From assembly GCA_003222155.1 (NCBI GenBank), contig QHUU01000077.1, positions 1-35,921 of the forward strand: a stretch of DNA of 35,921 bases, given 5' to 3'. Below the pieces are notes generated by a model. It ran no database searches. It was not told where the DNA came from and was given only the letters and a program-made list of their open reading frames with translations. The stretch comes from Gemmatimonadota bacterium. Lineage in GTDB: Bacteria > Gemmatimonadota > Gemmatimonadetes > Gemmatimonadales > GWC2-71-9. Positions 1-35,921 of the stretch are shown in pieces. A program made the translations under genes and the position numbers. Each line of letters opens with the position of its first letter. Within the stretch, counting starts at the first letter, position 1.

Positions 1-105
1 TACCTGTACACGCTCCTCGGGATGATCCTGGGGCTCGCGAAGATCGTGTCGTTCGCCCGGCCCCCGGTGCCCACGCAAGCGGCCGTCCCTCGTCCTCTGG
101 GATGA
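1..105 (+). CDS. C-terminus of an upstream membrane protein (partial)
   Basis: The first reading frame is open from the window edge to a TGA at 103-105 and encodes only 34 residues. It begins with a hydrophobic stretch (YLYTLLGMILGLAKIVSFA) that looks like the end of a membrane segment, followed by a short Pro/Arg/Ala tail. The stop overlaps the next start as ATGA (102-105), so it is very probably the preceding gene of the same operon. In an EPS locus a polymerase/ligase or another multi-spanning protein would fit, but 34 residues do not allow a family call. Confidence 0.6.
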   Translation, partial: YLYTLLGMILGLAKIVSFARPPVPTQAAVPRPLG

Positions 106-1007
106 GCGCGCGCGCCACGCTCAAAGCGTGCTTCGAGGCCGGACTGGTGCGGAGTGGCGTGCCCGCCCTGAACCGGGCGGCGCGGGCGCGACGGGCGCTG
201 GTCCTCGCCTACCACAACGTCGTGCCCGACTCCTCCCCGGGGTTCGGCGACCGCTCGCTCCACCTCCCGCGCGGGCTGTTCATACGCCAGCTCGAGAGCC
301 TGCTCGCCACCCACACGGTCGTCCCGCTGGAACAGGTGCTCGACGCGCCTGTAGCCGGGCGTCGTCCCCGGGCGGCGATCACCTTCGACGACGGCTATCG
401 GGGGGCGGTCTTGCTCGGCGTGGCGGAGCTCGCGAAGCGCGGCGTTCCCGCGACCCTGTTCGTTATTCCCAGTTTCGTGGGGAAGGGCCCGTTCTGGTGG
501 GATGCCTTGGCGGCGGAGCGCGGGCTGGATCCCGCGCTGCGGGCCCGCGCCCTGGACGAGCTGCGGGGCAAAGATCAGGAGGTCCGCGGCTGGGCCGCGC
601 GCGAGCGGATCCCGACGGCGACGGTTCCGGAATGGGCGCTCGTCGCGTCGGAAGCGGAGCTGCGGAGCGCCACTCGGCATCCCGGCATCACGCTTGGATC
701 GCACACCTGGACGCACCCGAACCTGGTGCGGCTGGGGGGAGGCGACGAGCTGCGAGAAGAGTTGCGGCGGCCGCTCGGGTGGCTGCGGGAGCGCTTCACG
801 AGCGTGATCCCGTGGCTGAGTTATCCGTACGGGCTGGCGACGCCGGCCGTGGAGGCCGCTGCCCGCGAGGTGGGCTACACCGCGGCGCTCGCCCTGGGTG
901 GTGGGTGGTTCCCGTCCACCCGCGTGAACCGCTGGGCGGTGCCGCGGGAAAACATTCCCTCGGGCTTGTCGGAGAACGGGTTCGTCATTCGATCCTCGGG
1001 CCTGTGA
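102..1007 (+). CDS. Polysaccharide deacetylase (NodB-homology, CE4-like)
   Basis: 301 aa. The NodB-type core is clear: TFDDGY (Asp96-Asp97) supplies the catalytic base and a metal ligand, and SHTWTHPN (His201, His205) supplies the metal-binding H-x3-H motif. A later SYPYG segment is the usual substrate-groove motif. The opening LVLAYHNVVP is typical of EPS-associated deacetylases. The family removes N- or O-acetyl groups from polysaccharides. There is no obvious signal peptide, so it may act on lipid-linked precursors on the cytoplasmic side, or be exported by another route. ATGA overlap with the upstream gene and GTGA overlap with the glycosyltransferase downstream indicate translational coupling. 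The exact substrate is unknown. Confidence 0.88.
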   Translation: MSARATLKACFEAGLVRSGVPALNRAARARRALVLAYHNVVPDSSPGFGDRSLHLPRGLFIRQLESLLATHTVVPLEQVLDAPVAGRRPRAAITFDDGYRGAVLLGVAELAKRGVPATLFVIPSFVGKGPFWWDALAAERGLDPALRARALDELRGKDQEVRGWAARERIPTATVPEWALVASEAELRSATRHPGITLGSHTWTHPNLVRLGGGDELREELRRPLGWLRERFTSVIPWLSYPYGLATPAVEAAAREVGYTAALALGGGWFPSTRVNRWAVPRENIPSGLSENGFVIRSSGL

Positions 1008-2122
1008 CGCGACGCCTCAGAATTCTTCATGTGGTGCACAAGCTCGACTATGGCGGCCTGGAACGCCTGGTAGGCGCCCTCGTCGAGCGTCTTCCTCCCG
1101 ATCGGTTCGAGAATCACATCCTGACACTGAGTGACTTCGGCCGCTTCGCCGAAGGTCTCGCCGGGCACGCGCAGCTCCACCAGGAGCGGTCGCTGCGGCG
1201 CTGGTCCATGATCTGGCCGCTCGGCTTGACCCGCACGATTCGCGCGCTCGCCCCCGACGTCGTGCATACGCACAGCGGCGTGTGGTACAAGACGTCGCTG
1301 GCGGCGCGGCGCGCCGGCGTGCCCCGCCTGGTGCACACCGACCACGGCCGCCCCTACCCGGACTCGTTCAAGGGCCGGCTGCTCGACGGGCTCGCCGCCC
1401 GGCGCACGGACGTGGTCGTGGCCGTCTCGGACGCCCTGCGCCGCCAGATGGCGGCGACGCTGGTACCGCGCCCGGCGGAGATCCGCGTCGTGATCAACGG
1501 GATCGACACCCGCCGGTTCCGGCCGCGGTCCGTCAACGGGTCGGTGCGCGGCGAGCTGGGGCTGCCTGCCGGGGCACCGGTCATCGGCAGCATCGGCCGG
1601 CTCGACCCGATCAAGGCCTACGACGTGATGCTGCAGGCCTTCGCGCGGCTGCGCGCCGGTTGGAGCGATGCCCATGGCGCGCCGCCCAGCCTCGTGCTGG
1701 TGGGCGACGGTCCCGAGCGCGCCCGCCTGGCGGCGCTGATCGACCGGTTGGGGCTGCGCGACGCGGCCCGGCTGGCCGGGTGGCGCAAAGACGTAGAAAA
1801 CGTCTACCCCGCATTCGACGTCTTCACGCTGTCGTCGTGGAGCGAAGGAACCTCGCTCGGTCTGCTCGAGGCCATGAGCAGCGGCGTCTGTCCGGTGGTG
1901 ACCGATGTCGGCGGGTCCGGCGCGGCAGTGGGGGAGGCCCTGCGGCACCGCCTCGTGCCGCCGGGGAATCCCACGGCGCTGGCCGCCGCCTGGCGCGACG
2001 CGCTGGGCGACTCCGCGCGCCGGGCCCGCGATGCGGCGGCCGGGCGCCGGCGCGTGGAGCAGGCGTTCGGGGTCGACGCGATGGTGCGGGAGTACGAGCG
2101 GATTTACAGCGGCGGTGAGTGA
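1004..2122 (+). CDS. Glycosyltransferase family 4 (GT-B fold)
   Basis: 372 aa starting at GTG 1004, which overlaps the deacetylase stop as GTGA. The frame stays open further upstream, but homology begins only at RILHVVHKLDYGGLERL, the glycine-rich acceptor-side motif of GT4 enzymes. The C-terminal donor domain has SIGRLDPIKAYDVML and the E-x7-E signature in SEGTSLGLLE, which binds nucleotide sugar. Two Rossmann-like halves are visible, as expected for a retaining GT-B enzyme adding one sugar to the lipid-linked repeat unit on the cytoplasmic face. Sugar specificity cannot be read from sequence. It converges on the asnB-like gene with an 11-bp gap. Confidence 0.9.
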   Translation: MTRRLRILHVVHKLDYGGLERLVGALVERLPPDRFENHILTLSDFGRFAEGLAGHAQLHQERSLRRWSMIWPLGLTRTIRALAPDVVHTHSGVWYKTSLAARRAGVPRLVHTDHGRPYPDSFKGRLLDGLAARRTDVVVAVSDALRRQMAATLVPRPAEIRVVINGIDTRRFRPRSVNGSVRGELGLPAGAPVIGSIGRLDPIKAYDVMLQAFARLRAGWSDAHGAPPSLVLVGDGPERARLAALIDRLGLRDAARLAGWRKDVENVYPAFDVFTLSSWSEGTSLGLLEAMSSGVCPVVTDVGGSGAAVGEALRHRLVPPGNPTALAAAWRDALGDSARRARDAAAGRRRVEQAFGVDAMVREYERIYSGGE

Positions 2123-2133
2123 GGCAATGCGGG

Positions 2134-4038
2134 TCAGCGACCCGCCATCACACCGCTTTCCAGGTACACGCGGTGCCAGACCGAAAAGCACAGTAACGCC
2201 CACAGGATCCCTTCCCGGTTGTGCCGGCGCGTGAAGTGGTCGTCGAGCAGTCCGCGCACCACGGTGGGATCGAAATACCCGAGCCGCCGCAGCCGCTCCG
2301 GCGCGAGCTCGTCCTCGATCACGTCGCGCAGCTCGTGTCGCAGCCACTCGGCGGTCGGGCCCACGAATCCGCGTTTCGGCGCCCGCAGGTGCTCGTCGGG
2401 AAGGCGGCCTCGCAGGGCGCGCTTGAGCAGGCGCTTGTTCCTCCACCATCCGATCTTGACGCGGTCCGAGAGCGGAAACACGCGCTCGACGAGCAAGTGG
2501 TCCACGAAGGGCACCCGGATCTCGAGCGAGTGCGCCATCGCCATGCGGTCGCTCAGCGCCAACACATCGTCCGCGAGGAACGTCTTGTAGTCGAGATACA
2601 AACCCGCCGCGAGCCCCGCGGGGGCGCCGTGCCGCTGATACAGCTCGCGGAACCGGGCGCTCGCCCTGCCCGCGTTCACGCCCTCGTGCAGCCCGGCGAC
2701 GTACAGCGCGTGCCGGTCCGCGTCGGCGAAGCGAGTGACGTATCCGAGGAACCGGTCGGGCGTCGAGCCGTTACCGGGCCGCAGGAAGCGTTTGAGCCGA
2801 TCGACGGAGAGCGACGCGCCGGGGGGCTCGCGCAGCAGGTTCGCGAGTCCGCTCACCCCGCGCTGCACGGCGTGGGGCAGGCGCGCGTATCGCTCGCCGG
2901 CGAGCAGGCCGATGTGCCGCCGGTATCCCGCGAACAGTTCGTCGCCCCCGATCCCGGTGAGGGCAACCTTGTACGACGCGCCCACCGCCTGCGACAGCAA
3001 CCAGGTCGGCACGGCGGACTGGTCGGCATGGGGCTCGTCGAGCGCGTGCGTGATCGGCTCGAGCAGGTCGCGCACGTCCGGGCGGATGTCCACCTCGGTC
3101 AGCTTGACGCCGTACCGGGCCGCCAATCGGCGCGCCAGGTCCGTTTCGTTCGCGCTCGCGGCCCCCGAGCCGAAGTACCGCGCCGTGAACGCGTGTGGCG
3201 CGTCGCTCGCCAGCGCCCAGCTGGCGACTACGGCCGAGGAATCGAGCCCACCGCTCAGGAACGCCGCCACCGGCACGTCGCTCACGAGGTGCGCCCGCAC
3301 CGACTCGTCGAGCCACTCCCTGACGCGCTCGTCCGCGTCGCGCGGCGTCTCCGCACGCTCCCGGGGGAGGTCCCAGTACTGCTTGGTCGACACGCCGCGC
3401 CGGGCGTGCCACATCGCGGTGTGGCCCGGCTCGAGCTTCGTGACGCCCGCGAACGGCGTGGCGGGGGCGGGGATGTACCCCAGCTGGAAATACATGTCGA
3501 GGGCATCCCAGTCGAGCGTCCGGTCGGCGAGACCCGCCGCGTGGAGCGCCTTCAGCTCGGAAGCGAACGCGATGCCCCAAGGCGCGGTAGCAATGTACAA
3601 TGGCTTGATCCCGAACCGGTCACGGGCGAGCAGCAGGGTCCGCGCTTTCGCGTCCCAAATGGCGAACGCGAACATCCCCCGCAGCCGGGTCACGCACTCG
3701 GGGCCCTCCTCCTCGTACAGGTGGAGGATGGTCTCCGTGTCCCCCTGGGTCGCGAACGTATGTCCGCGCGCGACCAGTCCGCGGCGCAACTCCGCGTAGT
3801 TGTAGATCTCCCCGTTGAAGACGATTACCGCCGACCGATCCTCGTTGAAGATCGGCTGGTGCCCGCCCGCGAGGTCGATGATGCTGAGGCGACGCATGCC
3901 CAGGCCGACGGGGCCGTCCACGTGGACGCCCTCGTCGTCGGGGCCCCGGTGCCGGATCGCGTCGCACATCTGCCGGATTACGGCAGGGGAGACAGGATGG
4001 ACCGGGTCTGTATGGACGATGCCGACGATGCCGCACAT
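2134..4038 (-). CDS. asnB: AsnB-like glutamine amidotransferase (EPS-associated)
   Basis: 634 aa. Cys2 directly after the initiator Met (MCGIVGI) is the class II glutaminase nucleophile and fixes the start at ATG 4038; an upstream in-frame start at 4119 would bury it. RHRGPDDEG, FNGEIYNY and DTETILHLYEEEG form the glutaminase pocket. SGGLDSS (about residue 260) is the PP-loop of the synthetase domain, followed by TGIGGDELFAGYRRH. The family transfers glutamine-derived ammonia to an adenylated carboxylate. The length and sequence style match amidotransferases of PEP-CTERM/EPS loci better than housekeeping asparagine synthetase, so it may amidate a uronic or amino acid on the polymer. No Shine-Dalgarno sequence is seen before the ATG. 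Confidence 0.88.
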   Translation of the reverse strand: MCGIVGIVHTDPVHPVSPAVIRQMCDAIRHRGPDDEGVHVDGPVGLGMRRLSIIDLAGGHQPIFNEDRSAVIVFNGEIYNYAELRRGLVARGHTFATQGDTETILHLYEEEGPECVTRLRGMFAFAIWDAKARTLLLARDRFGIKPLYIATAPWGIAFASELKALHAAGLADRTLDWDALDMYFQLGYIPAPATPFAGVTKLEPGHTAMWHARRGVSTKQYWDLPRERAETPRDADERVREWLDESVRAHLVSDVPVAAFLSGGLDSSAVVASWALASDAPHAFTARYFGSGAASANETDLARRLAARYGVKLTEVDIRPDVRDLLEPITHALDEPHADQSAVPTWLLSQAVGASYKVALTGIGGDELFAGYRRHIGLLAGERYARLPHAVQRGVSGLANLLREPPGASLSVDRLKRFLRPGNGSTPDRFLGYVTRFADADRHALYVAGLHEGVNAGRASARFRELYQRHGAPAGLAAGLYLDYKTFLADDVLALSDRMAMAHSLEIRVPFVDHLLVERVFPLSDRVKIGWWRNKRLLKRALRGRLPDEHLRAPKRGFVGPTAEWLRHELRDVIEDELAPERLRRLGYFDPTVVRGLLDDHFTRRHNREGILWALLCFSVWHRVYLESGVMAGR

Positions 4039-4054
4039 GAGCGGCGGCGTCTGG

Positions 4055-4070
4055 AGCAAGAGGAGGGCCG
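4055..4070 (-). promoter_or_regulatory. Possible sigma-54 promoter before asnB (weak)
   Basis: On the minus strand CGGCCC, five bases, TTGC gives the obligatory GG-N10-GC spacing and matches 8 of 10 consensus positions (TGGCAC-N5-TTGC). Transcription would begin near 4044, leaving only about 5 nt before ATG 4036-4038. This works only if the mRNA is nearly leaderless, which fits the missing Shine-Dalgarno sequence but is unusual for sigma-54. Confidence 0.25.
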
Positions 4071-4198
4071 CGCGGGCATGCCGGTCTGCCCGACGCGACT
4101 GTAGAGCACACCCACCCATACGTTGCGCACGCGCAGCACTGGCGCGCGCGCCTGCCTGCCCGGCGGCTCAGGCACGGAGCTTGTTCCATCGGGAGGGC

Positions 4199-5320
4199 GT
4201 GACAGAGTCGGACAGGCTCTCCGTGCTGCACCTCATCGCTCCCGGAGACGTGGGCGGCGCCGAGCGCGTCGTGCACGCTTTGGCGAGCGGTCAACGCCGC
4301 GCCGGGCACCGGGTAACGGTTGGCGCGGTGTTGTCCAACGGGGCCGACCATCGCTCCCACCCCTTCCTGGCGCCCCTGGAGCGAGCCGGCGTCGAAACGA
4401 TCCTCCTGCGGGTACCGCCCCGCGCTTACCGCCGCGAGCGCAGCGCGTGCGTCGAGCTGTGCCGTCGGCTCCGGCCGGATGTCGTGCACACGCACGGCAT
4501 CCGGGTGGACGTGGTGGACGCCGCTGTCGCGCGGCGGGCCGGCATGCCAACGGTGACGACGGTTCACGGCTTCACGGGCGGGGATTTCAAGATGTGGGTG
4601 TACGAGCGGTTGTGGCGACGTGCCTTGCGCGGTTTCGACGCCGTCGTCGCGGTGTCACGCCCGCTGGCCCGGGACCTTGAGCGGACGGGCGTGCCCCCGG
4701 GGCGCCTGCACGCCGTTCCCAACGCCTGGCCGGCGGACGACCTGCCGCCGTTTCCCCGGTACGAGGCACGCCAACAGCTCGCGGTCCCCGACGGGCGATT
4801 CCACGTCGGCTGGGTGGGACGGCTTACCCCGGAAAAGGGGGCGGATGTGCTGCTCGCGGCCCTGCCCCTGCTCGCGGACCTGCCGATGGTCGTGTCGGTC
4901 GTGGGCGACGGGCGCGGGCGGCCACAGCTCCAGGCGGCGGCCGCGCGCCTGGGACTGGGCGATCGGGTGCGCTGGCTGGGCAACGTCGCCGCGGCGGGGC
5001 GGCTGTTTACGGCTTTCGACGTGTTCGCGCTCAGCTCCCGCACGGAGGGCACGCCGATCGTGCTGTTCGAGGCGATGGCGACGAGCACGCCGATCGTCGC
5101 CAGCGCCGTCGGAGGCGTCCCCGACGTGCTCGCGCCGCAAGAAGCGCTGCTGGTCGGACCCGACGATCCGGCCGCACTGGCGCAGGCCATTCGTGCGGTG
5201 CACGCGGATCCCGCGGCGGCGGCGGACCGGGCGCGCCGGGCGCAGCAGCGACTGGGGAGCGAATTCGCGCCCGGGCCCTGGCTCGAGCGCTACGAACGCA
5301 TCTACCGGAGCGTGGGATGA
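4199..5320 (+). CDS. Glycosyltransferase family 4 (GT-B fold)
   Basis: 373 aa from GTG 4199, chosen because GGGAGG (4191-4196) lies just upstream and the conserved N-terminal strand (LSVLHLIAPGDVGGAERVV) follows at once. The frame is open further upstream but shows no homology there. GDVGGAERVV is the acceptor-domain glycine loop, GWVGRLTPEKGADVLL opens the donor domain, and EGTPIVLFE is the E-x7-E signature. It probably adds one sugar to the growing lipid-linked oligosaccharide. It is divergent from asnB and overlaps the GT2 gene downstream by ATGA, so the two are probably one transcription unit. The donor sugar is unknown. Confidence 0.9.
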   Translation: MTESDRLSVLHLIAPGDVGGAERVVHALASGQRRAGHRVTVGAVLSNGADHRSHPFLAPLERAGVETILLRVPPRAYRRERSACVELCRRLRPDVVHTHGIRVDVVDAAVARRAGMPTVTTVHGFTGGDFKMWVYERLWRRALRGFDAVVAVSRPLARDLERTGVPPGRLHAVPNAWPADDLPPFPRYEARQQLAVPDGRFHVGWVGRLTPEKGADVLLAALPLLADLPMVVSVVGDGRGRPQLQAAAARLGLGDRVRWLGNVAAAGRLFTAFDVFALSSRTEGTPIVLFEAMATSTPIVASAVGGVPDVLAPQEALLVGPDDPAALAQAIRAVHADPAAAADRARRAQQRLGSEFAPGPWLERYERIYRSVG

Positions 5321-6495
5321 CCTCTGTCTGTGTCTGGCTGCTCGCCATCGCCTTGGCCTTTGGCGTCTATACCTACGTGGGCTATCCGCTGTTGCTGGGG
5401 CTGGCCGGACTGTTCCGGCGTGGTCGAGCCCCCGCCGCTTCCCCCGCCGAGTGGCCGCCAATCAGTATCGTGCTCCCCGTCTACAACGAAGCAGCCGTGC
5501 TTCGCCAGACGCTCGAGAATCTGCTCCGCCTCGACTATCCCGCGGACCGCCGCCAGATCCTCGTGGTGTCCGACGCCTCGACCGATGAGACCGACGCCAT
5601 CGCGCGCGAGTACGCCGGCCGGGGCGTCGAGCTGCTGCGGCTGCCGACGCGCGGAGGGAAGACGGCTGCAGAGAACGCGGCCCTGCCGCTCCTGCGGGGT
5701 GACATCATCGTCACCACCGACGCGTCGGCTCGGCCGGAGCCGGGGGCTCTCAAGCCGCTGATCGCGAGCTTCTCCGATCCTACAGTCGGCGTCGCCTCCG
5801 GGCACTATGTCAGCGTGGCGCGAGCGGATGGACACGCCAACCACGGCGAGTCCTGGTACGTCGGCTACGACATGTGGGTGCGTCTCCTCGAGTCGCGCGT
5901 CGCGGGAATCCCGGGGGCGGCGGGGTGCTTCCACGCCGTGCGGGCACCGATCCACCTGCGTGTGTTGCCGGAGGAGATCAGTCGAGACTTCGCGGCGGCC
6001 CTGCTCGCCCGCGAGCAGGGATGGCGCACGGTCTCGGTTGAAAGCGCCGTCTGCACGGTCCCCCGGGTACCCTCGCTCCGGAAGGAATACCGCCGCAAAG
6101 TCCGCACGATCGTCCGCGGCTGGCACACGCTGCACTTCAAGCGGGCGCTCTTGAATCCCTTCCGTCACGGGTTCTTCGCGTGGATCCTCGCGAGCCACAA
6201 GATCTGCCGCTGGATGATTCCCCACATCGCCTTACCGGCGCTGGTCGCGCTGGTGTGCCTCACCCCCACGTTCTGGTGGGCGCGCGTCGGCGTGGCCCTC
6301 GCAGCCACGGCGGGGCTGTGCGCGGGGCTCGCATGGTGGTGGCCCGAGCAGCGGCGCCTCCCGAAGCTCGTGGCCCTGCCCGCGTATCTCGTGGTGGGGA
6401 ACGTGGCCGCCCTGCACGCCTCCATCCGGGCCGTCCGGGGCGAGCGCACGCCTGTGTGGGAGCCAACCCGTCGCGCGGTGGAGCGGGCGGCCTAA
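5317..6495 (+). CDS. Glycosyltransferase family 2, membrane-anchored
   Basis: 392 aa. One N-terminal membrane helix (about residues 3-30) precedes a GT-A domain: SIVLPVYNEAAVL starts the nucleotide-binding strand, VVSDASTDET carries the first conserved Asp pair, and TTDASARPEP is the metal-binding position. A REQGWRTV segment and KVRTIVRGWHTL, similar to the Q/R-x-x-R-W loop of processive GT2 enzymes, follow. The last about 120 residues contain three hydrophobic helices. The layout resembles BcsA/ICA-type or Wzx/Wzy-pathway GT2 proteins at the inner membrane, so it could be a processive synthase or a single-addition enzyme. ATGA overlap with the preceding GT4 gene indicates coupling; it converges on the next gene with an 8-bp gap. 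Confidence 0.88.
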   Translation: MTSVCVWLLAIALAFGVYTYVGYPLLLGLAGLFRRGRAPAASPAEWPPISIVLPVYNEAAVLRQTLENLLRLDYPADRRQILVVSDASTDETDAIAREYAGRGVELLRLPTRGGKTAAENAALPLLRGDIIVTTDASARPEPGALKPLIASFSDPTVGVASGHYVSVARADGHANHGESWYVGYDMWVRLLESRVAGIPGAAGCFHAVRAPIHLRVLPEEISRDFAAALLAREQGWRTVSVESAVCTVPRVPSLRKEYRRKVRTIVRGWHTLHFKRALLNPFRHGFFAWILASHKICRWMIPHIALPALVALVCLTPTFWWARVGVALAATAGLCAGLAWWWPEQRRLPKLVALPAYLVVGNVAALHASIRAVRGERTPVWEPTRRAVERAA

Positions 6496-6503
6496 ACGCA
6501 CCG

Positions 6504-7514
6504 TCAACAGTGGGACGCGGCCTCGACGGGCTCCGTCGCCGGCTGAAGCGAGGTCGCGGCTTCCGAGACCGTGACCAATCGCAGCGGGGTGAGGCGGGCG
6601 AGGCGTTCGACGTACGTCGCGATCGAGTGATACATCCGCTCCACACCGGCCCGGTCAGGGGCGAACGGGCTCAGGCCTGGACGGAGACTGGGGCTGTGCA
6701 GGAACAGGTGCAGATGACGCACACCTGCGTCCATCAGGCGGCGTGACAGCGTCAGCATGTCCGGAACCGAGTCCGTCTCCGGGCTGAGGGCGATGCGCTT
6801 GACGATGCCGGCGCGCCATGCGATGCCGCGCAGGTGGAGCGCACGCAGCGCCGGGACCGACAACGCCCGGTACACTCCCGCCCACACCCGCGACGGCGGA
6901 CGACTGTAGCCCACCGACATGGGAAGCTCGACCAGCGGCCCTGCGGGCTGCGGGATGCGCACGTCGGCGTCTCCGGCGAGGCGATAGGCGTGGAGCGGCG
7001 CCCCGACGAACGTCGGCCCGTCGTCGTACTCTTTCCAGCTCATGAAGGGTGTGACGCTCGAGTCGACGCGGTAGCCGCACCCGATCAGGGCGGTGACGGT
7101 CTCCGGGCCCAGCCCGTAGCGACCGGCGCGGAACGCCATCGGCCGTCCGCCACACGCCTCGCGCAGGGTCGCCGTGAGGCGTTCGATTTTCGCGCGCTGC
7201 AGCGCGGCCGGAAGGTTATTGAGCATTGTGTTGCGCGCGGCGAAGGGCTCGTCCAGCGGCGGCGTGTTCCAGGGATGCAGGTGGGCGCCCAGCTCCGCTC
7301 CACCGCCGTGCAACTCGCGCAGGATGGCCGCGGCCCAGTCGCGGATCGCGACCTGATAGGTCGTGAAGTAGGTCGCCCGCACACCGAGCCCTTGAAACAG
7401 CGCGTCGAGACGCGGCAGCTCGCGGATGTTCTCCACCGTCACTCCGTCGCGGCGCGGGCGCCAGTCGTCCTCCTCGGTATCGATCGAAACGATCAGGAGC
7501 GTCGGCTTGGTCAC
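6504..7514 (-). CDS. Polysaccharide deacetylase-like protein (WalW/NodB superfamily)
   Basis: 336 aa from GTG 7514, which has a GAGGGA ribosome site and sits 13 nt after the preceding stop; GTG 7553 in the same frame would overlap that gene. SIDTEEDDW (Asp12, Glu14) and GAHLHPW (His79, His81) match the metal- and base-site motifs of divergent NodB-fold proteins. FRAGRYGLG and late HLFLHSPSL segments also fit this group. It is the type of deacetylase found in EPS loci beside FemAB genes. No signal peptide is visible. Probably co-transcribed with the FemAB-like gene upstream. Its target is probably an acetylated residue of the polymer or its precursor. Confidence 0.8.
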   Translation of the reverse strand: MTKPTLLIVSIDTEEDDWRPRRDGVTVENIRELPRLDALFQGLGVRATYFTTYQVAIRDWAAAILRELHGGGAELGAHLHPWNTPPLDEPFAARNTMLNNLPAALQRAKIERLTATLREACGGRPMAFRAGRYGLGPETVTALIGCGYRVDSSVTPFMSWKEYDDGPTFVGAPLHAYRLAGDADVRIPQPAGPLVELPMSVGYSRPPSRVWAGVYRALSVPALRALHLRGIAWRAGIVKRIALSPETDSVPDMLTLSRRLMDAGVRHLHLFLHSPSLRPGLSPFAPDRAGVERMYHSIATYVERLARLTPLRLVTVSEAATSLQPATEPVEAASHC

Positions 7515-7527
7515 ACGATGGGGTCCC

Positions 7528-8676
7528 TCACGCCCCCGCCCGCAGCCGGGCACGTACCCGGCCCGCCCAATCGAGGCCGCGCAGCCAGCGACCGCGCCAG
7601 CCGGGCCGGAAGGCCACGAGCTCCTGTGTCACGGCCTCCGAGATCGTCCACTCCCGCTTGTACGCTTCGTTGCCGCGCAGGAAGTCGAACCGCCGGTAGC
7701 CGCGCTCGATGGCCCGGCGGATCATCTTTACCATGAGTGCGACCCCCACGCTCTTGTCCTCCCAGCGAGTATCGCGACCGCTTTGGTAGAAGTAGACCGT
7801 CTCGCGGTCGGCGAATCCGTACCACGCGGCCGCGGGCGCCCCGTCTAGGTCGAGCGTGGTCAACCACAGTTGTCCTCGGCGCGCGAGCTCCTCGGCGAAT
7901 GCCCGGTGGAGCCGTTCCACCCGCGGATCGCTGAACGTACCCCCCCCACCGGTCGCCCAGCGCTGCTCGTGCAGCGCCACGAGATGGCGCCAGCCATCGA
8001 CGAACCGGTCGGAGTCGTAATCGGTCAGGGCCACGACGTGGTCGCGCTCCAGATTGCGCTCCCGGCGGCGTAACACCTGGCGGCGGTTGGCGCTCAACGA
8101 GCTCAGGTATGCCTCCCAGGTACTCGGGAGCTCGAGGTAGGGACAACGGTATCCCGCGTTCCAGCGAATCGCGCAACCGGCGCGCGCCAGCGCGGCCGCG
8201 AGCCGAACCGCGTTGGGCGCACCCGGCGTGAGATTACTCAGGATCGCGATCTCCCAGGGCAGCGCCAACAACGCCGGAAGGGCGTCCTCGAGGTCCGCGC
8301 TCCGATCGGCAAGGACATCGAGATGGTCCGGACATCCGACGTCCCCGACGGCCCACCTGAGGCCGGCGACAGACTGGCGGCGGAACGTGACGGTCCCGAC
8401 CGCGACGGGAAGCAGCGCTGCCGCGTCTCCGTTGGCGTCCCGGAGCACGATGCAGCAACTCGCCTCCAGCTCCTCGCGCGAGGCCGAGTCGGCCCACGCC
8501 CGATGCCACGCCCAGCCCGCGAATGGCGACGCGGCGCCTGAGCGTTCGCGCAGCTGCTCCCAGACCGCGGGGTCGCGCCCGAGCGCCTCGACGAGCGGGA
8601 CGCGGGCCGCAATCCTCCCGGTGGTGTATCGAGGCTCGGCCACGGTGCCTGCCAGGCTGGAGCTCAGAGTCCGCAC
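7528..8676 (-). CDS. FemAB/CelD-like GNAT-fold transferase
   Basis: 382 aa with the start placed at GTG 8676, just before the first family-like sequence and with AAGG about 10 nt upstream; the frame is open to 8805 but the extra residues look non-coding. The C-terminal half holds the Acetyltransf_6-type core: SANRRQVLRRRERNL, FAEELARRGQLWLTTLDLDG, AAAWYGFADRETVYFYQSGRD, and the RGYRRFDFLRGNEAYKREW ending. These proteins transfer acyl or aminoacyl groups, and EPS-locus versions (CelD, BcsL, PEP-CTERM FemAB) are thought to modify the polysaccharide. A second relative lies at 14507-15757. Probably co-transcribed with the downstream deacetylase. Confidence 0.83.
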   Translation of the reverse strand: MRTLSSSLAGTVAEPRYTTGRIAARVPLVEALGRDPAVWEQLRERSGAASPFAGWAWHRAWADSASREELEASCCIVLRDANGDAAALLPVAVGTVTFRRQSVAGLRWAVGDVGCPDHLDVLADRSADLEDALPALLALPWEIAILSNLTPGAPNAVRLAAALARAGCAIRWNAGYRCPYLELPSTWEAYLSSLSANRRQVLRRRERNLERDHVVALTDYDSDRFVDGWRHLVALHEQRWATGGGGTFSDPRVERLHRAFAEELARRGQLWLTTLDLDGAPAAAWYGFADRETVYFYQSGRDTRWEDKSVGVALMVKMIRRAIERGYRRFDFLRGNEAYKREWTISEAVTQELVAFRPGWRGRWLRGLDWAGRVRARLRAGA

Positions 8677-9009
8677 GGTAAGGGCCTTCTGCAGAGGTCG
8701 GGCCGCGGACGCGGCAGCGCGTCGCGAGGCGTGGCAGCTACAGCCAGGGTCGCGAGGGACGGCGGCCCCGGTCGTCGACGCCTTGGGGCACACGCTGGGG
8801 AGCATTTGTCTGTGGCGTCGTCGCTACAGCGGGGTCGTCTGGAGACGCCGGGCATGGGGCGTCCGGGCCCGTCCCCCGGCACGGGCCCACGGCACATGCG
8901 ATGCAAAGGCCGCGGCCCGGAATCGCGCGACTTCTGGACGCCGGGGGGTCGAGGCGCGGCTGGCGTCCGCATCAGCGACGTGCCGGGTGCCGTCGCGGGG
9001 GAAGGGCAC
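8677..9009. other. 333-bp divergent intergenic region
   Basis: This gap separates the starts of the FemAB-like gene (minus) and the flippase (plus). It contains a perfect 8-bp inverted repeat (GGGCCCGT at 8865-8872, ACGGGCCC at 8881-8888) that ends one base before a sigma-54-like element pointing to the flippase. Open frames cross it on both strands but show no recognisable protein sequence. I saw no promoter for the FemAB side. Confidence 0.5.
8890..8904 (+). promoter_or_regulatory. Candidate sigma-54 promoter for the flippase operon
   Basis: CGGCAC, five bases, ATGC followed by A: correct GG-N10-GC spacing and 8 of 10 matches to TGGCAC-N5-TTGC. The start point would be near 8916, giving a leader of about 94 nt before GTG 9010. 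An 8-bp inverted repeat abuts the -24 box on its upstream side and could bind a regulator. Confidence 0.4.
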
Positions 9010-10512
9010 GTGCTCAAGAGCGTCGGGAGCAACTGGTGCGTCACGGTCGTGAACGTCGCGGCAGCCTACGTCCTCACGCCGTTCACGCTTCGTACGCTGG
9101 GCGACGCCGGGTACGGCACGTGGACGTTGATCACGTCGATCTCCGGCTACCTGGCTCTGCTCGTGCTCGGCGTGCCGATGGCGTCCGTCCGCTACTTCGC
9201 GGAACACGTCGCCAAGGGCGACACGCGCGAGCTCAACCGCGCGATCGGGAGCTGCACGGCGCTCTACCTGATTCTGGGAGGGCTGGCACTGTTCATCGGC
9301 GCGGGCCTGTACGCCTTCTTCAACCTGAGCTACGACATCCCCACCACGATTCGGCGCGACGCCGATTGGGCGTTCGCGCTCACTGTCGCCTACGTAGCGG
9401 TCGGGTTCGTGGGAATGCTGCCGGAGGCCGTTCTCTCCGCGCACGACGATTTCGTGCCCCGCAACGTCGCCAAACTGGCGGGGATCGTGCTGCGCGTCGG
9501 TCTCACGTTCGGCCTGCTCACGTGGCGCCCCACCCTGAGCGTGCTGGCGTTCATCCAACTCGCGTGCCTCGCGTTCGACTTCATCCTGTGTGCGTGGCTG
9601 ATTCTCCGCCGCTATCCCGGTACGCGTGTGCGCCTCGCGGACTTCGACTGGCGCCTGGTGCGCAACATCTTCTCCTTCAGTGTGTTCGTGCTCGTGTTGA
9701 ACGCCGGGGCGCGCCTGTCGTTCCAGACGGACTCGCTCGTGATCGCCAAGTTCCAGGATGTGAGCGCGATTCCGTATTTCACAGTCGCCAACAATTTCGT
9801 CATCTACCTGATGGAATTCGTCGTCGCGATTGCCGCCGTCGTCATGCCGGCCGCGACACGATTGAAGACTCAGGGAAGGGCCGCCGAGTTGCGCGAGACG
9901 TTCCTGAAGTGGTCGAAGATCGCTCTCTCGGTAACGTTGATGGCAGGACTGTTTCTGATCGTGCTCGGACCACGCTTCATCGCGTGGTGGATCGAACCGG
10001 AGTACGAGCGACCGGCGGGCCAGGTGCTGCAGATCCTTATGGTGTCGTATCTCGTGTTTCTGCCGGTGCGCGGCGTGGCGCTGCCGATCTTGATGGGGCT
10101 CGGCAAGCCGGGAGTGCCGACGATCGGGTTCCTGATCGCCGGCGTCGTGAACTTGGGCCTGAGCGTGGCGCTCGCACGCCCCTTGGGTCTCGCCGGGGTC
10201 GCCCTGGGCACCGCGATTCCCAACGTGGTGTACTCGGGAGTCGTGCTGGTGCAGGCCTGCCGGGAGTTGCAGACACCGGTCGCGGACTTCCTCCGCTACG
10301 TCGTGCCACGGGCGGTCCTCGGTGCCCTTCCGGTCCTCGGGCTGCTGCTGTGGTTCAAGTTCGGCCTCGATGTGCGCGGGATCGGTGAGCTCACGGGCGC
10401 CGGCGTCGCGATGACGCTGTTGTTCGGTTGGTTGTGGGTGTTCTTCGTATACCGGAACGACCCTTATGTCGACCTGCGCAGCCGCTTGGTCGGCCAGCGA
10501 GGTGGGGCGTGA
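9010..10512 (+). CDS. Oligosaccharide flippase (Wzx-like, MATE/MOP superfamily)
   Basis: 500 aa. GTG 9010 is chosen because GGGGAAGGG lies immediately upstream and because the family typically opens with a sequence like VLKSVGSNW. The protein is hydrophobic throughout, with roughly 12-14 membrane segments, including the typical YVLTPFTLRTLGDAGYGTW motif after helix 1 and a PILMGLGKPG loop late in the protein. Wzx-type flippases move undecaprenyl-diphosphate-linked repeat units across the inner membrane. GTGA overlap couples it to the SGNH hydrolase gene. A Wzy polymerase is not identifiable in the window; the gene cut at position 1 could be one. Confidence 0.88.
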   Translation: MLKSVGSNWCVTVVNVAAAYVLTPFTLRTLGDAGYGTWTLITSISGYLALLVLGVPMASVRYFAEHVAKGDTRELNRAIGSCTALYLILGGLALFIGAGLYAFFNLSYDIPTTIRRDADWAFALTVAYVAVGFVGMLPEAVLSAHDDFVPRNVAKLAGIVLRVGLTFGLLTWRPTLSVLAFIQLACLAFDFILCAWLILRRYPGTRVRLADFDWRLVRNIFSFSVFVLVLNAGARLSFQTDSLVIAKFQDVSAIPYFTVANNFVIYLMEFVVAIAAVVMPAATRLKTQGRAAELRETFLKWSKIALSVTLMAGLFLIVLGPRFIAWWIEPEYERPAGQVLQILMVSYLVFLPVRGVALPILMGLGKPGVPTIGFLIAGVVNLGLSVALARPLGLAGVALGTAIPNVVYSGVVLVQACRELQTPVADFLRYVVPRAVLGALPVLGLLLWFKFGLDVRGIGELTGAGVAMTLLFGWLWVFFVYRNDPYVDLRSRLVGQRGGA

Positions 10513-11702
10513 CCGCGTGGTGGGCGGGGACAGTCGCCGTGCTGGCGGGGGCGCTGGTGAGCGCCGCCGCGGAGCTGGCCGCTCGTTGGTGGATTCGGCG
10601 CCACACGCGCTACCACGTGTGGCCGCCCGGGACACGGCTGGAGCTGCGCTCCGATGGCACCGTATGCCCGCAGCTCGACAGGCTGGTGCGCTTCGACGTC
10701 AACGCGGACGGCGAGCGGGGCCGCGAGGTGCGCCAGGACGAGGCCGGATTGTTTCGGGTGCTCACGGCGGGGGGGAGCTCCGTCGAGTGCTTCGTGCTCA
10801 ACGAGCACGCGAGCTGGCCCGGAGCGGTCGAGCGCATACTGAACGCCCCGGAGCATCTCCGCGCCCTGGGCGCCCGCCGCGTGCACGTGGGAAACATCGG
10901 CCGCTCGGGCGTCTCCTCGCGGCACCTGGACCTGATCCTCGAGCGTGTACTCCCGCAGTACGGCCGGCTCGCGGTCATCGTGATCATGGTCGGCGGCAGT
11001 GACGTATTCCAGTGGTTCGAGGAGGGCGCACCGGCTACGCTCTCGTCGGCGCCCCTGGCGGCCGACGAGGTCTTCGCCGTGCATCCCGAGATGGCGTTCG
11101 GCTGGAAACCGCGTCAGTGGGCCGCGATCGAGTTGGCTCGACGGCTGCGCCGCCGCTGGCTCCGTCCGCTCGAGGTCCGGGAGCGGGCGGGCACGTGGCT
11201 CGTGGCAGCGCGTAAGATGCGGGCCGAGGCGCGCGACGTTCGCACCAGTCTCCCCGATCCCCGCGCGTTGCTGGACAGCTTCGAGCTCCACCTGCGGCGA
11301 CTGCTCCAGCGGGCGCAGGCTCACGCGGACCGGGTGCTCGTGCTGCGCCAGCCCTGGTTCGAGAAGGAGTACACGGCCGAGGAGGCCGCGTGCTTGTGGC
11401 ATGGGGGCATGGGCAAAGCGTGGAAGCAGACCATCACCACCTACTTCTCGCTCGATGTCGTGAACCAGGTCGTGCATCTCCTGGATGCGCGCGCGGCCAG
11501 GGTGGCGGAGGCGCTCGGAATCGAGCATCGCGACCTGCGCAGCGTCCTGGCGCCGAGCCTTGAGTATTACTACGACTACATGCACTACACGCCGGCCGGC
11601 GCCGCCGTGGTGGCACGGGAGGTCGCCGCCGCGCTGCTGCGCCCTCCGGCGACCGGGGCTGCCGAGACCCTCAGTCCGTGCGAGGCGGCTCAGGTTCGCT
11701 GA
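10509..11702 (+). CDS. Membrane-anchored SGNH/GDSL hydrolase-family protein
   Basis: 397 aa from GTG 10509, overlapping the flippase stop as GTGA. An N-terminal hydrophobic helix (about residues 4-24) is a signal anchor. The SGNH blocks are present: LTAGGSSVECF (candidate nucleophile Ser90), GNIGRSGVSS (block II), VIMVGGSDVFQW (block III, where the canonical Asn is replaced by Ser), and YYDYMHYTPAG (D356-x-x-H359). It probably acts outside the inner membrane as an esterase or acyltransferase on an O-acylated polymer. The block III substitution leaves some doubt about classical hydrolase activity. Its last 13 bp overlap the tail of the convergent methyltransferase gene. Confidence 0.8.
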   Translation: MTAWWAGTVAVLAGALVSAAAELAARWWIRRHTRYHVWPPGTRLELRSDGTVCPQLDRLVRFDVNADGERGREVRQDEAGLFRVLTAGGSSVECFVLNEHASWPGAVERILNAPEHLRALGARRVHVGNIGRSGVSSRHLDLILERVLPQYGRLAVIVIMVGGSDVFQWFEEGAPATLSSAPLAADEVFAVHPEMAFGWKPRQWAAIELARRLRRRWLRPLEVRERAGTWLVAARKMRAEARDVRTSLPDPRALLDSFELHLRRLLQRAQAHADRVLVLRQPWFEKEYTAEEAACLWHGGMGKAWKQTITTYFSLDVVNQVVHLLDARAARVAEALGIEHRDLRSVLAPSLEYYYDYMHYTPAGAAVVAREVAAALLRPPATGAAETLSPCEAAQVR

Positions 11703-12403
11703 GCGAGGATGACGGCGTCCGGGCAGAAACGACTGAGAAAGGGAACCCTCGACAGGAGCTCCAGGACGTCGGCCCAGCGTGAATTCAGCACGTCGGGACG
11801 CTCCAGCTTCGCGCGGTAAATCCAAAGGCCGATCCCAAACGCCCGGCGCACGCGGAATCCGGCGTGCCGCAACAGGCGGCGCAGCTTCCAATGGTGCAGG
11901 TCGGCCTGCGCCCGCTCACCGACCAGCCGTCGCAACAGCCGCTGTAGTGCCCAGGGATTTTCGTGATCGTTGAGGAGGAGATACCCGCCAGGCGCCAGAG
12001 AGCGGCGTATCGCCTCGAGTACGCGCGCTCGCAGGCTGTCTTCCGCGTTGCCGAAAAAGCGAAACGCCGTGACCAGCTGCACGGGCGCAATGGGCAGCGG
12101 TGTGTCGATAATGTCCTGGATGAAGAATTGCGTGCGCGGACACTTCGCCCGTGCCTCGGCGACCATCGACGCGGACACGTCAACCGCGAAGCACGCCTCG
12201 GCGACGCCGTCTAAGAGTTGCGTGATACGGCCCGTTCCGCAGGCGAAATCCAAGGTGCGCCGCACGCCCGCCCGCTGGAGCCGCGCCAGGATCGCGACCA
12301 CGATCTCGCGCTCGCGTCGCGCCATGTAGGCGTCGAAGGGATCACGTGCCAAGGCGAGATCGTAGTCCGCGCCCTTCTCCAGATGGGAGTCGCGGTAGCT
12401 CAT
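11690..12403 (-). CDS. Class I SAM-dependent methyltransferase
   Basis: 237 aa from ATG 12403 (MSYRDSHLEKGADYD), which begins at the family's usual N-terminus. LDFACGTGRITQLL is motif I, the SAM-binding glycine loop; the acidic residue after the second strand is in CFAVDVSASM; FFIQDIIDTPLP and LAPGGYLLLNDHEN correspond to motifs II/III and post III. The fold is that of small-molecule methyltransferases (UbiE/Methyltransf_25 type). In this locus it may methylate a sugar hydroxyl or a carboxylate. Convergent and overlapping with the SGNH gene by 13 bp. No clear Shine-Dalgarno before the ATG. Confidence 0.85.
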   Translation of the reverse strand: MSYRDSHLEKGADYDLALARDPFDAYMARREREIVVAILARLQRAGVRRTLDFACGTGRITQLLDGVAEACFAVDVSASMVAEARAKCPRTQFFIQDIIDTPLPIAPVQLVTAFRFFGNAEDSLRARVLEAIRRSLAPGGYLLLNDHENPWALQRLLRRLVGERAQADLHHWKLRRLLRHAGFRVRRAFGIGLWIYRAKLERPDVLNSRWADVLELLSRVPFLSRFCPDAVILAQRT

Positions 12404-12553
12404 AAGGGTACTATCGGGCACGTTGCCGCATGGTACATATTCCGAGCCAGCACGATGTGGGAAAGGATCAGGCGACGCCAGCATGCGTCATCCAGCATGA
12501 TGGCGTGGCGCCCACGCCACACTCGGAGGGATGCCTTGGACGCAGCGGGCGTG

Positions 12554-13447
12554 ATGAGCTCGTGGTCCGACGAGGCGCTCGCGCAGTTGGCCGCGACCGT
12601 ACGGCGCGGCACGCCGTGGCGACAGGCATTGCTCGAAGTCGCGCAACCGTCACGGTCGGGCGAGGGGACGGAGCACCGCACGGAGGACGCCCGTGGGAAC
12701 TGGCTGTGGCTGGTCGATCTGGAGCGGTGGGAGTGCGCGCTGGACGTGCAGGGCGGGATCGGCACAACGACGGCCGCATTGTCACGACACTTCGCCTCCG
12801 TGCATTACCTCGACGCGGCGCGGCCGCTCGTCGAGTTTGCCCGGGCCCGGTTCAGGGAGGACCGGTCGGCGAACGTCGCCTGCGCGCAGGCGGGCGCGAG
12901 CGCACTGCCTTACGGCCCTGCGACGTTCGACTGTGTCGTCTGGGACGGCGCCCTCGGGCGCCGCGTCGCCGGCGTCGCGACGGCCGATCCCCCGGCCGCG
13001 CTGCCGGCGGTGCTGGCCGAGTGTCGCCGCGTGCTTCGGCCGGGCGGCTGTCTGTACGTGGGGATCGCGACGGGCGCGGCGCCGGAGCGCGTCCTAGGCG
13101 CGGGACTGATCCTCTCGGCTCTGATCCGCATGGTGGTCGGTCTGATCCGCGTCGTGCCGTTGTGGGCCTGGCGGCGGCGTGCGACCAGGCGGGTGCGGCG
13201 CTTCGAGCGCCTGGCCGTGGCGCGCGCGGTACCACGTCAGTTGCGTGCCGCCGGGTTCACGCGGGTTCAGGCATACTACATCGATCCCTCGTTTCAGCAG
13301 CCGTGGAACATCATTCCGGCACGGCGCCGCGCGGTGCTGGCGTACGAGGGACTGCAAATCACCAGTGCGGGCCCCCGGCGGTGGCTCGCGTGGCTCTCGC
13401 TGCACCCGGTCCTGTTCGACTGTCACGTGTTCCTCGCCTACGCATGA
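12554..13447 (+). CDS. SAM-dependent methyltransferase-like protein
   Basis: 297 aa if ATG 12554 (MSSWSDEALAQ) is the start; ATGs at 12455, 12497 and 12500 are also in frame, none has a good ribosome site, and the extra Arg/Ser-rich residues look non-coding. The core has CALDVQGGIGTTTAALSRHF (motif I, with an altered glycine loop), HYLDAARPLVEFAR, a FDCVVWDGAL strand, and RRVLRPGGCLYVGIATG. A hydrophobic stretch follows (VLGAGLILSALIRMVVGLI), which may be a membrane-proximal helix. Methyltransferases of this style sit beside kinases or glycosyltransferases in surface-polymer loci. ATGA overlap with the APH-like kinase gene implies joint function. Confidence 0.72.
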   Translation: MSSWSDEALAQLAATVRRGTPWRQALLEVAQPSRSGEGTEHRTEDARGNWLWLVDLERWECALDVQGGIGTTTAALSRHFASVHYLDAARPLVEFARARFREDRSANVACAQAGASALPYGPATFDCVVWDGALGRRVAGVATADPPAALPAVLAECRRVLRPGGCLYVGIATGAAPERVLGAGLILSALIRMVVGLIRVVPLWAWRRRATRRVRRFERLAVARAVPRQLRAAGFTRVQAYYIDPSFQQPWNIIPARRRAVLAYEGLQITSAGPRRWLAWLSLHPVLFDCHVFLAYA

Positions 13448-14496
13448 AGCGCAAGCTCCGCGAGCTCCTGGTCGCGGCGGATCTCGACGGGGATCTGACC
13501 CGGGAGATCCGCGATGACGGCTTCCTGATTCTGGAAAATTACGGAGCCATCCCTCCCGCCGTGCGAAGGAGCGGCTACTACGTGTGGAACCGCGGCTTCA
13601 ACGTCCTGCTGCTCGGGCGGGACGACACTCCACGCTACTTCTGTAAGTGTCGCCCGATCGCCGATGCCAACCTGGAGCGCGAGACCTCGGTGCTGCATGC
13701 GTTGAATCACGATCCGGAGCTGCGCAGCGTCGTGCCGCGGACCAGGGGCGCGCGAGACGGCGAGGTTCAGCTCCAGCTCAGCGAGTTCATGCCGGGTCGG
13801 CCCTACGAGTACACCCTGCCCGGCATGACGGAGCGGGCCTGGGTGGAGTCCATGGCGCAGATCCTCGGCGTGGCGCGCACGGTCTCCACGCGGGCCGCGC
13901 ACCTGCTGCCCGGCCTCCTGACCGAGCCGGCGCCGGTCGTGCTGCGCGTCGCTGCCGCGGATGCCCTCACCGAGCTGGGAGCGGCCGGCGTCGCCGAGGA
14001 CGTGCTGCAGCGCCTCGATCGAGGGCTCGCTCGGGCCGGCTCCGTGCCACCGGTTCTGCAGCACGGCGACCTATGGCCGGCCAACGTCCTTTGGCACGAG
14101 GGGTCGTGGCGGCTCTTGGATTTCGAGATATTCGGGATCGTGCAGATTCCGCTGTACGACGTGTGCCATTTCGTGCGCAACTGCTGGAGCCTGCGGGAGC
14201 CCCATGCCGCAGCTGCGGCCACGTGGGTGGCACGCCTGGCCTCGGACGCTCGGGACGCGGACCTGTGCCGCCGCGCCATTCTGCGTGAGGCGCGCAACCT
14301 GGGACTCGAGCCCGCACAGGCGGCCGGAGTGCTCGCGTATTACGTGGTGGACCTCACCGCCCAACTGATCCGCCGGGGCACGCCGCGGGTTGCGTGGGAC
14401 CCGTTGGTGCGGGAAGTGCGGGCCGCCGCGGACTTGCTTCACGGAGGGGCAACCCTCCATGACGCGGTGTTCGGGCGCGCGTCGGTCCCGGCCTAG
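13444..14496 (+). CDS. Aminoglycoside-phosphotransferase-like kinase (APH fold)
   Basis: 350 aa starting at ATG 13444, which overlaps the methyltransferase stop (ATGA). The catalytic loop LQHGDLWPANVLW (Asp209) and metal-binding LLDFEIFG (Asp226) are those of the APH/choline kinase superfamily. The N-lobe includes FNVLLLGRDD, YFCKCRPI (candidate ATP-binding Lys) and ERETSVLHAL. Enzymes of this fold phosphorylate small molecules such as aminoglycosides, choline, homoserine or sugars. The tight coupling to a methyltransferase in an EPS locus argues against antibiotic resistance and for phosphorylation of a sugar, polyol or lipid precursor, though the substrate is unknown. It converges on the second FemAB gene with a 10-bp gap. 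Confidence 0.8.
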   Translation: MKRKLRELLVAADLDGDLTREIRDDGFLILENYGAIPPAVRRSGYYVWNRGFNVLLLGRDDTPRYFCKCRPIADANLERETSVLHALNHDPELRSVVPRTRGARDGEVQLQLSEFMPGRPYEYTLPGMTERAWVESMAQILGVARTVSTRAAHLLPGLLTEPAPVVLRVAAADALTELGAAGVAEDVLQRLDRGLARAGSVPPVLQHGDLWPANVLWHEGSWRLLDFEIFGIVQIPLYDVCHFVRNCWSLREPHAAAAATWVARLASDARDADLCRRAILREARNLGLEPAQAAGVLAYYVVDLTAQLIRRGTPRVAWDPLVREVRAAADLLHGGATLHDAVFGRASVPA

Positions 14497-14506
14497 AAAG
14501 TTTGGT

Positions 14507-15757
14507 TCACTGTCCCCGCCGCCGGATCCGCAGCCAGCGGGCGAGTCGCACGGCCCCGGGCAGTTTTTTCACCTGCTCGCGCATCCCGTACCGAACCCAG
14601 TAGGCGCAGCGGCCTGCCAGCGAGGGGGCAAAGAGGAGCAGCTCGTAGTGCGGACGGAACCGTCGGGCCCAATCCGCCTTGTAGGTCGCGTTCCCAGCCA
14701 TCAAGTCCAAGGCTTCCATGCCGTGGTCGAGCCCGTAGCGAATCACGCGCGAGGTGAGCACCTGGCCCGGGCCGTACCTAGCGTACGCCTCATCATATGC
14801 CGTCTTGAGCCCGAACATGGTGCGTCCTGAGACGCGCAGCACTTGGGCGGCGATGGGTGAATCGGACAGCGTCAGCATGGGAATCCATATGCCGCCGTCT
14901 GCCGCAGCGCGCTCCACCAGGCGGTCGTAGAACCGCTTCACCTGCGGCCGCTGCGCGACGGCGCTCCCGCTCTGTCCCTTCCACCCCCGGGCTTCCAGTT
15001 GGTAGAACGCTTCCAGCGCCCGCTCCAGCGGGCGCCCGCCACGCGCGATGTCGCAGCGTACGGCACCAAGCTCTCCCAGGCGGCGCTCGCGTCGCCGCAG
15101 GTTCGATTTGAACTTCCGTGTCAAGCCTTCGTCCCACGACGCTGGGGGGTACAGCGGGCGCCAGGGCGTCAAGAAGGTCTCCCGCACCAGCGCGCGCCAG
15201 CCGCGTTCCCGGGCGACGGTAAGGGCCGCGCTGAGCGTGGGCGAGCCTTCCGGGAGGTGCTGGAGGCGAATCACATCCCACCGCGGCGTGGCGCACAGCA
15301 CGTGCCACATCTGCTCCAGGATGTCGCTGCGTCCCTCCGGGGACAGAAAGTCGAATCGGAAGGACTCGTCGTTCGTGAGCGATTGCAGGACTCGAACCGG
15401 GCGTCCGTGCGACTCGACCAGACGCTGCAGCACGGCGAGGCCAACCAGTCGTCCATCGTCCCGGGTCGCAAGCAGCACCGGCTCCACGGGAGCGAACGCC
15501 TCGAGCCAGGACCGCACCCACACCAAGTCGACCAGCGCCGCGCTCGTTGGCCGCTGCGACGCAAGCATGCGCCACCGTGTGTCGTCGTCGCGCGACAGGG
15601 CGGCCAGGCTCGTAAAGGCGGTACACAACTCGCCACCGCTCCGGCATAATGCCGTCGTGGCGGGGGCGTCGCTGTTCGCCGCTCGCAGCCCCGTCGTGGA
15701 CAATCCCTTCCCCGGACGCTCGAGTCGTCGCCCAACCTCTGCAAAAGGCGGACTCAC
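14507..15757 (-). CDS. FemAB/CelD-like GNAT-fold transferase (second copy type)
   Basis: 416 aa from GTG 15757, preceded at about 7 nt by GGGAGA. The Acetyltransf_6-like core is clear: LTRKFKSNLRRRERRLGELG, ALEAFYQLEARGWKG, AAQVLRVSGRTMFGLKTAYDE, YGPGQVLTSRVIRYGLDHGM and DLMAGNATYKADWARRFR. It has the same domain type as 7528-8676 but is clearly diverged, so this is probably an old family expansion rather than a recent duplication. It probably transfers an acyl or aminoacyl group to the polysaccharide or its precursor. Its ribosome site and start lie in one half of a 23-bp tandem duplication that creates a short upstream ORF. Divergent from the alpha-barrel gene. Confidence 0.82.
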   Translation of the reverse strand: MSPPFAEVGRRLERPGKGLSTTGLRAANSDAPATTALCRSGGELCTAFTSLAALSRDDDTRWRMLASQRPTSAALVDLVWVRSWLEAFAPVEPVLLATRDDGRLVGLAVLQRLVESHGRPVRVLQSLTNDESFRFDFLSPEGRSDILEQMWHVLCATPRWDVIRLQHLPEGSPTLSAALTVARERGWRALVRETFLTPWRPLYPPASWDEGLTRKFKSNLRRRERRLGELGAVRCDIARGGRPLERALEAFYQLEARGWKGQSGSAVAQRPQVKRFYDRLVERAAADGGIWIPMLTLSDSPIAAQVLRVSGRTMFGLKTAYDEAYARYGPGQVLTSRVIRYGLDHGMEALDLMAGNATYKADWARRFRPHYELLLFAPSLAGRCAYWVRYGMREQVKKLPGAVRLARWLRIRRRGQ

Positions 15758-15796
15758 CGTGGCTCTCCCGACCGACTCACCGTAGGTCTCCCGACG
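15751..15796. repeat. 23-bp tandem duplication over a translation start
   Basis: Copies at 15751-15773 and 15774-15796 match at 20 of 23 positions. On the minus strand each copy holds a GGGAGA ribosome site and a GTGAGTC start. The lower-coordinate copy is the gene's own start; the other makes the leader ORF. Confidence 0.85.
15754..15780 (-). CDS. Possible 8-codon leader ORF before the FemAB gene
   Basis: The upstream copy of a 23-bp tandem duplication gives a second GGGAGA plus GTG (15780), out of frame with the gene. Reading from it gives eight codons (VSRSGEPR), then TGA at 15756-15754, overlapping the true GTG start as GTGA. The geometry matches translational coupling from a leader peptide. 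Whether ribosomes use it is unknown. Confidence 0.3.
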   Translation of the reverse strand: MSRSGEPR

Positions 15797-15801
15797 TGGC
15801 T

Positions 15802-15813
15802 GGCTCGCGAGCC
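15802..15813. promoter_or_regulatory. 12-bp perfect palindrome, possible activator site
   Basis: GGCTCGCGAGCC is a perfect palindrome lying about 60 bp upstream of the -24 box at 15870. That position suits an enhancer-type or operator site. The binding protein is unknown. Confidence 0.3.
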
Positions 15814-15869
15814 GATTGCTGTAGGGATCGTGCAACAGCGAGAGACAGCCTGCCGCCACACGGCATCAC

Positions 15870-15884
15870 GGGCACAGCCGTTGC
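15870..15884 (+). promoter_or_regulatory. Candidate sigma-54 promoter of the alpha-barrel gene
   Basis: GGGCAC, five bases, TTGC followed by G: correct GG-N10-GC spacing and 9 of 10 consensus matches. The expected start point near 15896 leaves about 27 nt before GTG 15923, with GAGGA at 15908-15912 as ribosome site. Spacing is therefore right for a working promoter. Confidence 0.55.
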
Positions 15885-15922
15885 GCTAATAAGGATGTAC
15901 CCATACTGAGGAACGGCTTGGC

Positions 15923-16987
15923 GTGACGGCATTGGATGGTGTGACGACACTGGGCGACGTGGCGATGCGGGACCATCCACCCAGCCTCACGGCGGCGCTC
16001 GATTGGCTGGTGCACGCGCAGGACGTCACCGGGAGCGGCGCCTTCGCGCCCCACTACCCACTCGGCGGGAGCGCCGGTGACGGGCTCTTGGGTGCGCACC
16101 GGGCGCGTCCCGACACGACCGGAGCGGTCATCCCAACGCTGTACCTCGCCGCGTGGTACCTGCAGCGACCGGAGCTCGCCCGGCGCGCCGAGCGCGCGGC
16201 GCAATGGGCGGTGGAGATCCAGCTGTCCTCGGGCGCGGTGTGGGGGGGTGTGGTCGGGACGGGGCGGGCTCTGCTCGGCTGGCTCAGCTCCTTCGCGGAG
16301 ACGGGATCAGGCGTATTCGCCGGAGCAGCTCGGCGCGCCGGACGCTTCCTGTTCGCGACGCTCGACCACGACGACGTGTGGCGGCGTGACGGAGCCCACT
16401 CCCCTCACACGGCATGGGCGTTGGCGGAGGCGGGTCGTCGGCTCGGCGCGCCCGAGTTTCGGGCTGCTGCGGCGAGGCACTTACGTGCGGTGATGCGCGT
16501 CCCGCACGACGACGGCTGGACGCGGGACTACCGTCAGCCCGAGTGCCCCCGCTCCCTGTGCGTCATCGCGGACGCGATTCGGGGGTTGCTCGAGGGAGGT
16601 CACTTGTTGGGGGAGGAACGCCTGATGGCACCCGCGGCGCGGGCCGCCGTGCGCGTGGCGGCCGCCATGGCGCCGGACGGACGGCTTCCGGGCCGGTTCA
16701 TGACGGGCTGGCGACCGAGCGGCTCCGCGTGGTGTCTCGTGGGGCAAGCGCGGATGGTCAACATCTGGCTGCGCCTCTTCGAGATCACGGGCGCGAGTGA
16801 GTGGTTGGAGCCCGTGAGACCGGCGTTGGACGTGCTCGCGTCTGCGCAGCATCGTGACGGCGCGATCGGCGGTCCGTCACGGGTCTCGAGCACTGCTACG
16901 AAGCTGTTTATCGACGCGCTGATTCGCGACGCGCGGGTTGCCCGAGGCCCGGCAGGGGAGACGACGGCGGCGGTGGTCCTCGCGTAG
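15923..16987 (+). CDS. Predicted alpha/alpha-barrel protein of unknown function
   Basis: 354 aa from GTG 15923, with GAGGA about 10 nt upstream. The protein is almost entirely helical, with repeated helix-pair motifs (LTAALDWLVHAQD, PTLYLAAWYLQRPELARRAERAA, HTAWALAEAGRRLGAPEF, MVNIWLRLFEITG, VLASAQHRDGAIGG). This layout recalls six-hairpin glycosidases, lyases and terpene-cyclase-like alpha barrels. I could not assign a catalytic motif, so activity is open: a polysaccharide lyase/hydrolase that trims the polymer is one option, a non-catalytic binding protein another. No signal peptide is evident, which weighs against an exported hydrolase. It seems to be transcribed alone, and converges on the sugar transferase gene with a 15-bp gap. 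Confidence 0.6.
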   Translation: MTALDGVTTLGDVAMRDHPPSLTAALDWLVHAQDVTGSGAFAPHYPLGGSAGDGLLGAHRARPDTTGAVIPTLYLAAWYLQRPELARRAERAAQWAVEIQLSSGAVWGGVVGTGRALLGWLSSFAETGSGVFAGAARRAGRFLFATLDHDDVWRRDGAHSPHTAWALAEAGRRLGAPEFRAAAARHLRAVMRVPHDDGWTRDYRQPECPRSLCVIADAIRGLLEGGHLLGEERLMAPAARAAVRVAAAMAPDGRLPGRFMTGWRPSGSAWCLVGQARMVNIWLRLFEITGASEWLEPVRPALDVLASAQHRDGAIGGPSRVSSTATKLFIDALIRDARVARGPAGETTAAVVLA

Positions 16988-17002
16988 CTGAGGCGGCGCC
17001 CT

Positions 17003-17722
17003 CTACCAAGCGCCGCGGCGACGCAGCATCACGGGGAGGGTGCGGGCCATGATCCGCAGATCTTCCAGCGCGGACTGGCGGCGGATGTACTCGAGGTCGT
17101 AACGAACCTTGCGCCGCACGTCGTCGACCGACGTGTCGTAGCCCTGGTTGATCTGCGCCCAGCCGGTGATGCCGGGGCGAACGCGCTGGCGCCGCTGATA
17201 CCCTTCGATCTGCTCCCGCAGATACACGAAGATGGTCGGCTGTTCGGGGCGTGGACCCACGATGTTCATGTCACCCTTCAGCACGTTGAAGAGCTGCGGC
17301 AGCTCGTCGAGCCGAAACTTGCGCAGCACCTGGCCGAGCGGAGTGACGCGCGCGTCCTCGGGCTGAGCCCACACTTCCGACTTGGCCTCGTCCGCCGGGA
17401 GCATCGTGCGGAACTTGTACATCGTGAACGGCGTGCCGCCCAAGTCGGTGTGGCGCCGGGTGTTCCCCCCGGCTCCCGAGAGCGAGCGGCGGTCCAGGCC
17501 GACGCGCCTTTGCGTGAACAACACGGGGCCGCGCGACGTCAGCTTGACCAGCACGGCGATCAGGAGCATCAGCGGGAAGGCCACGACCAGGCCTACGGCG
17601 GCGACGAGGAAGTTGAGGGCCCGGCGCGCGATGCGTTCGCGGTCGAGCGCACCGAATGGGACACGCTGCGACAGTGAGATTCTCTTGCGGCGGGGGGGTT
17701 GGACTTCCAGGGTGGTGCTCAT
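17003..17722 (-). CDS. Initiating sugar transferase (undecaprenyl-phosphate sugar phosphotransferase)
   Basis: 239 aa from ATG 17722; ATG 17734 is in frame and equally possible, neither having an ideal ribosome site. One membrane helix (about residues 34-58, NFLVAAVGLVVAFPLMLLIAV) precedes the Bac_transf domain: RGPVLFTQRRVGLD, FTMYKFRTML, LRKFRLDELPQLFNVLKGD, MNIVGPRPEQP and RPGITGWAQINQGYD. The family transfers a sugar-1-phosphate from UDP-sugar to undecaprenyl phosphate, the first step of repeat-unit assembly. This is the short WbaP/WecA-unrelated form lacking the N-terminal multi-helix region. About 18 residues are inserted between VGLD and the FTMYKF strand. It follows the two-component pair on the same strand, after a 122-bp gap. 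Confidence 0.9.
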   Translation of the reverse strand: MSTTLEVQPPRRKRISLSQRVPFGALDRERIARRALNFLVAAVGLVVAFPLMLLIAVLVKLTSRGPVLFTQRRVGLDRRSLSGAGGNTRRHTDLGGTPFTMYKFRTMLPADEAKSEVWAQPEDARVTPLGQVLRKFRLDELPQLFNVLKGDMNIVGPRPEQPTIFVYLREQIEGYQRRQRVRPGITGWAQINQGYDTSVDDVRRKVRYDLEYIRRQSALEDLRIMARTLPVMLRRRGAW

Positions 17723-17844
17723 GGCCTCAGGCATTCGCAAAGTCCGTGCGCGCGCGCGCCCCAGCGCGGTTGTGACGCTCCGTGCGTGCGTCATATGGCG
17801 AGCCGGCGTCGTGTGTGGAGCGGCTGCCACGGGGCCCTGCGACG

Positions 17845-18684
17845 TCAACTGGCCGCACCGCCCACGGGGGCGTCCACCTCGAAGTAGAAGCGGGTGCCCC
17901 ACTGCGGGCGGGTTTCGACTTGCAATTCGGACCCCATCGCCCGCACCAGCTTGCGGCAGATGGTGAGCCCGAGCCCCGAACTGGAGAAATGCTCGCGCTG
18001 CGCTGCCGGGGGCCGCCGAACGGGTTGATACAAGGTGCGCAGCCGCCCGGCGTCGATGCCGTTCCCCGTATCCCGCACCGAGAACTCGAGGCGCCGGGTG
18101 CCGACCGGCAACGCCGCGATCTCCACGAAGCCCGAGTCGGTGAACTTGACGGCATTCGTGGCCAGGTTGAGCAGCACGCGCGACAGCGCGCGCTCGTGCC
18201 CGGTGCGCCGCTCCGGTACCGGATGCACCAGGCGGACCTCGAGCCGCTTCTCTTCCGCGATGGGAAGAATCATGCTGCGGACCGACCCGAACACCTCGGC
18301 GACCGAAAACGGCGCTGGAGCGCGGTCGACCAGGCGCTGCCCGCCGCGGGCGAGCTCGAGCACATCGCTCGCCGTGGCGCACAGGCACAGCGCGGCACTG
18401 TAGATCAGCCCCAGCTGCCTGGTCTGCTCCGGCGTGACCGGCCCTCCCTGGCCCTGTTGCAGCGCCTCGGCGAGAAACAGGATCGACGTGAGGGGCGAGC
18501 GCAGATCGTGCGCTAACTCCACCACGAGATCCAGGCCGTGCGGGCCCGACAAACACGCCGCCAGATCCGGCGGCTCGGGCTCGGGCTCGGGCGTCTGCTC
18601 GGGGTCGGGAATCCGCTCGGGGACCGCCGCGATGGCGCTCCCGACGGCGGACCAGTCGAGCCGCTCGGCGGTGCTCGTTCTCAC
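17845..18684 (-). CDS. Soluble histidine kinase (PrsK-like partner of the sigma-54 regulator)
   Basis: 279 aa starting at GTG 18684, overlapping the regulator's stop as GTGA. No membrane segment or recognised sensor domain is present, only a Pro/Glu-rich linker (about residues 26-40). The dimerisation helix has ELAHDLRSPLTSIL (His59). The ATPase domain shows the N box NLATNAVKFTDSG, G1 DTGNGID and G2 SSSGLGLTICRKL. It should autophosphorylate and pass phosphate to the receiver of the adjacent response regulator. Lack of a sensor suggests an intracellular signal or a partner protein. In PEP-CTERM/EPS loci such pairs (PrsK/PrsR) act with RpoN. Confidence 0.88.
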   Translation of the reverse strand: MRTSTAERLDWSAVGSAIAAVPERIPDPEQTPEPEPEPPDLAACLSGPHGLDLVVELAHDLRSPLTSILFLAEALQQGQGGPVTPEQTRQLGLIYSAALCLCATASDVLELARGGQRLVDRAPAPFSVAEVFGSVRSMILPIAEEKRLEVRLVHPVPERRTGHERALSRVLLNLATNAVKFTDSGFVEIAALPVGTRRLEFSVRDTGNGIDAGRLRTLYQPVRRPPAAQREHFSSSGLGLTICRKLVRAMGSELQVETRPQWGTRFYFEVDAPVGGAAS

Positions 18685-20321
18685 GCCGGCCGCCCTTCAG
18701 GGGCGCCGGCCGGCGTCTTGTGGGACGCGTCGACGGTCACTACGTCCATCGGCTCCACCAGTTCCGAGGCATCTGGGGCAGAGGCGGGTTCCCGCTCGAC
18801 CACCCATCCTGCCGTCGGACTGCGCTGCAGGCCGTGACGCTCCATCAGCCGGTACAGCGTGGTCCGATCCACGCCGGCGATCCGCGCCGCCTTGGACATG
18901 TTGCCGCTCGCCCGGTTGACCAGCCAGGTGAGGTACTGGCGCTCGAATTGGGCGATCACACGATCGCGGGCGGCGTGATAGCTCTCCTCGAGCAGGGTGG
19001 AGATGAGCGAAGCGGGATTCGAGCCCGCGGCCGGCGTCGGCTCACCGGTGAGCTGCAAGTCCTCGGGGCGGATCTCCGCCCCCGGCTCTACGACCACGGC
19101 GACGTGCTCGATCACGTTCTGCAACTCACGGACGTTGCCCCGCCACGGATGGCCGCACAGCGCGCGCAGCGCGGCGTCGGTGAGGCGCGGGAACGGAGCG
19201 CCCTTCCGGCGGTGCCGCACCCAGTACGTCGACAGGAAGTAATCGGCGAGCAGGGGGATGTCCTCGGGCCGCTCGCGCAGCGCCGGGACGTTGATCGGGA
19301 CGACGCGCAGGCGGTAGTAGAGGTCTTCCCGCATGTCGCTCGTCTCGACGGCGGCTTCGGGGTCACCGTTGGTCGCGGCGATGAAGCGCACGTTCACGAC
19401 GGCGTCCGTCGTCTCGCTGCCCACGCGTCGGACCACGCCGTCTTGGATCACCCGCAGCAGCTTCGCCTGGATCGGCTTCGGCATCTCGATCAGCTCGTCG
19501 AGGAACAGCGTGCCGCCGTTGGCGGCTTCGAGCAGGCCGGGTTTGTCGCGCACCGCACCCGTGAACGCGCCCTTGCGGTGACCGAACATCTCGGACTCGA
19601 GCAGGCCCTCGGGGAGGGCTGCGCAGTTCACGGCGATGAACGGCCGGCTGGAGCGACGGCTGTGGTGATGGATGAACTGGGCGATCATTTCCTTGCCGCT
19701 GCCGCTTTCGCCGGTGATGAACACCGAAGCGTCGGTCGGCGCCACCTTGCGGGCCAGTTCGACCGCCCGCCGGAACGACGGCGCCGTTCCGAGCAGCGTG
19801 ATCTTGTCGGAATGGACCTGCAGCTGGTCCAGCGTATCGCGCTGCTCGCGCGTCTCGCGCGCGACCAGCAGCGTGTGAACCGCTCGCCCGATCAGCACCT
19901 GCAGGTGCGAAGCGGAGAAGGGCTTGGGAAGGTAGTCGAACGCCCCTTGACGCAGTGCTTCGACGCTCGACTCGACGCTGGGATTGCCCGTCATCACGAT
20001 GACCATCGTGTCGTGATTGGTCCCCAGAGCGGTGCGCAACAGGGTGAGGCCATCGACCTGCGACATGTACAGGTCCACGAGCACGAGGTCGAATGCGCGG
20101 CGCTTCAGCAGGTCGAGGGCTTCCTGCCCCCGGCTGCAGACGGTTACGTCGTAGCCTTCGTGGCGCAGAACCGCCGCGCAGCTCTCGCGCAGCGTGTGTT
20201 CGTCATCGACCACCAGAATCCGCACCCGGGCCTTGGCTTCCGGCCCGATGGCGAGCATGGCCGACGGCTCGCGTCCCTCGACGGAGGGGGTCACGCCGTC
20301 ATGAGCAAGCGGTGTCGACAT
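18681..20321 (-). CDS. Sigma-54-dependent response regulator (NtrC/PrsR-like)
   Basis: 546 aa from ATG 20321, with GAGG about 9 nt upstream. An intact receiver domain (about residues 32-145) has Asp39-Asp40, phospho-acceptor Asp83, Thr111 and Lys133. The AAA+ domain has Walker A GESGSGKE (204-211) and GAFTGA (251-256), the loop that contacts sigma-54. A Fis-type helix-turn-helix lies near the C-terminus ([20 protein letters not shown]). A Pro/Glu-rich tail of about 50 residues follows. It should activate RpoN promoters when phosphorylated by the coupled kinase. Its own upstream region has a sigma-54-like element and palindromes at enhancer distance, suggesting autoregulation. Likely targets are the sigma-54-like promoters in this locus. 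Confidence 0.93.
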
Positions 20322-20358
20322 CGGGGTCGTCCTCGATTTCCGGTTGACCCCCCCTTAC

Positions 20359-20373
20359 GCAGGGTTCGGGCCA
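20359..20373 (-). promoter_or_regulatory. Candidate sigma-54 promoter of the response regulator
   Basis: Minus strand TGGCCC, five bases, CTGC: GG-N10-GC spacing and 8 of 10 matches. The start point near 20347 would give a leader of about 26 nt before ATG 20321. It would make the regulator autoregulated. Confidence 0.42.
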
Positions 20374-20460
20374 ACCTGTCGCGAGGTCGCAGCGGCACGG
20401 ATTCTCCGCATAACGACGGCAAAATCCTGTCGTCTGCCCGTCGCGGCGGGGTCGTGGCCC

Positions 20461-20497
20461 GCACCAAGGTGCATCCGGCTCCGGGATGCGGTGCACC
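20461..20497. promoter_or_regulatory. GGTGC/GCACC palindrome cluster, possible activator binding site
   Basis: GCACC-AA-GGTGC (20461-20472) and the perfect palindrome GGTGCACC (20490-20497) are built from the same half-site. They lie about 90-135 bp upstream of the candidate promoter at 20359-20373, normal enhancer distance for an NtrC-type activator, and upstream of the Wzc-like gene on the other side. A 6-bp stem (GCATCC/GGATGC) also lies between them. Confidence 0.38.
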
Positions 20498-20618
20498 GAT
20501 TTGCGGCATGTGGACAGTGGGGGCTCCGCACCGCGCGGTATCGGACTTGCCACAGGGAAGAGGCGACGCCGCGCCACCGGGCGCGGCCCCGCCAACACAT
20601 GTGGAGGTACGCTTTCCG

Positions 20619-23057
20619 ATGAGCACCAGTCCGCTACCCCTTCACGCCGGTGCGACGGTGCCGGCCGTGGCGCCCTCGGCTGCGCCGCCCATGGCCGCTG
20701 ACTTGGGATTCAGCCAGGGATTCGCCCAGCCGGAAACCGGCGTCGACTGGCGCCGTGTGTTGAGCGCCGTCGCGCGCTTCAAATGGCTGATTGCGGTGGT
20801 GACCATCGTGGGCACGGTCGGCGGCCTGGCGGCGACGCGGTTCATCAAGCCGCAATACATGGTGCAGGCGACGCTGTGGATCGACCAGCCGGATCAGCGC
20901 GGCGGGCAGGAGCGTGGCCCGATTCGCGCGGGGCAGCCGCTCGAGCCCGAAGCATGGCTCGATCTCCTGAAGTCGTACCGCGTGCTCGACCAGGTGGTGC
21001 GGGACCAGCGCCTGTTCGTGACGCCCCGGGCGCGCGAGGACGCCCCGGTGTTCGAGGCATTCCGGGTGGCGGAGCAGTATCGACCAGGGGTGTATCGTCT
21101 CGCGCTGGACGGAAGCGGAAAGACCTTCACGTTGTCGACGGACAAGGGCGTCGAGGTCGAGCACGGCGCCGCGGGGGATTCCATCGGCGCCCGCTTGGGC
21201 TTTGTCTGGGCGCCGCCCGCTGGCACGGTCCCCGCCGGTCGCACCATCGAGTTCTCGGTGGCGACGGTGCGCGACTCCGCGCGCGCGCTCAGTGAGGAGC
21301 TCGAGGTCGCGACCGATCCCGCGGGCAACTTCCTGCGGATGCACCTGAAGGGTGCGGACGCGGTGCGCATCACGTCGACGATCAACGCGATCGCCGAGCG
21401 CTTCGTGCTGGTGGCGGCGGATCTGCGACGGCAGAAATTGACCGAGCTGACCAAGATTCTGGACCAGCAGCTGGCGGCGGCACACCAGAACCTGCTCGAC
21501 GCCGAGAAGGCGCTGGAGCGGTTTCAGGTCAAGACGATCACGCTCCCGTCCACAGCGGTGGGCGGGTCGCGCGGAGCCGGCGTCCCCTCGGCGGGCGCCA
21601 GCGCCGACGATCCGGCATTCGCGAGTTTCTTCCGTATGCAGGTCGACCGCCAGCAGGTGCAGCAGGATCGGGATGCGCTCGAGCGGGTGCTCGCCCAAGC
21701 GCAAGCGAGCGACTCCGGGGTGTCCCCGGAAGCGCTGGCGATCGTCGGGTCGGTGCAGCAGAACGTGCAGTTGAAGCAGGCGCTCGACGAGCTGACGACG
21801 AAGCAGGCGGAGCTCCGGGCGCTGCGCTACAAGTACAACGATGCCTACCCACTGGTGCAACGGCGGCTGAGCGAAGTCGCTACGCTGCAGCGGCAAACGA
21901 TCCCGACCCTGGCGCGGCAGCTCATGGCCGAGCTCTCCGGGCGGGATGCCGAGCTGGGGCGCCGTGTGGCGGCGGACACCCGGAGCATACAGCTCGTCCC
22001 GCCGCGCGCGATCGACGAAGCCCGGCTGCAGCGCCAGGTGACGCTCGCGGAGAACCTGTTCACCAACCTGCAAAAGAACTACGACGAAGCGCGCCTGGCC
22101 GAGGAGAGCGCCGTACCGGATGCGCGCATCCTCGATCACGCGGTGGTGCCGCAGGACCCGGTGCGCAACACCGCGCCCCGCGTCATTTTCCTGGGGTTCG
22201 CCGCCAGCCTGGCGTTGGGGTTGTGCGGGGCCGTGGTGCTCGATCGCATCGACCCCAAGGTCCGTTATCCCGACCAGGTGTCGCGTGGGCTGGGGATCCC
22301 GATCCTCGGTGCGGTGCCGCATCTCCGCAACCTGCCGCGCGGCGGCCGGGGTGGCGGCGCCCGGGTCCCCGACGACGTCAACGAGGTGGTGGAGGCCCTG
22401 CGCGGCGTGTGTCTGAACCTGGTCTACGCCCACGGCGGCCGGGCCCCGCTGCTGGTAACGATCACGAGTCCGGGGGCCGGGGACGGCAAGTCGTTCATCT
22501 CGGCGAATCTGGCGCACACCTTCGCCGACGGTGGGCACCGCACCCTGCTGATCGACGCGGACATCCGGCGTGGAGTGCTGCATCGTCGGCTGAGCGTGCG
22601 CCGCCGCCCCGGGCTCAGCGACTTCCTGCGCGGCGAAGCCCAGCTCGACGCCATCGTGCAGGCGACGCAATTCCCGGCCCTCTCGCTGATCGGTTGCGGG
22701 ACGCGCGCGTACAACGCGCCCGAGCTGCTTGGCTCGCCGGCCATGACGTCGCTGGTCAACGGGCTGCGCGGGGGCTATGACGTGGTGTTGATCGACAGCC
22801 CGCCGCTCGCCGCGGGAGTGGATCCCCTCATCCTCAGCACCCTGACCGGGACCCTCGCGCTGGTCTTGCGCACCGGGTACAGCCACCGCGATGTGGCCGC
22901 GGCCAAACTGGAGGTGCTACAGCGGCTGCCGGTGCGCATGCTCGGAGCGGTGCTCAACGACGTGCCCGCGGGCGGAGCCTACCGGTACTATTCCTATTAT
23001 CTGCCGGGGTACGAAGCGATGGACGAGAACAGCGGCAGCCCGCGGGTGCCGGTCTAA
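20619..23057 (+). CDS. Wzc-like chain-length regulator and tyrosine autokinase (BY-kinase)
   Basis: 812 aa. ATG 20619 is chosen for GGAGG 11 nt upstream; the frame is open far upstream but over the antisense of the regulator gene. The Wzz part runs from a first membrane helix (about residues 50-70, WLIAVVTIVGTVGG) through a long coiled-coil periplasmic region to a second helix (about residues 525-545, VIFLGFAASLALGLCG). The cytoplasmic kinase has Walker A SPGAGDGKS (about 617-625), Walker A' LLIDADIRRG and Walker B VVLIDSPPL. The tail has a tyrosine cluster (AYRYYSYYLPGYE) for autophosphorylation. It should control polymerisation and export with the Wza-like protein at 26364. Fused kinase and Wzz parts are the Proteobacteria-type arrangement. 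Confidence 0.93.
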   Translation: MSTSPLPLHAGATVPAVAPSAAPPMAADLGFSQGFAQPETGVDWRRVLSAVARFKWLIAVVTIVGTVGGLAATRFIKPQYMVQATLWIDQPDQRGGQERGPIRAGQPLEPEAWLDLLKSYRVLDQVVRDQRLFVTPRAREDAPVFEAFRVAEQYRPGVYRLALDGSGKTFTLSTDKGVEVEHGAAGDSIGARLGFVWAPPAGTVPAGRTIEFSVATVRDSARALSEELEVATDPAGNFLRMHLKGADAVRITSTINAIAERFVLVAADLRRQKLTELTKILDQQLAAAHQNLLDAEKALERFQVKTITLPSTAVGGSRGAGVPSAGASADDPAFASFFRMQVDRQQVQQDRDALERVLAQAQASDSGVSPEALAIVGSVQQNVQLKQALDELTTKQAELRALRYKYNDAYPLVQRRLSEVATLQRQTIPTLARQLMAELSGRDAELGRRVAADTRSIQLVPPRAIDEARLQRQVTLAENLFTNLQKNYDEARLAEESAVPDARILDHAVVPQDPVRNTAPRVIFLGFAASLALGLCGAVVLDRIDPKVRYPDQVSRGLGIPILGAVPHLRNLPRGGRGGGARVPDDVNEVVEALRGVCLNLVYAHGGRAPLLVTITSPGAGDGKSFISANLAHTFADGGHRTLLIDADIRRGVLHRRLSVRRRPGLSDFLRGEAQLDAIVQATQFPALSLIGCGTRAYNAPELLGSPAMTSLVNGLRGGYDVVLIDSPPLAAGVDPLILSTLTGTLALVLRTGYSHRDVAAAKLEVLQRLPVRMLGAVLNDVPAGGAYRYYSYYLPGYEAMDENSGSPRVPV

Positions 23058-23061
23058 GGAG

Positions 23062-24030
23062 CTAAGGAGCGGGGGTACCGATCCCTTCGTCGAAGCGGCG
23101 TAGCCAGCTGCCGGAATCCGTCTTGCCGGTGCGCACGGCGGCCGCGGCCCGGACCAGTAGGTCTACCGGCTCGATCGGTGCATACCCAACGTTGGCGACG
23201 GCCTCGTAGCCGCAGCGGACCCGGGGCGATGGCGTGGCTGCGGCGCCGGTCGCCGGCGGCTCCCCCGTAGTGCTCGGACCCGACACCGACACCGAACTCG
23301 CCAGCCGCTCGGCGAGCCGGCGCGCCCCAGCCGCGTCCGTTCCCGGAGCCAGCACGGCGAACTCCGTCGGACTCAAGCGACCGATGACGTCCGACAGCCG
23401 CGCCGAGGTCTTCAGTGCCTGCACGCATCGCCCCACGACACCGCTCCCCTGCTGATTCGGGGCGAGCTCCTGCGGCTCGAGGTCGACGGCGAGCACCACG
23501 CAAGCCAGCGGCCCGTGCTCACGGAACGCCTGCGACCCAAGTTCCCGCGCGCGGCGGGCGAGGCCTTGCCGGTTGTAGAGTCCTGTGACGGAATCCAGCA
23601 GCCCCTCCGCCCGCGCCCGATCCGCATCGAGCTTGGCGCGCACATAGGCGCCGAGCTTGAGCAGGATCTCGTCGGCGTCGTGCGGCGGCGTGATGCATTC
23701 CCACGCTCCGGCGCGCAACGCGGCGAGCCGCTGGGCGCGGCTGGCTGGTTCGCGCACGGCGAGGAGGATTGGTGTGCTGCTCGAGACGCGGGGGTCCGTG
23801 CGCAGCGTGCGACACAGATCGGCGCCCGGCATGTCGGGGAGCTCGGCGTCCACGATGATGAGGTCCGGCTCCGTGCTGCGCGCGCGTTCCAGGACGTGCT
23901 GAGCTGAGCGCTCCTGGAGCACGGCATAACCGCCGCCCTCCAGCAGACTCTTCAGCCACCGCGTCGCTTCCTGACCGTCACCGCCGAGTAGCACCAGCGG
24001 CAACCCGCCTTGTGGCATTCGGTCGCTCAT
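23062..24030 (-). CDS. Receiver-GGDEF-like protein with degenerate motifs
   Basis: 322 aa from ATG 24030, with GGGGAG 7 nt upstream. The N-terminal domain is receiver-like: Asp61 in LIIVDAELPDMPG is present, but the acidic pair is reduced (LLGGDGQ) and the conserved Lys-Pro is replaced (CITPPHD). The second domain opens with DSVTGLYNRQGL, as in GGDEF domains, but the signature is LSPTEF instead of GGDEF, so cyclic-di-GMP synthesis is unlikely. The residues from about 240 include a Ser/Thr/Pro/Gly-rich insertion. It is probably a signalling adaptor or a nucleotide-sensing pseudo-enzyme for the EPS locus. It converges on the Wzc-like gene with a 4-bp gap and has its own candidate sigma-54 promoter. 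Confidence 0.78.
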   Translation of the reverse strand: MSDRMPQGGLPLVLLGGDGQEATRWLKSLLEGGGYAVLQERSAQHVLERARSTEPDLIIVDAELPDMPGADLCRTLRTDPRVSSSTPILLAVREPASRAQRLAALRAGAWECITPPHDADEILLKLGAYVRAKLDADRARAEGLLDSVTGLYNRQGLARRARELGSQAFREHGPLACVVLAVDLEPQELAPNQQGSGVVGRCVQALKTSARLSDVIGRLSPTEFAVLAPGTDAAGARRLAERLASSVSVSGPSTTGEPPATGAAATPSPRVRCGYEAVANVGYAPIEPVDLLVRAAAAVRTGKTDSGSWLRRFDEGIGTPAP

Positions 24031-24532
24031 GCATCGCTCCCCACGAACAGCGTGTCGGGATGACTCGTTCGGGCACCCATGGTAACTGCAAACACGGGGC
24101 CGCCGTGCGTGGGGCGCTGTGGGGCGCTACGGCACCTCAGGCCCCGCGAAAGCGCGGCCGTGGCGCGGCGGGTCTGCCGCGCGTGCGCAACGCAAGTGAC
24201 GTCGCAGCGCGGGCCCGCGAGCCGAGGGCTCCATGGCTAACCCTTTGTCCGGTTGATCGGTAGCAGGATCGGCGGAGCGGCGGAACGCGGCGGGGCCTCA
24301 AACTTGAAGTGAGTGGATTGGACGTGAATCGAACGAGCGAGCTGTGAGGACCGCGAGCATCCGCCGCGTCCGGCGCCAGGGGCGAGCGTGCCGCCGGCGC
24401 ACACAGTCCGACCCCGTCCGCCGGACCGGCGACAACAGGAGTGTCGAGAGCAGACTTGCCCAGCTCGCCCGATTCGGCCTCGCGATCACCGGGAAGCCAC
24501 TGCTGGAACTCAAGCCAGAGGACGCGTGAGCG
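24031..24532. other. 502-bp intergenic region before glmS
   Basis: It separates the degenerate GGDEF gene (minus) from glmS (plus). It holds the candidate sigma-54 promoter for the minus gene and a 7-bp stem (GCGCGGC 24163-24169, GCCGCGC 24176-24182). A 61-codon frame from GTG 24344 to TGA 24529 ends four bases before glmS, but no family is recognised and its first half is Arg-rich, so I do not call it a gene. No glmS-type ribozyme was seen and no promoter for glmS is obvious. Confidence 0.4.
24087..24102 (-). promoter_or_regulatory. Candidate sigma-54 promoter of the receiver-GGDEF gene
   Basis: Minus strand CGGCCC, five bases, TTGC followed by A: GG-N10-GC spacing, 8 of 10 matches, with a perfect -12 part. 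The start point near 24076 gives a leader of about 46 nt before ATG 24030. Confidence 0.42.
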
Positions 24533-26359
24533 ATGTGTGGAATCGTAGGGTACGTCGGGCCGCGGGAAGCGGCATCGGTTCTGGTGGAGGGCTTGAGCCG
24601 GCTGGAGTATCGCGGCTACGACTCCGCCGGAGTCGCGGTCCTGAACGGGGGCGGGGTCGAGACCCGCAAGCTTGCGGGACGCATTGCGCGCCTGCGGAAC
24701 CTCCTGGCGGAGGCGCCGGTGCACGGCAGCTGCGGCATCGGGCACACGCGCTGGGCGACGCATGGCGCGCCGACCGAGCGTAACGCACATCCGCACACCG
24801 ACTGCGGCGGCACCCTCGCCCTGGTCCACAACGGGATCATCGAGAACGCCGACGTCTTGCGCACGCGGCTCGAGCGGGCGGGCCACCGGTTCACAACCGA
24901 GACCGACACCGAAACGCTGGCGCACCTGATCGAAGACTCCGTGGGTGAGACGCTCGAGGAGCGCGTCACCGCCGCTCTCGCGCACGTCGAAGGGACATAC
25001 GGGATCGCGGTAGTCTCCGAGGCTGATCCCGGGAAGATCGTCGTCGCCCGGCGCGGTTCGCCGGTGCTGCTCGGGGTCGGGGACGGCGAATTTCTCGTGG
25101 CTTCCGATGCGAGCGCCGTGCTCGCCCATACGCGATCGGTGGTCTATCTCAACGACGGCGACGTCGCCGTGGTGACGCGGACCGGATATCGCGTGCTGGA
25201 CAGTCACGCCCGGGAGCAAGACCGGGCGGTGGATGACATCGAATGGGATCTCGACGCCATCGCGCTGGGCGGCTATCCGCACTTCATGCTGAAGGAGATC
25301 TGCGAGCAGGCGGAGACGGTGCGCAGCACGCTGCGGGGACGGTTGCTCGCCGTCGAGGGTACGGCTCGCCTCAACGGGCTGAACCTGACGCCGGCGCAGT
25401 GCAGCCGGATCCGGCGCATCGTGATCGTGGCGTGCGGCACGTCGTGGCACGCCGGATTGGTGGGTCGTCACATCCTCGAGGAGCTCACCGAGATGCCGGT
25501 GTCGGTGGAGTACGCGTCGGAGTATCGCTACCGGCGCGAGCTCCGGATTCCGGGCACGCTCACCATTGCGATTTCGCAGTCTGGCGAGACGGCCGACACG
25601 TTAGAGGCCCTGCGCGCCGCCAAAGCGGCGGGCTCGACCGTGATCGGTCTGGTCAACGTGGTCGGCTCCACGATCGCGCGGGAAGCGGACGGGGGCATCT
25701 ATCTGCACGCCGGCCCTGAAATCGGCGTCGCTTCCACCAAGGCGTTCACGGCCCAGGTGGTCGCCCTGCTGCTGCTGGGCCTGTGGCTGGGACGGCAGCG
25801 CGGCGTGTCCGTGGACGCGGGGCGTGCCATGGTTACGGAGCTGTTGGGCCTGCCGGATCTCGTGGCGCGGGCCCTGCAGGTGGAATCACAAGTCCGCGCG
25901 CTCGCCGAGCGCCATGCCGAGGCACGCAACGCGCTGTATCTGGGACGCGGCGTGAACTTCCCGGTGGCCCTCGAGGGCGCCCTCAAGCTGAAGGAGATTT
26001 CCTACATCCACGCCGAGGGCTACCCCGCGGCCGAGATGAAGCACGGGCCTATCGCGCTGATCGACGAGAATATGCCGGTCGTCTGCCTCGCGCCGAAGGA
26101 CTCCGTCTATCCCAAGGTGGTTTCCAACATGCAGGAAGTGAAGGCGCGGGGCGGCAGGATCATCGCGATCACGAGCGAGGGCAACGGTGATCTCGGGCGG
26201 CTCGCGGACTACCAGATCGCGGTGCCGGCGAGCTCACCGCTCCTGGCACCGGTGCTGACGGTCATTCCGCTCCAGCTCTTGGCGTATCACATCGCCGTGC
26301 TGCGCGGCTGCGACGTGGATCGGCCCCGCAACCTGGCGAAAAGCGTAACGGTCGAGTGA
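24533..26359 (+). CDS. glmS: Glutamine-fructose-6-phosphate aminotransferase
   Basis: 608 aa, the normal full length. Cys2 (MCGIVGYVG) is the glutaminase nucleophile; LEYRGYDSAG, GHTRWATHG and THVHNGIIEN-like NGIIENA follow. Two SIS sugar-isomerase domains are marked by VACGTSWHAG, SQSGETADTLEAL and the late AEMKHGPIALID. The C-terminus NLAKSVTVE is the conserved end. It makes glucosamine-6-phosphate from fructose-6-phosphate and glutamine, the entry to UDP-GlcNAc. The gene is followed after 4 bp by the export gene and then wecB, so the operon supplies amino-sugar precursors for the polymer. A housekeeping glmS may or may not exist elsewhere. Confidence 0.97.
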   Translation: MCGIVGYVGPREAASVLVEGLSRLEYRGYDSAGVAVLNGGGVETRKLAGRIARLRNLLAEAPVHGSCGIGHTRWATHGAPTERNAHPHTDCGGTLALVHNGIIENADVLRTRLERAGHRFTTETDTETLAHLIEDSVGETLEERVTAALAHVEGTYGIAVVSEADPGKIVVARRGSPVLLGVGDGEFLVASDASAVLAHTRSVVYLNDGDVAVVTRTGYRVLDSHAREQDRAVDDIEWDLDAIALGGYPHFMLKEICEQAETVRSTLRGRLLAVEGTARLNGLNLTPAQCSRIRRIVIVACGTSWHAGLVGRHILEELTEMPVSVEYASEYRYRRELRIPGTLTIAISQSGETADTLEALRAAKAAGSTVIGLVNVVGSTIAREADGGIYLHAGPEIGVASTKAFTAQVVALLLLGLWLGRQRGVSVDAGRAMVTELLGLPDLVARALQVESQVRALAERHAEARNALYLGRGVNFPVALEGALKLKEISYIHAEGYPAAEMKHGPIALIDENMPVVCLAPKDSVYPKVVSNMQEVKARGGRIIAITSEGNGDLGRLADYQIAVPASSPLLAPVLTVIPLQLLAYHIAVLRGCDVDRPRNLAKSVTVE

Positions 26360-26363
26360 AATC

Positions 26364-26996
26364 ATGACAGCCAACACGGTGGTGCGCCTCGCGGCGCTCA
26401 TGCTGCTGGCGGGTCCCGCGGCCGCGCAGACGGCGACGGGGGCCGCGACCAGCGACTTCCAGATCAACGATCAGATCCTCTTGGAGGTGGAAGGGGACAG
26501 CCAGTTCACCCACGCCTTCACGGTCGGCGCGGGGCCCGCGCTGATGCTGCCGGTGATCGGTCCGATCCCGCTCGTCGGCGTGCGGCGCGCGCAGGTCGAG
26601 ACGTACCTCACGCAGCAGCTCAAACGCTACCTGAAAGACCCGGTCGTGCACGCCAAGGTGCTGGTGCGGCTGTCGGTGCTGGGCGAAGTGGAGCACCCGG
26701 GGTTCTACCCGGTCAGGGCCGACGCCCCGGTGTCCGATGCCTTGATGGCGGCCGGTGGGCCCACGAAGGACGCGAAATTCACCGGCACACACATCGACCG
26801 GATCGGCCGGGATGGTGTGGCCGGCAGTGACCTGCAGGACGCGATCGCGCGGGGCGCGACGGTCGACGGGATGGGATTGCGCTCGGGCGACCAGATCATC
26901 GTGCCCAAGCGGCACGACAGCGAGGCCACCTTCCGAATCATCGGGATCCTCGCGGGAATCCCCGCGGCGATCCTGATCGCCACGCACATTCACTGA
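26364..26996 (+). CDS. Wza-like polysaccharide export protein (small form)
   Basis: 210 aa. A signal peptide (about residues 1-22, ending AAAQT) has no lipobox Cys, so it is not a lipoprotein like Wza. Residues about 30-105 match the polysaccharide export domain (INDQILLEVEGDSQFTHAFTVGAGPALMLPVIG, PLVGVRRAQVETYLTQQL, DPVVHAKVLVRL). One SLBB-like segment follows (VLGEVEHPGFYPV, SDALMAAGGPTKDA). The C-terminus is a hydrophobic helix (IIGILAGIPAAILIATHI). It probably works with the Wzc-like protein at the cell envelope. It is shorter than Wza and lacks its outer-membrane amphipathic C-terminal domain, so the outer-membrane passage may differ. Confidence 0.85.
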   Translation: MTANTVVRLAALMLLAGPAAAQTATGAATSDFQINDQILLEVEGDSQFTHAFTVGAGPALMLPVIGPIPLVGVRRAQVETYLTQQLKRYLKDPVVHAKVLVRLSVLGEVEHPGFYPVRADAPVSDALMAAGGPTKDAKFTGTHIDRIGRDGVAGSDLQDAIARGATVDGMGLRSGDQIIVPKRHDSEATFRIIGILAGIPAAILIATHIH

Positions 26997-27003
26997 GGAC
27001 TTG

Positions 27004-28173
27004 ATGCGCGTCCTCTCCGTCGTGGGCGCCCGGCCGAATTTCATGAAGCTGGCGCCCGTAGATCGCGAGCTGGTGAAGCGGGGCGTCGAGCACGTCATCG
27101 TGCATACCGGGCAGCATTACGACCACGGCATGTCCACCGCCTTCTTCGAGCAGCTCTGGATTCCCGCGCCCGACTACCACCTGGGCGTCGGGTCGGGCTC
27201 TCACGCGCAGCAGACCGCCGCGGTGATGCAGCGCCTGGAATCGATCGTCGTCGAGCTCGCACCCGACCTCGTGCTGGTGTACGGCAGCACGAACTCGACG
27301 CTCGCGGCGGCGCTCGTGGCCGCGAAGCTGCAGGTGCGGGTCGGGCACGTAGAGGCCGGGTTGCGCAGCGGCGACTGGACGAGCCCGGAGGAGATCAACG
27401 ACGTCCTCACGGATCGCCTCTCGGACCTGCTGTTCCTGCCGTCGCGCGACGCGGCAGACCACCTGGCCGCGGACGGCGTCCCGGCCGAGCGCATGCACTT
27501 TGTCGGCAACGTCATGATCGACACGGTCAGCTGGGCGCTGCCCCAGGCGCTTGCTCTCGACGCGGCGACGCGCTACGGCGTGACGGGTGCCCCATATGCG
27601 GTGGTGACGCTGCACCGACCGGCCAACGTCGACGACCGAGCCGTGCTGGGCGAGCTGCTCGAGGCGCTCGCGCGCCTCGCCCGCACCGTGGCCGTCGTAT
27701 TTCCCGTGCACCCACGCACCCGGCAGCGCATCCGAACGCACGGACTGCGGCTGCCGGACGACGGCCGGCTGCGGGTGCTCGAGCCGCTCGGCTATCTCGA
27801 GATGCTGAGCCTGGTGGCGGGCGCGTCGCTCGTCGTGACCGATTCGGGCGGGCTTCAGGAGGAGACATCGTTTCTCGGCGTGCCGTGTCTCACAGTGCGA
27901 GCCGGCACCGAACGCCCAATCACCTGCACGCACGGCACGAACCGTCTCGTCCTGCCCAAACGGGATGCGATCCTCGCGGCCGCCGAGCACGCCCTGGCGC
28001 GCCGCTCGCCGGCGCGACCGGTCATCGAGCGGTGGGACGGACGGGCGGCCGAGCGCATCGCGCGCGTCGTGTGCGAGGACGAGCGGTTCGAACTCGACGC
28101 CCCGCTGGCGGCGACCCCGCCACACGCGTCGCGCCGCGCAGTCGCGATTCCGCAGCCGCTCGGCGCGGACTGA
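27004..28173 (+). CDS. wecB: UDP-N-acetylglucosamine 2-epimerase (non-hydrolysing)
   Basis: 389 aa from ATG 27004, with GAGGA six bases upstream; TTG 27001 is in frame but less likely. Family motifs are RPNFMKLAPVDREL, TGQHYDHGMS, GHVEAGLRSGD, PEEINDVLTDRLSD, TLHRPANVDD, DSGGLQEE and GTERPI. It interconverts UDP-GlcNAc and UDP-ManNAc, supplying ManNAc-type sugars for the repeat unit. The usual PFPEEINR segment reads SPEEINDV here, a mild variant. It is the last gene of glmS-export-wecB (gaps 4 and 7 bp). The about 25 C-terminal residues (Ala/Pro/Arg-rich) extend beyond the fold. Confidence 0.94.
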   Translation: MRVLSVVGARPNFMKLAPVDRELVKRGVEHVIVHTGQHYDHGMSTAFFEQLWIPAPDYHLGVGSGSHAQQTAAVMQRLESIVVELAPDLVLVYGSTNSTLAAALVAAKLQVRVGHVEAGLRSGDWTSPEEINDVLTDRLSDLLFLPSRDAADHLAADGVPAERMHFVGNVMIDTVSWALPQALALDAATRYGVTGAPYAVVTLHRPANVDDRAVLGELLEALARLARTVAVVFPVHPRTRQRIRTHGLRLPDDGRLRVLEPLGYLEMLSLVAGASLVVTDSGGLQEETSFLGVPCLTVRAGTERPITCTHGTNRLVLPKRDAILAAAEHALARRSPARPVIERWDGRAAERIARVVCEDERFELDAPLAATPPHASRRAVAIPQPLGAD

Positions 28174-28236
28174 ATCGAGGGCAAGCCGCAGGCGGATGAG
28201 CCGTCGCAACAGTGTGCCTAACCAGGAGGTCGCGGA

Positions 28237-28332
28237 ATGACCGATGCAGCGCCCAGCGGGGAGCGGACCGCACGCCGCTCCCCGCGGCGCTCTCCTGATC
28301 GTAGCGACGGTGCGACCACGCCGTACAGTTGA
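28237..28332 (+). CDS. Possible 31-aa small protein with strong ribosome site
   Basis: ATG 28237 follows AGGAGGT (28224-28230) at 6-nt spacing, the best Shine-Dalgarno sequence in the window. The product is Arg/Ser/Pro-rich and matches nothing I recognise. A 14-codon frame (28196-28240) ends on its start as ATGA, and a 36-codon frame begins on its stop as TGATG (28332-28442). Third-position GC looks no higher than the background, which argues against a conserved protein. It may be a leader peptide, a decayed gene or chance. Confidence 0.28.
   Translation: MTDAAPSGERTARRSPRRSPDRSDGATTPYS
28248..28291 (+). other. Strong hairpin downstream of wecB
   Basis: An 11-bp perfect stem (GCGGGGAGCGG 28256-28266, CCGCTCCCCGC 28275-28285, 8-nt loop) is extended by AGCGCC (28248-28253) and GGCGCT (28286-28291), with a two-base bulge on the left. 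No T-run follows, so it is not a classical intrinsic terminator; it could stabilise the wecB mRNA 3' end or pause polymerase. It also lies inside the possible 31-aa ORF. Confidence 0.6.
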
Positions 28333-28350
28333 TGCTGCATGATGCTGCAT
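28331..28350. repeat. Two tandem GATGCTGCAT repeats, each a palindrome
   Basis: GATGCTGCAT occurs twice back to back. Each copy contains ATGC-T-GCAT, an inverted repeat, so two identical palindromes sit one helical turn apart. This is operator-like geometry, though it could be chance in a short stretch. Confidence 0.5.
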
Positions 28351-28535
28351 TCCGACCACATCCGGCTCGCCGTGTCGTGCTCTGGACAACACAGATCGGC
28401 CAACGAGGCGCGGCATCCGTCTTGCGATGGGACGCATGGTAGCGTGGGCGCCGCAATGCGGCGCGCCACGACATCATACGGACATGCACGCGGGGAAGCG
28501 GGCCAACTGAGCTGACCATTCGCGGATTGCGTCCA

Positions 28536-28558
28536 CTACGCCGCCGTGCGCGGCGTAG
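28536..28558 (+). promoter_or_regulatory. Hairpin competing with the terminator (antiterminator-like)
   Basis: CTACGCCGC (28536-28544) and GCGGCGTAG (28550-28558) form a perfect 9-bp stem with a 5-nt loop. Its right arm shares bases 28552-28558 with the left arm of the terminator, so only one of the two structures can form at a time. This is the arrangement of transcription attenuators. Confidence 0.5.
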
Positions 28559-28598
28559 GGGGCCCCGGTGGTGGCTCGCTCCCCTGCGCCTTTTTTTT
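28552..28598 (+). terminator. Intrinsic (Rho-independent) terminator
   Basis: GGCGTAGGGG (28552-28561) pairs with CCCCTGCGCC (28581-28590) over 10 bp, one of them a G-U wobble, and the stem is followed directly by eight T (28591-28598). In this GC-rich sequence the T-run is striking. It could end the glmS-export-wecB transcript or a separate leader/sRNA. The sigma-54 promoter lies downstream of it, so rsb expression from 28718 would bypass it. Confidence 0.75.
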
Positions 28599-28717
28599 GT
28601 GCATTACGCTGCGCCCGCGCGCCCCGAAGTGTTGCACAAGCGCCTTCCTCGCACGGTGAGTAGATTTGTAACGCATTTCGGCAGAACCAGTTACTGTAGT
28701 CAGCCGCTCCGACAAGT

Positions 28718-28732
28718 TGGCACTAGCCTTGC
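28718..28732 (+). promoter_or_regulatory. Sigma-54 promoter of the rsb operon
   Basis: TGGCAC (28718-28723), five bases, TTGC (28729-28732) and then T: a complete match to TGGCAC-N5-TTGC with exact GG-N10-GC spacing. The start point near 28744 leaves about 32 nt before ATG 28776, with GAGGAG as ribosome site. It is the best promoter in the window and implies RpoN plus an activator control the operon. Confidence 0.8.
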
Positions 28733-28775
28733 TGTTGCGCCGTAGCAACATTCGACCGGGCGAGGAGCGCCAGCC

Positions 28776-29684
28776 ATGGCCACCAAAGGGAAAGAAGCAC
28801 AGTCGCCGCTGCCCGACCCCCAAGCACAGACGGAATCCACCGCGGCGCTGCTGCGCGAGTTGGTGGCGCACCTCCGGCAGAACCGAACCCAGTTGCGCGA
28901 GGAATGGGCGCGGCGCATCACACGCGCCCAGCTGCTCACGGCGATGACCGAGGAGGAAATCTTCGCGGAAGCGACTTCGGTGTACGACAACTACGTCGAA
29001 GCGTTGGAGACGGGGACGTTCGAGGCCCTCCAGGCCTACGCACGCAACCTGTCCGAGCGCATTATCCCGCGAGGCGTCGAGACACACGAAGTGGTCGGCA
29101 TCGTGCTGCTGTTGCGCGACGTGCTCGCTCGCTCGCTGTTCGGCAAATACCACGAAGATTTCGACAAACTCAACCGCATCCTCGACGCCTACGAGCCGGC
29201 CGCCAACCGTATCGCCAACACGGTGGCGGTGGGCTTCGTGCAGGAGCGCGAGCGCATCATCCGCCAGCAACAGGAGGCCATCCGCGAGCTGTCGACGCCG
29301 GTGTTGCAGGTGCGCGAGCGGCTGCTGATCCTGCCGATCATCGGCGTCATCGATCCGCAGCGCGCGCGGCAGCTCACGGAGCAGCTGTTGCGGGCCATCC
29401 GGACCAACCGCGCCAAGGTCGTCGTCATCGACATCACGGGTGTGGCGGCGATGGACTCGAACGTCGCCAACCACCTGGTGCAGACGGTCGAAGCGTCGCG
29501 CCTCTTGGGCGCGACGGTCATCGTGACGGGTCTCTCGCCGGAAATCGCCCAGACGCTCGTGACGATCGGGGTCGACCTGAGCGAGATGGCGACGGTGGGT
29601 GATCTCCAGGGCGGCATCGAGGAGGCGGAGCGGCTCCTGGGGTACAAGGTCTTGCCACTGGAAGATCTGACCCCGAAGGCGTGA
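28776..29684 (+). CDS. rsbR: RsbR-like stressosome sensor (N-terminal domain + STAS)
   Basis: 302 aa. An N-terminal helical domain (about residues 20-165), like the globin-related RsbR sensor region, precedes a C-terminal STAS domain (about 172-290). In Bacillus RsbRA two Thr are phosphorylated by RsbT: here the first position is Ser228 (MDSNVANHL) and the second is Thr260 (PEIAQTLV). The N-terminal part varies between homologues and is thought to sense the signal. With RsbS it should form the large scaffold that holds RsbT. First gene of the operon, preceded by the sigma-54 promoter; 31 bp separate it from rsbS. Confidence 0.92.
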   Translation: MATKGKEAQSPLPDPQAQTESTAALLRELVAHLRQNRTQLREEWARRITRAQLLTAMTEEEIFAEATSVYDNYVEALETGTFEALQAYARNLSERIIPRGVETHEVVGIVLLLRDVLARSLFGKYHEDFDKLNRILDAYEPAANRIANTVAVGFVQERERIIRQQQEAIRELSTPVLQVRERLLILPIIGVIDPQRARQLTEQLLRAIRTNRAKVVVIDITGVAAMDSNVANHLVQTVEASRLLGATVIVTGLSPEIAQTLVTIGVDLSEMATVGDLQGGIEEAERLLGYKVLPLEDLTPKA

Positions 29685-29715
29685 GGCGGCACCCCACTCC
29701 GTCGACGGAGGGCGC

Positions 29716-30108
29716 GTGGAAGTTCCCATTCTGAAGCAGGGTCACTACCTGATCGCGTCCATCCAGTCCGCGCTCACCGATGCCGATTTGTCGCAGCTGC
29801 GCGAGGCGTTGATCGAGCGCGTGGGGCGGTTTCGTGCGCGCGGCGTCATCGTCGACGTCACGGCGCTCGACGTCATGGATTCGTTCGCCGTGCGGACGCT
29901 GCGCGACATCGCGCACATGGCGCGGCTGCGCGGCGCCGAAACGGTGATCGTGGGCATCCAGCCCGAGGTCGCGTTTGCGATGGTGCAGCTCGGGCTGACG
30001 CTCAAGGGCGTGTCGACCGCCCTCGACCTGGAAGAAGGCCTGGCGTTCCTCAACGTCCAGACCCAGGTCCGCATCGATCGCGGACCGGGACGCCTCGACC
30101 GTGGCTGA
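29716..30108 (+). CDS. rsbS: RsbS-like STAS scaffold protein
   Basis: 130 aa from GTG 29716, with CGGAGGG just upstream. It is a single STAS domain, as in RsbS, starting MEVPILKQGHYLIASIQ. The phosphorylation site is conserved as Ser56 in VMDSFAVRTL, with the acidic residue before it. In the known system unphosphorylated RsbS binds RsbT and keeps it inactive; phosphorylation by RsbT releases it. The Arg/Gly-rich C-terminal tail extends beyond the STAS fold. It overlaps the rsbT start by 8 bp. Confidence 0.93.
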   Translation: MEVPILKQGHYLIASIQSALTDADLSQLREALIERVGRFRARGVIVDVTALDVMDSFAVRTLRDIAHMARLRGAETVIVGIQPEVAFAMVQLGLTLKGVSTALDLEEGLAFLNVQTQVRIDRGPGRLDRG

Positions 30109-30511
30109 CGACTTGCTCATCCCCATCACCGCCGATGTCGATGTCGTGACCGCACGGCAGCGCGGGCGCGACCTAGCCGCCGAAGCGGGATTCTCGAGCG
30201 GCGACCAGACGGTGATCGCGGCGGCCATCTCCGAGATCGCGCGCAACATCCTGATGTACGCCAAGCGCGGCGAAATCGCCCTCAGCTTGGTGGCGAACGG
30301 CGATCGTCAGGGCGTCGTGGTCGTGGCGCGCGACCAGGGGCCCGGGATCCGCGACGTTCCCCGCGCCATGCAGGACGGCTACTCCACGTCCGGGGGCCTG
30401 GGTCTCGGGTTGCCCGGCGCCCGGCGCCTGATGGACGACTTCGACGTGACCTCCGACGCGGGGAAGGGCACCACCGTGACGATGAAAAAATGGCGGCGCA
30501 TGAATGCCTGA
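30101..30511 (+). CDS. rsbT: RsbT-like serine kinase
   Basis: 136 aa from GTG 30101, overlapping rsbS by 8 bp. It has the GHKL ATPase motifs: N box SEIARNIL (about 44-51), G1 DQGPGI, G2 SGGLGLGLPG, and the GTTVTMKKW end typical of RsbT. It should phosphorylate RsbR and RsbS. In Bacillus freed RsbT activates the phosphatase RsbU, but no RsbU gene is present here, so its downstream target is open. It overlaps the rsbX gene by 8 bp. Confidence 0.93.
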   Translation: MADDLLIPITADVDVVTARQRGRDLAAEAGFSSGDQTVIAAAISEIARNILMYAKRGEIALSLVANGDRQGVVVVARDQGPGIRDVPRAMQDGYSTSGGLGLGLPGARRLMDDFDVTSDAGKGTTVTMKKWRRMNA

Positions 30512-31145
30512 GGCGTCCGTGGACGCCTCGACGCTGATCGACTGGGGCGTCGCATCGTCGGCGCTTCCGGGCCAGACGCAGTCCGGGGACTTGCACCTGG
30601 TCAAGCCGGTGTCCACCGGCGTGCTGATCGCGGTCGTGGATGGACTCGGCCACGGCGCGGAAGCGGCCACGGCGGCGCGCACGGCCGTGACTACGCTCGA
30701 CCGGCATGCGTCCGAGTCGGTGTTGGCGCTGCTGCAGCGTTGCCACTGGGCGCTCAAGGGCTCGCGGGGCGTGGTGATGAGTCTCGCCTTCGCCAACCCG
30801 CAGCAGAACGCGCTGACGTGGGCCGGCGTCGGCAACGTGGAGTGCATGCTGTTCCACGGCCACGGGGCGACGTTGGCCAATCTGACGCGCGTCGGCCTGG
30901 TCACGCGCGGCGGCATCGTCGGCTCCGAGCTGCCGCAGGTCCGCGCCCAGATCGTGCCGCTCGCCGCCGGAGACGTGCTGATCTTCGCCACGGACGGGAT
31001 CCGCGAAGGGTTCAGCGACGGGCTGCCGTTCGAGGCACCACCGCAACAACTCGCCGAGCACATCTTGAGCCGACACGGTAAGGGCACGGATGATGCGCTC
31101 GTGCTGGTCGCTCGCTATCGGGGCGGCACCCGGACGGGCGGATGA
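30504..31145 (+). CDS. rsbX: RsbX-like PP2C phosphatase (SpoIIE family)
   Basis: 213 aa from ATG 30504, within the end of rsbT. It has the PPM/PP2C metal-binding motifs: [15 protein letters not shown] (Asp46), FATDGIREG and the late [10 protein letters not shown]. The size fits RsbX (feedback phosphatase that dephosphorylates RsbR/RsbS) rather than RsbU, which carries an extra N-terminal RsbT-binding domain, absent here. Overlap with rsbT and with the activator gene shows that it belongs to the module. Confidence 0.88.
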
Positions 31146-32560
31146 CGCCTCCGATCGGGATGGAGCCCTCGCCTCTGCCCGCGGTGCCGCGGAAGGGGGA
31201 CGCAGCGCGCTTGCGGATTCTCGTGGTGGCCGGTGAAGGCGCGGGCAGCGCCGCCCTGCACCAAAGCCTGCGTCAATGGGCGGACGACGGCCGACTGGAG
31301 GTGGACGCGGCGCCGGATCTGCCGCGGGCTGTGCGTCTGCTGGCGGGCCAGCGGTGGGACGTCGTGCTCGCCGCGCTGGGCGAGCGGCCGGACGAAGAGC
31401 TGGCGTGGTGGGTAGACGCGCTGCGCGCCGCCACGGGCGGCCCGCGGCTCATCGCGGCCGCGCAGACGCCGTCAATGGGACTGGCGCTGCGTGCCGAGAA
31501 GCTCGGCGTGCTCGACGTGCTGGCGTTGCCGCTGCGCCGGGACGACTTGATGCGCGCCCTGGAGCGGCTGCGCTCCGCGGTCGGCGAAGCGACGATCCCG
31601 CTGCCGGTCGTCGAGCATCACGCCGTCGGCCAGTATGCGCTGGTCGGGCAGAGTCCCGCGATGCTCGACGTGTACAAGCTTCTGGCGCGCGTCGCCGCGA
31701 GCACCGCGACCGTGCTGATTCAGGGCGAGTCCGGCACGGGTAAGGAGGTGGTCGCCCGCGCCGTGCACCTGCACGGTCCCAAGGCTTCCGGCGCGTTCGT
31801 GGCCGTGAACTGCGCGGCCATCCCCGAAAATCTCCTCGAGAGCGAGCTGTTCGGCCACGAGAAGGGTGCGTTCACGGGCGCGGTCACGCGCAAGGTCGGC
31901 CGCTTCGAGCACGCCGCGGGCGGGACCCTGTTCCTCGATGAAATCGCCGACATGAGCCTCGCCCTCCAGGCCAAGATCCTGCGGGCGGTCCAGGAGCGGG
32001 AGATCGAGCGCGTGGGGGGCACCGACACGATCCCCATCGACGTGCGCCTCATTGCGGCCACGAACCGCGATCTCAAGGAGGCGATCAAACAGGGCCGGTT
32101 CCGGGAGGATCTGTACTACCGCCTGGCGGTCGTCACGATCCGGCTCCCGAAGCTGGCCGAGCGCGGCGACGATTTGCTGCTGCTCACCGCGTTCTTCATC
32201 CGCCAGTTCGCCGAGCGCTACGGCAAGCGGATCACGGCGATCTCGGACCGGGCACTCGACCTGCTGCGCGGCCACGCGTGGGTCGGGAACGTGCGCGAGC
32301 TGCGCAACGTGATCGAGCGGGGCGTCATCGTCGCGAACGACGACACGCTGCGCGCCGAGCACCTGCCGGACGAGATTCGCGGCGAGGAGGCCGCGCTGAC
32401 GGACCGGCCCCAGGGCGGCCTGCTCACGCTCGCGGAGGTCGAGGCCCGCTACATCGCGCGCGTACTGGCGCACACGAACGGGCAGATCGGCGCGGCGGCC
32501 GAGATCCTCGGCATCCATCGTAACACGCTCACGCGGAAGATGAAGGAGTACGGGTTGTGA
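31142..32560 (+). CDS. Sigma-54 activator with a degenerate receiver-like domain
   Basis: 472 aa starting at ATG 31142, which overlaps the rsbX stop (ATGA). The N-terminal about 140 residues look like a receiver fold that lost its chemistry: the acidic pair is gone (ILVVAGEG), the phospho-Asp position is Ala ([10 protein letters not shown]), and the conserved Lys is replaced by Leu (LALPLRRDD). The AAA+ domain is intact: GESGTGKE (195-202), GAFTGA (242-247), [12 protein letters not shown] and the R-finger region [10 protein letters not shown] Fis-type helix-turn-helix closes the protein ([21 protein letters not shown]). It should activate RpoN promoters but cannot be controlled by Asp phosphorylation, so control by the Rsb proteins or by the TPR protein is plausible. 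Autoactivation of the promoter at 28718 is possible. Confidence 0.9.
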
Positions 32561-33852
32561 GCTCCCCGCTCCCTCCGGTGCGCGTCGAAAAGGCGCTGGA
32601 GCTCATGCCCGAGCTCGAGGCGCTGGCCCCGCTGCGCGCCCTGTTGATCTCCATTGCGCGCCCCGACGAGCGGGCCTTGTGGTCGAGCTCCGGCCCGTAC
32701 CTCACGCTGGGCAAGCGCGGCGTCGACCCCGACGAACTGCGGCGCCGTCTGCCGCAGGCGTTGCATCGCATCGCCGAGCACGTGCACGTGCTTTGCAAGA
32801 CGTACCTGGAGGCGCTCGAAGCCCGGCAACGCGGTGACTCCGCGGGCGTCGTGGGCGCGCTCGTCCGGGGCGGCCGGCTCGAGGAGGAAGTGGGCCGGTT
32901 GGCCCAGGCGCGGGCGTGGTACGAGCTGGCGCTCAGCGTGGCGGAAGCGCTGCAGGACCGCCGTCCCGAAGTGGAGGCGCTGCGCGCCCTCGGGTATCTG
33001 TGTCTCCGCCTCGGGCAGCATGTCGAAGGTGCGCGTCAGTTCCAGCGCGCGTTCGCCTTGGCCGAAGCGGAGTTCGATCAGGCGGGCACGATCGCGGCAT
33101 GCGAGGGATTGGGGGACGTGGCGCTCGCGCAGGGTGAGTGGGGGGGCGCCCAGGCATGGTACAGCCGCGGGCTGCGCCTCGCCGAGGCGTCGGGCGACGA
33201 GGGGCAAATGGGGCGGTTGGAGCGCCGGCTCGGCGTGCTGGCGCGGAAGCAGGGCGATCTCGCGACCGCCGGCGATTTTCTGCGGCGCGCGCGCGAGCGC
33301 TTCGAGGCGGCGGGACGCGCCGACGAGATGGCGCGGGTGCTGGACGCGCAAGGACGGCTCGATGCCCAGTTGGGGAGGCACACTGCCGCCGCCGCCGAGT
33401 ACCGGGAGGCGCTCGCCTGGGCGCAGCGAGCCCCGCGGGCCCCGGGGCTGGAACTGTCGATCCGCTTGAACCTCGCGGAGCTCGATCTCGAGATGGGGCG
33501 CTGGCTCGACGCCGAAGGGGAGTTGCGGCGGGCGGAGCAGGTGGCGATCGCGGCGAATCTGGCCGGCCGGTTGGCGCAGACCTATACGCTGATGGGGAAG
33601 CTGCGCGGCGCTCAGCAGGACGAGACCGGGTTCGTCTTTTTCGAGCAGGCGATCGAACTCGCCCGCGCGGTGGAGCGCTCAGCGGCCGCGGAAGCGCAGG
33701 TGTACCACGCCTACGGGCTGTTCCGGAGCCAGCTCGGCCAGCAAGACGAAGCTCGCGCCTACCTCGAGCGCGCCCGCGAGCTGTTCGACTCGCTGGGCGA
33801 AGCAGTCGAGCGGGAGCGCGTCGACGCCGAGCTGCGGGCGATGTCCGCCTGA
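32557..33852 (+). CDS. TPR-repeat protein, last gene of the rsb-activator operon
   Basis: 431 aa from GTG 32557, overlapping the activator stop as GTGA. From about residue 90 to the end it is a run of TPR-like helix pairs ([107 protein letters not shown]). The N-terminal 90 residues are helical without a recognised fold. No enzymatic or DNA-binding motif. A protein-protein adaptor that binds the activator, RsbR or RsbS is the natural guess. It converges on the lipoprotein gene with a 10-bp gap. Confidence 0.85.
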
Positions 33853-33862
33853 GCGTCGCCCG

Positions 33863-34075
33863 CTAGCGGTTGGTGAGGGGGTTCCGCTGCGTGGTGGTGT
33901 CGCGTCTGGCGGCACCCTTGCGCTTCTGCGAAGTCGCGCTGGTCGCGGTCTTGGGCTGCGTTGCCGCCCGCGACGCGCTGGCGCCGGGAGCCTTCCCCTT
34001 CGTCGTCCGGTGACTGCCACCGCCACAGGCGGCCAGCCCGATCAACCCTACGGCTGCCAGGATGGTCCTCGTCAT
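33863..34075 (-). CDS. Small lipoprotein
   Basis: 70 aa from ATG 34075, with TTGGAGG five bases upstream. A signal peptide ends in the lipobox GLAAC (Cys17), followed by GGGS and a basic, Ser/Thr/Ala-rich tail without recognised fold. It should be lipidated and anchored in the envelope. The mature part is only about 54 residues and looks disordered. It lies 56 bp downstream of the dimethylargininase-type gene on the same strand, but has a possible promoter of its own. Confidence 0.7.
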   Translation of the reverse strand: MTRTILAAVGLIGLAACGGGSHRTTKGKAPGASASRAATQPKTATSATSQKRKGAARRDTTTQRNPLTNR

Positions 34076-34102
34076 GCGGGCCTCCAAGAGCGGGGTTGTG
34101 CC

Positions 34103-34108
34103 AATATA
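34103..34108 (-). promoter_or_regulatory. Possible -10 element for the lipoprotein gene
   Basis: TATATT on the minus strand, about 28 nt before the lipoprotein ATG, is one of few AT-rich hexamers in the window and matches 5 of 6 of TATAAT. No convincing -35 box lies 17 bp further upstream. Confidence 0.3.
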
Positions 34109-34131
34109 AGGCCGGCGGCGGTGCCGTGGGG

Positions 34132-35013
34132 TTATTTGGCCTGCCGTGCCAGCGGTCGGGTGAGGCAGGTCGGACCGCCGCCCCCCTTGAGGCAGATGTC
34201 GCGCCCGGCAAACTCGTGCACCGTCACGCCGGCGCGCTCCAGCCGGGCCCGGGTCACCGGGTTCCCCGCGAGCATCAGGACCTCGCGCCCGGCGATCGCG
34301 AGCACGTTGCAGCCCAGCGTCTCGAACTCTGGCGTAGGCACCTCCACCAGCTCGATGCCCCGCGCGAGCAGGGCCTCGCGGAACGGCACCGGGAGGAGCG
34401 GCGCGTAAACGAGGAAGAGATCGTGGTCGATGGGACTCAGGATCGACATCAGATGAAACACGTCTTCCGGCCCGTGCCAGTGAGGCAGCGCCACCACGAT
34501 GACCTCGTCCACGCTCGGCGCCACCAGGTCACGCAGCTGGCGGATCCCCGCATCGTTGGTCCGGTAGCCCCGGCCGACCGCCAGGGTGCGCTGGTCGATC
34601 CAGCAGACGTCTCCCCCCTCGAGGCGGCCATCGCCCGTGATCCGGCCGCGAATCGGCACGCCAGCGGCGCGGAGCGCCGCTTCCTGTGCGGCCGGCTCGG
34701 TACGACGCTGGGGCTTGCCCATGTTGCAGATGATCACGCCGGCGTCGCACACGATCGATGCGTCCCGGGCGTACAGCGAGTCGAGACCGACGCTCTCGTC
34801 GGGTGGAAGGCACAGCACCTCGGCGCCCGTGGTGCCGAGCAGCGCGAGAAACCGGTGGTATTCGGGCGTTGCGGCAGCGAGCTCGGGCCGCGCGGTGTAG
34901 CCCAGGTCGCGCCATTGGCGATCGACTTCGACCTCGCTCCCGAACGCGTCGCCGGGGCGCTTGACCGCAACTGAGATGAGCCTGCCGACCTCCGACTGTC
35001 CTCCCACCCGCAT
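34132..35013 (-). CDS. Dimethylargininase/arginine deiminase-family hydrolase
   Basis: 293 aa from ATG 35013; there is no clear ribosome site. The pentein-fold active-site elements are visible: SLYARDASIVCDAG (substrate-binding Asp), GRLEGGDVCW, a catalytic His in VFHLMSILSP, and the catalytic Cys near residue 283 in GGGPTCLTRP. Such enzymes hydrolyse dimethylarginine to citrulline, or free arginine (deiminases), or transfer amidino groups. The sequence style and length fit the DDAH/amidinotransferase group more than the long arginine deiminase (ArcA). It is divergent from the amidase (76-bp gap) and followed by the lipoprotein gene. No link with the EPS locus is evident. Confidence 0.86.
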   Translation of the reverse strand: MRVGGQSEVGRLISVAVKRPGDAFGSEVEVDRQWRDLGYTARPELAAATPEYHRFLALLGTTGAEVLCLPPDESVGLDSLYARDASIVCDAGVIICNMGKPQRRTEPAAQEAALRAAGVPIRGRITGDGRLEGGDVCWIDQRTLAVGRGYRTNDAGIRQLRDLVAPSVDEVIVVALPHWHGPEDVFHLMSILSPIDHDLFLVYAPLLPVPFREALLARGIELVEVPTPEFETLGCNVLAIAGREVLMLAGNPVTRARLERAGVTVHEFAGRDICLKGGGGPTCLTRPLARQAK

Positions 35014-35089
35014 CGTGCTGGCCGTCGCGCAAAGGTGGCAGCAAGTTTAGCCCGGTTCATATCCCCTGTCATGTCGTGAGGAGATGCTC

Positions 35090-35921
35090 ATGCGCGATCG
35101 TACGATGGACCGCCGCACGTTTCTCGAATACGCCACGGTGGGCGGAGTGGCGGTGGCAGGCCCACCGATCCGCCGGCGTGCGCCCGGGGTCAGTCGGGCG
35201 GCCGCCGCGGCGGAGCTGGAAGAAGCGACCATCGCGGAGCTGCAGGCGGGGATGGCAGCGGGGAAGTACACGTCCCGCTCGATCACGGTGGTGTACCTGC
35301 AGCGCATCGACGCGCTGGACAAGAAGGGACCCGGGCTCCGCTCGGTGCTCGAGACCAACCCCGACGCGCTCGCACAGGCCACGGCGCTCGACGCGGAACG
35401 CAAGGCCAAGGGACCGCGGGGGCCGTTGCACGGCATCCCGATTCTGGTGAAGGACAATGTGGCGACGCGGGATCGGATGCAGAGCACGGCGGGTTCGCTC
35501 GCGCTCGTAGGCGTGTCGCCGCCGCGTGACGCGTTCCTGGTCGAGCGGCTGCGTGCGGCCGGCGCGGTGCTGCTCGGCAAAGCGAATCTGTCCGAGTGGG
35601 CGAACTTTCGCTCGACCCACTCGTCGAGCGGCTGGAGCGGGCGCGGGGGCCAGTGCCGCAATCCCTACGCCCTCGATCGCACGCCGTCCGGGTCGAGCTC
35701 CGGGTCCGCGGTCGCCGTAGCGGCGAGCCTGTGCGCGGCCGCCATCGGCACGGAGACCGACGGCTCCATCGTGTCACCCTCCACGTGCTGCTCGATCGTG
35801 GGCATCAAGCCCACGCTCGGCCTCGTGAGCCGCGCCGGAGTCATCCCCATCGCCCACAACCAGGACACCGCGGGTCCCATGGCGCGCACCGTCGCCGACG
35901 CGGCGACGCTCTTGGGGGCGC
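35090..35921 (+). CDS. Tat-exported amidase (amidase-signature family), 3' truncated by window
   Basis: At least 277 aa; the frame is open at the window edge. ATG 35090 has GAGGAG (35078-35083) at six bases; ATG 35084 has none. A twin-arginine signal is visible ([19 protein letters not shown]), so the enzyme is probably exported folded. The amidase-signature triad is present: Lys in ILVKDN, the Gly/Ser loop [15 protein letters not shown] with the cis-Ser and nucleophile Ser, and [36 protein letters not shown] follows as usual. The family hydrolyses amide bonds in small amides or peptides. It starts divergently from the dimethylargininase-type gene. Confidence 0.9.

Follow-up and report, generated by a model that had tools for sequence, protein, structure and literature searches.

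Between wecB and the rsb operon lies a conserved structured RNA, which we consider likely, with a probability of roughly 0.6, to represent a new sigma-54-dependent small RNA (sRNA) family whose terminator would also form a boundary between the exopolysaccharide genes and the rsb operon, itself under sigma-54 control. This reading draws on a conserved, covarying structure, on the family of copies that share it, on the enrichment of sigma-54 motifs upstream of these copies, on the T-tract, and on the presence of rpoN. All coordinates refer to the forward strand of the window, i.e. the whole stretch of 35,921 nucleotides that was analyzed.

A conserved three-helix RNA

The sequence-only reading of this region had singled out two hairpins, A and B. 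When the intergenic DNA was used to query relatives, however, the peak of identity fell on a block starting at about 28484 and not on these hairpins. The aligned copies have the blocks TGACC-AT-NCGCGGATTGCGT and CCCC-G-RTGGTGGC in common; a variable hairpin separates the two, and the outer strands are complementary. A covariance model was built from seven copies (R1) and enlarged to 16 (R2). The R2 model detected 22 copies in 12 genomes, all of them in one family of soil Gemmatimonadota, and in a class-wide draw of 394 genomes matches were confined to that one family. In the window, R2 matched positions 28492–28584 (91.6 bits, E 1.8e-14) and revealed no further copy above noise; the exact closing-stem pattern had no match elsewhere in the same genome. 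The search of Rfam 15 at the gathering score showed no family match in the window, and at relaxed E-values there were just two sub-threshold, chance-level matches in the window (E 3.6 and 7.5) and none on the element in 15 loci carrying other copies. Pattern matches outside Gemmatimonadota (in Acidobacteria and others) and on one viral contig were not matched by the covariance model; all of these are therefore regarded as chance matches. We also considered a MITE-like mobile repeat and rejected it, because copies within the same genome are strongly divergent and their similarity is restricted to the RNA.

The conserved RNA (28489–28588) is composed of three stacked helices. The 5′ strand of the closing helix P1 (CGCGGGGAAGCGGGCC, 28489–28504) is paired with 28573–28588 in the minimum-energy fold. 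The conserved internal loop and the 5′ strand of P2 (AACTGAGC TGACCATTCGCGGATTGCG, 28505–28531) follow; in P2, ACCAT..CG.GG pairs with CCCCGGTGGT. In type-1 copies the sequence TGACC..CGCGGATTGCGT changes little or not at all, while its flanks vary. Hairpin A (28536–28558) is the apical part of P3, with a variable, covarying sequence, and the 3′ strands of P3, P2 (GGGGCCCCGGTGGT) and P1 (GGCTCGCTCCCCTGCG) occupy 28559–28588, as judged from the R2 match and the minimum-energy fold. For the window copy, this single-sequence fold agrees with P1 and P3 and not with P2, whose assignment rests on comparison. P1 is followed by CC and then by U8 (28591–28598), which is the layout of an intrinsic terminator with P1 as its stem. 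This T8, placed directly after stem B as the sequence-only reading had it, is the only run of at least seven T or A in the 35.9 kb window, and a T-rich tract is found at the equivalent place in all 10 rsbR-linked copies. The GTGC directly after the tract (28599–28602) is conserved at the aligned rsbR loci, even where the conserved RNA is absent.

The 22 aligned sequences showed 94.6% of cells paired and compensatory changes in 17 of 27 base pairs (74 cells), as befits a conserved RNA secondary structure, in an alignment that was fitted to the covariance model and hence favours the modelled structure. All five covariation measures exceeded those of shuffled alignments (0/500 as high on any of them), and sliding the partner by 1–3 columns as a control reduced pairing to 43–58%. 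When the first seven copies were aligned independently with MAFFT, the same picture emerged, with 96.8% paired and compensatory change in 8 pairs. Compensatory changes were seen in 7/11 modelled pairs of P1 and in 5/7 pairs of helix 3; the sequence of the internal loop hardly changes from copy to copy. Covariation backs the closing, middle and apical helices together and not as alternatives to one another. The energetics of the window copy depended on the stretch folded. Positions 28500–28620 alone showed no extra stability relative to shuffles (z −0.3), whereas 28481–28598, which adds the upstream strand, gave z −2.8, with 1 of 200 shuffles as good. This difference indicates that the coordinates originally proposed for the element omit its 5′ half.

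Promoters, terminators and genomic settings of the copies

The RNA is preceded by a sigma-54-type promoter, CGGCATCCGTCTTGCG (GG-N10-GC, 28411–28426; score 18.5 of 21), which ends about 62 nt before P1 and predicts a transcription start near 28437. Orthologues of this promoter keep the GG and GC and vary in the spacer, and those in G024, G072 and G073 have the fuller form TGGCAT-N5-TTGCT. A 5′ leader hairpin with one bulge (CGTGGGCGCCGC/GCGGCGCGCCACG, 28443–28470), read from the sequences, also occurs in G001 (two copies) and G006 with wobble changes that preserve pairing.

Within 100 nt upstream, a sigma-54 match of at least 18.5 of 21 was present in 14/22 copies versus 0.9% of 5802 control stretches drawn from the same loci; copies within an orthologous group do not count as independent of one another, but about eight separate loci contribute to this enrichment. 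At a score of at least 19.5 the numbers were 8/22 copies and no control, and the eight copies outside the 14 had no match at the lower score either. The scoring consensus follows what is generally known of sigma-54 promoters, and the cut-offs were set once the first copies were known, so that the enrichment, although strong, was not established blind. A gene for a Sigma54_DBD protein, and hence rpoN, is present in each of the six genomes tested. The order promoter, RNA, terminator was observed at seven rsbR loci and at L077 and L123. Behind the L077 copy come ACGACCC..GGGTCGTTTTCG and another sigma-54 box, behind the L123 copy GGCGTCGA..TCGACGCCTTTCGTTTT, and both loci have a separate terminator; several other copies have no obvious one. 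At L082 988–1597 (the L125 site), three tRNA genes immediately precede the copy, separated from it by the copy's own sigma-54 box.

The upstream gene, wecB (UDP-GlcNAc 2-epimerase), ends an exopolysaccharide cluster that also holds a sigma-54 response regulator (18684–20321). Shortly after wecB there is a perfect 11-bp hairpin (GCGGGGAGCGG/CCGCTCCCCGC, 28256–28285), near copies of which follow wecB in several relatives (G001, G006, G008, G024, G072); its stem is similar to that of the closing helix in the RNA family, yet all of the conserved loops are missing. On the other side, the rsbR operon has its own sigma-54 promoter (TGGCAC-TAGCC-TTGCT, 28718–28733; score 20.3 of 21), nearly identical at 17/17 rsbR loci examined, and the element lies upstream of it, as the sequence-only reading had correctly placed it. 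An alignment of 17 rsbR upstream regions revealed a conserved TGTTGCAC-type site at 28627–28644, a probable activator site. The dyad TGTTGC-N6-GCAACA (28733–28750), present at 17/17 aligned rsbR loci, overlaps the −12 element and the start region of the rsbR promoter and could be a repressor or activator operator. The operon (28776–32560) encodes partner-switching proteins, namely RsbR-like and RsbS-like STAS proteins, an RsbT-like kinase and a SpoIIE-type phosphatase, followed by a sigma-54 activator (Sigma54_activat with a Fis HTH) and not by sigma-B. The activator standing in the place of sigma-B suggests that the rsb module is wired to sigma-54.

Several observations argue against the sRNA reading. 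The copies at L125, L128, L129 and L085 have no obvious U-tract. The rsbR copies of G009, G077 and G075 have no strong sigma-54 box and start 30–70 nt after an upstream gene, so that there they would be pieces of a 3′ UTR. Five RNA-free members of the genus that have the rsb operon carry a plain terminator and no copy. Elsewhere, where genes other than those of the window were named from their translations without a family search, copies precede genes for proline dehydrogenase, a sorbosone-dehydrogenase-like protein, a response-regulator/GGDEF-like protein or an aminotransferase, or stand alone. The proline dehydrogenase leaders (L126, L122, L127 and L124, genus g16) have no sigma-54 box; these four form an RNA sub-type with a GGTGGATTGTGTC core. 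At L080, a start codon follows the copy after about 40 nt.

Because some copies are thus in 5′ UTRs, the main rival explanation is a cis-acting leader, riboswitch-like or protein-binding, that controls the downstream gene and, at rsbR, the read-through of a sigma-54 or wecB transcript into the rsb operon. The copies before the four proline dehydrogenase genes, the sorbosone-dehydrogenase-like gene (L080), the response-regulator/GGDEF-like gene (L085) and the aminotransferase gene (L130) are 40–120 nt upstream of start codons on the same strand, and a near-invariant internal loop within covarying helices is typical of aptamers. The RNA also resembles attenuators and terminator-type riboswitches in being an intergenic, structured RNA with conserved loops ahead of a U-tract. 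It differs from them in that most copies have their own promoter upstream and in that a second sigma-54 promoter separates the RNA from the gene in every rsbR copy. Moreover, a consistent alternative pairing involving the T-tract, or a conserved antiterminator, was looked for and not found, and the downstream genes share no common pathway. At L129 (the L084 site), a convergent gene faces the copy, which leaves no downstream gene on its own strand to be controlled in cis. We consider this explanation rather unlikely, although copies may act as leaders in cis, those in 5′ UTRs above all, and cis and sRNA uses may coexist.

The region might instead hold no more than the terminator that ends the wecB/exopolysaccharide unit, in which case the structure would simply be a strong stem followed by U8. 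The closing stem before U8 is indeed GC-rich, and relatives without the RNA (G002, G003, G005, G007 and G008) have an ordinary terminator hairpin of stem, T-run and GTGC at the equivalent position. These terminators, however, have neither the conserved loops nor the three-helix fold, a plain terminator has no need of the invariant internal-loop sequence, and at other loci the U-tract is often missing from copies that retain the loops, which makes this explanation improbable.

Hairpins A and B as parts of one fold

According to the sequence-only reading, hairpins A and B are mutually exclusive and form an attenuator, with stem B as the terminator state. The hairpins exist as described. Stem A (CTACGCCGC/GCGGCGTAG, 28536–28558) has nine Watson-Crick pairs and a 5-nt loop, stem B (GGCGTAGGGG/CCCCTGCGCC, 28552–28561/28581–28590) has 10 pairs, including one U-G, and a 19-nt loop, and bases 28552–28558 are common to both. 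Perfect hairpins of this kind are at chance level in the GC-rich window and not special: there are 4 of at least 9 bp, compared with 0–6 in ten first-order Markov resamplings.

The proposed switch did not withstand folding of the full element, in which stem A had pair probabilities of 0.97–1.0 and stem B of 0.0; the minimum energy was −59.5 kcal/mol and became −53.8 kcal/mol with stem B enforced, a cost of 5.7 kcal/mol. The true partner of the stem B 3′ arm is the upstream strand 28489–28495, which was absent from the earlier description. The ensembles of 8/9 related sequences paired this arm with the upstream closing strand, and G072 was the only one for which the thermodynamic model left its pairing ambiguous. 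The 10/10 pairing of stem B was found in this genome alone. In nine related same-locus sequences, the 10 nt before the T-tract had a best partner of 5–9/10 at shifting positions within the zone originally considered, and no 10/10 partner in that zone. Conservation of both stems in relatives had been named beforehand as what the switch depended on. The helix of stem A covaries, but stem B shows no compensatory changes and is not conserved, and with it falls one of the two conserved, exclusive structures by which an attenuator or riboswitch is recognized.

Hairpins A and B are pieces of one larger fold, and the zero probability of stem B and its lack of a conserved 10/10 partner indicate that they are not states of a conserved switch. 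An attenuator is therefore hardly credible, even though stem B offers 10 pairs without mismatch abutting U8 in this genome, because its 3′ arm is taken up by the longer closing helix. What does stand is a structured RNA of regulatory type, with an intrinsic-terminator-like U8, between wecB and the rsb sigma-54 promoter.

A candidate sigma-54-dependent small RNA

Under the sRNA reading, the conserved element would be the body of an RNA of about 160 nt (predicted 28437–28598), which sigma-54 RNA polymerase probably transcribes from the promoter at 28411–28426 when an enhancer-binding protein is active. The RNA would form a single long hairpin of three helices, interrupted by a conserved, asymmetric internal loop, and transcription would stop at U8 behind the closing helix. 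The conserved loops would then be free to bind a protein or, acting in trans, target mRNAs. The same terminator would insulate the rsb operon, itself served by a separate sigma-54 promoter, from transcription of wecB and the exopolysaccharide genes.

Proteobacteria have sigma-54-dependent sRNAs that end in intrinsic terminators, a feature predicted for the window RNA as well; CrcZ, which depends on CbrB, is one of them. GlmY, activated by QseF, and Qrr1–5, activated by LuxO, are further examples (PMC6075780, PMC10162802). According to these two papers, GlmY and Qrr1–5 are short, structured RNAs with a sigma-54 promoter directly upstream, like the window RNA, and are controlled by enhancer-binding proteins, as is predicted for it. 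By this analogy, GlmY, Qrr and CrcZ may be its closest functional counterparts. No sequence kinship is claimed: the window RNA belongs to another phylum, has no sequence or structure match to them in Rfam, folds as a single long three-helix hairpin, and has some copies in mRNA leaders. We also considered a published leader RNA of the sigma-54/PEP-CTERM regulon and set it aside, since PMC9850573 mentions neither a hairpin nor a small RNA, and the literature searched contained no work on regulatory RNA in this Gemmatimonadota lineage.

The RNA is absent from the families of Rfam 15 and looks previously undescribed. Its covariation and the sigma-54 promoters that accompany the family make it a concrete sRNA candidate in a common soil phylum. 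More tentatively, its copies may make up a lineage-specific family of sigma-54-transcribed RNAs, in part free-standing sRNAs and in part mRNA leaders, that is tied to a stressosome-like RsbRSTX module controlling a sigma-54 activator and not sigma-B. With the RNA next to a partner-switching operon whose last gene encodes a sigma-54 activator, a regulatory circuit suggests itself that would lead from a stress signal through the sigma-54 activator to the RNA.
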